Shown: in pieces, positions 1 to 64,000 of the stretch
Position numbering within the stretch: the first letter of the stretch is position 1
Layout of the letters: each line of letters begins with the position of its first letter
Assembly (NCBI RefSeq): GCF_003023845.1
Contig: NZ_PYFT01000001.1
Location: forward strand, 5,952,001-6,016,000
Length of the DNA stretch: 64,000 nucleotides
Reading direction: 5' to 3'
Origin: Adhaeribacter arboris
GTDB lineage: Bacteria; Bacteroidota; Bacteroidia; Cytophagales; Hymenobacteraceae
Program-made: the position numbers and the translations under genes
Notes under the pieces: generated by a model
What the model saw: only the letters and a program-made list of their open reading frames with translations
What the model was told of the DNA's origin: nothing
The model's database searches: none

Positions 1-794
1 ACCTGGCCCTGCCGGTATAAGGTGCCAATAGCTTTTTTAAACGTTTTCTTGCTCATGCCCAGCATTTGGTAAATCTCATCCGGATGCGAATTGTCGGATA
101 AAGATAATGAACCGTTGGCCGCTTGTAGCTTTTCCAGAATAACTTGGGCCGCATCTTTTACTTCACCGAAACCCGCGCGTTGCAGTGTTACGTCTATTTT
201 CTGGTCTTCCCGGATTTTTTTAATGTAACCTTTGGTTTGTTCGCCAATAGGCAACTCCCGAAAAACTTCGTTTTTATACAACATGCCCAGGTATTTATTA
301 TCCACGATAACTTTAAAACCTAAGTCGGTAAAACCGGCTACGAGTAAGTTTACTTCCTGTTCTTCCGTGAGGTCCTTAACTTCTTTCTGCAGGTATTTTT
401 CGTATTTGGCGGTGGCCACAATGCGGTCGGAGCTATCGTCGAGGTAAATATATACCATATACCGCCGCCCGGTTTGCATTTTATCGCGCTGATTTTGGAA
501 AGGCACAAACAAATCTTTTTCCAATCCCCATTCCAGAAAAGCGCCGTATTGGTTGGTATCTTTTACCTGCAGAGCGGCAAAATCACCGACTTTGGCTTGG
601 GGCTCCAGGGTAGTGGCAATCATCCGATCTTCGGAGTCGCGGTAAATAAAAACCCGCAGCCGGTCACCTACGCGCGCATCTTCGGGTACATACTTAGCGG
701 GTAGTAAAATTTCCCCATCTTCCGAATCCAGGTAAACGCCAAAATCTACCTCTTTTGCTATTTCCAGTTCGTTGTAATCGCCAATAGCTACCAT
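1..794 (-). CDS. CvfB-like S1 RNA-binding protein (3' end outside window)
   Basis: Reading the minus strand from an ATG at 794 gives 264 open codons that run off the left edge. The protein begins MVAIGDYNELEIAK and matches the CvfB/YitL family: repeated S1-type RNA-binding modules followed by a winged-helix domain. The start of that last domain is visible at the edge, with SHPDEIYQMLGMSKKTFKK. Family members are about 280 residues, so only a few dozen nucleotides should be missing. CvfB proteins bind RNA and affect virulence-factor or translation-related expression in Firmicutes; the role in Bacteroidota is not established. The next gene, on the same strand, ends 201 bp away. Confidence 0.85.
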   Translation of the reverse strand, partial: MVAIGDYNELEIAKEVDFGVYLDSEDGEILLPAKYVPEDARVGDRLRVFIYRDSEDRMIATTLEPQAKVGDFAALQVKDTNQYGAFLEWGLEKDLFVPFQNQRDKMQTGRRYMVYIYLDDSSDRIVATAKYEKYLQKEVKDLTEEQEVNLLVAGFTDLGFKVIVDNKYLGMLYKNEVFRELPIGEQTKGYIKKIREDQKIDVTLQRAGFGEVKDAAQVILEKLQAANGSLSLSDNSHPDEIYQMLGMSKKTFKKAIGTLYRQGQ

Positions 795-995
795 GCTCGT
801 AAATAAAAATTATGGAAATCTAAAATACGTAAAACGGTTAACAACTTGCCCTCCGTCACGAATTAACCTAGTAACGTTCCCCAGAATACAATGGTTTATC
901 TACTATTCTTTAGCTAAAAGATGTTCAGGATAGTCTACGCAGTAATTGGACGCGATAAGTTGGGTTTGTACAAAGAATATTTAGCTTCCCAATTC

Positions 996-1988
996 TTAAT
1001 AGCGGGTGCTGTAGGCGCGTATCTTACCGGGTTGGTAGCCAAAATTTTTCTTAAAGGCTTCGGAAAAGCTGCTGATGTTGTTGTAACCAATGTGAAAGGA
1101 AGCTTCCGAAACATTCATTTGCCCTGTAGCCAGTAGCTGCTGCGCCGTTTGCATCCGCAAATGGTGAATGTGGCCGAAAACGGTAGTACCGAAAAAATGC
1201 TTATAACCTTTCTTTAATTTAAACTCATTCAGGCCAAATTGGTAACAAAGGCCAGTTAAGGTGAGAGGTTCCAGGTAACTCTGGGTGATAAAGTCATGCA
1301 CGGCTTTCAAGCGTTCCCGGTCGGCGGGGCTCCAATCTTCTTTTTTGTTGTTGCCCGCATTAAGCTGCTCCATTTGCAAAGCAAATAATTCCAGCATTTT
1401 GGCTTCAATAAATAAATATTTGGTAATTCCCTGAAACTTACACTGCACAATAGCGTGCAGCAACTCTGCCATCCGGGGCAGTAAGGCTAGTTTACCGGGC
1501 GGTACCAACAGCGTTTCGCCGCGATCCATGCAATCCAGAACCTTGTCCAGGTAGGTAACGCCGGCGGATTGCGCGATACTTTTAAAATACGCGTTATCGT
1601 AAGAAAAGGAAAAGGCCTGCAGTTTTTGATTATGGATGATATGTTGGCCTTGAAAGTCAGGAGTATACTGAAAACCGTGGGTGTTTACCCAATGGGTTAC
1701 CGGTTCTTTATGTAAGGAAAACTGGGACTCTAAATCGCCGCTTAAAACAAAAGAAGAACTTACCTTTTCTGAACTTTCCGGGTCTACGAGTACCAGCTGG
1801 CGGGCCGTAGTAAAATTGGCCTGTACTAATTCAATGCCCGGCGTACGGATAGACGTGATTTCGGCAGTAGCTAAGTTGGGTTCCTTAAAATGCGCCACTA
1901 CTTCGGTATAGCGGTCGTTGCGGAACACTTCCTTTTGCGAAATGTCGCTGAAAATAGTACTCCAGTCGTGATTTTCAATTTTATCCAT
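996..1988 (-). CDS. AraC-family transcriptional regulator
   Basis: The 330-residue protein has a ligand-sensing N-terminal region of about 220 residues and a C-terminal double helix-turn-helix of AraC/XylS type at roughly residues 230-328. The second recognition unit and its family signature are seen as ASFHIGYNNISSFSEAFKK followed by FGYQPGKIR. I start it at the ATG at 1988 (MDKIENHDW) because the longer reading frame from 2111 would overlap the divergent cupin gene and adds a cysteine-rich, non-family-like stretch. It resembles PchR-type regulators. It is transcribed away from the cupin gene across a 79-bp gap and may control it. Confidence 0.9.
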   Translation of the reverse strand: MDKIENHDWSTIFSDISQKEVFRNDRYTEVVAHFKEPNLATAEITSIRTPGIELVQANFTTARQLVLVDPESSEKVSSSFVLSGDLESQFSLHKEPVTHWVNTHGFQYTPDFQGQHIIHNQKLQAFSFSYDNAYFKSIAQSAGVTYLDKVLDCMDRGETLLVPPGKLALLPRMAELLHAIVQCKFQGITKYLFIEAKMLELFALQMEQLNAGNNKKEDWSPADRERLKAVHDFITQSYLEPLTLTGLCYQFGLNEFKLKKGYKHFFGTTVFGHIHHLRMQTAQQLLATGQMNVSEASFHIGYNNISSFSEAFKKNFGYQPGKIRAYSTRY

Positions 1989-2038
1989 TTTGCCGCAATC
2001 AAAATCCGTTTTCCCGTAGCACCTCCATCGGTTTAAGG

Positions 2039-2050
2039 TACAAATTTGTA
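2039..2050. promoter_or_regulatory. 12-bp palindrome between AraC and cupin genes
   Basis: TACAAATTTGTA is a perfect 12-bp palindrome in the 79-bp gap between the two divergent genes, ending 17 bp before the cupin ATG. It could be an operator or part of the promoter for either gene. AraC proteins usually bind direct repeats rather than palindromes, so the link to the neighbouring regulator is weak. Confidence 0.3.
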
Positions 2051-2067
2051 TAAAAAAAACAAAATTC

Positions 2068-2841
2068 ATGAATAACCTAACAACTGCTTTCAATCCAGCC
2101 GATACTAACACTAACTTGTGGAAGTGGACTTCTTTTTTATTCTATCCCACCGGAGTTTTTCGTATCTGGAAAGGCGCGCATCATTTAAGTATCCGGTTGT
2201 TATACACCCTTATTGGCCTTCCTATTTTTCTGGTGCTTTTTCTGTTTGTGGCTATAACCGGCTTTGCCTTATTTCTGCCGCCTTTGGATTTAAGCATAGG
2301 CAACCGCCCCGACCGCACGGTGTATAACAGCGGAGGTAATTACAGATCTACCTTCCTGAAAACCGGGGCGGAAACGAATGGCGCTTACGAATTAATACAG
2401 GTAGAAGTGGAACCGCATGGCGGCAATGAATGGCATTATCATAAAAAATTTGACGAGCATTTTACCGTTCTAAAAGGCCAAGCCCTGGTGGGCCAAAATG
2501 GAAAAGAATACCGGGTAAACCAAGGCCAAAGCGCTACGGCGCGTAAAGGAGAGTTGCATTATTTCTCTAACCCCACCAATGAAACGATCCTTCTGCGGGT
2601 TAAAGTTAGTCCGGCCGGTGGACTGGAAAAAAGCGTGCGAATAGTGTATGGCCTGGCTAACGACGGTCAATTCGATGGCGCTGTTACTAAAAACCCCTGG
2701 CACATGGCGCTGCTTTTGGGCTACAGCGGCACGTATTTACCCGACATTCCCGGCTTTATTCAAGAGCCACTAGTCAACAGCCTGGCCAAAATTGCGCAAT
2801 GGAAAGGAGAAGATAAAGCCCTGGAAAAGTACTTTCGTTAG
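2068..2841 (+). CDS. Membrane-anchored cupin-domain protein
   Basis: This 257-residue protein has one strong membrane segment at about residues 45-70 (rich in Leu, Phe and Val) and then a cupin_2 barrel. The cupin metal-site motif is visible as EWHYHKKFDEHFTVLKGQA, which supplies the two histidines, the glutamate and a later histidine; a second motif carries GELHYFSNPTNE. The C-terminal 70 residues are helical and of unknown function. Cupins of this kind bind a metal and a small ligand; no specific reaction can be assigned. It is divergent from an AraC regulator. Confidence 0.8.
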   Translation: MNNLTTAFNPADTNTNLWKWTSFLFYPTGVFRIWKGAHHLSIRLLYTLIGLPIFLVLFLFVAITGFALFLPPLDLSIGNRPDRTVYNSGGNYRSTFLKTGAETNGAYELIQVEVEPHGGNEWHYHKKFDEHFTVLKGQALVGQNGKEYRVNQGQSATARKGELHYFSNPTNETILLRVKVSPAGGLEKSVRIVYGLANDGQFDGAVTKNPWHMALLLGYSGTYLPDIPGFIQEPLVNSLAKIAQWKGEDKALEKYFR

Positions 2842-3111
2842 GCAAAAATGGTAGTTAAAAAGGTAAACCTGATTGATGGTTGGTTATTTTTGGAGAACAA
2901 GACACAACCTTGTTGTAACTTAGGTTATGAATTTGAGCGAAAAAATTTAAATTATGAATAAGGTTATAATCGTCAATTTATACTTGATAGTAATTAGAAG
3001 TCTAAGTTTAAAAAATGAAGCAATAAATAGTTGCACTTTCAATTATAAAATTTATTGCGTGGCTAAATGGCAAACTTTGCCGAACATTAATGCCATATTA
3101 AGAAAGGAATT

Positions 3112-6100
3112 TTACTGGTTAGTAGAACCTCCTTTTCTGATTTTATGCACTTCAGATACTACTTCTTCGTTCCAAAATTTTTCGTAGTCTAAACCATAAT
3201 AATTTACTATATCCCTGCCATAATTAATATAAGTATTAGCTTGTTCTTGTGAATTGCAGTGTAGTAATAAGATAACTAATCCCCATTTTACACATCCTAA
3301 AGCATGGAACTTTTTCTCTAAGTTTTGATAGATTATTGCTAGAAGTAAATATAATTTTACGACTTCATTCCAAGTATGCGGTTGGTTACTTAGATATTTA
3401 ATTCTGATTTTAAGAGCTTCTAAAGATGCATTTTCGGCTTTTTCGTATTCTTTAATATCACGGTATAAAATACCCAAGTTATGAAGCGTTATGGCTACAT
3501 TCGGCTCAAAGGCGACCGGATTGCTTTGCGCCAGCTTTCTTCTGATTTCCAGAGCTTCTGAAAAGGCCTTTTCGGCTTTTTCGTATTCTTGAATATCACG
3601 GTATAAACCCCCAAGTTAGTAAGTGCCAAGGCTACATCTGGCTCAAAGGCGACCGGATTGTTTTGCGCCAAACTGCGGTAGATGTTCAAGGCTTCTAAAG
3701 ACGCGTTTTCGGCTTTTTCGTATTCTTTGATATCACGGTATAAAATACCCAAATTATTAAGCGTTATGGCTACATTCGGCTCAAAGGCGACCGGATTGTT
3801 TTGCGCCAGCTTTTTTCTGATTTCCAGAGCTTCTGAAAAGGCCTTTTCGGCTTTTTCGTATTCTTGAATATCACGGTATAAAATACCCAAATTATTAAGC
3901 GCTGTGGCTACATTCGGCTCAAAGGCGACCGGATTGTTTTGCGCCAAACTGCGGTAGATGTTCAAGGCTTCTAAAGACGCCTTTTCGGCTTTTTCGTATT
4001 CTTGAATATCACGGTATAAAATACCCAAATTATTAAGCGCTGTGGCTACATTCGGCTCAAAGGCGACCGGATTGTTTTGCGCCAAACTGCGATAGATGTT
4101 CAAGGCTTCTAAAGACGCGTTTTCGGCTTTTTGGTACTCCTGAATATCACGGTATGAAGCTCCCAAATTAGTAAGTGCCATGGCTACATTCGGCTCAAAG
4201 GCGACCGGATTGTTTTGCGCCAAACTGCGGTAGATGTTCAAGGCTTCTAAAGACGCGTTTTCGGCTTTTTGGTACTCTTTAATAGCACTGTATAAATTAC
4301 TCAGATTAATTAATAAAGATGTTTGGAATTCATTATCAAATTCCTCATTAGAAGCTTTATCTAAAAGATGTTCTACGTAGGGGATATAGTTAAAGGCAAT
4401 TGTTCTGTCAGAATGAGCATCTGTATAAGTTAATCTTGTAAAAGAGTTAAACAATGTTTCTGCATCAGCCACGCTCAAATTAAGTTGATAAAATATAACC
4501 TGCTGAATAAGACGATGCATGGAATAAAAATTATCTTCCCGGCTCAGCCAACCTTTTTCTGCTAAATTATCTAAGCTATCTATAATATTATTTTCATCTT
4601 CTTCCGCTACTTGTAATAAATAAAGAATGCTATCAAGCTTGTAATACTGGGGTAGCAGGAAATAAAAATTTTTGAGCAGAAATATTTCAGTTTCATTTAA
4701 TGCAGTGAATTGAAAAGTAAGTAGCAAGTGCTTAAGCAATTGGGTTTCTTCTTGAGTGTGGCTAAGTTCTATTCTTCTTTGCAGTTTAACATCATCTAAA
4801 TGGCCAGTTTTTAGTCTCTCTGTAAGGTATTCAATTGTTAACCGTTGTCGGGAAGCTTGCAAGGTTTTAGCCAGCATTTCAATCATTAAAGTATGATAGT
4901 CCGTTTCTTCCAATAAAACTTCTATTTCTTTTTCGTCGGCTTCATACCAAGTACGGAATAATTCTATCGCTTTATTTTTTTCCAGTTTATCTAAATGAAA
5001 AGGGGTGAAACCCGAAAGAATATTTCGACTGGTTACTAATACATGCCAGGAGGGAGGAGTGGGCAGTATTTTGTTGAACTTCTTTATTTCTTCTCCAACA
5101 TTATCTATTACCAGCAGGTTTTTGCCAGCCATATTTTTTATGGCGTGAATAATACTGTTAAAACGTTCCTGTAACGAAGCAGTATCCTCTATTTTCAAAT
5201 TTAAACCATTAGCCCATAAAGTTTTATCATAAGCAAAAGCGCCGATAAAAGCCTGTTCGCCGCTTTTATCAGTTGCAATTAAATCATCTTGCTTAATTTC
5301 TATCCAGGCTACGTGATTGTACTCTTTGGCGTGAATCTGTAAGTATTTCTTAGCCAAAGTAGTCTTGCCAATACCGCCTAAGCCATTTACCAAAACAACT
5401 TTAGCCGAATTATTTAATTCAGCTTCCAGTTTCTCCAGATCGTTTTCCCGCCCGATAAACTCATCCGTATGGCGCGGAATAAGATTTAATTCATGCGGAT
5501 AGAGGTTTATGTTAGTAGAGCGATTTTCAGCAATAACATCTAACTTATGCTCCATACGATTTAGAGTTATATCCATTCCAAGTACCTTCTCATAGGTAAG
5601 CTGATTTATTCTATAAACCTTATCGAAATTTTGGTTTATGTCTGCTGATAAGACAATTAATGTTTGTTTGATGCCGGTTAAGTCCTGCTCTAGTAGATTA
5701 TAAATCTTTTGCGCTTGTTCTTCCGCTTTTTTATCTGCTTCTTCTTTCGGTAAATAATTAATACTTCTTTCTCTAAGATTGTTTATTGTTTCTAAAAGGT
5801 GTTGCTGTCCGTGCAAAAGTTGCGCATTTTGGTCCCGTAAATCTTCTAGTATCCAAATCTGGAACGCTTTAAAGCCAGGCTCGTCATTTTTTAACGCTTC
5901 TTTAAAAGCTAATTCAAAGCAATAAGGAAGTTGTGCCGCATAAAATTCTTGCAACTTTTGTTTGGTTTCAGGATCAAATTTTACTGAAGTCAATATGAAA
6001 ATATCCGCTACAATTCTATCTAAGAAGGAAGAGGGGGCTTTTATTGAATTTTTGTCAACTGCTACTATATCATCTATAATGGCTAGTCTCAAGTCTTCAA

Positions 6101-6497
6101 TGTTTTCATTAAAAAAGTAAGTAAGCCCTTGTATAAATTCTTTTCTTTCTTCGTCGCTTAAATCTTCTAATCGGTGATCTTTATTAATATGAGTCAGAAA
6201 AGAAGTTTTAATATAATCTAAAGCAACAACGGCTGATTGCCGGAAAAGCCGCTCTAAATCATGATTAACTTTCTCGGGATCAGCTTTACTTAATCTTTTT
6301 AAAACTTTATCATAACTTAAATTACTTAATACTGCCACGTGGTTAGAAGCCAAATTTCCTGTTATAGCCCCAGCCAAAGCCGCAAAAACCGAAACGGGTG
6401 CAGAAGCTCCGCCGGTAACTGCTGTTATTAGACAATTAATGCCCCCGTGCAGGACTAATCCACTTAAAGGTTTTAAAAGCGATTTGTCAAACTTCAT
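3112..6497 (-). CDS. STAND (NB-ARC) ATPase with TPR repeats, frameshifted
   Basis: The 5' frame encodes 1000 residues (stop at 3495). The homologous TPR sequence then continues in another frame to a stop at 3112. Adding one base in the G5 run at 3608-3612 (minus strand) gives a single protein of about 1128 residues. Domains: a Gly/Ala-rich hydrophobic segment at 11-57; a helical region to about 340 with probable coiled coil; an NB-ARC NTPase with Walker A GLGGIGKTT (Lys378), Walker B LLVIDNV (Asp465) and a TSR sensor motif near 490; a winged-helix-like region; and TPRs of 46 residues each from about 730 to the end. STAND proteins of this layout are signal-triggered oligomerising ATPases, several of which act in phage defence or cell death. 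That role is an inference here. No partner gene is adjacent. Confidence 0.8.
3493..4319 (-). repeat. Tandem 138-bp TPR-coding repeats
   Basis: The phrase GGCTACAT followed by CGGCTCAAAGG-type sequence recurs at 3493, 3630, 3768, 3906, 4044 and 4182. The intervals are 137, 138, 138, 138 and 138 bp. Each unit encodes a 46-residue TPR with consensus LGILYRDIQEYEKAE and SLAQNNPVAFEPNVA, and the copies are almost identical in DNA. The single 137-bp interval marks the lost base that breaks the frame. Such near-identity means recent duplication or gene conversion. Confidence 0.95.
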
Positions 6498-6620
6498 TGC
6501 TTGCCGCTGTTAGTCGTTAATAAAAGAAATGCCGTCATAGAAAAAACTACTTTGCTGCAATCTCTTTTTACAATTTATGAATACAATTCTAAAATATAGC
6601 TTCTTCTTTGTCCTAAAATA

Positions 6621-6652
6621 AAAAATCCCTAAGCCTAGTAGGAAAAGGGATT
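6621..6652 (-). terminator. Intrinsic terminator after the TonB receptor gene
   Basis: On the minus strand AATCCCT pairs with AGGGATT, with an inner CCT/AGG helix, followed by a T-rich tail (TTTTTTATTTT overlapping the stem end). It lies 22 bp beyond the stop codon of the receptor gene at 6674 and separates it from the STAND gene. Confidence 0.65.
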
Positions 6653-6673
6653 GGAAGTAGGTTGCGAGAAAAA

Positions 6674-9004
6674 TTAAAAGGAGTAAGTTATCCCCGCTTT
6701 AATAAAAAACGGCGTACCCGGCGTAAAGTTAATTTCAGTTACAGGTTCCGCTTCGCCGCGCAACTGTGACTCGGTTTCGAACTGGGCTTCTTTCCATTTC
6801 TGGTTGAGTAAATTTTCGGCACTAATTTTAAATTCGAGTTTTTTGAAGGTATAAGCGGCTACGGCGTCGAGTAAAAAATAACCACTGGCGGTTAAGCTGT
6901 AATCTTCGTTGGCGGCGCGATCGGCTACATAGCGGTAGCGCAAACTGCCCCGGAATTTGTTTGGTGTTTGGTAAGTAAAACCGCCGGTGCTGGTAGTAGT
7001 GGGCGCCAAGGGAATGTAATACGCGCCGGCTTCGGTATTGCGGGCGCGGGGTTTAGCCAGGTTCACATCGGCATCGGCAAACAGGTTATCGGTAAGTTGG
7101 TAACGAGCCGATACATCAACCCCAAAGCGGCGGGTTTTGCCGGAAGGCTCCACAACCCCTTCATCGCCGACGTATACGAACTCCTGCTCTAAATCCAGGA
7201 ACCACAAGGCCCCATTTATAAACAAGCGGTTAAAAGGTTTAAAAGTAATGCCCAAGTCGGCGCCAGTAGCTTTGGGCAAAATTTCGCGGTGGTTGGGCAG
7301 CACCGAAACGCGGGCATCGTTGGAGTGAAAACCTTGGCCGGTATTCAGGTAAAGCTGCACCGACGGGGAAACAGCATACGTTATATTAAACTTGGGACTG
7401 AGCCGGTGCCGTTGGGTTTTTAATAGGGCAGATAGGGTGTCGGTAGGTAATAAGTTTTGGTATCTAAAATAAAACTGGTCGAAGCGCAAAGCAGCATTTA
7501 CGGTCAGGCGCGGCGATAATTCCCAGGTTTCGCTTAGGTAGGCAAAGGCATTGGCTTCGTTGGTATTTCCTTTTTGTGCCGTGGATAAATAAGTCCGGTT
7601 TTGGGTACGCGAAAGTTCCGAGCCGTTTACATCGTCGTAGCGCAGCCCAATACCAACGTCGCTTCGCACGGGTTTACCCAGAAAAGTAAATTCTTTTTCG
7701 TAATTGCCTTGGTACCCGTAAATAGTGCGGCTCTCGCGCTGCCGGATTTCGTCGCCGTGAATAGGGTCGTTCAAAAACAAGGTAAAGTTAGAATACAAAT
7801 CAAAATCGTACTTTATCAGGTAAACCTGGTTCTTGATGGTGGCCTCGTGGGCCAGCATTCTCTCCAGGGAAATGGTGGCGTTATAACGCGCGGTATTGCC
7901 GCCTTCGCTGCTATCAATGGCCCCGAACCGGTTGATAAGCCCTTGTTTTACGGCTCGTTCCGGAATCTGGCCGGAAGCGCCCCAATTGCTCCGGAAAGCG
8001 GAAAGCGAAGCATTAATAATGGTTTTGTCGTTGATAATTCCTTGATAGCGGCCCAAAACATTGAAGCGATCCAGGTTCTGCGGCAAATCAAAATACCCGT
8101 TGCTAAATAAATATTCGGCGGCTACATAAGCATTCTGATGATTTTGCCGCGCAGCGGGTCCGAGTAAATTAAACATTCCCACGGCCCGGTAATTATCAAA
8201 GCGACCCGCTTCCAGTTTAATGCTGTTTTTATCCAGAGCGGGGCGAGTGCGAAAATCGGCGTAGCCGGCAGTAGCAAAATTTCCTTTATTGGCCTGGTAC
8301 GGCCCTTTACCAAAATCAACGGCCTGAATGGTTTCCGGAATGAGAAAGTGCAGATCGGAATAACCCTGGCCGTGCGCGTGCGACACCATATTTACCGGCA
8401 TGCCATCGGCGGTAAGGTTAATATCCGTACCGTGATCAATGTCAAAACCGCGGAGAAAAATTTGCTCGGCTTTGCCGCCACCCGCGTGCTGCGCCATGAC
8501 CAGGCCCGGAATAAAGCGCAATATTTCCTGCGAGTTTTGGATGGGCCGCATTTGCAAGTCTACGGCGCTAATGATGTTTAAAGGTTTTTCCTGGGCGGCA
8601 GATACAGCTATTTCGGATAATTGTAAGTTGCCTGGTTCCAGGTGCGTTACTACTTTGGCCGGGGAGGAACTGCTTACTTCTACGCTCGCCCGGCTTTGTT
8701 CGTAGCCCAGGTAAGAAATCTGTAATTCGTAAGGTCCATCAGCCAGGTCGGTGAAAATATACACGCCAAAATTATCGGTGGTAGATATTTTAGGAGTATT
8801 TACTAATTTAACCGTAGCTCCCGCTAAAGGCGTATTCGTGTTTTTGCCGTAAACCGCGCCCTTAATGGAAATTTTATGGGCCGATGCAGAAAGTGCTCCG
8901 CATAAAAAGAAGCTTATTACTATACTAATCGGGAGTAAGTTTTTTTTGAACGGGCAGGTTGCCTTTAAAAAGGATTTTGCTAACCCTTGGTAAAAGTGTT
9001 TCAT
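6674..9004 (-). CDS. TonB-dependent outer-membrane receptor
   Basis: The 776-residue protein has an export signal (residues about 20-43, ending ASA), a carboxypeptidase-regulatory-like beta-sandwich at about 46-130 (KGAVYGKNTNTPLAGATVKL), a plug domain at about 140-255, and a 22-strand-type barrel to the end with an aromatic C-terminus (AGITYSF). The plug has a histidine-containing stretch, VSHAHGQGYSDLHFLIPE, which I recall as typical of a receptor subfamily encoded near DUF4331 genes. The substrate is unknown; metal chelates are one possibility. It is the last of four same-strand genes (DUF4331, TPR, small exported protein, receptor) and is followed by a terminator. Confidence 0.92.
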   Translation of the reverse strand: MKHFYQGLAKSFLKATCPFKKNLLPISIVISFFLCGALSASAHKISIKGAVYGKNTNTPLAGATVKLVNTPKISTTDNFGVYIFTDLADGPYELQISYLGYEQSRASVEVSSSSPAKVVTHLEPGNLQLSEIAVSAAQEKPLNIISAVDLQMRPIQNSQEILRFIPGLVMAQHAGGGKAEQIFLRGFDIDHGTDINLTADGMPVNMVSHAHGQGYSDLHFLIPETIQAVDFGKGPYQANKGNFATAGYADFRTRPALDKNSIKLEAGRFDNYRAVGMFNLLGPAARQNHQNAYVAAEYLFSNGYFDLPQNLDRFNVLGRYQGIINDKTIINASLSAFRSNWGASGQIPERAVKQGLINRFGAIDSSEGGNTARYNATISLERMLAHEATIKNQVYLIKYDFDLYSNFTLFLNDPIHGDEIRQRESRTIYGYQGNYEKEFTFLGKPVRSDVGIGLRYDDVNGSELSRTQNRTYLSTAQKGNTNEANAFAYLSETWELSPRLTVNAALRFDQFYFRYQNLLPTDTLSALLKTQRHRLSPKFNITYAVSPSVQLYLNTGQGFHSNDARVSVLPNHREILPKATGADLGITFKPFNRLFINGALWFLDLEQEFVYVGDEGVVEPSGKTRRFGVDVSARYQLTDNLFADADVNLAKPRARNTEAGAYYIPLAPTTTSTGGFTYQTPNKFRGSLRYRYVADRAANEDYSLTASGYFLLDAVAAYTFKKLEFKISAENLLNQKWKEAQFETESQLRGEAEPVTEINFTPGTPFFIKAGITYSF

Positions 9005-9113
9005 GATGAGATTTATTTTGGAATAAGGCAGGCATATAGGATTGCCCGAACTTATCGGGTGAAAGCCATTTACAAATTACGACAACAAAAACGGATATCG
9101 TGGCGGGAAGGCC

Positions 9114-9506
9114 TTAAATCTCATTAGGAGGAGGGCAGTAGATAGCGGCAAAACCAGGGGTAAGAAATACCTTTGGGCGAGAGAAATTCATTTTTACCGT
9201 AACCCGGTAACGGACATTCGTAAAAACCAAAGGAACCAGGTAATGCAAATCGGGTCCATTGGCTAATAAATAAAAATACTGATTTACAGGCGTATCGGGC
9301 GCATCGCTTAGCACCGGGTTGTTGCACTGTTCAAAACAATCAAATTGCAGATAATACCGTTGCTGGCAGTCGGGCGCGTGTACGTAAGGTTTGCCCGCGC
9401 TATAGGTATGAGTGTATTTAACCGCATTTACCGTGGTAATATTCGTAACCAGCACTACTAAAAAGTAGCTAACCAGCATACAATAAACGGTAACGGTTTT
9501 AAACAT
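9114..9506 (-). CDS. Small exported protein of unknown function
   Basis: This 130-residue ORF sits between the TPR gene and the TonB receptor gene on the same strand. It begins with a hydrophobic export or anchor segment (about residues 7-24, ending NAV). The mature part carries four closely spaced cysteines around APDCQQRYYLQFDCFEQC and a fifth near the C-terminus (IYCPPPNEI). I do not recognise the family. Its position suggests it belongs to the DUF4331/TonB locus, perhaps as a periplasmic accessory. Codon use and strand agree with the neighbours. Confidence 0.6.
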   Translation of the reverse strand: MFKTVTVYCMLVSYFLVVLVTNITTVNAVKYTHTYSAGKPYVHAPDCQQRYYLQFDCFEQCNNPVLSDAPDTPVNQYFYLLANGPDLHYLVPLVFTNVRYRVTVKMNFSRPKVFLTPGFAAIYCPPPNEI

Positions 9507-9663
9507 AAAAGAAAAGTTTAGAAATTAAAGCGAACGAAATATTTCGGCATTTGTGAAAGAGGTATAATAAATACTATTCCCGCAACTGGGGTTAGAAAAC
9601 TTATTTGGGTGCGTGAACAGCCTACCAGAATACAAACTGTATTTACAAAAACCGGAGATTCAC

Positions 9664-11004
9664 TTAAATTTTAGAGATAGATTTATTTACCAGATTTCTG
9701 CCTTCTGTACTCAGGGCAGTATTTTGGTAAGGGTTAATGGCCAATGCTTTTTGAATAAGATTGGCTCCTTCGGCCTGATTACCTAAATGATATTTTACTA
9801 AGCCCTCCAGACATACCAAACCAGCATCCTGACTGTTCGTGCGGGTAGCTTTTTTCAGGTAGCTGGCTGCTGTAGCAAAATCTTGTTTTTGGTAGTAAAT
9901 CTGGGCTAAGGCTTTGCATACATCTATGTTATCCGGTCTTTTTTTGTATTCCTTTAAAGCGTAAGTAAGCGCTTTGTCCGGATTTTTGCCTAACTCCAGG
10001 TAAATATGAGCTAGTTCCAGGTCTACTACGTGTCCGGCTTCCTGGTCTTCTTCCAGGCCGGCCAACAGTTCTTTCATGGTAGCTTCTGCTTTACGCGTGT
10101 TTCCCTGGTGCTGGTACAACCGCACTAATTCTTCCTGAAATGAAAACTCAGGTAAAATGTTAGCTGCTTTCGTAAATAATTCAGCGGCTTTATCGTAATC
10201 TTTGTTTTTAACGGCCAAACGACCGAGCCCACTAATGGCAAAAGCGTAATTCGGTGATTGCCCTAAAGCTTTGTTATACTGCGCTTCGGCATTTTTGAGG
10301 TCGCCGGTTTTTTCGTATAAACTGCCCAAGGTTACCAAAACCCAGGAAGTTTGTTCCAAGCCCGGAAAGCCCGCCGATACGGCCAGGTTCATGGCTTCGA
10401 TGGCACCCGGCATATCGCCGTAAATTTCGCGCAGGTACGATACCCGCGAATACGACTTAAGATCCGGCCGTAGCGAAGTCATTTTATCGGCCATGGCAAT
10501 GGCTTCTTCGTAATGGCCCAGTTCTACGTTGGCATCACATAATACCCCGTAAACGGCAGCGCCGTGGTCATTAATTTTCAGGGCTTCTTTTCCGGTTTCC
10601 AGGGCTTTAGCAAACTGGTGCAATGAGAGTTGAATGGTGGCTTTGGCTACGGTAGCTTCGTACAACAATACCTGGTCTGATTTTTCATGATCCAGTACAT
10701 CCTGAATTAATTTAAGTGCCGCCGGATAATAATAGGGGTGTTCGCCGGTAATACGGGCTTCCTGCATATAAGCCAGACCGAGCAATAATTTACTTTTTAA
10801 ATCGCCGGGCTTTTCGCGTAACTTCCGTTGCAAACCCTGAATAGCGGCTTTCGTATTTAACCATTCGCTGGTAGTAGAAATAGGCCCTTGCCGTTCGTGG
10901 AGCGGCGGAACAGGATCGGCAACATTCTGGTATTTACGGTAGAAAACAACCGCGGCCACCAGCATAATGGCCATTCCGGCCAGGTAAAAGTAATTTTTTT
11001 TCAT
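9664..11004 (-). CDS. Membrane-anchored tetratricopeptide-repeat protein
   Basis: The 446-residue protein starts with a single membrane anchor (residues about 6-22, LAGMAIMLVAAVVFY) and is otherwise a run of TPR units from about residue 55 to the end, for example AFAISGLGRLAVKNKDYDKA. The TPR part should lie in the periplasm. TPR proteins act as protein-binding scaffolds; no catalytic motif is seen. It follows the DUF4331 gene by 79 bp, with a hairpin in between, and precedes the small exported protein and the TonB receptor. Confidence 0.85.
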   Translation of the reverse strand: MKKNYFYLAGMAIMLVAAVVFYRKYQNVADPVPPLHERQGPISTTSEWLNTKAAIQGLQRKLREKPGDLKSKLLLGLAYMQEARITGEHPYYYPAALKLIQDVLDHEKSDQVLLYEATVAKATIQLSLHQFAKALETGKEALKINDHGAAVYGVLCDANVELGHYEEAIAMADKMTSLRPDLKSYSRVSYLREIYGDMPGAIEAMNLAVSAGFPGLEQTSWVLVTLGSLYEKTGDLKNAEAQYNKALGQSPNYAFAISGLGRLAVKNKDYDKAAELFTKAANILPEFSFQEELVRLYQHQGNTRKAEATMKELLAGLEEDQEAGHVVDLELAHIYLELGKNPDKALTYALKEYKKRPDNIDVCKALAQIYYQKQDFATAASYLKKATRTNSQDAGLVCLEGLVKYHLGNQAEGANLIQKALAINPYQNTALSTEGRNLVNKSISKI

Positions 11005-11040
11005 TTTGTGAACGGTATAAGTAGGAAGGGATAGGTAAAT

Positions 11041-11068
11041 AAAGGCCAGGTAAAATGCCTGGCCTTTA
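11041..11068 (-). terminator. Hairpin between DUF4331 and TPR genes
   Basis: AAAGGCCAGG and CCTGGCCTTT form a perfect 10-bp stem around a 7-8 nt loop, 16 bp beyond the DUF4331 stop. The following T tract is short (TTTATTT on the minus strand), so it may be a leaky terminator that lowers expression of the downstream TPR and receptor genes. Confidence 0.55.
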
Positions 11069-11083
11069 TAGTAGATATTACAC

Positions 11084-13510
11084 TTACTTAGAAACTACAA
11101 ATTTTAATGTTTGATCGGATTTGCTGCCGTTTACAATGCGGGCGTAATAAATGCCGCCTTTGTATTTACTTACGTTTACCGACACCTCATACATACCTGC
11201 GGCCCGCTTTTCTTTATTAACCGGGCTGGCTACCAAGTTGCCGTTAGCATCGTAAATATGCAAGCTTACATCGGAGGGTTGCGCGACATGATAACGGAAG
11301 GTGGTTTTATCCCGGGATGGGTTCGGGAAACTTTCCATTTGCTTCAGCATCACATCCGGGGTAGACATGTTCAGGCCGCTTGGCGTTTCGAAGGGAGCCA
11401 TGCTGGCCGCCGGGCTGGCGTTATCCACGTTGCCGCTGCCATTGTCGTTCCCGTGGCCACCGTCTAAGAAACCATTCCAAGGTTTAGCTTCGAAGGGGAA
11501 TTGGGTTTGCAAGTCGGTGTCGTTTTTCTCTACCCCGGTGGTAAAGGTAAGTACTTTTACTAAATTCGGAGTAGCTAAGCTGGCGGTCATGCGGTAATCC
11601 AGCACTACGCGCAAACTCTTCTCTTTATCGGGGCACGGATCACCCAGCACTTTGTAATTAACCGGAATGGTAAAGTTAGGATCTGAGTTGGTTAACTGGA
11701 AATTGCCGTAGGTTTTCTGCACTTTGGCCGTAACATCCGCTTGGCAACTAGCATCAAACTTAAAGTTATCCCAGCTGCTACCTTTACCAGTACCGAAGGT
11801 AGCCGATTTTACATTGGTAAATATGGCACCAGAAGGCGGCATAATCATGATCGGATCGCTGTTATGCTGTTGTTCTACGTCGCCGATGGTTCCGGCTCCA
11901 GCTTTAGGATCGTAATCATCGTAACCTAAACCAACCGCCGCCAGCACAATTCCGCTTACGGCTTGCAGTTCAATCCGTACTACATCGTCTTCCAGGCGGC
12001 GTCCGTTCGGGAAGCCATCCATGTTGGGGATATATTGCATTGCCGGGGACATATTGAACCGGGGATCGGTAATACCCAATACGGCGGCTTGCACTAAACC
12101 TAAACTGCTGAAGTCTTTAGAATCGCGGTCGGTAGGCGGTACGGCCATATTTACGCGCAGCATATCGCCGAAAGTAGGCAGGAAGTTGTTAATGAACGGT
12201 TTACCCGCGGCTAATGGATTACCATCTTTTTTGCCGGTAACCAGTTGGTAAGGCGCTAAATTAGGAACGCCGGTCATGAAAATAGGTAGTAAATCCACGG
12301 AGCGGGGCTCGCCTTTCCGGAGTAAATAATTACCGAATAATGATTTATCGAAGGCAGTTCCTTTCGTGGCAGGATTTCCTAATAAAGAAGACAAACCATC
12401 GGCTCCGTTCCGGAAATCAAAAGCACCTAATGATTTAGTTTGAATACGCAGCGCCGATAAACCTGGTACGGCTTTCCCGAATTTGGAATCATCCATGTAC
12501 AAGGCTAACTCCGGATTGGTGAAGTATTTCTCGAATTCTTTTGGATCGTTATTAGAAGAATAAGAGTTCCATTCATCTTTTTTACCGATCGGAATTATAA
12601 CTTCGTTGGTTAAAGGCATGCCTAAACGCGAAACTTGTACGTAGTCGCCTTCGTGCTTAATTCTACCTTTGCTTTCGCGTACGGTAATTTGCCGGCGGCT
12701 GGCAGAGGCCCATACCCCAATAATAAAGTCCGGATCCAGAATGCTCCAGGCTTTGCTTATTTTCTGACCTTCTTTGTTCAGCATTTCGATGGGAATATCC
12801 AAGGCAATGGTATGAACATTTAGTTTTTTTAAGCCATCCACGGGTTTATTTGGGCGGACATTACCTAAATCTTCAATCCCTCCGATATCTACGAAGAAAG
12901 GATCATCTACCGGTCCGCAGAAAACTTTCTCACCGGTAGAAGCTGTTATAATTCCTTTTTTCATTTCATTTTCGTAGCTGCTGTTTAATCCTACCGCACT
13001 TTCTATGCTGCGCGGTCCTACATTGTAAGGGGGCACAATGCCATTGCTGATGATCGTTTTAAAAGATTTACCCCCATCCGTACTTTTTTTACAAGTGTAA
13101 GTAGCTTTCTGGTTCTGCTTGCCTAACCGGATGTAAAAGTGAGTAGTAGGATCTTCGTTCGTTAATTTAAACTCAAATCGGTACATAATGTCGTCCCCCT
13201 TAGTGGTGGCGTCATTTTTAATGTGGATGTCATAAGCAATATTTTCCCCGAAATTGTAAAAATTAGGTGCACCGTGTGGATGCTGGAAAGGAACATAATT
13301 AGCAATAATAACCATGTTGTTTTTGTTCTTCGGATTGCGGAAGGCGTACACATCGGTATTATCGGCCAGGGGGTCATTGGCAATTATCGGCGCTTCCCGG
13401 TGACTGGAAGATTCCAGATAATTGTATCGGGTACCAATTACGGATAGGGAAGCTACCGCCACCACTACCAGCCCAGATTTCAGCAGGCCAGACTTCGTAA
13501 ACATTTTCAT
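11084..13510 (-). CDS. DUF4331 protein with T9SS type A sorting domain
   Basis: The 808-residue secreted protein has an N-terminal signal segment (residues about 8-27). A long DUF4331 region follows, recognised by the opening SSHREAPIIANDPLADNTDV and by YVPFQHPHGAPNFYNFG. The last 85 residues are a type IX secretion sorting domain (MESFPNPSRDKTTFRYHV through GGIYYARIVNG to KFVVSK). It should therefore be exported across the outer membrane and attached or released. DUF4331 has no confirmed activity. It is the first gene of a same-strand group with the TPR protein, a small exported protein and a TonB receptor, which suggests surface capture followed by uptake. Confidence 0.93.
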   Translation of the reverse strand: MKMFTKSGLLKSGLVVVAVASLSVIGTRYNYLESSSHREAPIIANDPLADNTDVYAFRNPKNKNNMVIIANYVPFQHPHGAPNFYNFGENIAYDIHIKNDATTKGDDIMYRFEFKLTNEDPTTHFYIRLGKQNQKATYTCKKSTDGGKSFKTIISNGIVPPYNVGPRSIESAVGLNSSYENEMKKGIITASTGEKVFCGPVDDPFFVDIGGIEDLGNVRPNKPVDGLKKLNVHTIALDIPIEMLNKEGQKISKAWSILDPDFIIGVWASASRRQITVRESKGRIKHEGDYVQVSRLGMPLTNEVIIPIGKKDEWNSYSSNNDPKEFEKYFTNPELALYMDDSKFGKAVPGLSALRIQTKSLGAFDFRNGADGLSSLLGNPATKGTAFDKSLFGNYLLRKGEPRSVDLLPIFMTGVPNLAPYQLVTGKKDGNPLAAGKPFINNFLPTFGDMLRVNMAVPPTDRDSKDFSSLGLVQAAVLGITDPRFNMSPAMQYIPNMDGFPNGRRLEDDVVRIELQAVSGIVLAAVGLGYDDYDPKAGAGTIGDVEQQHNSDPIMIMPPSGAIFTNVKSATFGTGKGSSWDNFKFDASCQADVTAKVQKTYGNFQLTNSDPNFTIPVNYKVLGDPCPDKEKSLRVVLDYRMTASLATPNLVKVLTFTTGVEKNDTDLQTQFPFEAKPWNGFLDGGHGNDNGSGNVDNASPAASMAPFETPSGLNMSTPDVMLKQMESFPNPSRDKTTFRYHVAQPSDVSLHIYDANGNLVASPVNKEKRAAGMYEVSVNVSKYKGGIYYARIVNGSKSDQTLKFVVSK

Positions 13511-13894
13511 AGGCTTTTAAATTTTAAAAATGAACAATTGGGAAAAGGAAAAATAATCAAGCGATTATTAACGGGTTGCGAGAAAAACCTACGAAGTATA
13601 CGTTAAACCGGATTGCGGTGCCATAAAAATAATTTTATAAATATTAGCGGAATATTTAAATATTGAATAAAGGCGAATAAAGTGGGTAATGCTTGTTTTA
13701 ATACAATTTTAGGTCTTATAATGCCGCAAAATTGAGAAACAAAAAAAGCAGTACGGGCTCGTACTGCTTTATCTTAATACTATACATTTTTATAAACCTT
13801 AAAGAAGCTAACCTAATTTAAAGCAGTAAGGCTTCTCTTGGTAATAATCATGCGGAGGTAAAGAGATACTTTATCGGAGCTGACAAGTGAAAAA
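13511..13894. other. Intergenic region upstream of the DUF4331 gene
   Basis: These 384 bp contain no convincing gene. They hold the terminator of the preceding gene group and must hold the promoter of the DUF4331 operon, but I see no clear Bacteroidota -33/-7 pair. The part nearest the DUF4331 gene is AT-rich. Confidence 0.5.
13741..13770 (-). terminator. Intrinsic terminator after DUF4097 gene
   Basis: AAAGCAGTAC pairs with GTACTGCTTT around a 6-nt loop. Read on the minus strand the stem is followed by a run of seven T. It ends the gene group that closes with the DUF4097-like gene at 13895. Confidence 0.8.
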
Positions 13895-14599
13895 CTACTT
13901 GCCTTTCCGGAAGTAAACATTATTACTGATGGTTTCCAGCTTTACTCTATTACCTCCCCCATTTAAGTCGCCTTTTAATTGGTAGCCCACTATAGGTATT
14001 TCTTTTTGTTTGTTCGTAAAAGCAATATTCAGGTCAGAAAAAACCTCGCCGGTAATTGTTTTCAGAGAAACGGTGGCGCCTTTTTTATCCGGCCAATTCA
14101 TGTCTACAAAACCACTGATAGATTTGGCATTTACCGGACCGGTGAGGTCGCGTAATTCAATATCGCCGTTAATGGTATTTACCACTATGCTATTGGTGCG
14201 GGGTACCCTGATTTCGTAATCAATCTGGCTGCAAGAGTAATAATCCTGCCCGTTATAAGAAGAATGATTGCGGCCATATTGGGTATCCGGGCAATCTTCG
14301 GCTCGGCCGGTTTTTAATAAATCATGATCTAAATCCACGCTTACTCGGGGGCCATCCGGACCGGAATGAAAGTCGAGCAGCAAGGCATCATTTAACCGGC
14401 CGGAATTAATGCTGTAAGTAACTTTAACGTAGACTTCATTCTTATCCCAGGCGGTAATTTTAATGCTATTCCCAAACTTTAATTGTAAGTCTATTTCTTG
14501 ATTAGCGGCCACCGGTAAGGTTTTTTCGACTACTTTCTGCGCGACAGCAGTTGCTACAGATAAGGTGCCGAATAGCATAAGAAAAAATATCTTTTTCAT
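13895..14599 (-). CDS. Exported DUF4097-like adhesin-fold protein
   Basis: The 234-residue protein has a signal peptide (residues 1-20, ending VAQ) and a repetitive beta-strand pattern typical of DUF4097: short strands with alternating NTINGDIELRDLTGPVNAKS-type phrases (about residues 135-165), which in this family form a beta-helix. A central insert has two or three cysteines near DCPDTQYGRNHSS. It is the last gene of the ECF sigma group and is paralogous to the gene at 15562. DUF4097 proteins are often encoded next to ECF sigma or anti-sigma genes and are thought to act at the envelope; no activity is proven. Confidence 0.82.
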   Translation of the reverse strand: MKKIFFLMLFGTLSVATAVAQKVVEKTLPVAANQEIDLQLKFGNSIKITAWDKNEVYVKVTYSINSGRLNDALLLDFHSGPDGPRVSVDLDHDLLKTGRAEDCPDTQYGRNHSSYNGQDYYSCSQIDYEIRVPRTNSIVVNTINGDIELRDLTGPVNAKSISGFVDMNWPDKKGATVSLKTITGEVFSDLNIAFTNKQKEIPIVGYQLKGDLNGGGNRVKLETISNNVYFRKGK

Positions 14600-14737
14600 A
14601 ATAATAGAAAATTCGATTGTAAGTTTAGTGTGAAGGGTATGTTGTAAGTACTAGTGCTTTAATTACCGAAGTAATAAATTACGGGTATTCAGAATAAATA
14701 AGCGGCGCTAAAACCAGGAAACTAACTAGCGGCGCTT

Positions 14738-15511
14738 TTATTTAATTAACTCGGTAACTAACTTCTGCTCGTCAATTTTCCCGTCTTTTTCCGAAATAAA
14801 GTAAACATTATTGGTTTTATCCAAGGTCACAGCTTTTACCAGCTTTCCGTTCTGAAACAACATGCCGGCTAAATCGTCGCAGGCGTAGCCGGCCGGAATT
14901 TCTTTTTTTCGAATACTTTCCAGGTAAAGCGGTTTCCGGCTTTTTTCACTTGAAAAATGCGGGCAATGGCTGGCTTTGATAAACCCTAAACATTCTACTA
15001 TGCTCAACTTTTCTGGCCGCGAATCCGATAAGCCGCTCGTGAACCAGCAAAGTGAGCCCGCACTGCCACCCGCCAGCACTATTCCTTTTTCGTAAGCTTT
15101 TTGCAGAACGGTATCTATTCCTTGCGCGCGCCAAATGCCCATCATGTTTAAAGTGTTGCCACCTCCCACCACAATAGCATCCATATCCAGTAAATGTTCC
15201 GCGAAGCTTTTTTGCCCCGGCGAAGAATTAACAAACATTTTTTGGACACTGGGTTTTACCGGGAAGTTCAGGCATAGCTCGTACCAATAGTTGATCACAT
15301 AAGGGTTATCGGCACCGGCCGTCGGCAAAAAACATATTTTAGGATTTGATTTTTGCGTAAGGCCGATAACGTACTTCAGAAAATCTTTATTCAAGTCTCC
15401 CCCGTAAGCAAAAACGGTTTTGGTTGGGGACGTGGTAACAACTTTCGTTTGGCCGTAACTATACTTAATTACAGCTAACAGAAACAGTAAGGAGAGGAGG
15501 AGTGTGCGCAT
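14738..15511 (-). CDS. Exported S51-family peptidase (peptidase E / cyanophycinase-like)
   Basis: The 257-residue protein has a signal peptide (residues 1-20, ending SYG). The S51 fold is shown by the nucleophile elbow LAGGSAGSLCW (Ser150), the preceding VVGGGNTLNMM loop, and a downstream SHCPHF with a candidate catalytic histidine. Peptidase E cleaves dipeptides with N-terminal Asp; cyanophycinases cleave beta-Asp-Arg chains. The export signal is unusual for the E. coli enzyme, which is cytoplasmic, and implies periplasmic peptide turnover. It lies between two DUF4097 genes in the sigma-factor group. Confidence 0.85.
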   Translation of the reverse strand: MRTLLLSLLFLLAVIKYSYGQTKVVTTSPTKTVFAYGGDLNKDFLKYVIGLTQKSNPKICFLPTAGADNPYVINYWYELCLNFPVKPSVQKMFVNSSPGQKSFAEHLLDMDAIVVGGGNTLNMMGIWRAQGIDTVLQKAYEKGIVLAGGSAGSLCWFTSGLSDSRPEKLSIVECLGFIKASHCPHFSSEKSRKPLYLESIRKKEIPAGYACDDLAGMLFQNGKLVKAVTLDKTNNVYFISEKDGKIDEQKLVTELIK

Positions 15512-15561
15512 AGTAGTTAGAGCGGATGAGTGCCGGAAAATGGAAGGAAATAGCGGATTGT

Positions 15562-16443
15562 TTATTTGCTTTTGCGAATAAAAATATCGCTGTTGATGGT
15601 GTAAACATTCATTTCTACCCCGCCGCCGTTGGTTTTGCCTTCTACGGTATTGCTACCGGCAATTTTTTGTAAATCGGTTTTGTCTTTTGGCAAGGCCATG
15701 TCAAAATCGGTGTACACCTCCCCGTTAATAGAGCGTAATTTCCAGTTGGCTTTGGTTGCCGCCGGTAGGGTTATATCAATTTCGCCGTTTACAACCGATA
15801 TAGACGAAGGCTTTTGCTGATTCAAATTTTTAAATTTTACCTGGATACCGCCGTTGGTGCTGTTGGCAATTACCGGTCCGGCTACGTTGGTAAGCTCGGC
15901 CCGCGAGTTATTTAGCTTGAGCTCAATTTCGCCATCTACATCGGCCAGTTCAAAATCACCGCCTTGCCAGTTGGCTTCGGTGTAAGATATAGCGGTTTTA
16001 TTAGGTATCCGGATGGTGTATTTACCACCGCCTTTCTGAGCTTTTACCACCGTAAGTACATTGCCGTCGCGGTTAATGGATAAACCAATGCCGGTGTTGT
16101 CTTCGGCGGCATTATAGAGCGGTTTTAAGCCTTGCGCGCGGGCGGGCGGAGCATGGTAATTATTGGCTTCTACTACTAGTTCGTCGGAGTTGTGGCCCAC
16201 AATTTTTACTTCGCTGCTGCCCATTATAAAGCGTACCTGGTTACCGGCGCTGTTGCCCAGTTTGGTTTTGTATTCGCGGCGTTCGCCACTCCGGTTAGTA
16301 TCGTCGTCATCGTTGTTGTGGCGGCTATTTACTACCACAGTAGATTTATTTTTTACTTTATCTTTTCCGCCGGCATTTGTTTGCGCCCAACTAGCATTAG
16401 TTAATAAGGCACAAAACGTGGCGGCGAGTACTATCTTTTTCAT
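15562..16443 (-). CDS. Exported DUF4097-like protein
   Basis: The 293-residue protein has a signal peptide (about residues 1-20, ending SWAQ), a polar low-complexity stretch with a run of Asp (near 45-50), and then DUF4097-type short beta strands, for example EIELKLNNSRAELTNVAGPV and VVNGEIDITLPAATKANWKL. The last strand, INSDIFIRKSK, closely matches the end of the paralogue at 13895 (ISNNVYFRKGK). It is the first envelope gene after the sigma/anti-sigma pair, so it is a likely target of that sigma factor. Confidence 0.85.
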   Translation of the reverse strand: MKKIVLAATFCALLTNASWAQTNAGGKDKVKNKSTVVVNSRHNNDDDDTNRSGERREYKTKLGNSAGNQVRFIMGSSEVKIVGHNSDELVVEANNYHAPPARAQGLKPLYNAAEDNTGIGLSINRDGNVLTVVKAQKGGGKYTIRIPNKTAISYTEANWQGGDFELADVDGEIELKLNNSRAELTNVAGPVIANSTNGGIQVKFKNLNQQKPSSISVVNGEIDITLPAATKANWKLRSINGEVYTDFDMALPKDKTDLQKIAGSNTVEGKTNGGGVEMNVYTINSDIFIRKSK

Positions 16444-16535
16444 GATGGATGTGTAGAATAAATAATGGAAAATAAATAGGGGATATACTATATTTTAATT
16501 GTTTTATTATATTAAGAACTAGTTTAAATAGTTTC

Positions 16536-17306
16536 TTAGATCAGAATCCCGATGGCTTGCTGCGCTTTTAATTTAATGGTCGGCTGTAAATTCTGTTTCT
16601 GCGATAATTTTTTCACCTGGTCTACGGCCTGTTTTTCTTTTAAAGCCACCAAAATATCAATGAGCATGGCCTGTACGTTAGGATCCGTCTGGATTTGCAA
16701 AGATTGAATGTACGCTTCGCGGACCATAGGTAAGTGCCGGTACTGGAATAAAGACTCGCAGGCCGCTAAGCGCACATTTACGTTCGGGTCGAAGTTCATG
16801 GCATTAATTAAAACCTGCACGACTTCTTTATCGGCGGAAGTTTTTCTAACGCCTTCTTTTACCACTTGAATCCGGGCAGCGGCCGTAGATGATTCCGATG
16901 CCTGTGGCGATAATACTTTTTTAAATTCCTGCAAATCTTGGCGTAAGGCCGCTACTTCGTGGTTGGTAGAGCTGGCAAAAGGATTGCGGGTACCTAACCA
17001 AAAGCCCCCGGTTACTAAAATCACACTGGCCGCTAGCTGCATCAATAGTTTAATCGAATCCCGGCCCAAGAAAAACTGGCGGCCTTTCGGTTCCTCAATT
17101 TTGGCAAATAGCCACTCGTCGTGCTTGTAGCCGGTAAGTTTTACATTGCGTTGCGTTTCCATATACTTAAACAGTTCCTGAGCGGCTTTTAGAGTAGCCG
17201 GTACCTCGGTTTGGTTAAAATAAGCCCGTAAATAATCTTCTTCTTCCAGGGTGGTTTCCGCGTCGTAGTAGCGTTCCAGTAATTCCTCTATGTTATCCCA
17301 TTTCAT
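16536..17306 (-). CDS. Membrane HEAT-repeat protein, probable anti-sigma factor
   Basis: From the ATG at 17306 the protein has 256 residues. It has an acidic cytoplasmic N-terminus (MKWDNIEELLERYYDAETTL), a membrane segment at about 84-103 (LLMQLAASVILVTGGFWLG), and a C-terminal part with HEAT-type helical pairs such as DPNVNVRLAACESLF and DPNVQAMLIDILVAL. This is the layout of a transmembrane anti-sigma factor: an N-terminal domain that would hold the sigma factor and an outside sensor. The gene overlaps the sigma gene by 14 bp, implying translational coupling. The anti-sigma role is inferred from position and topology. An upstream ATG at 17315 is also possible. Confidence 0.8.
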   Translation of the reverse strand: MKWDNIEELLERYYDAETTLEEEDYLRAYFNQTEVPATLKAAQELFKYMETQRNVKLTGYKHDEWLFAKIEEPKGRQFFLGRDSIKLLMQLAASVILVTGGFWLGTRNPFASSTNHEVAALRQDLQEFKKVLSPQASESSTAAARIQVVKEGVRKTSADKEVVQVLINAMNFDPNVNVRLAACESLFQYRHLPMVREAYIQSLQIQTDPNVQAMLIDILVALKEKQAVDQVKKLSQKQNLQPTIKLKAQQAIGILI

Positions 17307-17805
17307 ACTTCTCAATTTTTAAAAAACGTTCGCGTACCAGTTTGCGGGCTCTGGATAAGGTAACCCGAATGGTGTTCAGCGGCAGTTGGGTAATCTGCTC
17401 TATTTCTTCGAAGGAATAACCTTCTACATCCCGTAAATGAAGAATCAGTTTTTGTTGTTCCGGTAATTGATCCACTAACCGGCGCATTACCTCGGCGCTG
17501 TTGCTCAGTTCGTAACTTTGCTGAGGAGTTGTATAACTCGATTCCAGTTCCATTGCCGTTACATCTGCCAGGTGCTTAGGAGTTTTTACTTTTAATTTAT
17601 CCAGGCACAAATTTTTAGTTACCGTCATGGCAAACGCTTCTACACTGTTGCAGGCATCCAGCTTGTGCTGGTTGGTCCAGAGTTTCAGAAAAACTTCCTG
17701 TAAAGCATCTTCGGCTTCTTCGTGGTGGCGCAGCATGGTTTTAGCCAACCGGAACAGCTTGTCCTTTACGGGTAAAACTTTCTGCTTAAACGTTTGTAAG
17801 TCCAT
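17293..17805 (-). CDS. ECF RNA polymerase sigma factor
   Basis: The 170-residue protein has sigma-70 region 2 (residues about 10-75, with HHEEAEDALQEVFLKLW) and region 4 (about 110-160, with VEGYSFEEIEQITQLPLNTI and SRARKLVRERF), without regions 1 and 3, as in extracytoplasmic-function sigma factors. It overlaps the probable anti-sigma gene. An ECF-like promoter motif lies just upstream of its start, so autoregulation is likely. The downstream DUF4097 and peptidase genes are its probable regulon core. Confidence 0.93.
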   Translation of the reverse strand: MDLQTFKQKVLPVKDKLFRLAKTMLRHHEEAEDALQEVFLKLWTNQHKLDACNSVEAFAMTVTKNLCLDKLKVKTPKHLADVTAMELESSYTTPQQSYELSNSAEVMRRLVDQLPEQQKLILHLRDVEGYSFEEIEQITQLPLNTIRVTLSRARKLVRERFLKIEKYEMG

Positions 17806-17816
17806 TCAAAAACAAA

Positions 17817-17841
17817 GACGACGAGAGTTGGAAAACATTAC
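17817..17841 (-). promoter_or_regulatory. Candidate ECF-type promoter of the sigma operon
   Basis: On the minus strand GTAATG (17841-17836) and CGTC (17820-17817) are spaced so that the AAT core is 16 nt from CGTC. This fits the general ECF pattern of an AAC-like -35 and a CGTC-like -10. The -10 motif is only 11 nt from the ATG at 17805, so the transcript would be nearly leaderless. This is pattern matching by eye. Confidence 0.45.
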
Positions 17842-17856
17842 AAGAGATTTTAAAAA

Positions 17857-18082
17857 TTTTGAATGAGTGGATGAGTGATTGGGTGAATGAGTAAATGAAT
17901 TTTGACTAATTGAATTTTGAAGGAGGAAATAAGTAAATTTTGAATGAGTGAATGGATGAGTAATGAATAAAGGTTCGAATAACTATGGATAAACAAAGAA
18001 TTTAGAATATAAATATTCACTCATTCAAAATCCACCTGATTTATTTATTCTATTCAAAATTCACTCATCCACTCATTCAAAA
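17857..18082. repeat. Nested inverted repeats of low-complexity GAATGAGT sequence
   Basis: A 22-bp arm at 17857-17878 is exactly complementary to 18061-18082, and inside it a 17-bp arm at 17937-17953 is complementary to 18015-18031. The DNA is a run of GAATGAGTGGATGAGT-like words on one side and their complements on the other. It fills the space between the sigma gene and the end of the outer-membrane protein gene. It could fold into a long hairpin in either transcript. Confidence 0.85.
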
Positions 18083-18101
18083 TTCACTCATTAAATTAAA
18101 G

Positions 18102-19988
18102 TTACCGGTAAATACCATCCCCAAAAACAGCGTTAATAGGGCGGGAATACGTAAAATCGTTGAATTCGTAGTAGGGCCGTGTAGAAGGATAGGTTTTAAA
18201 AGAACTGGGTCCCTGCGGATAAAATCCTAGCGAAATTTGAATGGTGTTAAAAGTAGTGTATTCATTTAAAAACCGGAAACCAATACCATAGCCTTGTAAA
18301 GGAGTGTTCTGAAAAGGATTGCTGCTATTACCCGTCGAGAGCCAGGCAAAATCGGCGAAAGCGACAATGGCAAACCGGAAACCCACAAACGACAAAGGCG
18401 TGTACAAATTATTTTCGTAGTTCAGCACAAACTTACGGGTGCCCCGGTCCGGCGAACTAAAACCGCGGATACCTTCGTATTTATTTATGTTGAGTACGTT
18501 TTCGCCGTACTTGCGGTTAAGTCCGTACGACGTTCGGTTCCACACAAAATGGCGCATGCGCCAGGTATTAATACTGTATAGTCTAGTAAAATATAATATT
18601 TCGGTGGCCAGCTCGCCTTGTTCCCACTTCTTATCGCGGATAAAAGTATTAAACTCGGAGGTGAAGTTTAAATAGCCAAAGTTACGCTGGTATTTGCCGA
18701 AACCGGCTTTTATGTCTACGTAGCGCCGGTTAAAATTATTGCCGTGTTCGAGTCCGTAGGTTAAGGCCAGTAAATTACCGGCCGGAATATCTTCGGTCCG
18801 GCCAAAGCCGAACAAGTAACGGTCTTTATAATATTTGCGGTACGTATAGCCAATTCCGGCCAGGTAAAAAGTATTGCTTTGGTATTCGTCGGTGGGAGGG
18901 GTAGGGTACCGGGTAATAATAACCCGCCCGGAAGTAATAATCCGGGCCCGGTTTTCCTGGCCTAAATTATACGATTTAAACCGGAAAGATTTACTCAGCC
19001 AATAATCCTGCGTCGAAAAAGAAATATTTTGCCTTTGCCCCGTAGAGTCTGTCAGCCGAACGTAGACGGGTAAGGTATACCAGTTTAAAGCAATTGCGCC
19101 GGCGTACTTGGTATTAATAGCAAAGAAATCGCGCTGTAAGCTGGCTCCTTTTTGTTTGTAATTTACTTCGTTGCGGTAAATTAATTCGCTGCTGATAAAT
19201 GTTTTGTAAATATTTTCTACGCGGTAACTCCCCGTGTATTCGTACGATTGCTGAATAGAGTCGAGGCCAAAGCGGTACGAATTACGAATCTGGTGACCAC
19301 TACCCATAAAATTAATGTCGCGCAGTACCACCCGGCCCGAACCCCGGCCGGCATTATAAGAACCGCCCACGCTAATAGAAAATACATCTTTGGTAATTAC
19401 TACAATATCCACGCTGTCGGCCGTGGAAGTTTCCTCGTTCACCGTTACCCGGGCATCCAAAATGTAATCGGTCTGGCGCAGCAAACGCTCCGACTCGGTT
19501 AAGTCCAGAGGGTCGAGTGGTTCGCCCTGTTTAAATAATAATTTATTGCGAATACGGCCCTGGTGGGTTTTTACGTGCAGCGAGTTACCCGCTTTTTCCA
19601 GAAAGTTAGCGGGGAGCCGCAAAGTATCGTTAATAGAATACCCAAAAGCATCTAAACTTTTAATGTAAATGCGCCGGACAATTTTATAGTGATGTTCTTT
19701 AAATTGATAGTTTAACAGCTGAGGATTTACCGCCGCCGGCTCCGGTTTGCGGTCGAACCGGAAAACCGCTTTTATCATGCGGCCTACTAGGGTTTTCCGT
19801 TTTGAGTACGCCTTTAAATCTTTAATTATTTTATCCGAGTCCAGTATCCGGTGAGTGGTGTCGGCCGCATTTTTCTGTAAAGAATCAGGATTGGGCTTGG
19901 TTTGCTGGGCATACCCCGATGCCGTAGCTAAAACCAGTACCAGAATTAATAATACAAATCGCTTTAAAATAGATACTATCAATACCAT
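18102..19988 (-). CDS. BamA-like outer-membrane beta-barrel protein
   Basis: The 628-residue protein has a signal peptide (residues about 8-27, ending YAQ), a POTRA-like region around 85-200 (with ESERLLRQTDYILDARV, the usual pattern before a surface-antigen barrel), and a beta barrel rich in Tyr and Arg from about 205 to the end. It resembles Omp85-superfamily proteins that insert or translocate others, but it has only one recognisable POTRA unit and ends in Arg rather than an aromatic residue. It is encoded alone, with no bam or tam partner. A housekeeping BamA is probably elsewhere. Confidence 0.75.
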   Translation of the reverse strand: MVLIVSILKRFVLLILVLVLATASGYAQQTKPNPDSLQKNAADTTHRILDSDKIIKDLKAYSKRKTLVGRMIKAVFRFDRKPEPAAVNPQLLNYQFKEHHYKIVRRIYIKSLDAFGYSINDTLRLPANFLEKAGNSLHVKTHQGRIRNKLLFKQGEPLDPLDLTESERLLRQTDYILDARVTVNEETSTADSVDIVVITKDVFSISVGGSYNAGRGSGRVVLRDINFMGSGHQIRNSYRFGLDSIQQSYEYTGSYRVENIYKTFISSELIYRNEVNYKQKGASLQRDFFAINTKYAGAIALNWYTLPVYVRLTDSTGQRQNISFSTQDYWLSKSFRFKSYNLGQENRARIITSGRVIITRYPTPPTDEYQSNTFYLAGIGYTYRKYYKDRYLFGFGRTEDIPAGNLLALTYGLEHGNNFNRRYVDIKAGFGKYQRNFGYLNFTSEFNTFIRDKKWEQGELATEILYFTRLYSINTWRMRHFVWNRTSYGLNRKYGENVLNINKYEGIRGFSSPDRGTRKFVLNYENNLYTPLSFVGFRFAIVAFADFAWLSTGNSSNPFQNTPLQGYGIGFRFLNEYTTFNTIQISLGFYPQGPSSFKTYPSTRPYYEFNDFTYSRPINAVFGDGIYR

Positions 19989-20231
19989 AAAGGTATACTA
20001 TCACTTTTTTACTCTTTCGCCAGATAACGGAGTAGGAACGTTAATGTTTAATTTACTACAAATAAAATTATATCCCTAATCTAAACTGGTTTGCCGCAAA
20101 AATATTGCTTGTCTCGCTATCTGCTATCCGGAAATAAGTTTAAATAAATTGCTAAAGTTTAAAACTTATTACTAAATATATTAGTTTAATAATAAGTATT
20201 TGTCTACTTTAGTCCCTATCGAAGAAGCAGC

Positions 20232-21497
20232 ATGAACGATAAAATCAAAGATAAGCTAAAAATATTAGCAGACGCGGCGAAATACGATGTTTCTTGTTCC
20301 TCTAGTGGGGGCAAGCGGAAAAACCATAACAAAGGATTAGGTAATGCCGAAGGTATGGGTATTTGCCACTCGTATACCGAAGACGGCCGTTGCGTATCGT
20401 TGCTGAAAATATTGCTTACTAACTACTGCATTTTTGATTGTGCGTATTGCATTACCCGGCGCAGCAACGATATTCCAAGGGCAGCTTTTACCATCGAGGA
20501 AGTCGTTAACCTGACGATCAATTTTTACCGGCGTAATTACATCGAAGGGTTATTTCTAAGTTCAGGTATTTTTAAAGATTCGGACTATACCATGGAGCGC
20601 CTGATTCGCATTGCGAAGAAGTTGCGCCAGGAGCATAATTTTAACGGTTACATTCACCTGAAAACCATTCCGGGAGCCAGCGAAGACCTGATTAAAGAAG
20701 CTGGCCTTTATGCCGACCGCCTCAGCGTGAATATTGAATTACCCACCGAACTAAGCTTGCAAAAGCTGGCTCCCGAAAAAAATTACGCGCAGATAATGAA
20801 ACCCATGTCGGCCATTAGCCAGGAATTAATCGCCAGCCAGGAAGAGCGCAAAATTTTTAAGAACGCAGCGGCTTTTGCTCCCGCTGGCCAGAGTACGCAA
20901 TTAATTGTGGGTGCTTCCGGCGAGAATGATAAGCAAATCCTGCATTTGGCCAATCAGTTGTACGGAAATTATCAGTTAAAGCGCGTGTATTATTCGGGTT
21001 ACGTGCCCGTTAGCAGCGATAGTCGTTTGGCGGGCATTGAGGTGCCGCCGCTTATGCGCGAGAACCGCATTTACCAGGCCGATTGGCTCATGCGGTTTTA
21101 TGGTTTCCAGGTACAGGAGATTGTATCGGACTTTCACCCTCACTTAGATCTGGAAATTGACCCGAAACTGGCCTGGGCTTTACGAAATATGCATTTCTTC
21201 CCGGTAGAAATAAACTCTGCCGATTACGAGATGATTTTACGCGTGCCGGGCATTGGTATGAAATCGGCGAAGAAAATAATAATGGCGCGTCGGTTTGCAG
21301 CGCTTACCGCCGAGCATCTTTTAAAAATTGGCGTGGTCCTGAAACGAGCCCGCTATTTTATTACCTGCAGCGGAAAAAGCCCGGTGGCTAAAACTTATTC
21401 CGAAGATGTTATTCGCCGCCGCATACTTTTTGGGGAAGGCTCGGTGCGTAACAGCTTAATTAAACAGCAACTAAGTCTGTTCGGAACGGCCAGTTAG
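20232..21497 (+). CDS. Putative DNA modification/repair radical SAM protein (TIGR03916)
   Basis: The 421-residue protein carries the radical SAM cluster motif CIFDCAYC (Cys-x3-Cys-x2-Cys, residues about 75-82) and a TIM-barrel region. Near the C-terminus is a helix-hairpin-helix motif (VPGIGMKSAKKIIMARRF, about residues 338-355) that usually binds DNA. The N-terminus has a conserved cysteine-containing start (KYDVSCSSSGGKRKN). The family is always found with the TIGR03915 partner, present here at 21844. A DNA repair or modification role is predicted from these domains; the chemistry is not known to me. Confidence 0.93.
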   Translation: MNDKIKDKLKILADAAKYDVSCSSSGGKRKNHNKGLGNAEGMGICHSYTEDGRCVSLLKILLTNYCIFDCAYCITRRSNDIPRAAFTIEEVVNLTINFYRRNYIEGLFLSSGIFKDSDYTMERLIRIAKKLRQEHNFNGYIHLKTIPGASEDLIKEAGLYADRLSVNIELPTELSLQKLAPEKNYAQIMKPMSAISQELIASQEERKIFKNAAAFAPAGQSTQLIVGASGENDKQILHLANQLYGNYQLKRVYYSGYVPVSSDSRLAGIEVPPLMRENRIYQADWLMRFYGFQVQEIVSDFHPHLDLEIDPKLAWALRNMHFFPVEINSADYEMILRVPGIGMKSAKKIIMARRFAALTAEHLLKIGVVLKRARYFITCSGKSPVAKTYSEDVIRRRILFGEGSVRNSLIKQQLSLFGTAS

Positions 21498-21562
21498 TAC
21501 TTATTTTTTTATCTGACAAGCATCTTCTTAACCATTGAACGAGTCCATAAAAATTTACTACT

Positions 21563-21751
21563 ATGAAATCTATTCAAAATTCCTCTAACCAGAAAGCCAG
21601 CGCTAAAGTAGCTCCCGTATCTTGCCACTGCAAACTTAGTTTATTAGTAGTGCACCTGCAATATTTGAACGAACGTCAGAAAAACCAATCGCTAAATAAA
21701 CGGGCGCCAACTTTAGGCGATGACCGTAAATTATTTTACCAATACATTTAA
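21563..21751 (+). CDS. Small hypothetical protein between the radical SAM pair
   Basis: This 62-residue ORF starts with ATG at 21563, is in the same direction as both flanking genes and fits tightly between them (65 and 92 bp gaps). It contains CHCK near residue 21 and a basic C-terminal half. I recognise no domain. It may be a real small component of the repair pair or a chance ORF. Confidence 0.4.
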   Translation: MKSIQNSSNQKASAKVAPVSCHCKLSLLVVHLQYLNERQKNQSLNKRAPTLGDDRKLFYQYI

Positions 21752-21843
21752 GCCAGCGCCCGTTTTAAATTAAGTTCTAAGATTATACAATTATTGTCTG
21801 GTATACTCCGGCAGTAAAACTACATTTTCAGCTACTTAGGCCG

Positions 21844-22629
21844 ATGTATTACTACTCCTACGATGGAACATTTGAGGGTTTGCTGAGCGTAATTTTTGAA
21901 GTATACGAACGCAAATCCTGGCCCGATAAGATTATGAGCGAGCAGCAGGTACAACCCAGTTTGTTTGCTACGCATATTCGGGTAATTACCAACCAGGAAA
22001 AGGCCGAACGGGTATGGCAAGGTTTGCTCCGGAAAATATCCGTTCAGGCGGGTGTGCAGCTGTACAAAGTTTTTCTATCGGAGTTGCCGGCTATGGAAAT
22101 GATTATTTACGAATACGTAAAACTGGCCTTGGCTAGTCCGGTAAACATCGAAGAAAATTTTGCCGCGGATTGCATTCGTTTAGTGGCTCAAATTAATAAA
22201 CAAATATTTCGGGAAGCCCACCGCATGGAAGCTTTTGTGCGCTTTCAGAAAACCGGGGATAATTTGTTTTACGCCGGCATTGAACCGGATTTTAACGTAT
22301 TGCCCTTAATCCTAAAACATTTTACCCAACGTTACGCCGACCAACGCTGGCTGATTTACGACTTAAAACGCCATTACGGTATTTATTATAATTTGCATAC
22401 GGCAGAGTACGTGCAATTAGAGCAAGTGCCCGTTAACCGGAACGGACAATTACCTGCTACCTTGCTGGACGAAGACGAAATAGCTTATCAGGAGCTATGG
22501 CAGACGTACTTTACGAGCGTAAACATTCCGGAAAGAAAAAATAAAAAGCTGCACTTGCGGCATATACCCGTCCGTTACTGGAAATATTTATCCGAAAAGC
22601 AACCTGTTTTTTCCAGAACAAAAGCTTAA
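21844..22629 (+). CDS. TIGR03915/DUF4130 family putative DNA repair protein
   Basis: The 261-residue protein opens with YYYSYDGTFEGLLSVIFEVY, the family hallmark, and contains the conserved core EAHRMEAFVRFQKTGDNLFY and HFTQRYADQRWLIYDLKRHY, giving the usual DUF4130 helical domain. Related DUF4130 domains occur fused to uracil-DNA-glycosylase domains, which supports a nucleic-acid repair context. It follows the TIGR03916 radical SAM gene, its standard partner. Confidence 0.92.
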   Translation: MYYYSYDGTFEGLLSVIFEVYERKSWPDKIMSEQQVQPSLFATHIRVITNQEKAERVWQGLLRKISVQAGVQLYKVFLSELPAMEMIIYEYVKLALASPVNIEENFAADCIRLVAQINKQIFREAHRMEAFVRFQKTGDNLFYAGIEPDFNVLPLILKHFTQRYADQRWLIYDLKRHYGIYYNLHTAEYVQLEQVPVNRNGQLPATLLDEDEIAYQELWQTYFTSVNIPERKNKKLHLRHIPVRYWKYLSEKQPVFSRTKA

Positions 22630-22967
22630 TATCCGCTTTTTATATTATGACAGCGTTATTAAAAATATTATATTAGCTTGCTAAGGTGCCCGAAGGAAAT
22701 TTGTTACTTTAGGCTACTAGTAAATCGTATGACGCTGAAAAGTTTAACTTAAATACTAAACAAAAATACTGAATTTTAAGTATTTAGTTAGGCCCTATAT
22801 TAGGTTATATTTGCCCGCAAACTCTTTGCTTCTATTGGTTGTTATGCATTTTTAAATTTTTTATTGTGAATGGATTTTTTACGTGCAACTCTTGCTATTA
22901 TTTAGGTGTCCGGTAATAGTAAAAGCGCTAGTAAAAAATCTGTTTTAGAATTTCTCCGACCCGAATT
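22630..22967. other. Intergenic region with promoter-like elements
   Basis: About 340 bp separate the TIGR03915 gene from the next reading frame. I see no gene here. The stretch is AT-rich with TTAGG-like words and one TATATTTG box. Confidence 0.4.
22783..22813 (+). promoter_or_regulatory. Candidate Bacteroidota promoter
   Basis: TATATTTG at 22806-22813 fits the -7 consensus TAnnTTTG. A TTTAG at 22783-22787 lies 18 bp upstream as an imperfect -33. It would give a leader of about 170 nt for the acetyltransferase gene, so the assignment is tentative. Confidence 0.35.
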
Positions 22968-22991
22968 TTGCCTACTTACCGACCAACTTTT

Positions 22992-23672
22992 ATGCTTTTA
23001 AATTCTAATAAAGCACCCAACCAACCTGTTTGTTTTGAGTGCATTTCCAACTCCCGGATATTACGGGCCGATACGGATTGGTGGGACTTATACCATCAAA
23101 CCTTTCCCCAGGAAGAACAGGAACCCCCACAAGCTATTTTAGATAGCCTGGACCAAGGCGTTGGCCTGGCCTTTCGGGTTTCGAATAAGGAAAAAACCAT
23201 TGGTTTGGCTACGGTGCATTTACTCACTAATCCTTCGGCCGTATTTCTGGTTTATCTAGCCATTGATCCGGCGGAGCGCCGTAAACAGATTGGGGCGCAC
23301 TTTTTCGATTATATTTACCAAACCGGCGCCGCTAAACTGAAAGAAATGGGATACCGTTCGGTAGGTTTTGTTTGGGAAATTACCGCTAGCCAAAATCCAA
23401 ATACCCAAGAAGCAACAGCCCTAGCCCGGAAAATTAATTTCTTTGAGCAAAACGGCGGTACAGTGTTGCCTTATAAATATTTTCAGCCTCCCATAAATGG
23501 TAGTGCCGCGGTGCCGATGCACGTAATGTTCCGCCCCGGCGACGAAGGAGTTACTCTGGAAGCTACAAACCCGGCAGCGCTCATTCAGGCAATGTATTGT
23601 GAAAAATACGCGGCTATTAATTACATTAATCCAGAGTTGTTAGAAGAGTTACTGGAAGTAATTTCTACCTGA
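22992..23672 (+). CDS. GNAT-family N-acetyltransferase
   Basis: From the ATG at 22992 the protein has 226 residues. The acetyl-CoA-binding motif A is visible as VYLAIDPAERRKQIGAHFFD (R/Q-x-x-G-x-A type loop, about residues 95-115), following a beta strand ending AVFLVYL. The C-terminal 60 residues contain an extra segment with PLP-independent, family-specific sequence (KYFQPPINGSAAVPMHVMF). The substrate is unknown. A TTG start at 22968 would add eight residues. The gene is followed by a hairpin. Confidence 0.82.
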   Translation: MLLNSNKAPNQPVCFECISNSRILRADTDWWDLYHQTFPQEEQEPPQAILDSLDQGVGLAFRVSNKEKTIGLATVHLLTNPSAVFLVYLAIDPAERRKQIGAHFFDYIYQTGAAKLKEMGYRSVGFVWEITASQNPNTQEATALARKINFFEQNGGTVLPYKYFQPPINGSAAVPMHVMFRPGDEGVTLEATNPAALIQAMYCEKYAAINYINPELLEELLEVIST

Positions 23673-23707
23673 TTTTTTTATAAAATGGCTTACGCAAAGT
23701 ACCAGGT

Positions 23708-23749
23708 AAATCCCTGCCGAGCATATTTTTAATGTTCGGCAGGATTTAT
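23708..23749 (+). terminator. Hairpin after the GNAT gene
   Basis: AAATCCCTGCCGAGCA pairs with TGTTCGGCAGGATTT (one bulge and one G-T pair) around a 9-nt AT loop, followed by ATTATG. It is a strong stem with a weak T tract, 36 bp after the stop codon. Confidence 0.6.
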
Positions 23750-23924
23750 TATGCGCAAAATGGAGGAATACTTCTTTAGTGCATTCATTTCTTTCAGCAG
23801 CTTGAATATAGAATCAGGAATACGAGTCGTGCTAAATCAGTAGTAAACCTCTTTTTAAATAGTTGCAATTGCCGGAAAAACGCTTAGTTTCGATCCGTAA
23901 GATTTACTATTAGCTGTTTTTCTT

Positions 23925-25004
23925 TTGGAAGCTCCGTTATTAACTAGCCAACTACCCGGTCGCACCCTGATTACCGAAGAGGCCACTTATTTGTACTTTA
24001 GCGGTACTTCTTACCTAGGCATGGCCCGTAACGAAAACTTTCAGAAAATTTTACAAGAATGTTTTATAGAATACGGCACCAACTATTCGAGTTCGCGGCT
24101 ATCTAACGTGCAATTAAAAATTTTCGCGGAAACCGAAGCTTATTTAGCGGCCTGGACCCATGCCGAAGCAGCTTTAGTGGTTACATCGGGTTTGGTGGCG
24201 GGGCAATTACTAGTGAAAGCCTTGCCAGAAGCCGGAGAATTTATGTACGGCCCGCGAACGCACCCGGCTTTATGGCGCACTCCCGTTGATTGCTACGAAG
24301 GCGATTACCATACCTGGACGCAAAAACTACCTGAGAAAATACGAGCTTCCGTAAGTAAAAAAATAATTATTTTGACTAATTCTTTAGATGCCTTATGGGT
24401 GCAGGCTTATTCTTTTGAATGGATTAACGAACTCCCCGGAAACAAAGCAATTACAGTAATTATTGATGATTCACATGGATTCGGGCTTACCGGAAAAAAC
24501 GGAGCGGGAGTACACACCCAACTACCAAAACTGCCCGCCCACGTGCAAGTGGCCGTCATTAGTTCTTTCGGAAAAGCACTGGGTATTCCGGGCGGGGTAA
24601 TTCTGGGCAATGCCGCCTTTATTGATCAGCTTAAGAAATCTGCCTTTTTTGGGGGCGGTTCGCCGCCGGTGCCGGCTTATTTAGCCGCCTTTTTACAAGC
24701 TGAAGAATTATACCAGCAAGCCCGGGAAAAGCTGCAAAACAACATTAATCAATTTACCAGTACTCTGCAATATTCCGAGCAATTTCAATCTTTTGCCGGG
24801 TATCCAATTTTTTACACTCGGCAAAACAATTTGTATGACTGGTTATTACAACAGCAAATTTTAATTTCTCATTTTGCCTATCCAACTCCCGCCGATCTAC
24901 CCATTACTCGCCTTGTTCTAAACAGTTTGCACACCCCGGAAGATATACAAGTACTTACCCAGCAGATTAATGCTTTTTGTGCTTCCACTGAATCATTCAG
25001 TTAA
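23925..25004 (+). CDS. BioF-like PLP-dependent aminotransferase-fold enzyme
   Basis: The 359-residue protein belongs to the alpha-oxoamine synthase/aminotransferase class II fold. Visible signs are the start LTSQLPGRTLITEEATYLYF, the substrate-side GTNYSSSRLSN, the PLP-contacting Asp/His in IIDDSHGFGLTGKNG, and the Schiff-base lysine in SSFGKALGIPGG. The only possible start in this frame near the family N-terminus is TTG at 23925, because an in-frame stop lies at 23898. No biotin genes are adjacent, so it may make an amino-ketone for another pathway. Confidence 0.88.
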   Translation: MEAPLLTSQLPGRTLITEEATYLYFSGTSYLGMARNENFQKILQECFIEYGTNYSSSRLSNVQLKIFAETEAYLAAWTHAEAALVVTSGLVAGQLLVKALPEAGEFMYGPRTHPALWRTPVDCYEGDYHTWTQKLPEKIRASVSKKIIILTNSLDALWVQAYSFEWINELPGNKAITVIIDDSHGFGLTGKNGAGVHTQLPKLPAHVQVAVISSFGKALGIPGGVILGNAAFIDQLKKSAFFGGGSPPVPAYLAAFLQAEELYQQAREKLQNNINQFTSTLQYSEQFQSFAGYPIFYTRQNNLYDWLLQQQILISHFAYPTPADLPITRLVLNSLHTPEDIQVLTQQINAFCASTESFS

Positions 25005-25025
25005 TAGTACTATCCGTTTCCGATT

Positions 25026-26432
25026 TTAAAAATTAAGGTGTATTGCCGTGACGAGGCGTTCCATTTCCTGACGAATCTCGGCAGTAGGTCGGGTAAAGTT
25101 ATTGTTCATAAAGGCGAAAATGTAGGTCTTGCCGCTTTTGGTGGTAATAAAACCACTTTGGCTGTAGTTGTTACTTAATGAACCGGTTTTACCAAATACA
25201 AAAGGAACGTCGCTGCGGTAATAATCTTTAAGGGTACCATCTTTACCTCCCGCCGACAGCAATGAAAATAACCGGTTACGCGGTACTTCCTGGTAAATCT
25301 TTTGCCACAGGGCTACAATGTCGCGCGGAGTAATTAAGTTAAGTCTGGATAGTCCGGAACCATCTACCCAGTTGGGTGGGTCCGGTAAATCCGAGAGGTA
25401 GGTTTTTTTGACATGGTTAATAATTAAAGTGGTATTCAGAGAATCGAAAATAATAGCGGCGCACAGCAATAATAAATGTTCGGCAAAAGTATTATCGCTT
25501 TCCACCATCATGCGCTTATACAAAGAATCTACCGGATTGGCGTAAAAAGTCCGCGTTGGCCTCAGCAAACGTTGTTTTATTAATTTTACCGGCCGTTGTA
25601 ACGTATCGCTGAGTAGTTTAAGGGTGAGTTCCGGCGATTGTTTAAAAGGTACATCGGTTTCAAAATCTTTTTTTACCCGTTTAGGATAAAACGTAAACTT
25701 ATTTTGGTCGTATTCCCGCACTACTATGTTATTAGCCGCACTACTAAAAAGCTCCGTTTTTACCTGATTTTTAAAATACCGCGGTGTTACCTGCGCTTTG
25801 GTGGTACCTAACTTACCCGTAAACCGGACAGTGTTACCGTAAACAGGTAGAGGAGAGCGTTCGGTGGAATAATAATCATTGTAATCGTCCCAGGACCAGC
25901 CCGGCCCAAGTGGGACAGTAGCAAAATTAGCAGCGGAGAAATATAATTTTTCGGGCCGGTTTTTTAAAAATTGCCAAACTCGGGGGTTGGGTAAATCGGG
26001 GTGCAGCAGGGTAGGATCGGCCGTACCCCAAAATAGCAATGAATCGTGTTGAATGGTATACCGGAAGGCCGGAATTGAATCTCTCAAAATCTTAAGACCC
26101 GCGTAAAAAGTAAGTATTTTGGTATTAGAGGCCGGGGTAAAATATTTATCAGCGTTATACGCCACAACCATTTTACTCGAATCGAGGTCGTACAGGGCAA
26201 GGCCGGTAAAATTCTGGGCAAATACCGGTGATTGCTCTAATTGCGTTTGTATCTGCTTATAAGTAAGTTTTGGCGGTGGTGCCGTACTTGATGGTGTCGG
26301 GGTGGAAGTAGCCGTTGGTTTAGCTGTTTGGCACGAAGTGGCCAGAAAGTAAAATGCTAAAAAAGAAAGAAGTGTAAGTGCCCGGTAAAGGTACGTACCC
26401 CGTAATTCGTATTTGAGTGATGGTAAAACCAT
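25026..26432 (-). CDS. dacB: D-alanyl-D-alanine carboxypeptidase/endopeptidase (PBP4, S13)
   Basis: Numbering from the ATG at 26432 (468 residues), the protein has a lipobox-like signal (FLATSC, Cys34), a Thr/Pro/Ser-rich linker and the S13 peptidase domain. The three catalytic motifs are present: SNTK (Ser102-Lys105), SDN in MVESDNTFAEHLL, and KTG in FGKTGSLSNNY. PBP4 enzymes trim or open peptidoglycan cross-links in the periplasm. A longer frame from 26495 exists but adds a non-signal-like extension. It is convergent with the BioF-like gene, 21 bp apart. Confidence 0.92.
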   Translation of the reverse strand: MVLPSLKYELRGTYLYRALTLLSFLAFYFLATSCQTAKPTATSTPTPSSTAPPPKLTYKQIQTQLEQSPVFAQNFTGLALYDLDSSKMVVAYNADKYFTPASNTKILTFYAGLKILRDSIPAFRYTIQHDSLLFWGTADPTLLHPDLPNPRVWQFLKNRPEKLYFSAANFATVPLGPGWSWDDYNDYYSTERSPLPVYGNTVRFTGKLGTTKAQVTPRYFKNQVKTELFSSAANNIVVREYDQNKFTFYPKRVKKDFETDVPFKQSPELTLKLLSDTLQRPVKLIKQRLLRPTRTFYANPVDSLYKRMMVESDNTFAEHLLLLCAAIIFDSLNTTLIINHVKKTYLSDLPDPPNWVDGSGLSRLNLITPRDIVALWQKIYQEVPRNRLFSLLSAGGKDGTLKDYYRSDVPFVFGKTGSLSNNYSQSGFITTKSGKTYIFAFMNNNFTRPTAEIRQEMERLVTAIHLNF

Positions 26433-26657
26433 AATAGAATAATGGAAAATCAGTAATCTGCCAGAAACTTTACCTTCTTGGCCAAACGCCCGCAATTAGT
26501 CCAAAAAAACACAAAAAGGATGCGCTTTAAAGTAATAAGTTTTAAAAAATGGCTTAACCCATTCCCGGACGACAAACTTTTGCGGCGGTAAACAAGATTT
26601 AAAGCATAAGCTGTATATTGGCTCGTATTCTGTAAGTCTGACCGGATCGCCTGTTTT

Positions 26658-27890
26658 ATGGTTTTAAATTACCTTTGGATTGCGTTTTTCCTCATCGCTT
26701 TTGCTATCGCTCTTTTTAAATTAATCTTTTTTCAGGATACGGAAATTTTTGCCGCTTTGGTAACCAGTATGTTCGACATGGCGAAGACTGGTTTCGAAAT
26801 TTCGCTGGGTTTAACGGGGGTAATGACTTTATTTTTAGGTTTGATGAAAATTGGCGAAAATGCCGGCATTATTGCGGTTTTTGCCCGTTTGGTAGGCCCT
26901 TTTTTTAACCGGCTTTTCCCCGACTTACCTAAAAACCATCCGGTATTTGGTTCTATTCTCATGAACTTTTCGGCTACCATGCTTGGCCTGGATAATGCGG
27001 CTACCCCCATGGGCTTAAAAGCCATGAAAGAATTACAGGAATTAAATCCCATAAAAGATACGGCCAGCAATCCACAAATTATGTTTCTGGTCCTCAATAC
27101 CGCCGGTCTTACTATTATTCCTATCAGTGTTATGGTTTTCCGGGCGCAAATGGGAGCGAAAGACCCCTCGGATATTTTTCTGCCTGCGCTTATTACTACT
27201 TTTCTGGGTGCCTTAACCGGATTAATAATAGTGGCTATTTACCAACGCATTAATTTGTTCGATCGGGTGATTTTTGCTTATCTGGGTACCATAAGTATCT
27301 TGCTAGGCGGCTTGATTTATTACTTCTCCACTATTACGCAGGAGCAAATTGCCGTTATCTCCCGGGTAGTCAGTAATTTTATTTTGTTCGGGATTTTTGT
27401 GGCGTTTATTGGCTTGGCCCTGATTAAAAGAATTAACGTGTACGATGCTTTTATTGAAGGCGCGAAAGAAGGTTTTCAGGTAGCCATTAATATTATTCCG
27501 TATTTGGTAGCTATTCTGGTAGCCATTGGCGTTTTCCGGGCCTCGGGTGCTCTAGATATGTTGGTAAGTGCTATTGCCTGGGTTTTTGCTCAATTGGGCT
27601 TTAATACCGAATTTGTACCAGCCTTACCCGTTGCCTTCATGAAACCGCTGAGCGGTAGCGGTGCCCGTGGACTGATGCTGGATGTAATGAAAACGTACGG
27701 GGCTGATTCGTTTGTGGGGCGGGTAGCTTGTACCATTCAGGGCGGTACCGAAACTACTTTTTATATTTTAGCCGTTTACTTCGGATCGGTGGGTATCCGA
27801 AAAACGCGTTATGCCGCTGCTTGTGGCCTTTTGGCCGATTTAGCCGGGGTAATAATTGCCATTTTAATGAGTTATTTATTTTTTCATTAA
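26658..27890 (+). CDS. Nucleoside-recognition (Gate) membrane protein, SpmA/SpmB fusion type
   Basis: The 410-residue integral membrane protein has about ten hydrophobic segments. It consists of two Gate/nucleoside-recognition halves corresponding to SpmA (first half, with FSATMLGLDNAATPMGLKAM) and SpmB (second half, with MKPLSGSGARGLMLDVMKTY and IQGGTETTFYILAVYFG). In spore formers these proteins affect spore core dehydration; in Bacteroidota the fused form has no known role beyond probable transport. The start ATG at 26658 directly precedes the first membrane segment. The SRPBCC gene follows after 18 bp. Confidence 0.9.
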   Translation: MVLNYLWIAFFLIAFAIALFKLIFFQDTEIFAALVTSMFDMAKTGFEISLGLTGVMTLFLGLMKIGENAGIIAVFARLVGPFFNRLFPDLPKNHPVFGSILMNFSATMLGLDNAATPMGLKAMKELQELNPIKDTASNPQIMFLVLNTAGLTIIPISVMVFRAQMGAKDPSDIFLPALITTFLGALTGLIIVAIYQRINLFDRVIFAYLGTISILLGGLIYYFSTITQEQIAVISRVVSNFILFGIFVAFIGLALIKRINVYDAFIEGAKEGFQVAINIIPYLVAILVAIGVFRASGALDMLVSAIAWVFAQLGFNTEFVPALPVAFMKPLSGSGARGLMLDVMKTYGADSFVGRVACTIQGGTETTFYILAVYFGSVGIRKTRYAAACGLLADLAGVIIAILMSYLFFH

Positions 27891-27908
27891 CCTTTTCAAA
27901 GTGTACAA

Positions 27909-28373
27909 ATGCCCGTTATTCATTTACGAACCTTTATCCGGGCACCCCAAGCAGTATGTTTTGATTTATCACGGAGCATCGATTTGCACATAATCTCCAT
28001 GAAACATACCGGTGAAAAAGCCATGGCTGGCCGGACCAGCGGCCTGATAGAATTAAATGAAACCGTAACTTGGCAAGCCAAGCATTTGGGTATTTGGCAA
28101 ACCTTAACCACTAAAATTACCGATTTTAGCCGGCTCAATTTTTTTGCGGATGAAATGGTAACGGGTGCATTTCAATCTTTCCGGCACGAGCATTATTTTA
28201 CTGCCACCGAAAATGGCACTACCATGACGGATATTTTTAGATTTACTTTTCCTTTAGGCTGGCTCGGAAACTTGGCCAACGTATTGTTCTTAACCCGCTA
28301 CATGCGTAAACTTTTAGAAAAACGCAACCAGGTATTAAAAGACTTTGCCGAAAGTAAGCCGAGTATAGCCTGA
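27909..28373 (+). CDS. SRPBCC-fold protein
   Basis: The 154-residue protein has the helix-grip (START/Bet v1-like) pattern of SRPBCC proteins: an opening TFIRAPQAVCFDLSRSIDLH, a central ETVTWQAKHLGIWQTLTTKI beta sheet, and a C-terminal amphipathic helix (YMRKLLEKRNQVLKDFAES). Such proteins hold hydrophobic ligands; the ligand is unknown. The gene lies 18 bp after the SpmA/B-type gene, probably in the same transcript. Confidence 0.85.
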   Translation: MPVIHLRTFIRAPQAVCFDLSRSIDLHIISMKHTGEKAMAGRTSGLIELNETVTWQAKHLGIWQTLTTKITDFSRLNFFADEMVTGAFQSFRHEHYFTATENGTTMTDIFRFTFPLGWLGNLANVLFLTRYMRKLLEKRNQVLKDFAESKPSIA

Positions 28374-28422
28374 CACGAATGGAAATCCTGAAATTTTATT
28401 AAATGTACGGGTCACCTTTGCT

Positions 28423-28905
28423 TTATTCTCTAATAATACCCGTAAAATTACCGGCTGTTATATGTAAAGTGTCAGCATCCTGTCCGGAAGAACTCCAGGT
28501 ATTTTTTAAATCTAATTCAAAGCTTCCTGCTATTTGTTTCTTCTCCGCATTGTAATCTGAAATAACTAACTGCCCGATTGATCCGGGAATAGGCTTATAT
28601 TGGCTTAAAATTACATCACGCCCTACCGTGGTATAATAGCCGGCTTGATTCTGAGTTAGGGCGTAAGTGCCGGTGCCCTGAAACTTTATATTGACGACTA
28701 AAACTGCTTCATTAGGACGATTGGCAATACACCACATAGTTAAAGTATCCGATTGATTATTTAAGTATACATCCGTATTGCCACTCCAGGTTACTCCATT
28801 TCTTTTAGCGGAAAAAATATTCAGGCTGGTTTGTGGTTCTGCTTGATCATCGTTTTCGCAGGAAAATAGGAATACGGCAAAAAATACCAACAACAAATTT
28901 TTCAT
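28423..28905 (-). CDS. Predicted lipoprotein, DUF6252-like
   Basis: The 160-residue protein has a short lipoprotein signal (FAVFLFSC, Cys16) followed by an acidic linker and a beta-rich domain. The opening NIFSAKRNGVTWSGNTDVYL and the ending GSFELDLKNT with HITAGNFTGIIRE are like small Bacteroidota lipoproteins of the DUF6252 type. The function is unknown. It is convergent with the SRPBCC gene, 49 bp apart. Confidence 0.7.
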   Translation of the reverse strand: MKNLLLVFFAVFLFSCENDDQAEPQTSLNIFSAKRNGVTWSGNTDVYLNNQSDTLTMWCIANRPNEAVLVVNIKFQGTGTYALTQNQAGYYTTVGRDVILSQYKPIPGSIGQLVISDYNAEKKQIAGSFELDLKNTWSSSGQDADTLHITAGNFTGIIRE

Positions 28906-29201
28906 ACTTTTCTATTTAACAGAATGACCCAATTCGCACCAACCCGGTTGCAAGTAGTTATAAGTTTTAACAGAATTTTTCTTAATAGCTTAACTAATTG
29001 AAACTGTCTAGATATTTTTATCGACTCAAAATGTAAGCTTACAAAAATGCTGGTTTACTTTACCAGAAAATGAATAGGAGAGTTGCTTGGGTATTTTCGG
29101 CAACATATGCGTTAAATTCTTTAATATTGACCAGAGAAACCTATCTGTAAAAGCAAAAACCTGCGTTTAAGCTGTTGGAATAATTGATTGTATCCTGATA
29201 A

Positions 29202-29777
29202 ATGACAATTTACGAAATAATAGGTACGGTAACCGGTATTGCCGGAGTTTGGCTGGCTGCCCGCGAAAATATCTGGACGTGGCCCGCGGGTATGGTGAGT
29301 ACGGTCATGCTGATTTACGTTTGCCTGGATGCCCGCTTATACGCTGATGTTGGGTTAAATATCTTTTACTTTATTACGAGTGCTTATGGCTGGTACGCCT
29401 GGCTGCACCCGGACCCGGATAGTGTACGCTCCGAATTGCCGGTAACCCGTACTCAACCCTTGCAATGGATTTGGTTGAGTGCTTTTTCGGGGGTGTTTAC
29501 TTTAGGTTTGGGATTTTTTTTAACCCATTTTACCAACGCCGATTTATCTTATACCGATTCTGCTACCACCGGAATAAGCCTAGCTGCCTACTGGATGATG
29601 GCGCGCAAAAAGCTCGAAAACTGGCTCGTGTGGCTGGTCGTAGACTCGGGATACGTACTCATTTACCTGTACAAAGAACTTTACCTGCTAGCTGGCTTGT
29701 ACTTTATTTTCTTGATTTTAGCGACCGATGGTTATATAAAATGGCGGCGAGCCATTCGCGTGGCACCATTAGCTTGA
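29202..29777 (+). CDS. pnuC: Nicotinamide riboside transporter PnuC
   Basis: The 191-residue membrane protein has seven hydrophobic segments and the PnuC signature: ENIWTWPAGMVSTVMLIYVC near the N-terminus, YGWYAWLHP in the middle, and ARKKLENWLVWLVVDSGYVL near the end, where the conserved Trp and Asp contact the substrate. It takes up nicotinamide riboside by facilitated diffusion for NAD synthesis. The 3' end overlaps the end of the opposite-strand ABC gene by 9 bp. Confidence 0.92.
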   Translation: MTIYEIIGTVTGIAGVWLAARENIWTWPAGMVSTVMLIYVCLDARLYADVGLNIFYFITSAYGWYAWLHPDPDSVRSELPVTRTQPLQWIWLSAFSGVFTLGLGFFLTHFTNADLSYTDSATTGISLAAYWMMARKKLENWLVWLVVDSGYVLIYLYKELYLLAGLYFIFLILATDGYIKWRRAIRVAPLA

Positions 29778-30446
29778 TGACTCGCTCTTTTCAATGCGGC
29801 CGTCGAGTAAATGCAAGATGCGAGTGCCGTAAGTGGCGTTTTTCTCGGAGTGCGTAACCTGAATTATAGTAGTCCCGTCCTGGTTTAAACGTTGGAAAAG
29901 CTCCATAATTTCTTCCCCTTGCCGTGAATTTAAATTTCCGGTAGGTTCATCGGCCAAAATTAACTTAGGCGAACCAACTACTGCCCGGGCAATACCCACT
30001 AATTGCTGCTGCCCGCCCGATAGCTGGTGCGGAAACAAATCTTTCTTGCCCACAATTTGAAAACGATCCAGAATATCTGCTACCAAGGATTTCCGTTCCG
30101 ATGATTTCATGTTCTTGTAGAGCAAGGGGGTTTCAATGTTTTCGTACACCGTAAGCTCATCAATTAAGTGATAACTCTGGAAAACAAAACCAATGAAATT
30201 TTTATGCAACTCACTCTTCTCTGAATCTTTGATTTTATGTACCGGCTTGTCCAGGAAAAAATATTCGCCGTCGGAAGGTTGCTCCAGCAAGCCAATAATG
30301 TTAAGTAGCGTTGATTTGCCCGAACCAGACGGACCCATAATCGAAATAAATTCGCCTTCTTGTACTTCTAAATTAATGTGGCGGAGCACGTAAGCACGCG
30401 AAAAACCGGAAGAGTAGTACTTTTCAATATTTCGTAACGAAATCAT
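29769..30446 (-). CDS. ABC transporter ATP-binding protein (LolD/MacB-like)
   Basis: The 225-residue ATPase has Walker [10 protein letters not shown] (about residues 37-45), the Q-loop [14 protein letters not shown], the ABC signature [14 protein letters not shown] and Walker [12 protein letters not shown]. This class powers lipoprotein release or MacB/FtsX-type mechanotransmission. No FtsX-like permease gene is adjacent, so its partner is encoded elsewhere. The stop codons of this gene and pnuC overlap in convergent orientation. Confidence 0.92.
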
Positions 30447-30713
30447 AGTTGGTGTGAGTTTTAGCCGCCCTTAAGGTACAGATATTTTCCAAAACTAATA
30501 ATATCAAATTCTACCACTGCTGATAATTTTAACAACTTCTTTCTAAGGTTTTCTATCTACTAAAACCCAATAAGTTTAATTGTTAAATTAAGGAGTGCTC
30601 GTCGGTTCTGGTGTTAATACCTGAACCGGCAGGAGTTTATAACTGGGTTATTTGCAAAAAAATAGTCCGGGCAACTCTTAATTCTTAACTTATAACTCTA
30701 AACTTATAACTCC

Positions 30714-32801
30714 CTAAATCGCGCCGTTGTATTTGCGGATAAGCCACTCCGTAGTAATTAAACCCAGAATTAAAAAGAACAGCCACTTCAGGTTAATTAA
30801 TTCCTGGATATTTTCGGAAGAATAGATGACGTTTTTAAAATCGGCTTTTAGAATATCTTTTTCCAACTGATCGATTTGATTCGGGTAATACACCCGGGAA
30901 TCGGTTTTTTGCGCCGCTTGGTGCAGTAAGTTTAAATTAGCCAACGACGAAACAGCTTCTAATTGAACATCCTGCACGACAAATTCACCCCGGTCGCGGT
31001 AAAGACGATTATCGAGCAGGGCGGAGGCTTCGTATTTATACACGCCACCCGGTAAATTGCCAATGTTTAAACCCGAAAATCCTTCACCGTTTACAAAAGA
31101 AAACGAGCGATTTCGGTTTTTTTCGTCGGTTAAACGGAGCGTAACTTTTTGGCCGTATATTTTTTCGTAGATAGAATTATAAGTTTCTGCCTCAAACCGG
31201 ATATCATCGTGTACCAGGTATTCATCCTGCACCGGATAGGCATTCAATCGTTTTTTATCAGTAGCGGAGGTAAGTAACTGCGCCGTGCTTACCATAATTT
31301 TATCGAACACATCCGGCTTTTCGTAATTGGCTGCTTCCGTGAGGCGCCATTGCCAGGAGCCATCAGCGAGTAACGTAGCCGAACGGGCTTCACCGGAAAC
31401 CTGGGCAATTAACAAGGGCCGGGTAGTTTTTAATTTACCAATCTGCTGCGATAAAATAATTTCGGCATTGGGCGCCAGTTTAATATCGGCAAAAGGAGCC
31501 TCGGCCGGCGGATATTTCGATAAGCGTTCCGGCGCCGAAGCATCTACCTTAAACTTAGTGAAACTCACATTAAAAACGGGAACTACTTCGTCGACCTGGT
31601 TGCTTTTACGGGTAATTTCCAGGCCCGCATTTAACCGGTTAAATCCAGCCAAATCGCTTTGGGCACCAATAATGTAAAAAGCCGGTATTTTCTTTTGTTT
31701 AATCAGCGTTAATACTTCATTGCCCGTTCCGAGCCGGGAGGGTAATTGGTGCAAAATAACCAGGTCGTATTTAGTCGTGGCGTTTAAAGGAAAAACGCCG
31801 GGAATAAAAAGTTCCGTTTCAAAATTTTCGTTGGTTTCAATGGCACTTTTAATGGCTTTAATATCCGGATGCGGGGTGGCGGCGGCTAGTAATATTTTTA
31901 ATTTTCCTTTAACAATGTCGAGGTAAGCATGCTTTAAATTATTTACTTTGGTAAACTCGCCTAGCTTGGATTCGAGCAAAACTTCGTAATGTTTTTTACC
32001 CGGTTGTACGGCCGTAACCGCAAATTCTACACTGGAGAGTGGCTTATTGGTTAGTTTAACGGTTTTCCGTTCGAGTATTTTATTGTTTTCGCGCAACAGT
32101 ACCGTAGCGGTTTGGCCAGAAAAGCCTTGGTTGTTAATCTCCGCTACAATAGGAAAACGATTACCGCTGTAGGCTACTTTGTTGTAAGATAAGGCCGGAA
32201 TACTTAAATCTTTTTTCGGGATGGTATCGCCCACTGCTACCGGAAAAAGCCGGAAATTGTAATCGGAGAATGCCGGCGATTTGCCCTGGTTGATTATGCC
32301 GTCGGAGAGTAACACCACACCCGCCAGGTTGCGGTTCTCGTATTCTTCCTGCACCCCCGCCAGCATTTGGTCGAGATTAGTAGCCGATTGGTTGAAGTTG
32401 ATATTCGCCAGGTCATTGTCGGTTTTCGCTCCCCGGTTTAATGTCCGTATGGTTACCTGCAAATCTTTATTCGCCAGCGAAGCTTTTAACTTATCTAACC
32501 GGTCGAGGAGGGAGTGAAGCATGGCGGGCGGAGTAAATAATTTTACCGATTCGGAATTATCGATGGCCAACACCAAAGTAGGTTTTTGGGTAGTATTGGT
32601 GATAGCCCGGACAAAGGGGCCAAGCAGCAAAAAAGCCAGGAAAGACACAACCAAAAACCGGAGCGTGGCTAAGGCATAATTGATAGATTTAGGCCAGGTT
32701 GCCGTTTTTGAATACAACAACCAAGCATAAGCCGCCCCTACGGCCAGACAAACCACTATCAGCCAGGGGGAGTAGGTAAGAGAAAGCTTAAATTGATTCA
32801 A
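30714..32801 (-). CDS. VWA-like membrane protein
   Basis: The 695-residue protein has two N-terminal membrane segments (about residues 12-31 and 40-62), a von Willebrand A-like domain with the MIDAS pattern DNSES (about residues 80-84) and LLSDGI (about 163-168), beta-sandwich and glutaminase-like regions, and a C-terminal membrane segment (LKWLFFLILGLITTEWLI). The start codon is TTG at 32801; an in-frame TAA lies two codons upstream and no ATG occurs until far inside the protein. Proteins of this layout occur in Bacteroidota next to aerotolerance-type VWA genes. The role is unknown. Confidence 0.8.
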   Translation of the reverse strand: MNQFKLSLTYSPWLIVVCLAVGAAYAWLLYSKTATWPKSINYALATLRFLVVSFLAFLLLGPFVRAITNTTQKPTLVLAIDNSESVKLFTPPAMLHSLLDRLDKLKASLANKDLQVTIRTLNRGAKTDNDLANINFNQSATNLDQMLAGVQEEYENRNLAGVVLLSDGIINQGKSPAFSDYNFRLFPVAVGDTIPKKDLSIPALSYNKVAYSGNRFPIVAEINNQGFSGQTATVLLRENNKILERKTVKLTNKPLSSVEFAVTAVQPGKKHYEVLLESKLGEFTKVNNLKHAYLDIVKGKLKILLAAATPHPDIKAIKSAIETNENFETELFIPGVFPLNATTKYDLVILHQLPSRLGTGNEVLTLIKQKKIPAFYIIGAQSDLAGFNRLNAGLEITRKSNQVDEVVPVFNVSFTKFKVDASAPERLSKYPPAEAPFADIKLAPNAEIILSQQIGKLKTTRPLLIAQVSGEARSATLLADGSWQWRLTEAANYEKPDVFDKIMVSTAQLLTSATDKKRLNAYPVQDEYLVHDDIRFEAETYNSIYEKIYGQKVTLRLTDEKNRNRSFSFVNGEGFSGLNIGNLPGGVYKYEASALLDNRLYRDRGEFVVQDVQLEAVSSLANLNLLHQAAQKTDSRVYYPNQIDQLEKDILKADFKNVIYSSENIQELINLKWLFFLILGLITTEWLIRKYNGAI

Positions 32802-32804
32802 AAT

Positions 32805-32975
32805 TTAGTTGCTAGTTATGCGTTGTTCGCCGCTTGTAATGTACGAGTAGTGAATTTACTATCTTAAACGTATAAAATACGTTTTAATTGATAATAAAGC
32901 TCAAAATTCAAAGTAAGATAAAAAATAATTACTATTTGAACTACTTACCACGAACAACAAACAACGAGCAACTAA
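32805..32975. repeat. Imperfect inverted repeat flanking the fabG-VWA gap
   Basis: The 25-nt arm at 32805-32829 and the complement of 32951-32975 match at about 20 positions (TTAGTTGCT...GTTGTTCG words). The right arm overlaps the fabG stop codon. Between them is a smaller inverted repeat, AAACGTAT and ATACGTTT separated by AAA (32866-32884). The function is unknown; it may be low-complexity intergenic filler or an mRNA 3' hairpin. Confidence 0.5.
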
Positions 32976-33718
32976 GTTAGCAGACCACCATCCACCTGCA
33001 AAACCTGGCCGGTAATATAAGCCGATTGATCAGAACCTAAAAATACGGCGCAGTTAGCCACATCTTCGGGTGTGCCGCCGCGTTTTAACGGAATGGCTTT
33101 TTTCCATTCTTCTACTACACCCTCACCCAACTCGCCAGTCATTTCCGTTTCAATAAAACCAGGCGCAATGGCATTGCACCGAATATTCCGGGAACCTAAC
33201 TCCAAAGCTACTGATTTGGTAAACCCAATAATACCGGCTTTAGAGGCCGCGTAGTTGGCCTGACCCGCATTTCCTTTAATTCCTACAATCGACGTCATGT
33301 TCACAATAGAGCCGTACTTTTGGCGCATCATTACTTTAGTGGCCGCTTTGGTCAGGTTAAAGACCGATTTTAAGTTTATGTTCAGTACCGCGTCCCATTG
33401 TTCTTCGGTCATGCGCATGAGTAAACCGTCTTTGGTAATTCCCGCATTATTAATCAAAATATCCAGCCGGCCAAAATCAGCTACTACGCTTTCGATCAGT
33501 TTTTCGGCTTCGGTAAAAACGGAAGCATCGGAGCGATAGCCTTTTACTTTTGCGCCGCTGGCCGATAATTCCTGTTCCAGAGTCTGGCCTTTTTCTACGC
33601 TCGATAAATACGTGAAAGCCACCTGAGCTCCCATCTCCGCAAATTTTTGGGCAATGGCCCGACCAATGCCTTTAGATGCACCGGTAATTAAAGCTATTTT
33701 TCCTTCGAGTAATTTCAT
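32972..33718 (-). CDS. fabG: 3-oxoacyl-[acyl-carrier-protein] reductase
   Basis: The 248-residue short-chain dehydrogenase has the NADPH-binding motif TGASKGIGRAIA (residues 13-24), NNAGITKDGLLMRM (about 88-101, characteristic of FabG), the catalytic Ser in NMTSIVGIKG, YAASK with the catalytic Tyr and Lys, and the C-terminal ITGQVLQVDGG. It reduces 3-oxoacyl-ACP to 3-hydroxyacyl-ACP in type II fatty acid synthesis. No other fab gene is next to it. Confidence 0.95.
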   Translation of the reverse strand: MKLLEGKIALITGASKGIGRAIAQKFAEMGAQVAFTYLSSVEKGQTLEQELSASGAKVKGYRSDASVFTEAEKLIESVVADFGRLDILINNAGITKDGLLMRMTEEQWDAVLNINLKSVFNLTKAATKVMMRQKYGSIVNMTSIVGIKGNAGQANYAASKAGIIGFTKSVALELGSRNIRCNAIAPGFIETEMTGELGEGVVEEWKKAIPLKRGGTPEDVANCAVFLGSDQSAYITGQVLQVDGGLLT

Positions 33719-34404
33719 GTCCTAAATGTATTAAGTCATTACAGAATACCCAAATTTGATTTATCAGGGAAGCAAAAGGTACCAAAAAGAAAATGTAAGG
33801 AATGTTCAACTTAGTAAGAAAAGCTTTCCAACATGTTGCTTATGGCTTCCCGATCAATTTCGTATAAGTCTATAGTATTTTTATTTTTTACCGATAAAAG
33901 ATCTTTTTGCCTTTTCATCTTTCAATTATAACGAAAACTTCTTTTCTGTTTTCAAAACGGGATTTTAAATCAGTCATATCGGACAAATACACCAAATTCA
34001 AGTAAGAATCCTGGCGAGTAATCCTATTTAAATTCATTCACCCTATTATCTTATCATCCGCTACCCGGTATCAGACTTTAGCGAAGAACGTAGCCTAGGA
34101 GTCAAGGCAAATTATTTGGTTTCCGCTCAGACGAACAGCTAAGAACTCACTTTGGAATACAGGAATCCTTAATTTGGCAAGTTACCGGCTTTTATTCAAC
34201 AGGAATAAACTCGGTTTTTTCCTGTTGATTTACCCCTTTTTAGAAGATTTTATAATTTGAAAAACCTTTTTTAGAGGCAGAACCTAATTAAATTAAAAAA
34301 TATGTAAATATTAAAATTTTAAATAAAATAAGGTTAATAAAAATAACAATAAATTAAATATTCTCTAATTTTAGAAGGTTCTTTTAACTGTTAAATGCAA
34401 GGTT
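33719..34404. other. AT-rich intergenic region downstream of FabG start
   Basis: About 690 bp with no convincing full gene. It contains the two tiny overlapping minus-strand ORFs noted separately, then a very AT-rich block (34235-34385) that probably includes the promoter of the small gene at 34405. Confidence 0.4.
33811..34037 (-). pseudogene. Two tiny overlapping ORFs, possible gene remnant
   Basis: On the minus strand a 40-residue ORF (34037-33915, MNLNRITRQDSYLNLVYL and so on) is followed by a 35-residue ORF (33918-33811, MKRQKDLLSVKNK and so on), with stop and start overlapping as ATGA. Read together they look like one protein with a frame change at the junction. I do not recognise the family. 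They may be the C-terminal remnant of a decayed gene or a real pair of micro-ORFs. Confidence 0.25.
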
Positions 34405-34659
34405 ATGAGAGTTATAATTGATAGTATTCGCCGAATTAAGCCTCCCGAAGATAAAAGAGAATTCTTTGGTCAATTATATGATAATTCTGGGCACTTGCTT
34501 AAATCAAGAGAACTGATATCCACTTTTACGCATAAAAATGGATGGTGGCAATGGCAGGTCCATCTTTCTAACCTAGACCACGAAGGAAATAAGGAAGGTT
34601 CCTGTTTAACTTATCAAGAAGCCTGGGCCCACATGAAAGATTACCTTGACCAAGGTTAA
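34405..34659 (+). CDS. Small hypothetical protein
   Basis: This 84-residue ORF starts with ATG at 34405 after a very AT-rich leader. The sequence is balanced and protein-like, with a Trp-rich middle (HKNGWWQWQVHLS) and a helical end (YQEAWAHMKDYLDQG). No known domain is recognised. It is alone in a gene-poor area. Confidence 0.55.
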   Translation: MRVIIDSIRRIKPPEDKREFFGQLYDNSGHLLKSRELISTFTHKNGWWQWQVHLSNLDHEGNKEGSCLTYQEAWAHMKDYLDQG

Positions 34660-35436
34660 ATGGTTTACGAACATAGTTTATCCGTTTTCAAAAGCCATAA
34701 CCCATATAAAAACGGAGGTTAACGGGGGTGCCATCCAATTGGCGTCAGTAAATCGATTTACATTCGATAGTGAGGCACAAACATATACGTTTTTCATTTC
34801 TGTAAATAAAACCCTGTCTTCACAATTATTTCGCCCCAACACTCATAGATTTTATATCATCTATTAACAAATTCTGACTTCTTTCTACCAAGCAACAGGT
34901 GAACGTACAGAGCATAAAGGTGGGTTTTGGAGGAATAGCTAATTAAGTTTTTACCTATAAGATAAAAATGTATTTTGTTGGCCGAAATATAACTAAAGTG
35001 ACTAATATGAAAGCTTTTATCCATCATTACCCGGAACCCCTTTCTTTTCAAGTGGTAGAATAGAATTTCGTGGTAATATTTAGGATAATGCCGGACATTT
35101 TACAAAACAGATGAGCTTATAGCCACTCTTACCCATAATTAAGGAAACTGGTATTGGCGTGTTTCTATACCCAATAACAACCTGATTCTGTAAACAAAGG
35201 TGAATGCCCCACCTACCAAGGTAGTTGTTTAGTTCATCTTTAGTTATTGATGGAAAATAGTGGAAAAGCACAACTACCACTTCTTATCTAGCTCTCTCTA
35301 ATTCTCTCTGCTGTATCTCTGATTAGCTAAAATTTCAAAAAGCAACATTTCTGACTGGTTTTTATTTACTTATATATCAGTCATTATCAGTTTATTCCCG
35401 TAAATAGTATTCTTTGACTTCCGGCTACCCTTCCGA
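34660..35436. other. Gene-poor AT-rich stretch
   Basis: Almost 780 bp in which I can support no gene. Short ORFs exist on both strands (for example 34646-34867 plus, 34857-35051 minus and 35080-35280 minus), but they lack family-like sequence and good starts. Confidence 0.4.
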
Positions 35437-35514
35437 TTGACTTTGGTTGTAGACGCCTCGATACACGAAATAAATTCTTACGTTTTAAAATGCCTGTTCT
35501 TAAAAGCCTACCTT

Positions 35515-35733
35515 ATGATTTCTGAAGCTTCTAAACCCACCTTACTCGGCCTAATTGAATATGCCTGTGCCCACAATAATTACGATTATTTAATGGTTTA
35601 CGGCATTATTGTACGACCGGATATATTGCGAAAAGAGAAGGTAATCATTAAGTATAAGGGTGCTGAATCTAATTGTATTAATAACCCGGAAACGATTAAA
35701 ACTTGCCTGAAAGAACTTTTTCAAATAGGGTAG
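35515..35733 (+). CDS. Small hypothetical protein
   Basis: From the ATG at 35515 this encodes 72 residues (MISEASKPTLLGLIEYACAH and on, ending LKELFQIG). A TTG at 35437 in the same frame would give 98 residues. The sequence has normal composition and is followed 69 bp later by a good terminator, which supports expression. No domain is recognised. Confidence 0.5.
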   Translation: MISEASKPTLLGLIEYACAHNNYDYLMVYGIIVRPDILRKEKVIIKYKGAESNCINNPETIKTCLKELFQIG

Positions 35734-35801
35734 CCGGTTACCTGAAATAACTGGGTTGAATTTGTTCAATTGGCAGTTTTTAACGAAAAGATGAAAATGT
35801 A

Positions 35802-35840
35802 AAGCTGCTGTAAGAATACTCCTGACAGCAGCTTATTTTT
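35802..35840 (+). terminator. Intrinsic terminator
   Basis: AAGCTGCTGT (35802-35811) pairs perfectly with ACAGCAGCTT (35825-35834), followed by ATTTTT. It ends the transcript of the small gene at 35515. Confidence 0.75.
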
Positions 35841-36244
35841 ACACAGTAAATTAGATTGAATACCTTTTAGGACCTACTTTTTAAAATAATTTTGTTAGTA
35901 ATAGTATTATCTCGGTTGATAGTCATCTTAACGTAACCCTACCTGGTATCTGGGAAGCGTCCAGAATAGTTGAATAATTCCCTACTTTATGCTTGAAACC
36001 TGAATGGCTCGTTTTACTTGAGAAAGGTAGGTCTACAACACTTCTTTTGCCCCACCTTTTGTAAGCAATTTCTTGTTGGACTCGAAAGAAGAGTAGGTTC
36101 TTTTCTAATAAATTAAGTCCCTTCCAAAAAAAATGTCTTCCAGGTGTTGACCTTTTCATTATTCTGCTATTCATCTTTGGTACAAATAATATTTTTAAAA
36201 TATGCGCTCTTTCAATTAAGTATTAATAACTTACATTATTGCTT
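35841..36244. other. Intergenic region before the second ECF sigma gene
   Basis: About 400 bp. One minus-strand ORF of 83 codons (35923-36174) is open but has no family-like features, so I do not call it. The last 60 bp are AT-rich and should contain the sigma-gene promoter; no clear consensus is seen. Confidence 0.4.
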
Positions 36245-36826
36245 ATGGGTAATGATTTACTGGCTAAAGCGGTGTTAAAAAAAGTTTATTCAGAAGAAAA
36301 CATTCTGCGGGATTTAAAAAATCGCGACGAAAACACTGTACGCCAGGTGTACCAGGCAAACTGGCCCAAAATCCTGCAAATGGTAAAACTAAACAGCGGC
36401 AGCTACGCCGAAGCCAAAGACTTATACCAGGATAGCATGCTCGATTTTCTGGATAAAGTTTCCGGCGAAACCTTTGTGCTTACCTGTAAACTGGAAACAT
36501 TTATTTATTCCATCTGCCGCCATAAATGGTTGTATCACTTAAGAGGCAAACAGCGATTTACCGACCTGGAAGATTACATTGAAGTACAGGATATACCCGA
36601 TGAAACCGAAGAAATAAATGCTAATATGCCCGATGATAACCAGATTATCCGGGCCATTAATGCTCTGGGAGAGCCATGTAAAAGTTTGCTGGTAGGTTTT
36701 TATTACGAAAAGCTGAGCATGGAACAATTAGCCGCGAAACTAAACTACAAAAGCGTGAATGTAGCCAAGCAGCAGAAATTTCGGTGCAAAGATCGCCTGA
36801 AGAATGCCTTTTCAGATTATTTCTAG
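36245..36826 (+). CDS. ECF RNA polymerase sigma factor
   Basis: From the ATG at 36245 the protein has 193 residues. It has sigma region 2 (about residues 22-95, with YAEAKDLYQDSMLDFLDKV and ETFIYSICRHKWLYHLRGK) and region 4 (about 135-190, with CKSLLVGFYYEKLSMEQLAA and SVNVAKQQKFRCKDRLK). It is divergent from the sigma factor at 17293 and belongs to a Bacteroidota group with a long region 2-4 linker. The probable anti-sigma gene starts 11 bp after its stop. The TPR-CHAT gene converges on this pair. Confidence 0.92.
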   Translation: MGNDLLAKAVLKKVYSEENILRDLKNRDENTVRQVYQANWPKILQMVKLNSGSYAEAKDLYQDSMLDFLDKVSGETFVLTCKLETFIYSICRHKWLYHLRGKQRFTDLEDYIEVQDIPDETEEINANMPDDNQIIRAINALGEPCKSLLVGFYYEKLSMEQLAAKLNYKSVNVAKQQKFRCKDRLKNAFSDYF

Positions 36827-36837
36827 TTTTTGCCCTT

Positions 36838-37671
36838 ATGATGGAAGATTTTAATAAAGAGGAGTTGATTGAAAAGTACCTGCTGGGGCAGTTGCACGGA
36901 GAAGCCTTGGTAAATTTTAAACACCGGCTGGTAACGGATGAAGCTCTAAAAAAAGAGGTAGCTTTGGAGCAGGCGATTTTGCGGAATCTAAAAACAGTGG
37001 GTAAAAGGCAAACCTTGCTGCAATTCGAAAATTTTCATCAGGAACTAGAGCAAGAAACCTATACCTACCAAAAGGCAGCGCCGGAATTAAATATATTTCA
37101 GAAACTCGAAAAAATACTAACGGAAAAGTTAACGGGACTTACCGGCCGGCAATATGCTTTCATTGCCGCCAGTGTGGTTTTTATCATTGCCAGTACCTTA
37201 ACCATTAACACCATACTTACCAAACAAAGCTCTCCGGAGACTATTTACCAGGCTTATTACGAACCGTATCCGATAGAAACTTTTAGAGGAGAGGCTACGG
37301 GAACAGCCCTTAAAACCGAAGCGGTTGTTGCTTACAATAGAGGGGACTATTCCCAAAGTATCCGGTTGTTTGAGCAGTTTTTAGCGAAAGAAAAAGATGA
37401 AAAATCTTTATTTTATTTGGGAAATGCCTACTTAGCCGCGGAAAGACCGGAAGATGCTATTAAAACGTACCTGGCTTATTTGCAACAATACCACCAATTT
37501 GAAATGGATGCCAAATGGTACTTGAGCTTAAGTTATATGAAAGTTGGACAGTTTATAGAGGCGAGAAATCAACTACGGGAATTAACAGCCAATACTAACC
37601 CGGATAATATTTACCGGGAAAAAGCCGAAAAGATTCTAAGCAAACAAATGTTTAAAAAATTGCCGGAGTAA
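36838..37671 (+). CDS. Membrane TPR protein, probable anti-sigma factor
   Basis: From the ATG at 36838 the protein has 277 residues. The N-terminal about 80 residues are acidic and helical (KEELIEKYLLGQLHGEALVN), like the cytoplasmic zinc-free anti-sigma domains of Bacteroidota. A membrane segment follows (about 102-121, FIAASVVFIIASTLTI). The outer part has TPR units, for example AVVAYNRGDYSQSIRLFEQF and SLFYLGNAYLAAERPEDAI. It is directly downstream of the sigma gene. By topology the TPRs face the periplasm and could receive the signal. The anti-sigma role is inferred. Confidence 0.82.
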   Translation: MMEDFNKEELIEKYLLGQLHGEALVNFKHRLVTDEALKKEVALEQAILRNLKTVGKRQTLLQFENFHQELEQETYTYQKAAPELNIFQKLEKILTEKLTGLTGRQYAFIAASVVFIIASTLTINTILTKQSSPETIYQAYYEPYPIETFRGEATGTALKTEAVVAYNRGDYSQSIRLFEQFLAKEKDEKSLFYLGNAYLAAERPEDAIKTYLAYLQQYHQFEMDAKWYLSLSYMKVGQFIEARNQLRELTANTNPDNIYREKAEKILSKQMFKKLPE

Positions 37672-38212
37672 GGCAATTATACATGAATACGCGCAACCTT
37701 AAACAGCTACTGGCTAATTATTGGAAATTATATCAAGTCAAGTAATTAGAAGGTCTAAGTTTATAGTAATTGTCTGTATCCTTCCGTTTAGAACTTTTTA
37801 ATACCATATCCAATTAACTACCTTCCGGAAGAATGAAACGAACCTAGGAGATTTTGAAAACAAGATTGTTCAAAATGGACATAGAGAGTAGAACACGCGT
37901 AAATTTTCTTCAAGGTCTTTCCTCTCTGGTCATCCTGGAAGGATCTAACTAGTTTAACGTTAGGAACAGACCAATCCCTATTAAGCTCTTCCAGGGATAA
38001 AGGAGGTAATTAACTCTTTGGCAGGGCTCTGGTTCTTCTTTTCTGCCGGTTAGATTCTTCCAGAATGACAAGTAAAAGAAGAGTAGATGTAATTTGTTGC
38101 GCAGATACTAAATTTCTCCTTTTAGTTTAATTAACACCCAGTATAGCAGATTGCTCAAGCGACTTGGTATACCTATTTAGCTTAATAGCTTTCTCCGGAA
38201 GAACAGAATATT
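37672..38212. other. Convergent intergenic region, nothing recognised
   Basis: About 540 bp between the probable anti-sigma gene and the end of the TPR-CHAT gene. No gene, strong hairpin or repeat is evident. A few CTTCCAG/CTGGAAG words recur. Both flanking transcripts end here, so terminators are expected but not clear. Confidence 0.4.
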
Positions 38213-41137
38213 TTAACTTATTGCCTTTCTTCGTAAAGTGCTTAAAGGATGGGCTCTGTTTACTTTTCTTAAAAGTAGTTTCGGGCCAATGGCTCGCTTG
38301 TATAGCCACCAGAAAATGAAAGTCCCGATTAGAATGCCCGCTAAAATCCAGGCAAATTTCGCGTAGTTACTAGGATAAATAGGAGCCTCGTCCCCAATAA
38401 AGATAAAATTAGCCCAGTAAATTGGTGACTGTAGCCGCGAATTGGTTTGTTTTTTTAAATAATCCAGCTTGGCCAGGCGTAAGGCTTCGTCTTTAGGTTT
38501 TCCCGCTTTTAAATAAGCATGCAGCTGCGTGGTAATGTAAGCCGAAGCCTTATCTTCGGCTTTCCATAAGGTGGTTATAATGCTGGGGCAGCCGGCGTAG
38601 GTAAAAGCGCGGGCCAGGCTTATAATTCCTTCTCCTTGCTCTAATTTGCCGCTACCGGTTTCGCAGGCGCTTAACACGGCTAATTTTAACTTACTCAAAT
38701 CTAAATTATAAATCTCGGGTACAAAAAGCCGGTAATTGCGCAGAGAGTCACCCTGGTAAAAAGCAATATACGATTGCAACGGATTTTGATTGTTGGTTTT
38801 GGCGTGAGTTGCCAGATGCAGGATATCGTACTTATTAGCCAAGTCCAATAAACGTTCCTTCGTTGCTTCTGCTCCTACAAATACCTGGTTGCCTACTTTT
38901 CTGACTTCATCCGCTGATTCCGGTAAGGGAGTTAAAAGTTCGGTCCGTAAAACTACCGAACTAGAGTTATTTCTGGTACCAAAAGGAGCCATGGCCAACA
39001 CGGATATTTCGTGCGTATTGGTTGTGTATTCTGAACTAGTGGGTAAAAGCTTGCCCGAGTAAGCGTAGCTGATACTGTTATCCTGAATTAGGTAGCGGAT
39101 AGTTTTTGCATCAGAAATCAAGGCTTCGAAAGGCAGGTAACTTAGCTCTTTATCGGGTATAATCAATAGCCGGTGTTTGCTGGTGAATAAATCTGCTACC
39201 GGCGCTAGTAGCTGTTGGTATAATTGATGCGCTGCCAAGCTTTCCGAAGCATGAAAACCAGGTTCCGGCTGATAAAATGCTTTATACAATACTCGCCAAT
39301 TTTTCCGGAAAGCCGCAGTGGAGCCAAGTTGTTGGGCTCTGAAACCACGTTGGGTAATAACGAATGCGTATAAGTGGTTCTGGCCAACAAAGTATTCGAG
39401 AAAGGTTGTTTGGTTATCTAGTTTTTCCTGAATCTGGCTTACTTTTACGGGTTCCGAATCATATTTAAGTTGGTAATACTGCTGATTCTTTTCGAAATCT
39501 TTTACCACTTTTGCCAATTCCATTTCATTTTCCCGAATGCGGTCCAGGTACATTTCTTTGCGGGCCGTGCTGACCGTATCTTCTGCCAATTTTACCTGAA
39601 GGGCGGCATTATTACGTTTTAAGCCGGCTTCTTTTTGCAGCAGCTTCTGGCTGATACCCGGAATTTTTTTAATCTTCAAATCCCGTAAATTTTCGGCCAG
39701 TAAAGCGGCTTTACTTTGTTCGGCTAAGACAAAAGCAGTTTGCAGGTAGCGGGCTTGCTGGGTTTGCTTAAAAAGTTGAAAAGCGGTGGCGATGGCTTCT
39801 TCGTAGGTAGGAGCAACCGAACGATTAAAAAATAATTTAGCTTCATCCGAATCATACCCTTTCCGAATGCGGTCGGCCAATTGAAAAGCCAAATCGTACG
39901 TTTGAAGGGAGGCTTCTAAATTACGTATTTTTTGCGTTTTACTATAATACTTCCGAAGGGAACCTGCTTTGTTTTTTAACACTTCAAAAAGTAGCGGGAA
40001 GGAAACGGTACGGGTAAAGTCCGAGGGATTGGAATATATATCTGAATTGTTAAAAGTAAAATGCAGGGTTTGCAAAGCGGATTGGTAATATTGTAAGGCA
40101 AGGGGATAATTCTTTAATAACTCGTAAACCTGCCCTTTCCCGACCAAAGCAACGGTCAGACCATCGTTTTTATCGCCGTAGTTCGCCAGGCTCATTTGTT
40201 GAGCTTTATTAAAATAGGCTAGAGCTTTAGCGGAATTTTGGGATTTATAGTAAACATTTCCCCAGTTATTATATAAATCAATTTGCTCGCCGATAGCATC
40301 CAGGCTGGCATCCTTCGTAGCCTGGGTAATTTTAATTTTTGCCAGGTACGTTTTAGCGCTATCCAGTTGATTTGATTGTAAATACGTAAGGGCAATATTC
40401 TGGTATAATAAATTAGGCAGAATGCTATACCGGATTAAACCCTTTATTTTTTGAAGCGCGGGTTGATAAAGTCCGAGCTTGCGGTAAGCCGTAGCAATAT
40501 TATTACTGTACATCACGTACCGATAAGCCTCGTATTCATTTAGTTCGTGAAACGACTTGCCATCCGGATTTAAATTTTTTAGTACTTTTTCGTAATAATT
40601 GGTGCTCTGGGCATAATTACCCAATAAATAATACAAGTTACCCATGCCATTGTAAAAGCGCAAAGCCTGGGGAGGTTTAGGGTATTTCGCTAATAAATTT
40701 TCGGCATTTTTGTAATAAGTATACGCCGAATCATAATAATTCAAATGAATAAAATTTTCGGCAATTAAGGTATAAGGATAAAAGTTGCTGGAGTCTTTCT
40801 GAGGAGAAATTTTCTGTTGGCAGGCAATAGATTCTTTATAATTTTTAATGGCCTGTTTAAAGTTGCTCCTGGTTTGTTGGATTATCCCAAGGCCAATACA
40901 AGCATCTACCAAATTGGTATCTGCGGGCTTACCTACGTAAATAGATTTTACCTGCTGATATTTTTGAAAAGCTAAATCATAGTTGCCTTGAATAAATAAT
41001 AAAGTCGAAGCTTCCTGGCACAACTGTTCCGCTTGGGGCTGATCCGTACTCTTTTGGGCAAAACTACTTCCGGCAAACAGGAAAAGTGCGGAAAATAAAA
41101 CCACTCCCATTGTTTTTACTACCCGTAATTGGTTCAT
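38213..41137 (-). CDS. TPR-CHAT cysteine protease, exported and membrane anchored
   Basis: The 974-residue protein has a signal peptide (residues about 8-27, ending SFAQ), TPR units over about 30-480 (for example FYNGMGNLYYLLGNYAQSTN), a helical linker, and a CHAT domain at about 620-925. The catalytic dyad is present: His778 in HLATHA and Cys825 in SACETGSGKL, followed by the conserved AFTYAGCPSIITTLWKAED. A membrane segment (about 928-948) and a basic tail close the protein. CHAT domains are caspase-like proteases. Export with a C-terminal anchor places the protease in the periplasm. It converges on the sigma/anti-sigma pair, suggesting a regulatory link. Confidence 0.9.
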   Translation of the reverse strand: MNQLRVVKTMGVVLFSALFLFAGSSFAQKSTDQPQAEQLCQEASTLLFIQGNYDLAFQKYQQVKSIYVGKPADTNLVDACIGLGIIQQTRSNFKQAIKNYKESIACQQKISPQKDSSNFYPYTLIAENFIHLNYYDSAYTYYKNAENLLAKYPKPPQALRFYNGMGNLYYLLGNYAQSTNYYEKVLKNLNPDGKSFHELNEYEAYRYVMYSNNIATAYRKLGLYQPALQKIKGLIRYSILPNLLYQNIALTYLQSNQLDSAKTYLAKIKITQATKDASLDAIGEQIDLYNNWGNVYYKSQNSAKALAYFNKAQQMSLANYGDKNDGLTVALVGKGQVYELLKNYPLALQYYQSALQTLHFTFNNSDIYSNPSDFTRTVSFPLLFEVLKNKAGSLRKYYSKTQKIRNLEASLQTYDLAFQLADRIRKGYDSDEAKLFFNRSVAPTYEEAIATAFQLFKQTQQARYLQTAFVLAEQSKAALLAENLRDLKIKKIPGISQKLLQKEAGLKRNNAALQVKLAEDTVSTARKEMYLDRIRENEMELAKVVKDFEKNQQYYQLKYDSEPVKVSQIQEKLDNQTTFLEYFVGQNHLYAFVITQRGFRAQQLGSTAAFRKNWRVLYKAFYQPEPGFHASESLAAHQLYQQLLAPVADLFTSKHRLLIIPDKELSYLPFEALISDAKTIRYLIQDNSISYAYSGKLLPTSSEYTTNTHEISVLAMAPFGTRNNSSSVVLRTELLTPLPESADEVRKVGNQVFVGAEATKERLLDLANKYDILHLATHAKTNNQNPLQSYIAFYQGDSLRNYRLFVPEIYNLDLSKLKLAVLSACETGSGKLEQGEGIISLARAFTYAGCPSIITTLWKAEDKASAYITTQLHAYLKAGKPKDEALRLAKLDYLKKQTNSRLQSPIYWANFIFIGDEAPIYPSNYAKFAWILAGILIGTFIFWWLYKRAIGPKLLLRKVNRAHPLSTLRRKAIS

Positions 41138-41339
41138 ACTATTTTTTAGGTAGAATTTTTATAAAAGTATTTCGTACGGAAAGAATTTTCTAAACGAATT
41201 GTTCTGACACAATTAGCAGCACCGTTGCGCAATGAAGCCGGTACTGAAACGGGGAAGTACGTTCTGAAAATGAAGAAACTACACGCGGCCGCAACAAAGG
41301 AATGATTTAAAAATGCTGCTCTTGCCCGAAAGTATTTTG

Positions 41340-41358
41340 GGGAAGAATGATTCTTCCC
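41340..41358 (-). repeat. Short perfect inverted repeat after the Ig-like gene
   Basis: GGGAAGAAT (41340-41348) and ATTCTTCCC (41350-41358) flank a single G, 2 bp beyond the stop codon of the gene at 41361. The one-base spacer and lack of a T tract make it a poor terminator; it may mark an mRNA 3' end or a protein site. Confidence 0.45.
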
Positions 41359-41360
41359 GA

Positions 41361-42356
41361 TTACCTTCTGATGCAGATTTCCGGCGGAATTAACGGGTGA
41401 TTCGAGTCCTTGGCACGAGCCATTAAAAAGAAAAAGGAAGAAAAAGTAGCCAATAAAGCAATTAAAACTTCCCAGGAAGTGTCAGGTAAAGAAGTTAGAC
41501 CTAAACTTAATAATAAAGGTAAACCTTGCTGGTAAATAGAATTGTTTTGTTGCCGGATACGTACCTTCAGTTCTTCGGGTATATCGGCTTCGGTATCATA
41601 AAAATGAATCCTGATTTTTGATTTATTAAGCACTTCTTTTCCCGGGCCGCTGAATAACCGGTAAAAAATAGTAAAATCTTTGCTTACTCCATTTTCCGGG
41701 AATCTATCGTTGGGATTATTGGGGTCTTGCCGGAACCCTAAGGCCCCCGACTCAATGGTTTTTCTTAAGTCAATGGTACCCGTTTTAGGATCCAATAGTA
41801 ATCCGAGTAAATCGGCGGTGGGCTTTTGGTTCGGTTCCGGATAAATTCCAAATTCACCGGCAGGCGCTGGCCTGGCCGGAACTTTATCCGAACGAACTTC
41901 TTCTTCCGGACTGGTACTACCGAAGTAAAAGGGCGAAATAATCAGCGCTTCCGGGGGAGATTCCGTTAAGGAGAAAATTCCGCCTTCGTACCCAATGCCA
42001 CTAATTACCACGTGGGTGCGCGCCACACAATCGCGGCCGCACGGCGAAAATTCCACGGTATACCGCACGCCGGCGTCGCTATCGTTAACATCAATTTCGC
42101 CGGTACGCGGGTCAATGTTTAATCCTCCCGGGTAAGCATTAAAAAATCCAGGACCATCAGAGCTGATTTTGGGTAAAACCCGGTTTGGTTCTTCCGGTTT
42201 TTTATAGAAAACCGGCTCTTTGTAGGCATTGAGGTATTTACTTCTGTAAGCAATTTTATATTGTATGCGGTATTCGGGGCAGGAGGGACTTTCTTCCCAT
42301 AAACGATCACTATCCCGGCCGTAGCGGGTTTTACTGGCACTTTCTACCTTATCCAT
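41361..42356 (-). CDS. Membrane protein with two Ig/cadherin-like motifs
   Basis: The 331-residue protein has no N-terminal signal. It carries two related stretches: GGLNIDPRTGEIDVNDSDAG with VRYTVEF (about residues 77-105), and LLLDPKTGTIDLRKTIES with KDFTIFYRL (about 185-235). This pattern (DP.TG.ID then a beta strand) is that of putative Ig or cadherin-like domains. A membrane segment lies at about 294-314 (WEVLIALLATFSSFFFLMA). It is upstream of and in the same direction as the TPR-CHAT gene, with a 223-bp gap. Without a signal the Ig-like part may be cytoplasmic. The function is unknown. Confidence 0.65.
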   Translation of the reverse strand: MDKVESASKTRYGRDSDRLWEESPSCPEYRIQYKIAYRSKYLNAYKEPVFYKKPEEPNRVLPKISSDGPGFFNAYPGGLNIDPRTGEIDVNDSDAGVRYTVEFSPCGRDCVARTHVVISGIGYEGGIFSLTESPPEALIISPFYFGSTSPEEEVRSDKVPARPAPAGEFGIYPEPNQKPTADLLGLLLDPKTGTIDLRKTIESGALGFRQDPNNPNDRFPENGVSKDFTIFYRLFSGPGKEVLNKSKIRIHFYDTEADIPEELKVRIRQQNNSIYQQGLPLLLSLGLTSLPDTSWEVLIALLATFSSFFFLMARAKDSNHPLIPPEICIRR

Positions 42357-42904
42357 AGTTTTGGTTCTAAGTTTTGCGAGTAAGCTTCAGATTAGTAATA
42401 AATTCTGGGATACTGTTTCATTAGGTTAACTACTGTTTGAGCCAAGGCACCTGATTCGAATAAAGGTAGATTATTTAGCAACTTAAATCAATACTTATTT
42501 TTCAGTATTTTATGGAGTAGAGAATAGGGGACAATTTTTATGCTTTAATTTTTTAATTCCTTGTTATCTAATTATTTATCGGCAGTTAAATAGTGGTTTG
42601 GCCGGCTGGGGTAAGTAGCAGATTATAGTTAAAAATAGTATTCCGATCGAAGTAGATGTAGCTTGTCCTCACCTAACTTTACAAACTTGTTTTCTTCCCG
42701 ACGGCTAAGCTTTTAGCATACAATTTCTTCTCTTAGTTGTCTTAAATTAAGGCCAAACTTCGGTCTGAAGTTTACCGGTATATTTTTCCGAAAATTTCTC
42801 TTCCCTTTCCTGTTGACCTTTCTTTGCTGCGGTAATCAACTCTTGAATGCTACCGGCCGGCCAGTATTTCTAAAATCATTTTTAAACCATTTAAGATTTA
42901 TGTC
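42357..42904. other. Divergent promoter region
   Basis: About 550 bp between the divergent Ig-like and M4 protease genes. No ORF is supported. It must contain both promoters, but no TTTG-N19-TAnnTTTG pair is clear on either strand. Confidence 0.4.
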
Positions 42905-45900
42905 ATGAAAATGTACAAACTTATTCCCTGCCCGGGGCATGAAAGCAGCAGAAAATGGTGGCACTTCCTTTTTAAGAGCTATCCGCATCCGTTAGCTTGG
43001 GTTTATGCCAGCAAAACTAAATTTTTTGTGTTACTGGTTCTTAGTGTAGTAGCACTAATTAGTCCCGCTATGGCTCAGATAGGTGATATTAATCAATCTG
43101 CCTTAGCCCCTCTCCTGCAACCTTCCAGCCGATATACTTTTTTAAAATTCAGACAAGGGGTACAACTAGCCCCCCAAGAATTGTTTAAATCTTACGCAAC
43201 GGTATTTGGCCTCACAGAAAACGATGTAATGACTTTGCAAAAATCGGATAGCGATAAGTTAGGTTTTACTCATTACCGGTTTCAACAAGTTTACAAGCAA
43301 ATACCCGTGGAAGGAGGAGAGTTTATTGTCCACCAAAAAGGAGGCGAACTAACTACCGCCAATGGCCGGATAGTGCCTAAGTTAAACGCCGAAACAGGAA
43401 ATTATATCCCCGCTGATGCCGCTTTAAATTATGCGTTGCGGTATATAAATGCCAAACGCTACAAATGGCAACTCGATCGAAGATTATATCCGAAGCCTAT
43501 CTTAGTGTTTACGCCCGTAAATGTAGAAAATGGTAAAAACTTTAACCTGGCGGCTACTAATTACCGGTTAGCTTATAAAATGGATATTTACGCGGCCGTT
43601 CCAATTAGTCATAATCGGGTATATGTAGACGCCTATTCTGGGGAGATTATTAGAAGTATGAGCCTTATTCAGAATTGCACCAATGCCACCGCGGCTACTT
43701 TATACAATGGCAATCAAACTATTCAAACCGAACTAACCGCCATGGGTAATTACCGCCTGTTCGATAATTGCCGGAGCGATGGCGCCTGCGGCGATGTGGG
43801 TGGCACCATACGGACCCGTTCTGTGCTTTCAGGAGATTTAACCAATGGCACTACTAATTGGACGGGGGTAGGAGCCAGTGCGCACTGGGCCATTGAAAAA
43901 ACGTACGATTACTATAATTGTACTTTCGGGCGGCAAAGCTACGATGGCGCCAATGCGGTAATTAACGCCTTTATCAATGACAATGCCTTTGGTCGGGATA
44001 ATGCCTTTTGGGATCCGGGTACAAATGACATGCATTTCGGAGATGGAGGGGGTGGTGCTACTACCGGCGCGATTGTGTCCTTAGATGTGGTGGGGCACGA
44101 ACTAACCCACGGCTTTACTCAATATACGGCTGGTCTGGTTTATTCTAATGAATCGGGTGCCTTAAACGAATCGTATAGCGATATTTTTGGTACGGCGGTA
44201 GAATACTACGGCCAAGGCGGTACCGGCGATTATGATATTGCGGAAGATATGTGGATTCCGGGCGGAAAATTGCGCTCTATGTCTAACCCGAATGACAAAA
44301 ACCAACCCGATACTTACTTAGGAACTAACTGGTATACCGGCGTTTTAGACAATGGCGGCGTACATACCAACTCCGGGGTCCAGAATTTCTGGTTTTATCT
44401 GTTAAGCGAAGGCGGAACCGGTACCAACGATATTGGCGATTCCTATAACGTAACCGGAATCGGCCGGGACAATGCACTCGCTATTTCTTATCAGGCCTTA
44501 ACTTATTACATGAACAGTATGGATCAGTATATCGATTCGCGTTATGCTACTATCCAGGCCGCCGAAGACTTATTTGGTGCTTGTTCCCCCGAATCGTATC
44601 AGGTGGCAAATGCCTGGTACGCAGTAGGTGTGGGCGGACCTGTAGGCGATTTGTGGTCGAAAGACCGGCCGGACGATACCGGCGATGAACCCAACAATAT
44701 ATCTTCGTTTATGTGGGGCAGCGAGGATATTTGGGTTAGAAGACAAAATGATGGCCTGACAAACCAAGTACACCAAAATCCCGAATACCGGGATCCAGCT
44801 TTGGGCGTTCCTAATTATGTATACGTTCGGGTTAGAAACCGGAGTTGTACCAGTCCCGGCAGCGGTAACGTAAATCTGTATTGGGCGAAAGCTTCTACCG
44901 GGCTCAGTTGGCCCTCTCCCTGGACAGGAGCCGTAATCGGTGGTTTGCAGATGGGCAATCCTATTGCTACTCTTCCTACCGGTTCCATTGCGGCCAGCGG
45001 GGAAACTATCCTGGAATTTGCCTGGTACCCGCCTAACCCAGCCGATTACAGTGGTGCTTTCGGCCTCGATTTTTCGCACTTCTGCTTATTATCGCGCATC
45101 GAAACTTCTGCTACCGCGCCTTACGGCATGACTTTCCCCGAAAATGCGGATTTGAACCTGAATGTTAAGAAAAACAACAACATTGCCTGGAAAAACATTA
45201 CGGTGGTGGATGAGGCAGCCGGCGGTGGTTTAACCGCCGCGGTAGCCATTGGCAATTACCTGGAGCAAGAGCGTTTACGGACCAAATTAGTGTTCAGCAT
45301 TCCCAAAGAAGAAAAATCGCCTTTTACCGACATTGGCGTAGTACGGGTTGCTTTGGGCGATAAATTATATAAAAAATGGTTAGAAGGCGATAGAGTAGGC
45401 GAAGGGATAAAGGTGAACAACCGAGGCGAAATTTACCTTTCTCAACCTACCGCTTGGATTGGCAATATAATACTTAGTCCGCAGGAGGTGTATGGCATTA
45501 AATTGTTGTTTGATGTAAAAGAAAAACCATTGCAAGACAGCATCTTCCGTTTTGATGTAACACAGTACCGGACCGAGGGGCAAAGGGATTCTTTAGTAGG
45601 AGGAGAGCGGTTTGAAATTAATACGAATGCTCTTTTACGACGGGGAAAATATCAAAAGCAAGTTAGCCGCCAACAGGCAAGTAGCCAGAAAGCTCCTGAA
45701 CCAGTGGTAAATTTACCTCTGAAAAATGAAATTTCAACAAAAGCTTTCCCTAATCCAACCAGCGCTTCGGCTACTATCCAGTTTTATCTGCCTAAAGCCG
45801 GGAATGTAGAACTGAGTATTTATAATGCCATTGGTAATAAAGTGACCACGTTGGTGAATGGGCAACAAGACGCAGGCTATCATGAAGTTTTGTTTCAAAC

Positions 45901-45985
45901 CGATAAGTTACCCAAAGGAATTTACTTCTACCGGCTCCATGCTTTAGGTACTAACCTGGTTAAAAGAATACTGCTAACTAAGTAA
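42905..45985 (+). CDS. M4 (thermolysin-like) metalloprotease with T9SS sorting domain
   Basis: The 1026-residue secreted protease has a long N-region and signal segment (hydrophobic at about 38-57, ending AMAQ), an FTP-type propeptide (about 70-250), and the M4 catalytic domain. The zinc motif HELTH is at 398-402 and the third ligand Glu422 lies in LNESYSD, 24 residues from the first His as in thermolysin. A beta-sandwich region follows, and a type IX sorting domain ends the protein (AFPNPTSASATIQFYL through PKGIYFYRLHA to KRILLTK). It should be secreted and degrade extracellular protein. Confidence 0.95.
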   Translation: MKMYKLIPCPGHESSRKWWHFLFKSYPHPLAWVYASKTKFFVLLVLSVVALISPAMAQIGDINQSALAPLLQPSSRYTFLKFRQGVQLAPQELFKSYATVFGLTENDVMTLQKSDSDKLGFTHYRFQQVYKQIPVEGGEFIVHQKGGELTTANGRIVPKLNAETGNYIPADAALNYALRYINAKRYKWQLDRRLYPKPILVFTPVNVENGKNFNLAATNYRLAYKMDIYAAVPISHNRVYVDAYSGEIIRSMSLIQNCTNATAATLYNGNQTIQTELTAMGNYRLFDNCRSDGACGDVGGTIRTRSVLSGDLTNGTTNWTGVGASAHWAIEKTYDYYNCTFGRQSYDGANAVINAFINDNAFGRDNAFWDPGTNDMHFGDGGGGATTGAIVSLDVVGHELTHGFTQYTAGLVYSNESGALNESYSDIFGTAVEYYGQGGTGDYDIAEDMWIPGGKLRSMSNPNDKNQPDTYLGTNWYTGVLDNGGVHTNSGVQNFWFYLLSEGGTGTNDIGDSYNVTGIGRDNALAISYQALTYYMNSMDQYIDSRYATIQAAEDLFGACSPESYQVANAWYAVGVGGPVGDLWSKDRPDDTGDEPNNISSFMWGSEDIWVRRQNDGLTNQVHQNPEYRDPALGVPNYVYVRVRNRSCTSPGSGNVNLYWAKASTGLSWPSPWTGAVIGGLQMGNPIATLPTGSIAASGETILEFAWYPPNPADYSGAFGLDFSHFCLLSRIETSATAPYGMTFPENADLNLNVKKNNNIAWKNITVVDEAAGGGLTAAVAIGNYLEQERLRTKLVFSIPKEEKSPFTDIGVVRVALGDKLYKKWLEGDRVGEGIKVNNRGEIYLSQPTAWIGNIILSPQEVYGIKLLFDVKEKPLQDSIFRFDVTQYRTEGQRDSLVGGERFEINTNALLRRGKYQKQVSRQQASSQKAPEPVVNLPLKNEISTKAFPNPTSASATIQFYLPKAGNVELSIYNAIGNKVTTLVNGQQDAGYHEVLFQTDKLPKGIYFYRLHALGTNLVKRILLTK

Positions 45986-45992
45986 ATAGTAG

Positions 45993-46055
45993 CGGACGTA
46001 AACATAAAAACCGCGGGTACTTATAAAGCACCCGCGGTTTTTATATTTACGTCCG
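45993..46055. terminator. Strong hairpin after the M4 protease gene
   Basis: A long interrupted inverted repeat: CGGACGTAAA pairs with TTTACGTCCG at the outer ends, and AAAAACCGCGGGT pairs with ACCCGCGGTTTTT in the middle. The inner stem followed by TTTTTATATTT works as a terminator for the protease, and the AAAAA on the other side serves the opposite strand. Confidence 0.85.
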
Positions 46056-46130
46056 AAAAAATCTTAAACTCTCTAATGTATTGCTCCTTCTACTAACATC
46101 GGCAAATTAGGAGTATCTAAAGCTAAATTA

Positions 46131-46838
46131 TCACTTGCAAAAACGTTTCCGGTAGTCGCCGGCTTTGTCTACGCCCAGTTCTTCGGCTTTGGCCCAATCC
46201 CGGCAAGCATCTTGGTCTTGCTTTAAAGTTTTATTTATCAGGGCCCGGTTAAAATAAGCTTCGGGTAAATCCCTGTCGTAGTTTAAAGCTTTATTGTAAT
46301 CTTCGAGGGCTTCGCGGTAGGCTTTTACCCGGAACTTGGCATTGGCCCGGTTTTGATAGGCTACGGCATAGTCCGGTTTAAAAAGAATAGCTTTGGTATA
46401 ATCGTTTACGGCTCCCGCATGGTCTTTTAATTTGGCTTTGCAAATTCCTCGGTTGTTATAAGCGTTCGCATACTCATTATCTAGAGTAATAGCTTGGGTA
46501 TAACTTGCAACAGCTTCTTTTAAATTATTTTGTTGCATGAGCGCGTCCCCCAAAAATTTATAGGTTTCGGCATCGTATTTATTTAAAATGGTCGCCTGAT
46601 TTAAATCGGATAAAGCATTCTCAAAATCTTTTAGTTCGTAGCGCGCTATTCCACGACGTTTATACGGTTCAGCATTGTTAGATTTTAAATTAATGGCTTT
46701 ACTCCACTCCTCTATTGCTCCCTGGTAATCCTTAGCCTGAAATTTTGTGGTAGCTTGGCGGGAATAATATTTATAATTACGGTGCGTACAGGCAGTAAAC
46801 AGAACAGTAACCAGAAAAAAAGTTAAAAAGTATTTCAT
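46131..46838 (-). CDS. TPR lipoprotein
   Basis: From the ATG at 46838 the protein has 235 residues with a lipoprotein signal (LTFFLVTVLFTAC, Cys17) and six TPR units over about residues 25-225, for example EPYKRRGIARYELKDFENAL and NAYNNRGICKAKLKDHAGAV. It is probably anchored in the envelope as a protein-binding scaffold. The frame is open to 46874, but the added 12 residues spoil the lipoprotein signal. A TATTTTTG box on the minus strand (46863-46856) just upstream could be its -7 element. Confidence 0.85.
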   Translation of the reverse strand: MKYFLTFFLVTVLFTACTHRNYKYYSRQATTKFQAKDYQGAIEEWSKAINLKSNNAEPYKRRGIARYELKDFENALSDLNQATILNKYDAETYKFLGDALMQQNNLKEAVASYTQAITLDNEYANAYNNRGICKAKLKDHAGAVNDYTKAILFKPDYAVAYQNRANAKFRVKAYREALEDYNKALNYDRDLPEAYFNRALINKTLKQDQDACRDWAKAEELGVDKAGDYRKRFCK

Positions 46839-47060
46839 ATAAAAATAGAGGAATTCAAAAATATAAGCCAACAAAATGCAACATCGGCTGTTATTCTTTC
46901 AAAGAGAAATTTTCGTGCCAGCGTCAGAAAAGATCCGGATTTTACTCGTCCATAACTCCCGTAGTAGCAGTACTCCTTTTCCTTAATAGGAGTTCGTTAA
47001 AATTTGGAGCTCCCCTGTATTTTTTTCATTTCTCCTGGATTTTGTACGGGTAAATATCCA

Positions 47061-48517
<1,457 letters not shown>

Positions 48518-48555
48518 GTTGCAGGTTGCAAATTACTCGTTGCAAGTTTTTAGAT

Positions 48556-48592
48556 AAAAAGGCTGAGGGAGAAATCCTTCAGCTTTTTTATT
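48556..48592 (+). terminator. Intrinsic terminator of lpdA
   Basis: AAGGCTGAGG pairs with CCTTCAGCTT (one mismatch or bulge) around a GAGAAAT loop, followed by TTTTTATTTTA. It lies about 40 bp after the stop codon. Confidence 0.8.
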
Positions 48593-48743
48593 TTATACGT
48601 AAATCTACAGATGGTTGAAGGTAAGATAGCAGGATAAATACTGTTAAAACATTCTGGCTATAGTTTGGTTCTCTTTACCTTAATTATAATTTATATAACT
48701 TTAGGAGGAGCCACCAAAAACAAATTAAGTAAGCAGAAAGAGT

Positions 48744-49613
48744 ATGAAAACGGATACCATGTTAAAAGATAATACTTTACTAGGTAAAACCATTGTTGTT
48801 ACCGGGGGTGGCACAGGGCTGGGTAAATCTATGACTCAAGTTTTTCTGCAACTGGGGGCTCAGGTGGTCATTACTAGCCGCAAACTGCCGGTACTGGAAC
48901 AAACCGCCGCTGAATTACACGAAAGTACGGGCGGTACTATTTTACCCATTGCCTGCGATGTGCGTGATTACAGTGCCGTAGAGGCGATGCTGCAAACGGC
49001 AGGGGAAAAACTTGGCCCGGTTAACGTTTTAATTAATAATGCGGCCGGTAACTTTATCAGCCCCACGGAACGGCTCAGCCCGAAAGCATTTGACGTAGTA
49101 ACGGATATTGTTTTAAAAGGCAGTTATAATACTACTTTGGCACTGGGCAAAAAGTGGATTGCGGAACAACTACCGGGTACTATTTTAAATATTGTAACTA
49201 CCTATGCCTGGACCGGTTCCGGATACGTAGTTCCCTCGGCTTGCGCGAAAGCTGGGGTATTAGCTCTTACCCGTTCGTTAGCCGTAGAATGGGCCAAATA
49301 CGGCATTCGTTCCAACGCTATTGCGCCGGGACCTTTTCCCACCGAAGGAGCTTTCAGCCGCCTTTTCCCTGGTTCCTTGGGTGATATTCTGGATCCGGTA
49401 AAGCGCATACCTCTTAACCGTTTAGGTGAACCGGCCGAATTAGCCAACTTAGCCGCTTACTTAATTTCCGATTATGCCTCTTTTGTAAACGGCGAAGTGG
49501 TTACTATAGACGGGGGCGAGTGGCTCAACGGAGCCGGCGAATTCAACCATTTCGACGAGATACCCTCTGAACTTTGGGATAGTTTAGAACAGCAACGCCG
49601 GAAGAAAGAATAG
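48744..49613 (+). CDS. SDR oxidoreductase, 2,4-dienoyl-CoA reductase-like
   Basis: The 289-residue protein has the NADPH motif VTGGGTGLGKSMTQVFL (about residues 20-36) and NNAAGNF (about 101-107). In place of the classical Tyr-x3-Lys it has the PSACAKAGVLALTRSLAVEW stretch, as in peroxisomal or mitochondrial 2,4-dienoyl-CoA reductases. The C-terminus GEWLNGAGEFNHF is also typical of that branch. Such enzymes remove conjugated double bases from unsaturated acyl-CoA during beta-oxidation; here that means conjugated double bonds. No other beta-oxidation gene is adjacent. Confidence 0.85.
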   Translation: MKTDTMLKDNTLLGKTIVVTGGGTGLGKSMTQVFLQLGAQVVITSRKLPVLEQTAAELHESTGGTILPIACDVRDYSAVEAMLQTAGEKLGPVNVLINNAAGNFISPTERLSPKAFDVVTDIVLKGSYNTTLALGKKWIAEQLPGTILNIVTTYAWTGSGYVVPSACAKAGVLALTRSLAVEWAKYGIRSNAIAPGPFPTEGAFSRLFPGSLGDILDPVKRIPLNRLGEPAELANLAAYLISDYASFVNGEVVTIDGGEWLNGAGEFNHFDEIPSELWDSLEQQRRKKE

Positions 49614-49616
49614 TTT

Positions 49617-49654
49617 TAGTCCATAGTCGATAGTCGATAGTCGATAGTCCATAG
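49617..49654. repeat. Tandem CATAGTCGATAGTC-like repeat
   Basis: A short run of GTCGATA units (CCATAGTCGATAGTCGATAG and on to GTCCATAG) lies just after the SDR stop codon. It is simple-sequence DNA of the kind scattered between genes in this window. Confidence 0.7.
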
Positions 49655-49721
49655 AAATTATAGGGCTGACCGGATAGTTTATTAAAAGCGCAGTTTCTAT
49701 TTTTTTCTATTTTCCTGTTTA

Positions 49722-50924
49722 CTATTTTTTAGTACCGCCAAATTCAGAAATCACCCGTAGACAAACCGGTTTGGGCACTTGGGCCGAAAAACCGGTGGAA
49801 GTTAGCTGGCCGGTACCTGGATCAATGCGGAAGGTAAAAATATCGTCGGAACGCTCGTTGGCAACTAATAAAATTTTGCCCGATGGATCAATAGCAAAAT
49901 TGCGGGGCCAATTGCCCTGCGTGCTCACGTGCTGCACCGGCGTAAGTTGGCCGGTGGCCGGATTAATACCAAAAACGGCTACGCTATTATGTCCCCGGTT
50001 AGAACCATAGAGGAATTTGCCATCCGGTGAAACGTGCACATCCGCGCAATAACTTTCACCGGTAAAATCGGCGGGTAAAGTAGAAAGAGCCTGAATTTCG
50101 GTAAAGGTACCTTGACTGGCATTGTAAGCTAAGGCAATAATAGTAGAGTTAAGCTCGCAAATTAAAAATGCAAATTGCCCGTTCGGGTGAAAAGTAAGGT
50201 GTCGCGGTCCGGCACCCGGTTTGGTTTGAAAAGCAGGTTGGGCGGCCCGGGTAAGCTTGGCTGTTTTTGTATCCAGACGATAACCGAGTACCTGATCCAG
50301 ACCTAAATCTACCGCAAAAATAAAGTTGTTTTTAGGGTCGGAGATAATACAGTGCGCGTGCGGTCCGGTTTGGCGATTGGATACGCTGCTGCCCTGGTGT
50401 TGCTCATTGCCTACTGCTTTTTTTAAGGAGCCGTTGGCCTGAATAGGCAAGGAGATTACATTACCGCCTCCGTAATTAGCCGCTAAAGCCACTTTTTCCG
50501 TTTTATCTAAAGAAATATAACACGGCGATGTACCTTCGGAAGCTTGTTGGTTCAGGAGAGTAAGCTGTCCTGTACCCGGATCTACCGCAAAGGCGCTAAC
50601 TGCCCCACTTTTAGCATTGTTATAATTTCCAATTTCGTTAACCGTATACAGGTATTTCTGCTTTGAATCTAAGGTCAGAAACGAGGGACTTTCGCCCCCT
50701 TTCACGGCCAGTAAACGCGTTAACTCACCGGTTTCGACATTTAGGCGATAACCAAAAATGCTGTCCTGGTCGGGTTTGGCATAAGTACCTACGTATACAA
50801 AATAAGAAGAAGCTTTTTGAGCAGCTTTCCCGCTGGCACAGGCTTGTAAAAACCAAGGCAGACCGGCTAAACCTAAACTGGTTTTTTTTAAGAAATTTCG
50901 GCGCGAAGTAGGGAAGAGAGTCAT
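49722..50924 (-). CDS. Lactonase-family beta-propeller (6-phosphogluconolactonase-like)
   Basis: The 400-residue protein begins with a twin-arginine signal (SRRNFLKKTSLGLAGLPWF) that also ends in a lipobox-like LQAC, so it is probably a Tat-exported lipoprotein. The rest is a seven-bladed propeller of the YbhE/Pgl type, with repeated motifs such as AVDPGTGQLTLL, GINPATGQLTPVQH and RIDPGTGQLTSTGF, plus FHPNGQFAFLICELNSTI. Cytoplasmic YbhE hydrolyses 6-phosphogluconolactone; an exported form may act on other lactones or carry no enzymatic activity. Confidence 0.88.
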   Translation of the reverse strand: MTLFPTSRRNFLKKTSLGLAGLPWFLQACASGKAAQKASSYFVYVGTYAKPDQDSIFGYRLNVETGELTRLLAVKGGESPSFLTLDSKQKYLYTVNEIGNYNNAKSGAVSAFAVDPGTGQLTLLNQQASEGTSPCYISLDKTEKVALAANYGGGNVISLPIQANGSLKKAVGNEQHQGSSVSNRQTGPHAHCIISDPKNNFIFAVDLGLDQVLGYRLDTKTAKLTRAAQPAFQTKPGAGPRHLTFHPNGQFAFLICELNSTIIALAYNASQGTFTEIQALSTLPADFTGESYCADVHVSPDGKFLYGSNRGHNSVAVFGINPATGQLTPVQHVSTQGNWPRNFAIDPSGKILLVANERSDDIFTFRIDPGTGQLTSTGFSAQVPKPVCLRVISEFGGTKK

Positions 50925-51147
50925 ACGGTTAAACCTTTTGGTCGCTCTAATTACTCAAATTTACCATTATCACCAAAAAGCGCCCGCCTTCATTGAAAAA
51001 TTTTTAGGAAGCAATTCCCAAAGGAAGCCCAACCTCAATCAGCTATTGCTTCTATTTTCCTGAATCCGAGTACGTTGCTCAATTTAAGGCTATTCTCAAA
51101 AAGATGAAGATTAAGCGCAAGTTTGGATACTAGCAGCTAAGCGCAAG

Positions 51148-52119
51148 TTAGCTTACTTCTAAAATTAGCTTACCAATGTGTTGGCTGCTTTCCATTAGGG
51201 TATGGGCTTGGGCTGCTTCCGCAAGGGGAAGTACCTGGTGAATTACCGGCTTAAATTTTTGACTTTCCAGTAAGGGCCAAACATGTTTTTCAATTTCGGC
51301 GGCTAACGCTGCTTTAAAATTTGCGTCGCGTGGACGCAAAGTACTGCCCGTTATGGTTAAGCGCCGGCGCATTAAATCCAAAGCATTAAATTCTGCCTCT
51401 TGGCCTAACATTGCATTGATAAATACCAGCCGGCCATCGGGTTTTAAAAGCTGAATATTTTTAGGCGTATACGGGCCGCCAATCATATCCAGAATAACAT
51501 CCACCCCGTCGGTAGCTAAAACTTCGGCAAAATCTTGGGTTTTATAATTGATTGCTTTTTCTGCCCCTAGCTTTTTGCAGACGGCACATTTTTCCGGATT
51601 GCCGGCGGTGGTAAATACCCGTGCTCCATGAGCTTTGGCTAACTGAATGGCCGTAATGCCAATGCCACTCGTGCCACCGTGTACCAAAAAAGTTTCGTTG
51701 GGTTGCAGTTGGCCGCGCTGAAATACATTGTGCCACACCGTAAAAACAGTCTCGGGTAAAGAAGCAGCTTCGGCGAAAGACCAGTTAGCGGGTAAAGGCA
51801 AACAATGGCGCGCATCCACTACTACCAATTCGGCATAGCCTCCGCCCCCCAATAGGGCACAAACCGCCTGACCCGGTTGCCAGCGGCTCACTTCTGATCC
51901 GCACTGGGTAATTATTCCGGCTACTTCCAACCCCGGAATATCGGCCGGTACTCCCAGTGGCGACGGATAGCCCCCTTTACGCTGAAAAACATCGGGCCGG
52001 TTTATTCCGGCGGCTTTTACCTGAATTAAAACTTCGTGTGGCGCCGGAGTGGGCGTAGGTCTATCCTGGAGCTGTAAAACGTCAGGTGCACCGGGTTGGG
52101 TAATAACAATGGCTTTCAT
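51148..52119 (-). CDS. NAD(P)H:quinone oxidoreductase, zinc-free MDR family (PIG3-like)
   Basis: From the ATG at 52119 (MKAIVITQPGAPDVLQLQD) the protein has 323 residues. It has the GroES-like N-domain with AAGINRPDVFQRKGGYP, and the nucleotide-binding motif HGGTSGIGITAIQLAKA, which identifies the quinone oxidoreductase/PIG3 branch. Zinc ligands of alcohol dehydrogenases are absent. It should reduce quinones with NADPH in the cytoplasm. A longer frame to 52161 is rejected because the family N-terminus begins at this Met. Confidence 0.92.
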   Translation of the reverse strand: MKAIVITQPGAPDVLQLQDRPTPTPAPHEVLIQVKAAGINRPDVFQRKGGYPSPLGVPADIPGLEVAGIITQCGSEVSRWQPGQAVCALLGGGGYAELVVVDARHCLPLPANWSFAEAASLPETVFTVWHNVFQRGQLQPNETFLVHGGTSGIGITAIQLAKAHGARVFTTAGNPEKCAVCKKLGAEKAINYKTQDFAEVLATDGVDVILDMIGGPYTPKNIQLLKPDGRLVFINAMLGQEAEFNALDLMRRRLTITGSTLRPRDANFKAALAAEIEKHVWPLLESQKFKPVIHQVLPLAEAAQAHTLMESSQHIGKLILEVS

Positions 52120-52443
52120 AAGTGCGACATATAGTTTAAAGAACGTATACTCCAAGCGCAAAAATTAGGTAGGCTTTTTAAGTTTTTAAGTTGCAATATC
52201 CGGTAGCCCATATCCCATTAAATTTCTAAGTAACTAAATATTTTTCCTTTAAGATACAATGGGCAAAATGGTATTTTCCGGAGAAAAGCTTTATGATTTA
52301 CGGTATGTGTGTTTCTTTCTTTTAAAACTGACTTTTATTAAGCATCATTCAGGTAAAAATTACGTTTATTCGTACCATTAAAAATATACTCACTGGCTGG
52401 TACAAGTAAATTATAGCCGCCGGAGTATACTTGTCATGCCTTT
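52120..52443. other. Divergent intergenic region
   Basis: About 320 bp between the divergent quinone oxidoreductase and RmlD-like genes, AT-rich, no ORF supported. A TATACTTG box (one mismatch from TAnnTTTG) lies shortly before the RmlD-like ATG and may be its -7 element. Confidence 0.35.
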
Positions 52444-53346
52444 ATGAAAAAGAAAATCTTAATAACGGGTTCCAATGGGTTGCTCGGTCAGAAGTTGGTA
52501 GAATTGCTTTTACCCAACCCCAATGTCGAATTAATTGCCACTTCCCGGGGCGAGAATAAATTGGCGGGTATTTTTCCGGAATTATTTTTTGTTTCGTTAG
52601 ATGTTACCAATCCGATAGAAGTAGAAGAAGTAATGGCGGCACATCAGCCCACGCATATCATTCACACGGCGGCGATGACCAACGTGGATGAGTGCGAAAT
52701 AAACCAGGATGCCTGCTGGAAGCTGAATGTAGATGCGGTAGAATTCCTGGTTAAAGCGACCGAAAAAAATAAGATCCACCTGATTCATTTATCCACCGAC
52801 TTTATTTTTGATGGTTTGTCCGGGCCTTACGACGAAGAAGCAGTGGCCAACCCCATTAGTTATTACGGCCAGAGTAAGTTGGCCGCCGAAGAGTTGGTGA
52901 AACAAAGTGCGGGCCGCTGGGCCATTGTACGTACCGTATTGGTATACGGAATTGTGCACGATTACGGCCGCTCTAACATTGTACTGTGGGTAAAAAACAG
53001 CTTGGAAAATCAGAAACCTATTAAAGTAGTGGATGATCAGTTCCGAACCCCGACCTTGGCCGAGGATTTAGCTCTGGGTTGCTGGCTAATTGCGGAACGC
53101 GATGCAGAAGGTATTTTTAATATTTCGAGTAAAGAAATTCTGACGCCTTATGCTATGGCATTGCAGGTAGCCGATTATTTTAAATTAGATGCTTCTTACA
53201 TTACCCGCGCCGATGCGGCCAGCTTTACTCAAACGGCTAAGCGACCCGCCCGAACCGGATTTATAATTACCAAAGCCGAAAAGCAGTTAGACTTTCGCCC
53301 CCATAGTTTTTCGGAAGGTATTGCGGTTGTAGCTAGTCAGCTTTAG
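52444..53346 (+). CDS. RmlD-like NAD(P)-dependent sugar nucleotide reductase
   Basis: The 300-residue extended SDR starts with the nucleotide motif ILITGSNGLLGQKLVE and has the dTDP-4-dehydrorhamnose reductase-type TAAMTNVDECEINQD, STDFIFDG and the catalytic YYGQSKLAAE (Tyr-x3-Lys). RmlD makes dTDP-rhamnose, but no rml genes are adjacent. It may act on another nucleotide sugar, so I leave the symbol empty. Confidence 0.85.
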   Translation: MKKKILITGSNGLLGQKLVELLLPNPNVELIATSRGENKLAGIFPELFFVSLDVTNPIEVEEVMAAHQPTHIIHTAAMTNVDECEINQDACWKLNVDAVEFLVKATEKNKIHLIHLSTDFIFDGLSGPYDEEAVANPISYYGQSKLAAEELVKQSAGRWAIVRTVLVYGIVHDYGRSNIVLWVKNSLENQKPIKVVDDQFRTPTLAEDLALGCWLIAERDAEGIFNISSKEILTPYAMALQVADYFKLDASYITRADAASFTQTAKRPARTGFIITKAEKQLDFRPHSFSEGIAVVASQL

Positions 53347-53589
53347 AAGGAGCAAAGACCAGCCTTATTTTGGTAATCCGGGAGTAAAAGTATGGTTACT
53401 CTTAAGTTTTCTGCTCTTCTAATAGTTTTGAATGGGGCATTCCTTAAAGATGCAAAAATGCACGTGTATGTTCGAACTAAAATAATCTTCCTCCCTTTTA
53501 TTAGGAATGCCTATAGTTTTACCAAAAAGTTTTAAAATTGTGGGCGAGGGCTGTTGAAGCAAGGGTAAAAGTAATGGTAGTAAAAACAG

Positions 53590-54561
53590 ATGAATTGGTT
53601 AATGAAAAGCTTTAAACGCTGGATTCGTAATTATTTTCATTTTAATCAACGCGAAACCAACGGCTTTATTTTTCTTTTATTAGTTCTCGCGTTGGTGGCT
53701 GTTCTTCCTTACTTATGGAAAACAACCAATGCTACCTATGATCCCGGGCCCGATCGGCAAATTTTGGATAGCCTGGCGGCGCAATTGAAGACTAGCCCTT
53801 ACCAGCCTTACGGGCCAAAAAAACAAATAGCAAGTGCTAAACCTATTCCGGCGGAATTATTACATCCCTTTGATCCAAATAAATTGAATCAAAAGCAATG
53901 GGAACAATTGGGTTTACCGGCTTTCGTGGCTAAACGCCTGCTTACCTACCGCGATAAAGCCCATGGTTTTACCTATAAAGAACAAATTCAACGTGTTTAC
54001 GGGTTTCCGCCCGAATTATATGCGCAATTAGAACCTTATATCAACTTACCGGTTACTAATAATTCCCGTTCCTACGCGAATACCGAGTCGAAAAACGAAC
54101 CATCGTATTCAAAGTATCCGGAAAATACAAAGCCCAGGTATACCCGTAAATCTAATTTTTTAGCACCTTTTGATATTAATGCCGCCGATACCATTCAGTT
54201 GAAAAAGCTGCGAGGCATTGGTTCGAAATTAGCTGCCCGTATTATTAAATTTCGGGATAAATTAGGTGGTTTCGAGAACCTGGAACAACTGCGCGAGGTG
54301 TATGGCTTACCGCCCGAAATGGTGGATAGCCTACGGAAATATTCTTTCGTAGATAAAAGTTTTCAGGCAAATAAAGTTAACGTAAATGCGGCTACCTTAG
54401 CTCAATTACAGCAACACCCGTACTTGGGTTATAAACTAGCCCGGCATATTGTGGCTTACCGCACGCAGCACGGCCCTTTCTCTTCCCTCGACGATCTCCG
54501 CAACATTAAAACCCTGGACGAAGCTACTTATCAAAAAATTAAACCTTACCTCGCCTTGTAG
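53590..54561 (+). CDS. ComEA-like membrane protein with three HhH units
   Basis: The 323-residue protein has an N-terminal membrane segment (about residues 23-42, FIFLLLVLALVAVLPYLW) and three helix-hairpin-helix pairs: LGLPAFVAKRLLTYRDKAHG (about 105-125), LRGIGSKLAARIIKFRDKLG (about 210-230), and QHPYLGYKLARHIVAYRTQHG (about 277-298). Each is followed by a QL-type second half. This is the Bacteroidota ComEA-related layout. ComEA binds incoming DNA; a DNA-uptake role here is plausible but unproven. Confidence 0.88.
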   Translation: MNWLMKSFKRWIRNYFHFNQRETNGFIFLLLVLALVAVLPYLWKTTNATYDPGPDRQILDSLAAQLKTSPYQPYGPKKQIASAKPIPAELLHPFDPNKLNQKQWEQLGLPAFVAKRLLTYRDKAHGFTYKEQIQRVYGFPPELYAQLEPYINLPVTNNSRSYANTESKNEPSYSKYPENTKPRYTRKSNFLAPFDINAADTIQLKKLRGIGSKLAARIIKFRDKLGGFENLEQLREVYGLPPEMVDSLRKYSFVDKSFQANKVNVNAATLAQLQQHPYLGYKLARHIVAYRTQHGPFSSLDDLRNIKTLDEATYQKIKPYLAL

Positions 54562-54980
54562 CTTGATTTTATTAATTCCCGGAACGTAAATAAAGTAATC
54601 TGCAAAAAAAATCCTTTGAACGCTAACTAAGTTTTACTTTAAACGATGTGAGTTGCCACTTTTTTAGAAGTTCTAAAAAAAGAAGAAGTTGTAAGACGTG
54701 CAAGGTTATGTATTAGTAAACTGAGATCAACTGACACCAGTTTGGCTGTGGAGGGCCTTCTAAGGTTCCGGTGCGCAAGCATTCCGACGTTAGGAGGAAG
54801 GAAAGGAAGCTTAGACCAGCCCGGAAGAGCCAAACGAGGCCTGCCGGCCATGAGGCAAACGGGTTACGGTTCAAACTAGATAGCACCGCCACCCGGAGAC
54901 GGGAACCGGCTCCGCAGTTAAGGTATCAAAGTGAAAAATAATATTATTGTATTAAAATGAATGAATAAGTTAAATCCTTT
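54562..54980. other. GC-rich block in an AT-rich gap, candidate structured RNA
   Basis: The gap between the ComEA-like and beta-propeller genes contains a sharply GC-rich block at about 54,720-54,925 within AT-rich flanks. It has hairpins such as CCCG-GAGA-CGGG (GNRA-type loop, 54892-54903), an AAACTG/CAGTTT pair and purine-rich GGAGGAAGGAAAGGAAGC. ORFs on both strands cross it, but none looks like a real protein. I cannot match it to a known RNA family by eye. Confidence 0.35.
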
Positions 54981-55835
54981 ATGCTGCTGGAAAAATTATT
55001 TACCGTTTATGTATTTTTTCAAACGCTGTTGTGCGGCTGCTCCGCCGACCGTCGGCATGCGGGATTTCAGGTAAAGGAAATGCCTTTTACCATCCGGGAA
55101 ATTGGCAAAATGAATAAACGGCAAGTAAAAGAAAGCTCAGGTTTAGAACTTACTCCCGACGAAGCTGCCTTTTGGACCCACTCCGACAGCGGCAATCCCG
55201 CCCAACTGTATCAGGTGAGTGCCGCCGGAAAATGGCTGAAAACCGTTGATATTCCGAACACTACTAACCTAGATTGGGAAGATTTAACGAAAGATGATAA
55301 AGATTACCTGTATATTGGAGATTTTGGTAATAATTTAAATTCTCGGAAAAACCTGCGCATTTTCCGGGTAAAAGAAAAGGATGTTACCCAGCTGGATACT
55401 ATTTCTTTTACGTACGCCGACCAAAAATCCTTTCCGCCAGCTAGAAAGGATTGGACGTTTAATTGTGAAGCATTCTTTTACTACCAAGACAGCTTATACC
55501 TGTTCTCTAAAAACCGGAACACCCGCCATACAGTAAAGCTATACAAAATACCGGCCCAGCCTGGTTCTTACGTGGCCAAAGTAGTAGACAGTTTAGTTAT
55601 TGATTCGCGCATAACTGCCGCCGATATCAGCCCGGATGGCCAGACAGTTGCCTTGCTTGGCTATGGTAATTTGTATCTTTTTAAAACCAATAAAGGGCTT
55701 AAATTCTTTTCCGGTGAAAAATACTGCCGGGCTATTCCTCAAACGGGTCAGGCCGAAGCCTTAGTTTTTACCAGTAATAATGAATTAATAATCAGCAACG
55801 AAGGCGGTAAAATTTTTAAAGTATTTAAAAAGTAA
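54981..55835 (+). CDS. Exported beta-propeller-like protein
   Basis: The 284-residue protein has an N-terminal hydrophobic segment ending in a lipobox-like LLCGC, then a beta-rich domain. It has the motifs KESSGLELTPDEAAFWTHSD, TTNLDWEDLTKDDKDYLYIG and AADISPDGQTVALLGYGNLY, which are typical of a family of envelope propeller proteins of unknown function. It is preceded by the GC-rich block and followed by a receptor pseudogene. Confidence 0.75.
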   Translation: MLLEKLFTVYVFFQTLLCGCSADRRHAGFQVKEMPFTIREIGKMNKRQVKESSGLELTPDEAAFWTHSDSGNPAQLYQVSAAGKWLKTVDIPNTTNLDWEDLTKDDKDYLYIGDFGNNLNSRKNLRIFRVKEKDVTQLDTISFTYADQKSFPPARKDWTFNCEAFFYYQDSLYLFSKNRNTRHTVKLYKIPAQPGSYVAKVVDSLVIDSRITAADISPDGQTVALLGYGNLYLFKTNKGLKFFSGEKYCRAIPQTGQAEALVFTSNNELIISNEGGKIFKVFKK

Positions 55836-56001
55836 AAGCGGGTAAGAAAATCAATCGGGCGATAGTTTTTTCCAAGCAATCTTTTATTCTGAAGGTAAAA
55901 GCAGCTGTTTCATTCGTTGCAAAATAGCACGGTGGAGGATTTATTATAGTGCAATTAACTTTCGATTAATTCAATAACTATCCTTTCTTCTCGTCAGATT
56001 T

Positions 56002-56665
56002 GTGCGTATGGTACTTTATGCGGATATCTTGATTGACTTTGCAAATACTATAAAAGCGGAAAAATTACGGAGAGTGAATGCCGATCTTAATTACCATTTG
56101 CTGGTATCGGATGTGCTTGGTATAAGCCTGAACCAAGCTTTTTACTATACCAATATTAATCACGTAAATGTATTAGCTACCAACTCGGCGGGTCAGCAAA
56201 CATGAATGAACAGCGATTACCACGTAGTTAGTTACGGCACCGATACCTATGCCCGGATAGATTATAATTCCTTTGAATTATATCTGGGTTATAACCATAC
56301 TTACGCTTACCAAAAAAATCCGCAGGTTAAACTAAATATGCCGTTCAATCCGCAAGATAAGTTCTCGACTACCTTGGCTTACGAAAAAGAGGGCAACTGG
56401 CGTACCGGAATAGGGGCCAGTTATAGTGGTAACCAGTATTTATTTAATAATCAAAAAGTAAAAAATTATTTGTTTTGCGGCGGGTATGATAGAGAAGAAA
56501 TTGGGCAGGAACAGCCTGGTGGTAAACTTCAAGAACATTTTTGAGGTGCGCCAGTCTAAATTTGAAAAGCTAGTAGAAGGCTCCACGGCTGCTCCCCCAT
56601 TTAAGCCGCTCTGGATGCCCTTAGAAGGCCGGGTACTAAATGTTTCACTTAAAATTTCCCTGTAA
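56002..56665 (+). pseudogene. TonB-dependent receptor remnant (C-terminal part)
   Basis: Three pieces of a receptor barrel follow each other. 56002-56205 carries LRRVNADLNYHLLVSDVLG and QAFYYTNIN, then an in-frame TGA. 56206 to about 56460 continues in the same frame (ARIDYNSFELYLGYNHTYAY). After a 1-nt shift the last piece reads NFKNIFEVRQSKFEKLV and FKPLWMPLEGRVLNVSLKIS to a stop at 56665. This is the typical receptor C-terminus. The N-terminal signal, plug and most of the barrel are missing. Confidence 0.85.
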
Positions 56666-56791
56666 AATAATTTAAATTAATAACGCGGTTATTATTTTCC
56701 GTTTCGGATGGCTTACAAAAGTTTAAAAGTCAACTTTAGGCAATTACATAATTTTCCGGTTAAAATATATAGCATCCTTCCGGAAACTGTT

Positions 56792-56799
56792 TACTTTTG
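56792..56799 (+). promoter_or_regulatory. Candidate -7 box of leuB
   Basis: TACTTTTG matches TAnnTTTG and lies 26 bp before the leuB ATG. No TTTG is found at the proper -33 distance, so it is tentative. Confidence 0.35.
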
Positions 56800-56825
56800 G
56801 CCTCCATCAGAAAAACAGCCTGTTC

Positions 56826-57881
56826 ATGAATAAGAAAATAGCCGTTCTGCCTGGCGACGGGATTGGTCCCGAAGTAACCACCGTAGCCGTAAATGTTCTG
56901 CAAAAAGTAGCCGAAAAATTTAATCATCAATTTACCTTTGAAGAAGGCTTAGTGGGAGCTTGCGCCATTGATGCCACCGGTAATCCCTTTCCGGAGGCAA
57001 CCTGGCAATTATGCCAATCGGCGGATGCCATATTGTTTGGCGCCATTGGTCACCCGAAATACGACAATGACCCAACCGCAACCGTTCGGCCGGAGCAAGG
57101 TTTGCTGGCTATGCGCAAAGCTTTGGGTTTGTTTGCCAATATCCGGCCGGTAAATACATTTAAAACGTTGGCTGATGCTTCGCCGCTCAAACGTGAAATA
57201 GTTGAGGACGTTGACTTTGTGGTGTTTCGGGAACTAACCGGTGGCTCTTATTTTGGCGCGAAAGGCCGTTCCGACGACCGCAACAGCGCTTACGATACCT
57301 GTACCTACACCAAAGAGGAAATACTACGAATTACCAAACTGGCCTTTGAAGCCGCCGGAAAACGCCGGAAAAAAGTGACCCTCGTCGATAAAGCCAACGT
57401 AATGGAAACGTCCCGGCTGTGGCGCGAAGTAGTACAACAATACGCCGGCGATTTTCCGGAAATAGAACTGGAATTAATGTTCGTGGATAATGCGGCAATG
57501 GCCCTTATTCAGAATCCGCGCCGGTTTGATGTAATATTAACCGAAAACATGTTCGGAGATATTCTTACCGACGAGGCATCGGTAATTACGGGTTCGTTGG
57601 GTATGTTGCCATCGGCATCCGTAGGAAGCCAGGTAGCTTTATACGAACCTATTCACGGTTCGTATCCGCAGGCGGCCGGTAAAAATATTGCCAATCCTAT
57701 GGCTGCCGTTTTATCGGCGGCAACGTTGCTCGAAACGTCTTTTAATTTAATGGAAGAAGGGAAGGCCATACGAAACGCCGTGGAAGAAGCCTTGGAAAAA
57801 GGTTTTGTTACCGTAGATATTAATCCTAGTAATAATTTGGGTACCCGCGAAGTAGGCGAGAAGATTTGCAGCCTTATTTAA
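56826..57881 (+). CDS. leuB: 3-isopropylmalate dehydrogenase
   Basis: The 351-residue protein is a standard LeuB. It has VLPGDGIGPEVT at the N-terminus, the substrate-binding TVRPEQGLLAMRKALGLFAN, FRELTGGSYFGAKGR (with the YFG typical of IPMDH), the metal-binding and signature region NMFGDILTDEASVITGSLGM, and YEPIHGSYPQAAGKNIANP. It converts 3-isopropylmalate to 2-oxoisocaproate with NAD in leucine synthesis. Other leu genes are not adjacent. Confidence 0.96.
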   Translation: MNKKIAVLPGDGIGPEVTTVAVNVLQKVAEKFNHQFTFEEGLVGACAIDATGNPFPEATWQLCQSADAILFGAIGHPKYDNDPTATVRPEQGLLAMRKALGLFANIRPVNTFKTLADASPLKREIVEDVDFVVFRELTGGSYFGAKGRSDDRNSAYDTCTYTKEEILRITKLAFEAAGKRRKKVTLVDKANVMETSRLWREVVQQYAGDFPEIELELMFVDNAAMALIQNPRRFDVILTENMFGDILTDEASVITGSLGMLPSASVGSQVALYEPIHGSYPQAAGKNIANPMAAVLSAATLLETSFNLMEEGKAIRNAVEEALEKGFVTVDINPSNNLGTREVGEKICSLI

Positions 57882-58405
57882 AATTTTCTGGCACGCGAAC
57901 GTTAAAAATTACCCTGAGAAATTGTTTTAACACCTCTTTCTAGCCCTATCCTTCCGGATAGGGCTAGAAAGAGGTGTTAAAACAATTTCTCCCGCAGGAG
58001 TAGGGGCGGGGGATGAGGTTATACGTGTCCTCTCGCGAGCCTCCTGCGCGGGAGGAGTATCGTCCGGCCTCCCCGAAATACTTTGGGATTTGCAACTGGC
58101 CGGTTGCAATAGGTTTGAGGCTTCGTTCAAAAGATCATCCGTTCGCCTGGCTAGGGGTCTACCCAATAGTAGACACGAGCGGGGACGCTCGCGGTAGCAA
58201 TTTTTTAAAATTTAATGGCCTTTTCCTGCAAAGAAGGACTTCCTCGGCGCTAGTACCTAAACTTAGCTTGTCTCTCTAACAGATTAAGAAGTAGTAGAAA
58301 GTTATTTTTTCGCTTTTTTATTTTGGCTGATTACTTCTTTTTTATTTTCTCGTACATACATTGCTATCAATCTAAATTTTTTCAGGATTTTTCCTTTTAT
58401 CTATT
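57882..58405. other. Intergenic chain of palindromes after leuB
   Basis: About 520 bp without a convincing gene. It contains a perfect 36-bp inverted repeat, then a GC-rich block with at least four smaller hairpins (58040-58055, 58092-58107, 58157-58174, 58176-58191) up to about 58200. Apparent ORFs here are by-products of this repeat structure. The last 150 bp are AT-rich and precede the small gene at 58406. Confidence 0.6.
57916..57991. repeat. Perfect 36-bp inverted repeat with 4-nt loop
   Basis: Positions 57916-57951 are the exact reverse complement of 57956-57991, with TTCC between them. The centre reads CTATCCTTCCGGATAG. It starts 34 bp after the leuB stop codon and may also end that transcript. 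Confidence 0.97.
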
Positions 58406-58615
58406 ATGCAGTACATTAATACCACTTGCGGTAAAGAATTTGACCTCGACAGCACCGAAAAAATTATTGAAAAATCTAACAGTTTATTCTCCTACAATAT
58501 TCATAAACTGAAGTCCGGGGAATACATTATTGCGGAGAAGTTTTATGCTAATCCCTACAATAATCGTTACATCTTACTCAACGATGAACAAATTGAAGCT
58601 CTAAAGGATAGTTGA
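58406..58615 (+). CDS. Small hypothetical protein
   Basis: The 69-residue ORF has a natural-looking sequence: TCGKEFDLDSTEKIIEKSNS at the start, HKLKSGEYIIAEKFY in the middle and YILLNDEQIEALKDS at the end. The alternating strand/helix pattern suggests a small folded domain. No known family is recognised. It converges with the KUP gene, 57 bp apart. Confidence 0.6.
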   Translation: MQYINTTCGKEFDLDSTEKIIEKSNSLFSYNIHKLKSGEYIIAEKFYANPYNNRYILLNDEQIEALKDS

Positions 58616-58672
58616 GCTTTACACTTTCGGCCCCGGTTTTACCCGCCAGACAAAGCATAAGGAGTATGCCAT

Positions 58673-60622
58673 CTATTCTACTCGCGTTAATTCTACATTG
58701 TGGATGGGATTAATGACCAAGGGCACTTTTTCAATTTTTACGGAACTGGTATCCAGCCCAAACCACTTGTCTTCGGAGGAAGTAAAATCTTTGATGTAGT
58801 AATACGCCTGCATAATTAACTTCTCGTCCCAGGGCAAATCATTTTCGATCGATAGATATTTTTCCAGTACCACAAACCGGAAGTCGCCAATCACATTTTG
58901 GCGGCTCAAGGATTCGTACCGGCTGGTAATATCTACTTCTTTGTTCTGCACCAGATTCTCTACTACTTTCCGGAAGTATAAGTTAATGCGTTGTTCTACC
59001 CGAAAGCCCAAGTTAAAATCTACCCGGATAATATCGTTATCTAAGATATGGTGCACTTTGTATTCCATCGTGTACGGATCATCGGTCGTATTCACGTGTA
59101 AAAACCAATAAATATCGGCGCGTTTTGGCCGTTTCTGGAAAATGGAATAAATAATTTTAGATTCAATCTGATTTTTCCGCTCTGCACTGGTCATGTAGAT
59201 TAAGTGCGTGGAATATTTGGGAATGGACTCGTCTTCGCTTAGTTGCCTTAAAGCATCGATGTATTTGTCTAAACGGACTTCGTCGGTTAAGCGTCGTTTA
59301 ATATAGAACGACCGCAGCATGATGTACATCACGAATACTAAAACCATCCCGATTAGAACCGTAACCCAACCCCCGTGCGGAAATTTTAATAAATTGGCTA
59401 CCAGAAACGAAACCTCAATGGCTAAATAAGTGCCTAAAAACAAGGCTATTATTATTTTTGAGAATTTCTTCAGGTAAAGGTAGTAGCTCAATAAAATGGT
59501 GGTGGCCAACATAGTTACCGTAATAGCTAAGCCGTAAGCCGCCTCCATATTACTGGACTCCCGGAAATACAAGACAATGCCAATACAGCCCGCCCAAAGC
59601 AATTTGTTCACGCTAGGTACAAACAACTGACCTTTTACAATGGTTGGGTACCGTAAACGTACCCGCGGCCAAAGATTAAGCCGGATAGCTTCCCCGATTA
59701 AAGTAAATGAACCGGTAATTAAGGCTTGGCTCGCAATAATGGCCGCTAAAGTAGCAATGGTAATACCAATAAGCAGGAACCAATCGGGCATGACGCCATA
59801 AAAAGGATTATCGCGTTCGTCTAAGGATTGCCCGATGTGCTGCGTGAGCCAGGCCGCCTGACCAAAATAATTGAGCAGTAAACATAATTTTACAAAAATC
59901 CAGCTGATGCGAATGTTTTCCTTGCCGCAGTGGCCCAGATCGGAATACAAAGCTTCGGCTCCGGTAGTACACAAAAACACCGAACCTAACAGCCAAAACC
60001 CACCCGGATAAAGAGCGAGTAAGCGATAAGCGTACTGCGGATTAATGGCTTTTAAAACTTCCGGGTGAATTAAGATACTACTCACCCCTAATACGGCCAG
60101 CATGGTAAACCAAATTAACATTATCGGACCAAATGCTTTGCCTACTATTTGCGTACCAAAGCTTTGCGCCACAAAGAGCAGCGTTAAAATGGCAATGACA
60201 ATGGGGATAGTAGGTAGGTGGGGGTAAATAATCCGTAAACCTTCTATAGCCGAAGAAACCGAAATAGGAGGCGTAATAATACCATCGGCTAATAAGGAAC
60301 TGCCCCCGATAATAGCGGGTATTACCAGCCATTTGGCTTTGCGGCGTACCAAAGTGTATAACGAAAAAATGCCACCTTCCCCGTTGTTATCGGCTTGTAA
60401 AGTAAGTATGACGTATTTAATGGTAGTTTGCAAGGTAATCGTCCAGAAGACACAAGAAACCCCACCGTAAATAAGTTCTTGGTTTATCACATTCCCGCCA
60501 CTCAAAATAATGGCTTTCATTACGTACAAGGGGGAAGTACCTATATCGCCGTAGATAATACCCAAGGCTATCAATAACCCGGCCGTAGATAGCCGGTTGT
60601 GCGAGTTATGTTGATTCGACAT
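58673..60622 (-). CDS. kup: KUP-family potassium transporter
   Basis: The 649-residue protein has about 12 membrane segments in its first 430 residues and a soluble C-terminal domain. The KUP signature is present near the N-terminus (IYGDIGTSPLYVMKAI), with ADNNGEGGIFSLYTLV and GADALYSDLGHCG-type sequence (here CTTGAEALYSDLGHCGKENI) further on. It imports K+ with protons. The TTG/ATG context supports the ATG at 60622, just before the first helix. Confidence 0.95.
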   Translation of the reverse strand: MSNQHNSHNRLSTAGLLIALGIIYGDIGTSPLYVMKAIILSGGNVINQELIYGGVSCVFWTITLQTTIKYVILTLQADNNGEGGIFSLYTLVRRKAKWLVIPAIIGGSSLLADGIITPPISVSSAIEGLRIIYPHLPTIPIVIAILTLLFVAQSFGTQIVGKAFGPIMLIWFTMLAVLGVSSILIHPEVLKAINPQYAYRLLALYPGGFWLLGSVFLCTTGAEALYSDLGHCGKENIRISWIFVKLCLLLNYFGQAAWLTQHIGQSLDERDNPFYGVMPDWFLLIGITIATLAAIIASQALITGSFTLIGEAIRLNLWPRVRLRYPTIVKGQLFVPSVNKLLWAGCIGIVLYFRESSNMEAAYGLAITVTMLATTILLSYYLYLKKFSKIIIALFLGTYLAIEVSFLVANLLKFPHGGWVTVLIGMVLVFVMYIMLRSFYIKRRLTDEVRLDKYIDALRQLSEDESIPKYSTHLIYMTSAERKNQIESKIIYSIFQKRPKRADIYWFLHVNTTDDPYTMEYKVHHILDNDIIRVDFNLGFRVEQRINLYFRKVVENLVQNKEVDITSRYESLSRQNVIGDFRFVVLEKYLSIENDLPWDEKLIMQAYYYIKDFTSSEDKWFGLDTSSVKIEKVPLVINPIHNVELTRVE

Positions 60623-60844
60623 GCTTGATGTGAAATTCAGAGTGGTAGCTTAAAATAATTCCGCCAAGTAGTTAAATAATACTTTTAGGTAAATTTTAGC
60701 AAAGAAACATAATTTATATTGTACTTCTTCTGTTCAAACGGCGTAATCGTGGTTTTGGAAAATAGAACGAAAAAATTACGGCTTCCATTAAATCTCATTC
60801 GTAAAAAGTTGGTGTTAAAAATGCGATTATCTTAAATCATTAAA

Positions 60845-60882
60845 TAAAAAAGCCTGATGCGGGATACAACATCAGGCTTTTA
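60845..60882 (-). terminator. Intrinsic terminator of the phosphohexomutase gene
   Basis: AAAGCCTGATG pairs with CATCAGGCTTT. On the minus strand the stem runs into TTTTTTATTTAA. It is 25 bp beyond the stop codon at 60907. Confidence 0.85.
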
Positions 60883-60906
60883 TTTAAAATAGTAACATAA
60901 TTATTT

Positions 60907-62640
60907 TTACCGTAACTGCATATCCGCAATAATCTCGTGAATGCGGCGGGTAAGCTGCGCATCTACGCGGTCGAAGTCGGCTTCGGAAGGTAGTTTTTGC
61001 TGCACGCTAAAGTAAAACTTAATTTTGGGTTCGGTGCCGGACGGACGGGCCGAAATTTTAGAACCATCGGCGGTGATAAACTGCAGCACGTTGGAACGCT
61101 CCATATCAATGGTATGCTCGGTGTTATTTTCCAGGTTTTTAATTACGCCGGTTTTATAATCCCGGATTTCATGTACCCGGGCGCCATTTATAGTATGCGG
61201 CGGATTATCCCGCAGAGCCTGCATCATTTCGGCAATTTCTTGTTGGCCGCGCTGGCCTTTTTTAGTTAAAGAAATTAAATCTTCTTTGTAAAACTTAAAC
61301 TCTTCGTACATGCTAATCATGAGCTGGTACAAAGTTTTGCCGTGGTCTTTGGCCACCGCCGCCATCTCCGCAATCATGGCGCAGGAAGCAATTGCATCTT
61401 TGTCGCGCACAAAATCCCCGATTAAATAACCGTAACTTTCTTCGCCGCCGCCAATAAAAGTTTCTTTGCCTTCCAGGCCCCGGATAACTTCAGCAATGTA
61501 TTTAAAGCCGGTAAGCGTTTGGTACGATTTAACCCCGTATTTTTCGGCCACCCGGTTCATGAGTTCGGTGGTAACAATGGTGTTGGCAATAAATTCTTTG
61601 CCCGTTAATTTACCGGCGTCGTTCCAAGCTTTTACCAAATAATAAATAAGTAAACTGCCGGTTTGGTTACCGTTGAGCAGCACAAACTCACCGTGAATAT
61701 TTTTTACGCCGATGCCTACGCGGTCGGCATCGGGGTCGGTGGCTAGTACCAAGTCGGCATCTATTTCTTTTGCTTTTTTCAGGGCCAGGCTCATGGCCTC
61801 TTTTTCTTCGGGGTTCGGGTAAATTACCGTCGGGAAATTGCCATCCGGCGTAGCTTGTTCTTCCACAATGGTAACATTGGTAAAGCCCATTTTCGCTAAG
61901 ATGCGAGGCACTAAAGTAATACCCGTGCCGTGCAGCGGCGTATAAACAATTTTTAAATCGTGCTGGCGGTGAATGGCCTCGTGCGAAATAGATAAACCGG
62001 CTACCCGGTCCAGGTAGGCTTCATCCACTTCCTCCCCAATTAACTGGATATTTTCTGGCTTCGCCTCAAATTTAATGTCTTCGATAGATGTAATGGCGTT
62101 TACCTCGTTAATGATATTTTTATCGTGCGGGGCTACTACCTGGCCGCCATCGTTCCAGTACGCTTTGTAGCCGTTGTATTCTTTAGGATTGTGCGAGGCC
62201 GTTAATACCACGCCGCTGTGACAGCCTAAATGCCGGATGGCAAACGAAAGCTCCGGGGTAGGCCGCAGCTCTTGGAAGAAAAATACTTTTATATCATTGG
62301 CGCTGAAAACATCGGCCACAATGCGGGCAAACTCCGGACTATTATTGCGGCTGTCGTGGGCAATGGCCACTTTCACCTGCTCGCCGGGAAAAGATTTTTT
62401 AAGGTAATTACATAAACCTTGCGTAGCGGCACCCAGCGTATAGCGGTTCATGCGGTTGCTGCCTACGCCCATTAAACCGCGGAGTCCTCCCGTGCCAAAT
62501 TCCAAATCGCGGTAAAACGCATCGGTGAGCGATTCGTTTTGCGTGCCGGACATTAGTTCCCGAATTTGGGCTTTGGTTACGTCGTCGTAAGGACCGTTCA
62601 ACCAGGAGTCAATTTTACTTTGGATAGCTGGGTCAATCAT
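60907..62640 (-). CDS. Phospho-sugar mutase (phosphoglucomutase/phosphomannomutase family)
   Basis: The 577-residue protein is an alpha-D-phosphohexomutase of the long PgcA/PGM2-like type. It has the phosphoserine loop TASHNPKEYNGYKAYWNDGG (about residues 142-161), the metal-binding DPDADRVGIG (about 302-311), the sugar-binding GGEESYGYL and the phosphate-binding RPSGTEPKIKFYF near the C-terminus. It interconverts hexose 1- and 6-phosphates for polysaccharide and cell-wall precursors. It has a strong terminator and is otherwise alone. Confidence 0.95.
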   Translation of the reverse strand: MIDPAIQSKIDSWLNGPYDDVTKAQIRELMSGTQNESLTDAFYRDLEFGTGGLRGLMGVGSNRMNRYTLGAATQGLCNYLKKSFPGEQVKVAIAHDSRNNSPEFARIVADVFSANDIKVFFFQELRPTPELSFAIRHLGCHSGVVLTASHNPKEYNGYKAYWNDGGQVVAPHDKNIINEVNAITSIEDIKFEAKPENIQLIGEEVDEAYLDRVAGLSISHEAIHRQHDLKIVYTPLHGTGITLVPRILAKMGFTNVTIVEEQATPDGNFPTVIYPNPEEKEAMSLALKKAKEIDADLVLATDPDADRVGIGVKNIHGEFVLLNGNQTGSLLIYYLVKAWNDAGKLTGKEFIANTIVTTELMNRVAEKYGVKSYQTLTGFKYIAEVIRGLEGKETFIGGGEESYGYLIGDFVRDKDAIASCAMIAEMAAVAKDHGKTLYQLMISMYEEFKFYKEDLISLTKKGQRGQQEIAEMMQALRDNPPHTINGARVHEIRDYKTGVIKNLENNTEHTIDMERSNVLQFITADGSKISARPSGTEPKIKFYFSVQQKLPSEADFDRVDAQLTRRIHEIIADMQLR

Positions 62641-62832
62641 AGTTTTTGCGGAAAATTTATTTCGTGGTTATAAATTAAGTATATTTTCAGGTTATAGTGT
62701 ACGTAAATTCCGGAAATTAATACTTCACAGTAAATAAAAATAAGTAGTACTTAGTTGTTCGTTGTTCGGCACCCAACTAGAAATCAAGAATTAGAACTCA
62801 TGAAATTATTGGTAAATGGTAAATGTAAAAAG

Positions 62833-63939
62833 TTACAAATTGCCGCGCCGGGCTTGTTCGCGTTCAATAGCTTCGAACAAAGCTTTAAAATTTCCCTTAC
62901 CAAAAGATTTAGCGCCTTTCCGTTGAATAATCTCGTAAAACACCGTTGGCCGATCTTCAACGGGTTTGGTAAAAATCTGGAGTAAGTACCCTTCTTCGTC
63001 GCGGTCGACGAGGATGTTTAAAGTTTTAATCGCCGCCATTTCTTCTTCGATTTGCCCTACGCGCGGACTTAGGTCTTCGTAATAACTGGCTGGTACTTCC
63101 AGAAATTCTACGCCTCGTTTCCGCAATTCGGTTACCGTAAATAAAATATTATCGGTGGCCAAAGCAATATGCTGCACGCCCGGACTGCGGTAAAAATCTA
63201 AATATTCTTCAATCTGCGACTTCTTTTTGCCTTTGGCGGGCTCGTTAATCGGGAATTTAATATAGCCGTTGCCGTTCGATACTACCTTCGACATCAGCGC
63301 GGAATAATCCGTCGAAATATCGGCATCATCAAAGGTAATTAATAGCTTAAAGCCCATTACTTTTTCGTAGAATTCCACCCACTTGTTCATTTCGCCCCAA
63401 CCCACGTTTCCTACGCAGTGGTCTACGTATTTCAGGCCAATCGGTGCCAACGGCAGCACACTCCTTTTTTGAATAAAGCCGGGCATAAACGGCCCGCTAT
63501 AATTCCGGCGTTCGACAAAAGTATGAATGGTTTCGCCGTAGGTGTGAATAGAAGCAATAGTTACCTCGCCAAATTCGTCGCGCAACGTTTGGGGTTCGGC
63601 GGCTGCTTCGGCGCCCCGCGCTGTGGTTTCCCGGAAAGATTTCTCGGCATCGTCTACCCACAAAGCCAGCGCTTTTACGCCATCGCCGTGCTGCAAAACG
63701 TGCCTGGCAATATCGGAGTCGGGGAGGAGCGAAGTGGTAAGCACCAACCGGATTTTACCTTGTTGCACTACGTAACTGGCCCGGTCGCGTTGCCCGGTTT
63801 CCGGACCCGCGTAGGCTTTTAGTTCAAACCCAAATGCCGATTGATAGTAATGAGCCGCTTGTTTGGCATTGCCCACGTAAAATTCTATGTAATCGGTACC
63901 GTTTAAAGGCAGAAAATCCGGCGTAGAAAGGGCGTGCAT
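62833..63939 (-). CDS. hppD: 4-hydroxyphenylpyruvate dioxygenase
   Basis: The 368-residue non-heme iron dioxygenase has two vicinal-oxygen-chelate halves. The iron ligands are seen in the C-terminal half: His in VDHCVGNVGWGEMNKWVEFY, His in GVQHIALATDNILF, and Glu in DRPTVFYEIIQRKG. The C-terminal helix (GKGNFKALFEAIEREQARRG) that closes the active site is complete. It converts 4-hydroxyphenylpyruvate to homogentisate in tyrosine breakdown. A perfect palindrome lies 28 bp upstream of its start. The rest of the pathway would be to the right of the window or elsewhere. Confidence 0.96.
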   Translation of the reverse strand: MHALSTPDFLPLNGTDYIEFYVGNAKQAAHYYQSAFGFELKAYAGPETGQRDRASYVVQQGKIRLVLTTSLLPDSDIARHVLQHGDGVKALALWVDDAEKSFRETTARGAEAAAEPQTLRDEFGEVTIASIHTYGETIHTFVERRNYSGPFMPGFIQKRSVLPLAPIGLKYVDHCVGNVGWGEMNKWVEFYEKVMGFKLLITFDDADISTDYSALMSKVVSNGNGYIKFPINEPAKGKKKSQIEEYLDFYRSPGVQHIALATDNILFTVTELRKRGVEFLEVPASYYEDLSPRVGQIEEEMAAIKTLNILVDRDEEGYLLQIFTKPVEDRPTVFYEIIQRKGAKSFGKGNFKALFEAIEREQARRGNL

Positions 63940-63966
63940 ATTTTTAACAGAATTATTTCAGATTTA

Positions 63967-63988
63967 AATATTTTACGCGTAAAATATT
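63967..63988. promoter_or_regulatory. 22-bp perfect palindrome upstream of hppD (operator candidate)
   Basis: AATATTTTACGCGTAAAATATT is perfectly self-complementary and centred about 39 bp before the hppD ATG. Position and symmetry fit an operator for a dimeric regulator of tyrosine catabolism. The regulator is not in the window. Confidence 0.55.
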
Positions 63989-64000
63989 CGACTCGCCGTC

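Follow-up and report, generated by a model that had tools for sequence, protein, structure and literature searches.

A recurrent ECF sigma factor, anti-sigma candidate, and TPR-CHAT module in Bacteroidota with a predicted protease cut site

An ECF sigma factor, a single-pass anti-sigma candidate, and an exported TPR-CHAT protein form a recurrent module in Bacteroidota. Sequence comparison and structure prediction suggest, with a probability of roughly 0.7, that it works as a site-1 protease switch, in which the CHAT protease would cut the anti-sigma factor after R150. The case is built on the genomic neighborhood, the predicted membrane topology, and a linker residue of the anti-sigma candidate that varies together with a residue at the predicted S1 position of the protease.

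Genes of the locus

The genes and their parts in the window, the 64-kb stretch of DNA analyzed as a whole, are listed in Table 1. The sequence-only reading had described an ECF sigma factor gene, a TPR protein gene 11 bp behind it, and a converging CHAT protease gene with an intact His778/Cys825 dyad, and these genes are confirmed by profile matches and coordinates. The sigma factor P0001 also passes the Pfam Sigma70_r2 cut-off of 24 with 24.1 bits, and the CHAT domain of P0003 (Pfam ID PF12770) reaches 200.3 bits, the curated cut-off being 24. Both dyad residues are present in P0003 and invariant in the CHAT alignment of 129 rows, from which one short row of 130 was excluded. The P0002 and P0003 genes converge with 541 bp between them.

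Table 1. Positions of the module and neighboring features in the window
Feature	Coordinates	Strand	Evidence
Element GTTRACYT-N7-ATTYTGCWATT, possible promoter of sigma operon	36146..36171	+	Conserved upstream
ECF sigma factor P0001, 193 aa	36245..36826	+	TIGR02937, E 2.6e-16, 59.7 bits vs cut-off 42.9
Single-pass membrane anti-sigma candidate P0002, 277 aa	36838..37671	+	Model pLDDT 87.6
Transmembrane helix of P0002, residues 109-127	37162..37218	+	Hydropathy
Predicted cut site R150-G151, periplasmic linker of P0002	37285..37290	+	Conserved column across pairs
Periplasmic TPR part of P0002, residues 157-277	37306..37671	+	TPR_16, E 2.3e-10
Exported membrane-anchored TPR-CHAT protease P0003 (predicted), 974 aa	38213..41137	-	Pfam CHAT, E 5.8e-59
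C-terminal TM anchor of P0003, residues 928-946	38300..38356	-	Hydropathy
Cys825 codon, catalytic, P0003	38663..38665	-	C in 129/129 aligned CHAT domains
His778 codon, catalytic, P0003	38804..38806	-	H in 129/129 aligned CHAT domains
Glu744 codon, predicted S1-pocket residue, P0003	38906..38908	-	Best covarying CHAT column with R150
P0004, protein of unknown family, outside conserved module	41361..42356	-	No Pfam/NCBIfam match

The structure model of P0002 shows a helical N-terminal region, a membrane helix, and then TPR. The top Foldseek match is the TPR domain of YbgF, and all of the best 50 rows listed are TPR-type matches. The anti-sigma zinc finger zf-HC2 is found in 8 of 49 aligned relatives at an E value of at most 0.1 (best, 4.3e-4), and the same profile comparison gives no zf-HC2 match in P0002 itself. 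Since it adjoins the ECF sigma gene and has one transmembrane helix, P0002 can be considered an anti-sigma candidate.

Recurrence of the module

At 101 CHAT loci, the commonest partners are the sigma factor (58 loci) and the anti-sigma candidate (54), the next family following with 12. Three of the four neighboring genes are conserved together; P0004 occurs in 4/101 clustered loci, including the window (the others being L020, L021, and L022), and was dropped as a module part. Its description as an Ig-like membrane protein is unsupported because P0004 matches no Pfam or NCBIfam family.

Each of the four CHAT genes in the genome has a sigma gene of this kind no more than 3.4 kb away. With 30 ECF matches in 7.25 Mb, the chance of finding one within 5.5 kb is roughly 6% per CHAT gene, and it is found for 4/4, two of which share one sigma pair; the proximity in this genome is thus more than expected by chance. 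The three best ECF matches of the genome are the CHAT-adjacent ones, an observation that proves little because the profile was built from CHAT-adjacent sigma factors including these.

Among loci chosen by CHAT alone, a sigma gene is near 38 of 80 named loci; of the 40 loci that have 5 kb of sequence on either side, 24 have one nearby. A clade of 71 CHAT proteins contains all 59 that were scored as C-terminally anchored, and in this anchored clade a sigma gene is nearby in 42 of 55 scorable members. An order-level sample of the best CHAT matches, with one match per genus and the genera taken from among the matches listed, has a sigma gene in only 7/31. A general link of all CHAT proteins to sigma pairs was therefore rejected, and the link belongs to subfamilies. 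None of 13 Aureispira CHAT loci, several of which have short flanks, shows a sigma gene within 5.5 kb.

Gene layout and the upstream element

The 56 near CHAT-sigma pairs are arranged convergently (25), divergently (24), or codirectionally (7). CHAT might be an output of the sigma factor, that is, an envelope protease of its regulon that is encoded beside the regulator without acting on it, and the layout offers some support, as most pairs do not have the layout of a single operon, so that separate control is possible. The conserved element upstream of the sigma gene does not fit this explanation, having no second match in the 64-kb window at up to 3 mismatches and therefore none upstream of CHAT; nor does the explanation account for the covariation between the CHAT S1 residue and the linker residue of the anti-sigma candidate, as described below. 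We consider it unlikely.

The element is exact in four orthologous loci (the window, L020, L021, and L022), the same four from which the pattern was derived, and has 8 matches in the whole genome at up to 2 mismatches, compared with 0 for the reversed pattern. A promoter shared by sigma and CHAT was rejected, as in the window the conserved element precedes the sigma gene only. When dyads were counted in 124 sigma upstream regions, the 25 pairs listed were all A/T-rich, one with a single G excepted. A defense system label was likewise discarded, PADLOC returning only a TPR model.

Membrane topology

Membrane topology was judged from hydropathy and charge only. P0003 has a hydrophobic N-terminus (residues 4 to 22) and a C-terminal helix (residues 928 to 946) with a basic tail, and in 55 of the 59 anchored CHAT proteins the segment past the C-terminal helix is more positive than the segment before it. 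For 56 of the 63 CHAT-linked sigma genes checked, the next ORF has one mid-protein transmembrane segment; such a single segment is present in 56 of 58 ORFs downstream of these sigma genes, its N-terminal side being more positive in 44 of the 56. Charge and hydropathy thus place the CHAT protease domain and the anti-sigma TPR part on the same predicted side of the membrane.

The linker site and its covariation with CHAT

Directly beyond its membrane helix, on the outer side, the anti-sigma candidate has a linker with a conserved Arg-Gly/Ser motif, which is R150-G151 in the window. In 39 pairs, the linker column is Arg in 30 and the next residue Gly or Ser in 33; after realignment of 86 pairs, the numbers are 70 and 74, respectively. 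R-[G/S] occurs in 32 of 56 linkers, compared with 8.7 (standard deviation, 2.6) in shuffled sequences, and in only 5 of 17 linkers belonging to CHAT proteins outside the anchored clade. The control, a small and mixed set of 20 non-CHAT sigma loci of which 11 have a TM-bearing downstream ORF, shows R-[G/S] in 5/11 downstream linkers, 3 of these 5 being orthologues.

In an unguided scan over the 39 pairs, E744 showed the strongest covariation with linker R150 of all CHAT columns, column 793 being nearly as good in this first scan (P = 2.1e-4). In the P0003 model, E744 lies in a helix (residues 739 to 748) after a strand (residues 713 to 717), which is the S1 position of clan CD. According to the accessible parts of the sources, both gingipain R and MALT1 bind the P1 Arg through an acid at this place in helix alpha-1, and separases retain this acid (further cited sources, PMC4626109, PMC4357240, and PMC4374960).

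Of the 86 pairs, with 83 distinct linkers, 39 are older and were assigned to the anchored clade by the tree (a C-terminal helix is scored in 31). The other 47, all with a scored C-terminal helix, come from 75 new loci. These loci were chosen among the matches listed, favoring those that reach the profile C-terminus, and include several close relatives. A SAC letter filter set aside 32 of the 75, all of which have aligned His778 and Cys825; 12 of them with a usable linker are included in the 86. Loci without a sigma gene or a usable downstream ORF were excluded, as were L195 (anchored, with no clear transmembrane segment) and four non-anchored pairs.

In the new loci (n = 35), a basic linker residue meets an acid in 33 cases, 2 have neither, and there is no mismatch; with repeats removed (n = 33), the numbers are 31 and 2, and all 33 distinct pairs are consistent. 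The 86 realigned pairs (linker/CHAT) are distributed as R/E (69), R/I (1), M/L (6), M/A (3), and other (7), so that Glu accompanies Arg in 69/70 and Leu or Ala accompanies Met in 9/10. The exceptions include M/E in L078, Q/E in L044, K/E in L082 and L090, and R/I in L095, where the residues of L082 and L095 differ between the two alignments. When every CHAT cluster at 45% identity is reduced to a single row (48 rows), the covariation still has a P value of 3.3e-5. E744 changes only about five times on the tree and independent switches are few; the tree-based pair test has just 2 well-supported pairs, so that 0.05 is unreachable. Two modules of different types coexist in each of five genomes, every module being matched: G378 (L181 and L198), G545 (L205 and L200), G537 (L178 and L213), G473 (L218 and L217), and G534 (L203 and L211).

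Covariation of this kind indicates contact at the S1 site and not turnover, and would also fit a linker that is a pseudosubstrate, with the anti-sigma protein filling the S1 pocket and inhibiting a CHAT protease that acts elsewhere. Securin inhibits separase in this manner, and in the list of fold matches of the model, separase follows the Csx29-type chains. The Gly or Ser straight after the Arg, in 33 of the 39 pairs, resembles a P1' position and argues against inhibition of this type, which we regard as improbable. We give just as little credence to CHAT as a scaffold or sensor on the linker, with another periplasmic protease making the site-1 cut. Csx29 does operate inside a larger complex according to the available part of its description (PMC10028731), but it is at the S1 position that the covariation is seen, and His778 and Cys825 are invariant in 129/129 domains and in the 32 loci first set aside.

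Proposed mechanism

In the site-1 switch that we favor, the N-terminal domain of the anti-sigma protein would hold the ECF sigma factor in the cytoplasm, while the protein would span the inner membrane once and expose its TPR part to the periplasm. The TPR-CHAT protein would be exported, with its C-terminal helix as an anchor and its caspase-fold domain in the periplasm, and the TPR region of this same protein is the probable sensor of the signal. Once activated, CHAT might cut the anti-sigma linker after R150 (FR|GE), and the shortened stub may then be passed to an RseP-type intramembrane protease, which would set the sigma factor free. The direction of signaling, the trigger, and the target genes in this model are likewise inferred. 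The genome has two M50 genes (RseP-type, site-2; best E value, 3.3e-63), which is weak support because M50 is also present in 14/14 control genomes.

The proposal that CHAT cuts the anti-sigma protein on the outside is well supported, if indirectly, by the recurrent adjacency, the hydropathy-based topology, and the P1-S1 covariation, with cleavage staying a prediction. Docking between the TPR domains of both partners, which the sequence-only reading had also suggested, is unsupported as a rule because the anti-sigma proteins of L025 to L027 have no TPR region in the alignment; the protease seems to recognize its substrate through the linker.

For most Bacteroidota ECF systems, we know of no protease that starts sigma release. 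We found no published description of this module in the open-access collection searched, although one may exist outside it. A candidate sigma-release protease is named here, along with its predicted cut site and a code of two residues, which makes the hypothesis testable by one gel and two point mutants. If true, caspase-fold proteases would act as gene-switch triggers in the periplasm, and a set of insulated protease-substrate pairs would be on offer. We lean towards a broader picture, in which extracytoplasmic caspase-fold proteases with a membrane anchor make up a large family in Bacteroidota, every member serving a neighboring ECF anti-sigma protein as its own site-1 protease, and a code of one S1 and one P1 residue (Glu-Arg; aliphatic-Met/Lys) insulates the modules in one cell. 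Together with Csx29 and DdvA, CHAT would then serve for sigma release in general and might sense envelope or phage damage.

Comparison with known systems

PrsW is the protease of the RsiW-sigmaW system. As far as the partial accounts of them go, both this system and DegS-RseA-sigmaE likewise use an outside site-1 cut of a membrane anti-sigma protein, followed by an intramembrane protease, whereas the site-1 protease here would be a caspase-fold CHAT protein.

CHAT proteins and caspase folds have been found in related neighborhoods. In the excerpted description of ECF54, CHAT lies near an ECF sigma gene with subtilase and carboxypeptidase neighbors, and proteolytic control is proposed (PMC8999054); the group is described there without an anti-sigma protein, with a Geodermatophilus example, whereas a TM-bearing ORF follows 56/63 of the sigma genes here. 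The EACC2-caspase systems also combine a caspase fold, an ECF sigma factor, and a TPR protein (DUF1822), but with a different constant domain, and the excerpt mentions neither CHAT nor a matched linker (PMC8195603). The variable region of the Bacteroides fragilis T6SS, also from Bacteroidota, includes an apparently transmembrane CHAT protein for which a role in immunity is considered likely; the part available mentions no sigma pair (PMC11854122).

The parallel to Csx29 drawn by the sequence-only reading stands for the fold, as Csx29 is the top Foldseek match of the P0003 model (pLDDT, 86.6; E value, 2e-16; TM-score, 0.43 of the query), but it overlooked a relative, DdvA, a CHAT-bearing transmembrane anti-sigma protein of the ECF sigma factor DdvS in Myxococcus xanthus. 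Of the PDB sequences, DdvA is the one that the CHAT profile matches best (PDB ID 8rot_B; E value, 6.6e-9), and it is among the high fold matches of P0003 (PDB ID 8rw5; E value, 8.3e-13), and DdvS governs an antiphage island, according to the excerpted source (PMC12288465). Judging from PDB titles and the match, CHAT and anti-sigma appear to be one chain in DdvA, whereas here they are two genes and CHAT would act in trans.

A search of this genome for RAMP (Pfam ID PF03787, Cas7-11) returned no gene; the same profile matches in 4/14 control genomes. In the type III-E (Cas7-11) system Csx29-Csx30-CASP-sigma, a TPR-CHAT protease cuts the protein that inhibits an ECF-like sigma factor; in the accessible text, Csx30 cleavage is located between residues 427 and 429, and deletion of Met427 is reported to stop it (PMC10028731). 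Met is also found at the predicted cut site in some of the modules described here. Compared with the Csx29-Csx30 pair as partially described, the protease here is predicted to be exported and anchored and its substrate to be a single-pass membrane protein, which, if true, would extend the Csx29 case beyond CRISPR.

The sigma-CHAT module in the window

The four-gene layout that the sequence-only reading described at 36245-42356 is present, namely an ECF sigma factor gene, the gene of a single-pass TPR protein (the anti-sigma candidate), a converging TPR-CHAT gene, and a fourth gene. The claimed dyad is also in place, with His778 and Cys825 both found in the CHAT protein, which has a hydrophobic N-terminus and ends in a hydrophobic helix followed by a basic tail. 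The label "Ig-like" for the fourth protein is unconfirmed, the protein having no family match. This protein and its relative in locus L020 start without a hydrophobic N-terminus, a feature present in the longer relatives from L021 and L022.

Genes of the module and other features observed in the Adhaeribacter arboris window
Feature	Coordinates	Strand	Remark
NTPase-like protein	3112-6497	-	near-identical TPR units; may be broken into two ORFs near the 3' end (both by eye)
Second ECF sigma with overlapping downstream ORF	16536-17805	-	the downstream ORF has a hydrophobic stretch; CHAT not nearby
ECF sigma	36245-36826	+	
Single-pass TPR protein	36838-37671	+	11 bp downstream of the ECF sigma
TPR-CHAT gene	38213-41137	-	converges on the sigma/TPR-protein pair
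Protein P0004	41361-42356	-	beyond the TPR-CHAT gene; no family match
Thermolysin-like M4 protease	42905-45985	+	adjoins the module; Por secretion tail

The structure model of the anti-sigma candidate (pLDDT 87.6) has an N-terminal helical part and one long membrane helix, and its TPR domain starts at residue 157; the top Foldseek rows are TPR proteins. The anti-sigma zinc-finger family zf-HC2 gives weak matches in 8 of 49 anti-sigma relatives, the best at 4.3e-4. The best Foldseek match for the CHAT model (pLDDT 86.6, pTM 0.83) is Csx29 (8eey_B; E 2e-16, TM-score 0.43), followed by separase (9hma; 1.5e-13) and DdvA, a transmembrane anti-sigma factor (8rw5; 8.3e-13). By sequence, the CHAT profile finds the DdvA entry 8rot first (E 6.6e-9), with Csx29-type proteins after it.

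Of 59 anchored CHATs, 55 are more positive after the C-terminal helix than before it (means, +3.1 versus -0.3), a charge excess suggesting that the catalytic domain lies outside the cytoplasm. An ORF directly follows 58 of 63 CHAT-linked sigmas, and 56 of these 58 ORFs have one mid-protein hydrophobic helix, the N side of which is more positive in 44 of the 56, indicating that the C-terminal part of the anti-sigma candidate is probably outside as well. The hydropathy and charge reading thus puts the catalytic domain and the C-terminal part of the anti-sigma candidate on the same, outer side, in agreement with the topology proposed earlier.

Linkage of sigma and CHAT genes

All four CHAT genes of the 7.25-Mb Adhaeribacter arboris genome have an ECF sigma, with a membrane anti-sigma candidate behind it, within 3.4 kb, and one sigma/anti-sigma pair is flanked by two CHAT genes. 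A profile built from the CHAT-adjacent sigmas themselves detects 30 ECF genes genome-wide; by our arithmetic, about 6% of CHATs would have an ECF neighbor within 5.5 kb by chance. Within the window CHAT's own family, a sigma lies within 3.5 kb in 18 of 18 CHAT-bearing regions chosen from the match list, two of which (L028 and L029) share one sigma pair. When named genomes were scanned with CHAT as the only criterion, 38 of the best 80 of 572 relatives had a sigma no more than 5.5 kb away, as did 24 of the 40 loci flanked on each side by at least 5 kb. The adjacency suggested for four families is conserved for sigma (58) and anti-sigma (54) among 101 clustered loci, 2 of which had been fetched by anti-sigma, but the next family reaches only 12. 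The orientation of 56 near sigma-CHAT pairs is convergent in 25 (24 at <2 kb, 1 farther), divergent in 24, and codirectional in 7.

An order-wide sample with one CHAT per genus among the matches listed yielded a sigma in only 7 of 31, which is low because the linkage differs by subfamily, as seen when 129 CHAT domains are placed on a tree. Every one of the 59 CHATs scored as having a C-terminal helix falls in one clade of 71 (SH 99). Of these 71, 42 have a sigma within 5.5 kb, 13 have none despite flanks of at least 4.5 kb on each side, and 16 are unscorable. The 58 rows outside the clade divide into 22 with sigma, 22 without, and 14 unscored, and one group of 11 there, including the genome's three other CHATs, has a sigma throughout. 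The sigma link is a property of CHAT subfamilies, chiefly the anchored one that includes the window gene.

At 11 loci with a sigma close to an anchored CHAT (L222, L226, L227, L229, L233, L234, L235, L237, L238, L241, and L246), a search for an anti-sigma-like ORF of 150 to 450 residues directly behind the sigma found none; the gap in L222 is partly N. Eight loci (L025-L028 and L030-L033) share an ORF of about 557 residues on the far side of CHAT, with weak TPR matches in the two copies scanned, and the CHAT gene at L027:6500-9672 (genome G003) is broken into two ORFs.

A predicted cleavage site that covaries with a putative CHAT pocket residue

Between membrane helix and TPR domain, the 39 aligned anchored-clade anti-sigmas share a single conserved site, R150-G151 in the window protein, which looks like a P1-P1' pair. 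In the first column, 30 proteins have R, 5 M, 2 K, 1 Q, and 1 T; in the second, 18 have G and 15 have S. Across both clades, 32 of 56 linkers contain Arg-Gly/Ser (one linker entered twice, for L028 and L029), compared with 8.7 (SD 2.6) in shuffles; the letter pair is not unique to CHAT partners, being found somewhere in 5 of 11 linkers behind non-CHAT sigmas. A GF[SA]G-like motif, possibly another recognition type, is found in 6 of 17 linkers of non-anchored-clade CHATs (e.g., L025, L026, L027, L123, L125, and L128) and in 0 of 38 anchored-clade linkers.

All CHAT columns, none preselected, were scanned against a basic or non-basic linker residue in 39 pairs. The top column is E744, where 31 of 32 CHATs with an R/K linker have an acid and 5 of the other 7 have an aliphatic residue (raw p 3.6e-5; some thousands of tests by our estimate), with column 793 as the runner-up. 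Position 744 is Glu in 123 of 129 CHAT domains; the four Leu744 CHATs (L034, L035, L036, and L060) all have Met partner linkers, and L078 is an exception with Met and Glu744. In the model, E744 sits in helix 739-748, directly after strand 713-717, and the clan CD residue described as fixing P1 specificity has this same place; gingipain R has Asp163 there, MALT1 has Asp365, separases have a conserved acid, and caspases have Arg (PMC4626109, PMC4357240). An acid paired with Arg and an aliphatic residue paired with Met is the logic expected for an S1-type pocket.

For a test on new loci, 395 genomes of the phylum were searched and 75 new regions taken from the matches listed, where a sigma lies within 6 kb for 40 of 46 CHAT ORFs passing the first filter. 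The 35 new anchored pairs are basic with acid in 33 and neither in 2, with 0 mismatches (Fisher p 0.0017); minus repeated anti-sigmas (n = 33), the counts are 31 and 2. Among the same 75 regions, 32 loci outside the first filter all have intact His and Cys, and 12 of them supplied linkers to a set of 86 pairs realigned from scratch on both sides. The linker/744 combinations are R/E 69, R/I 1, M/L 6, M/A 3, M/E 1, K/E 2, K/N 1, K/I 1, K/V 1, and Q/E 1 (Fisher p 1.5e-10, uncorrected for descent), the rows of L082 and L095, which differed between alignments, being unsure. The residue after the site is G or S in 74 of the 86.

When each CHAT cluster is represented by a single row, the counts of R/E, R/other, other/E, and other/other are 51, 1, 4, and 11 for clusters at 60% identity (p 1.2e-8) and 36, 1, 4, and 7 for those at 45% (p 3.3e-5). 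The tree shows five changes of E744 and eight of the Arg; because only two well-supported independent pairs exist, a tree-based test is without power. Five genomes (G378, G545, G537, G473, and G534) carry two modules of different type, each CHAT fitting its own neighbor, a pattern that species history or base composition alone would not produce.

Proposed mechanism

The covariation supports a contact between the linker and the CHAT S1 pocket. Most likely, CHAT serves the sigma system as its site-1 protease, predicted to cut the anti-sigma linker after R150, with its TPR region as the likely sensor; an RseP-type protease, for which the genome encodes a candidate, would complete sigma release. 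The main alternative, permitted by the same covariation data, is that the linker acts as a pseudosubstrate inhibitor of CHAT, just as securin inhibits separase. We infer turnover at R150 because the dyad is intact and the predicted P1' residue is small.

Of the genome's M50 (site-2 type) protease genes, the second, at L029:8397-9638 (G000 C1, ~2108396-2109637), lies about 1.7 kb past the L029 CHAT gene, adjoining the two-CHAT sigma cluster. The element GTTRACYT-N7-ATTYTGCWATT has eight genome matches at up to two mismatches and zero for the reversed pattern; the seven besides the one before the sigma are possible further sites of this sigma.

Comparison with known systems

The Csx29-Csx30 system, in which a TPR-CHAT protease is described as able to free an ECF-like sigma (PMC10028731), is the closest by fold, Csx29 being the best match of the window CHAT. 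Unlike in type III-E CRISPR, a search of the Adhaeribacter arboris genome detected no RAMP gene. DdvA, the top PDB sequence match, is a known membrane anti-sigma with CHAT, described for the ECF sigma DdvS (PMC4374960), which governs an antiphage island (PMC12288465). CHAT proteins near ECF54 sigmas were noted previously (PMC8999054), as was an apparently transmembrane CHAT protein of Bacteroides fragilis (PMC11854122). Neither exported CHATs that pair, as separate proteins, with membrane anti-sigmas nor a linker/S1 site code turned up in the open-access literature searched.
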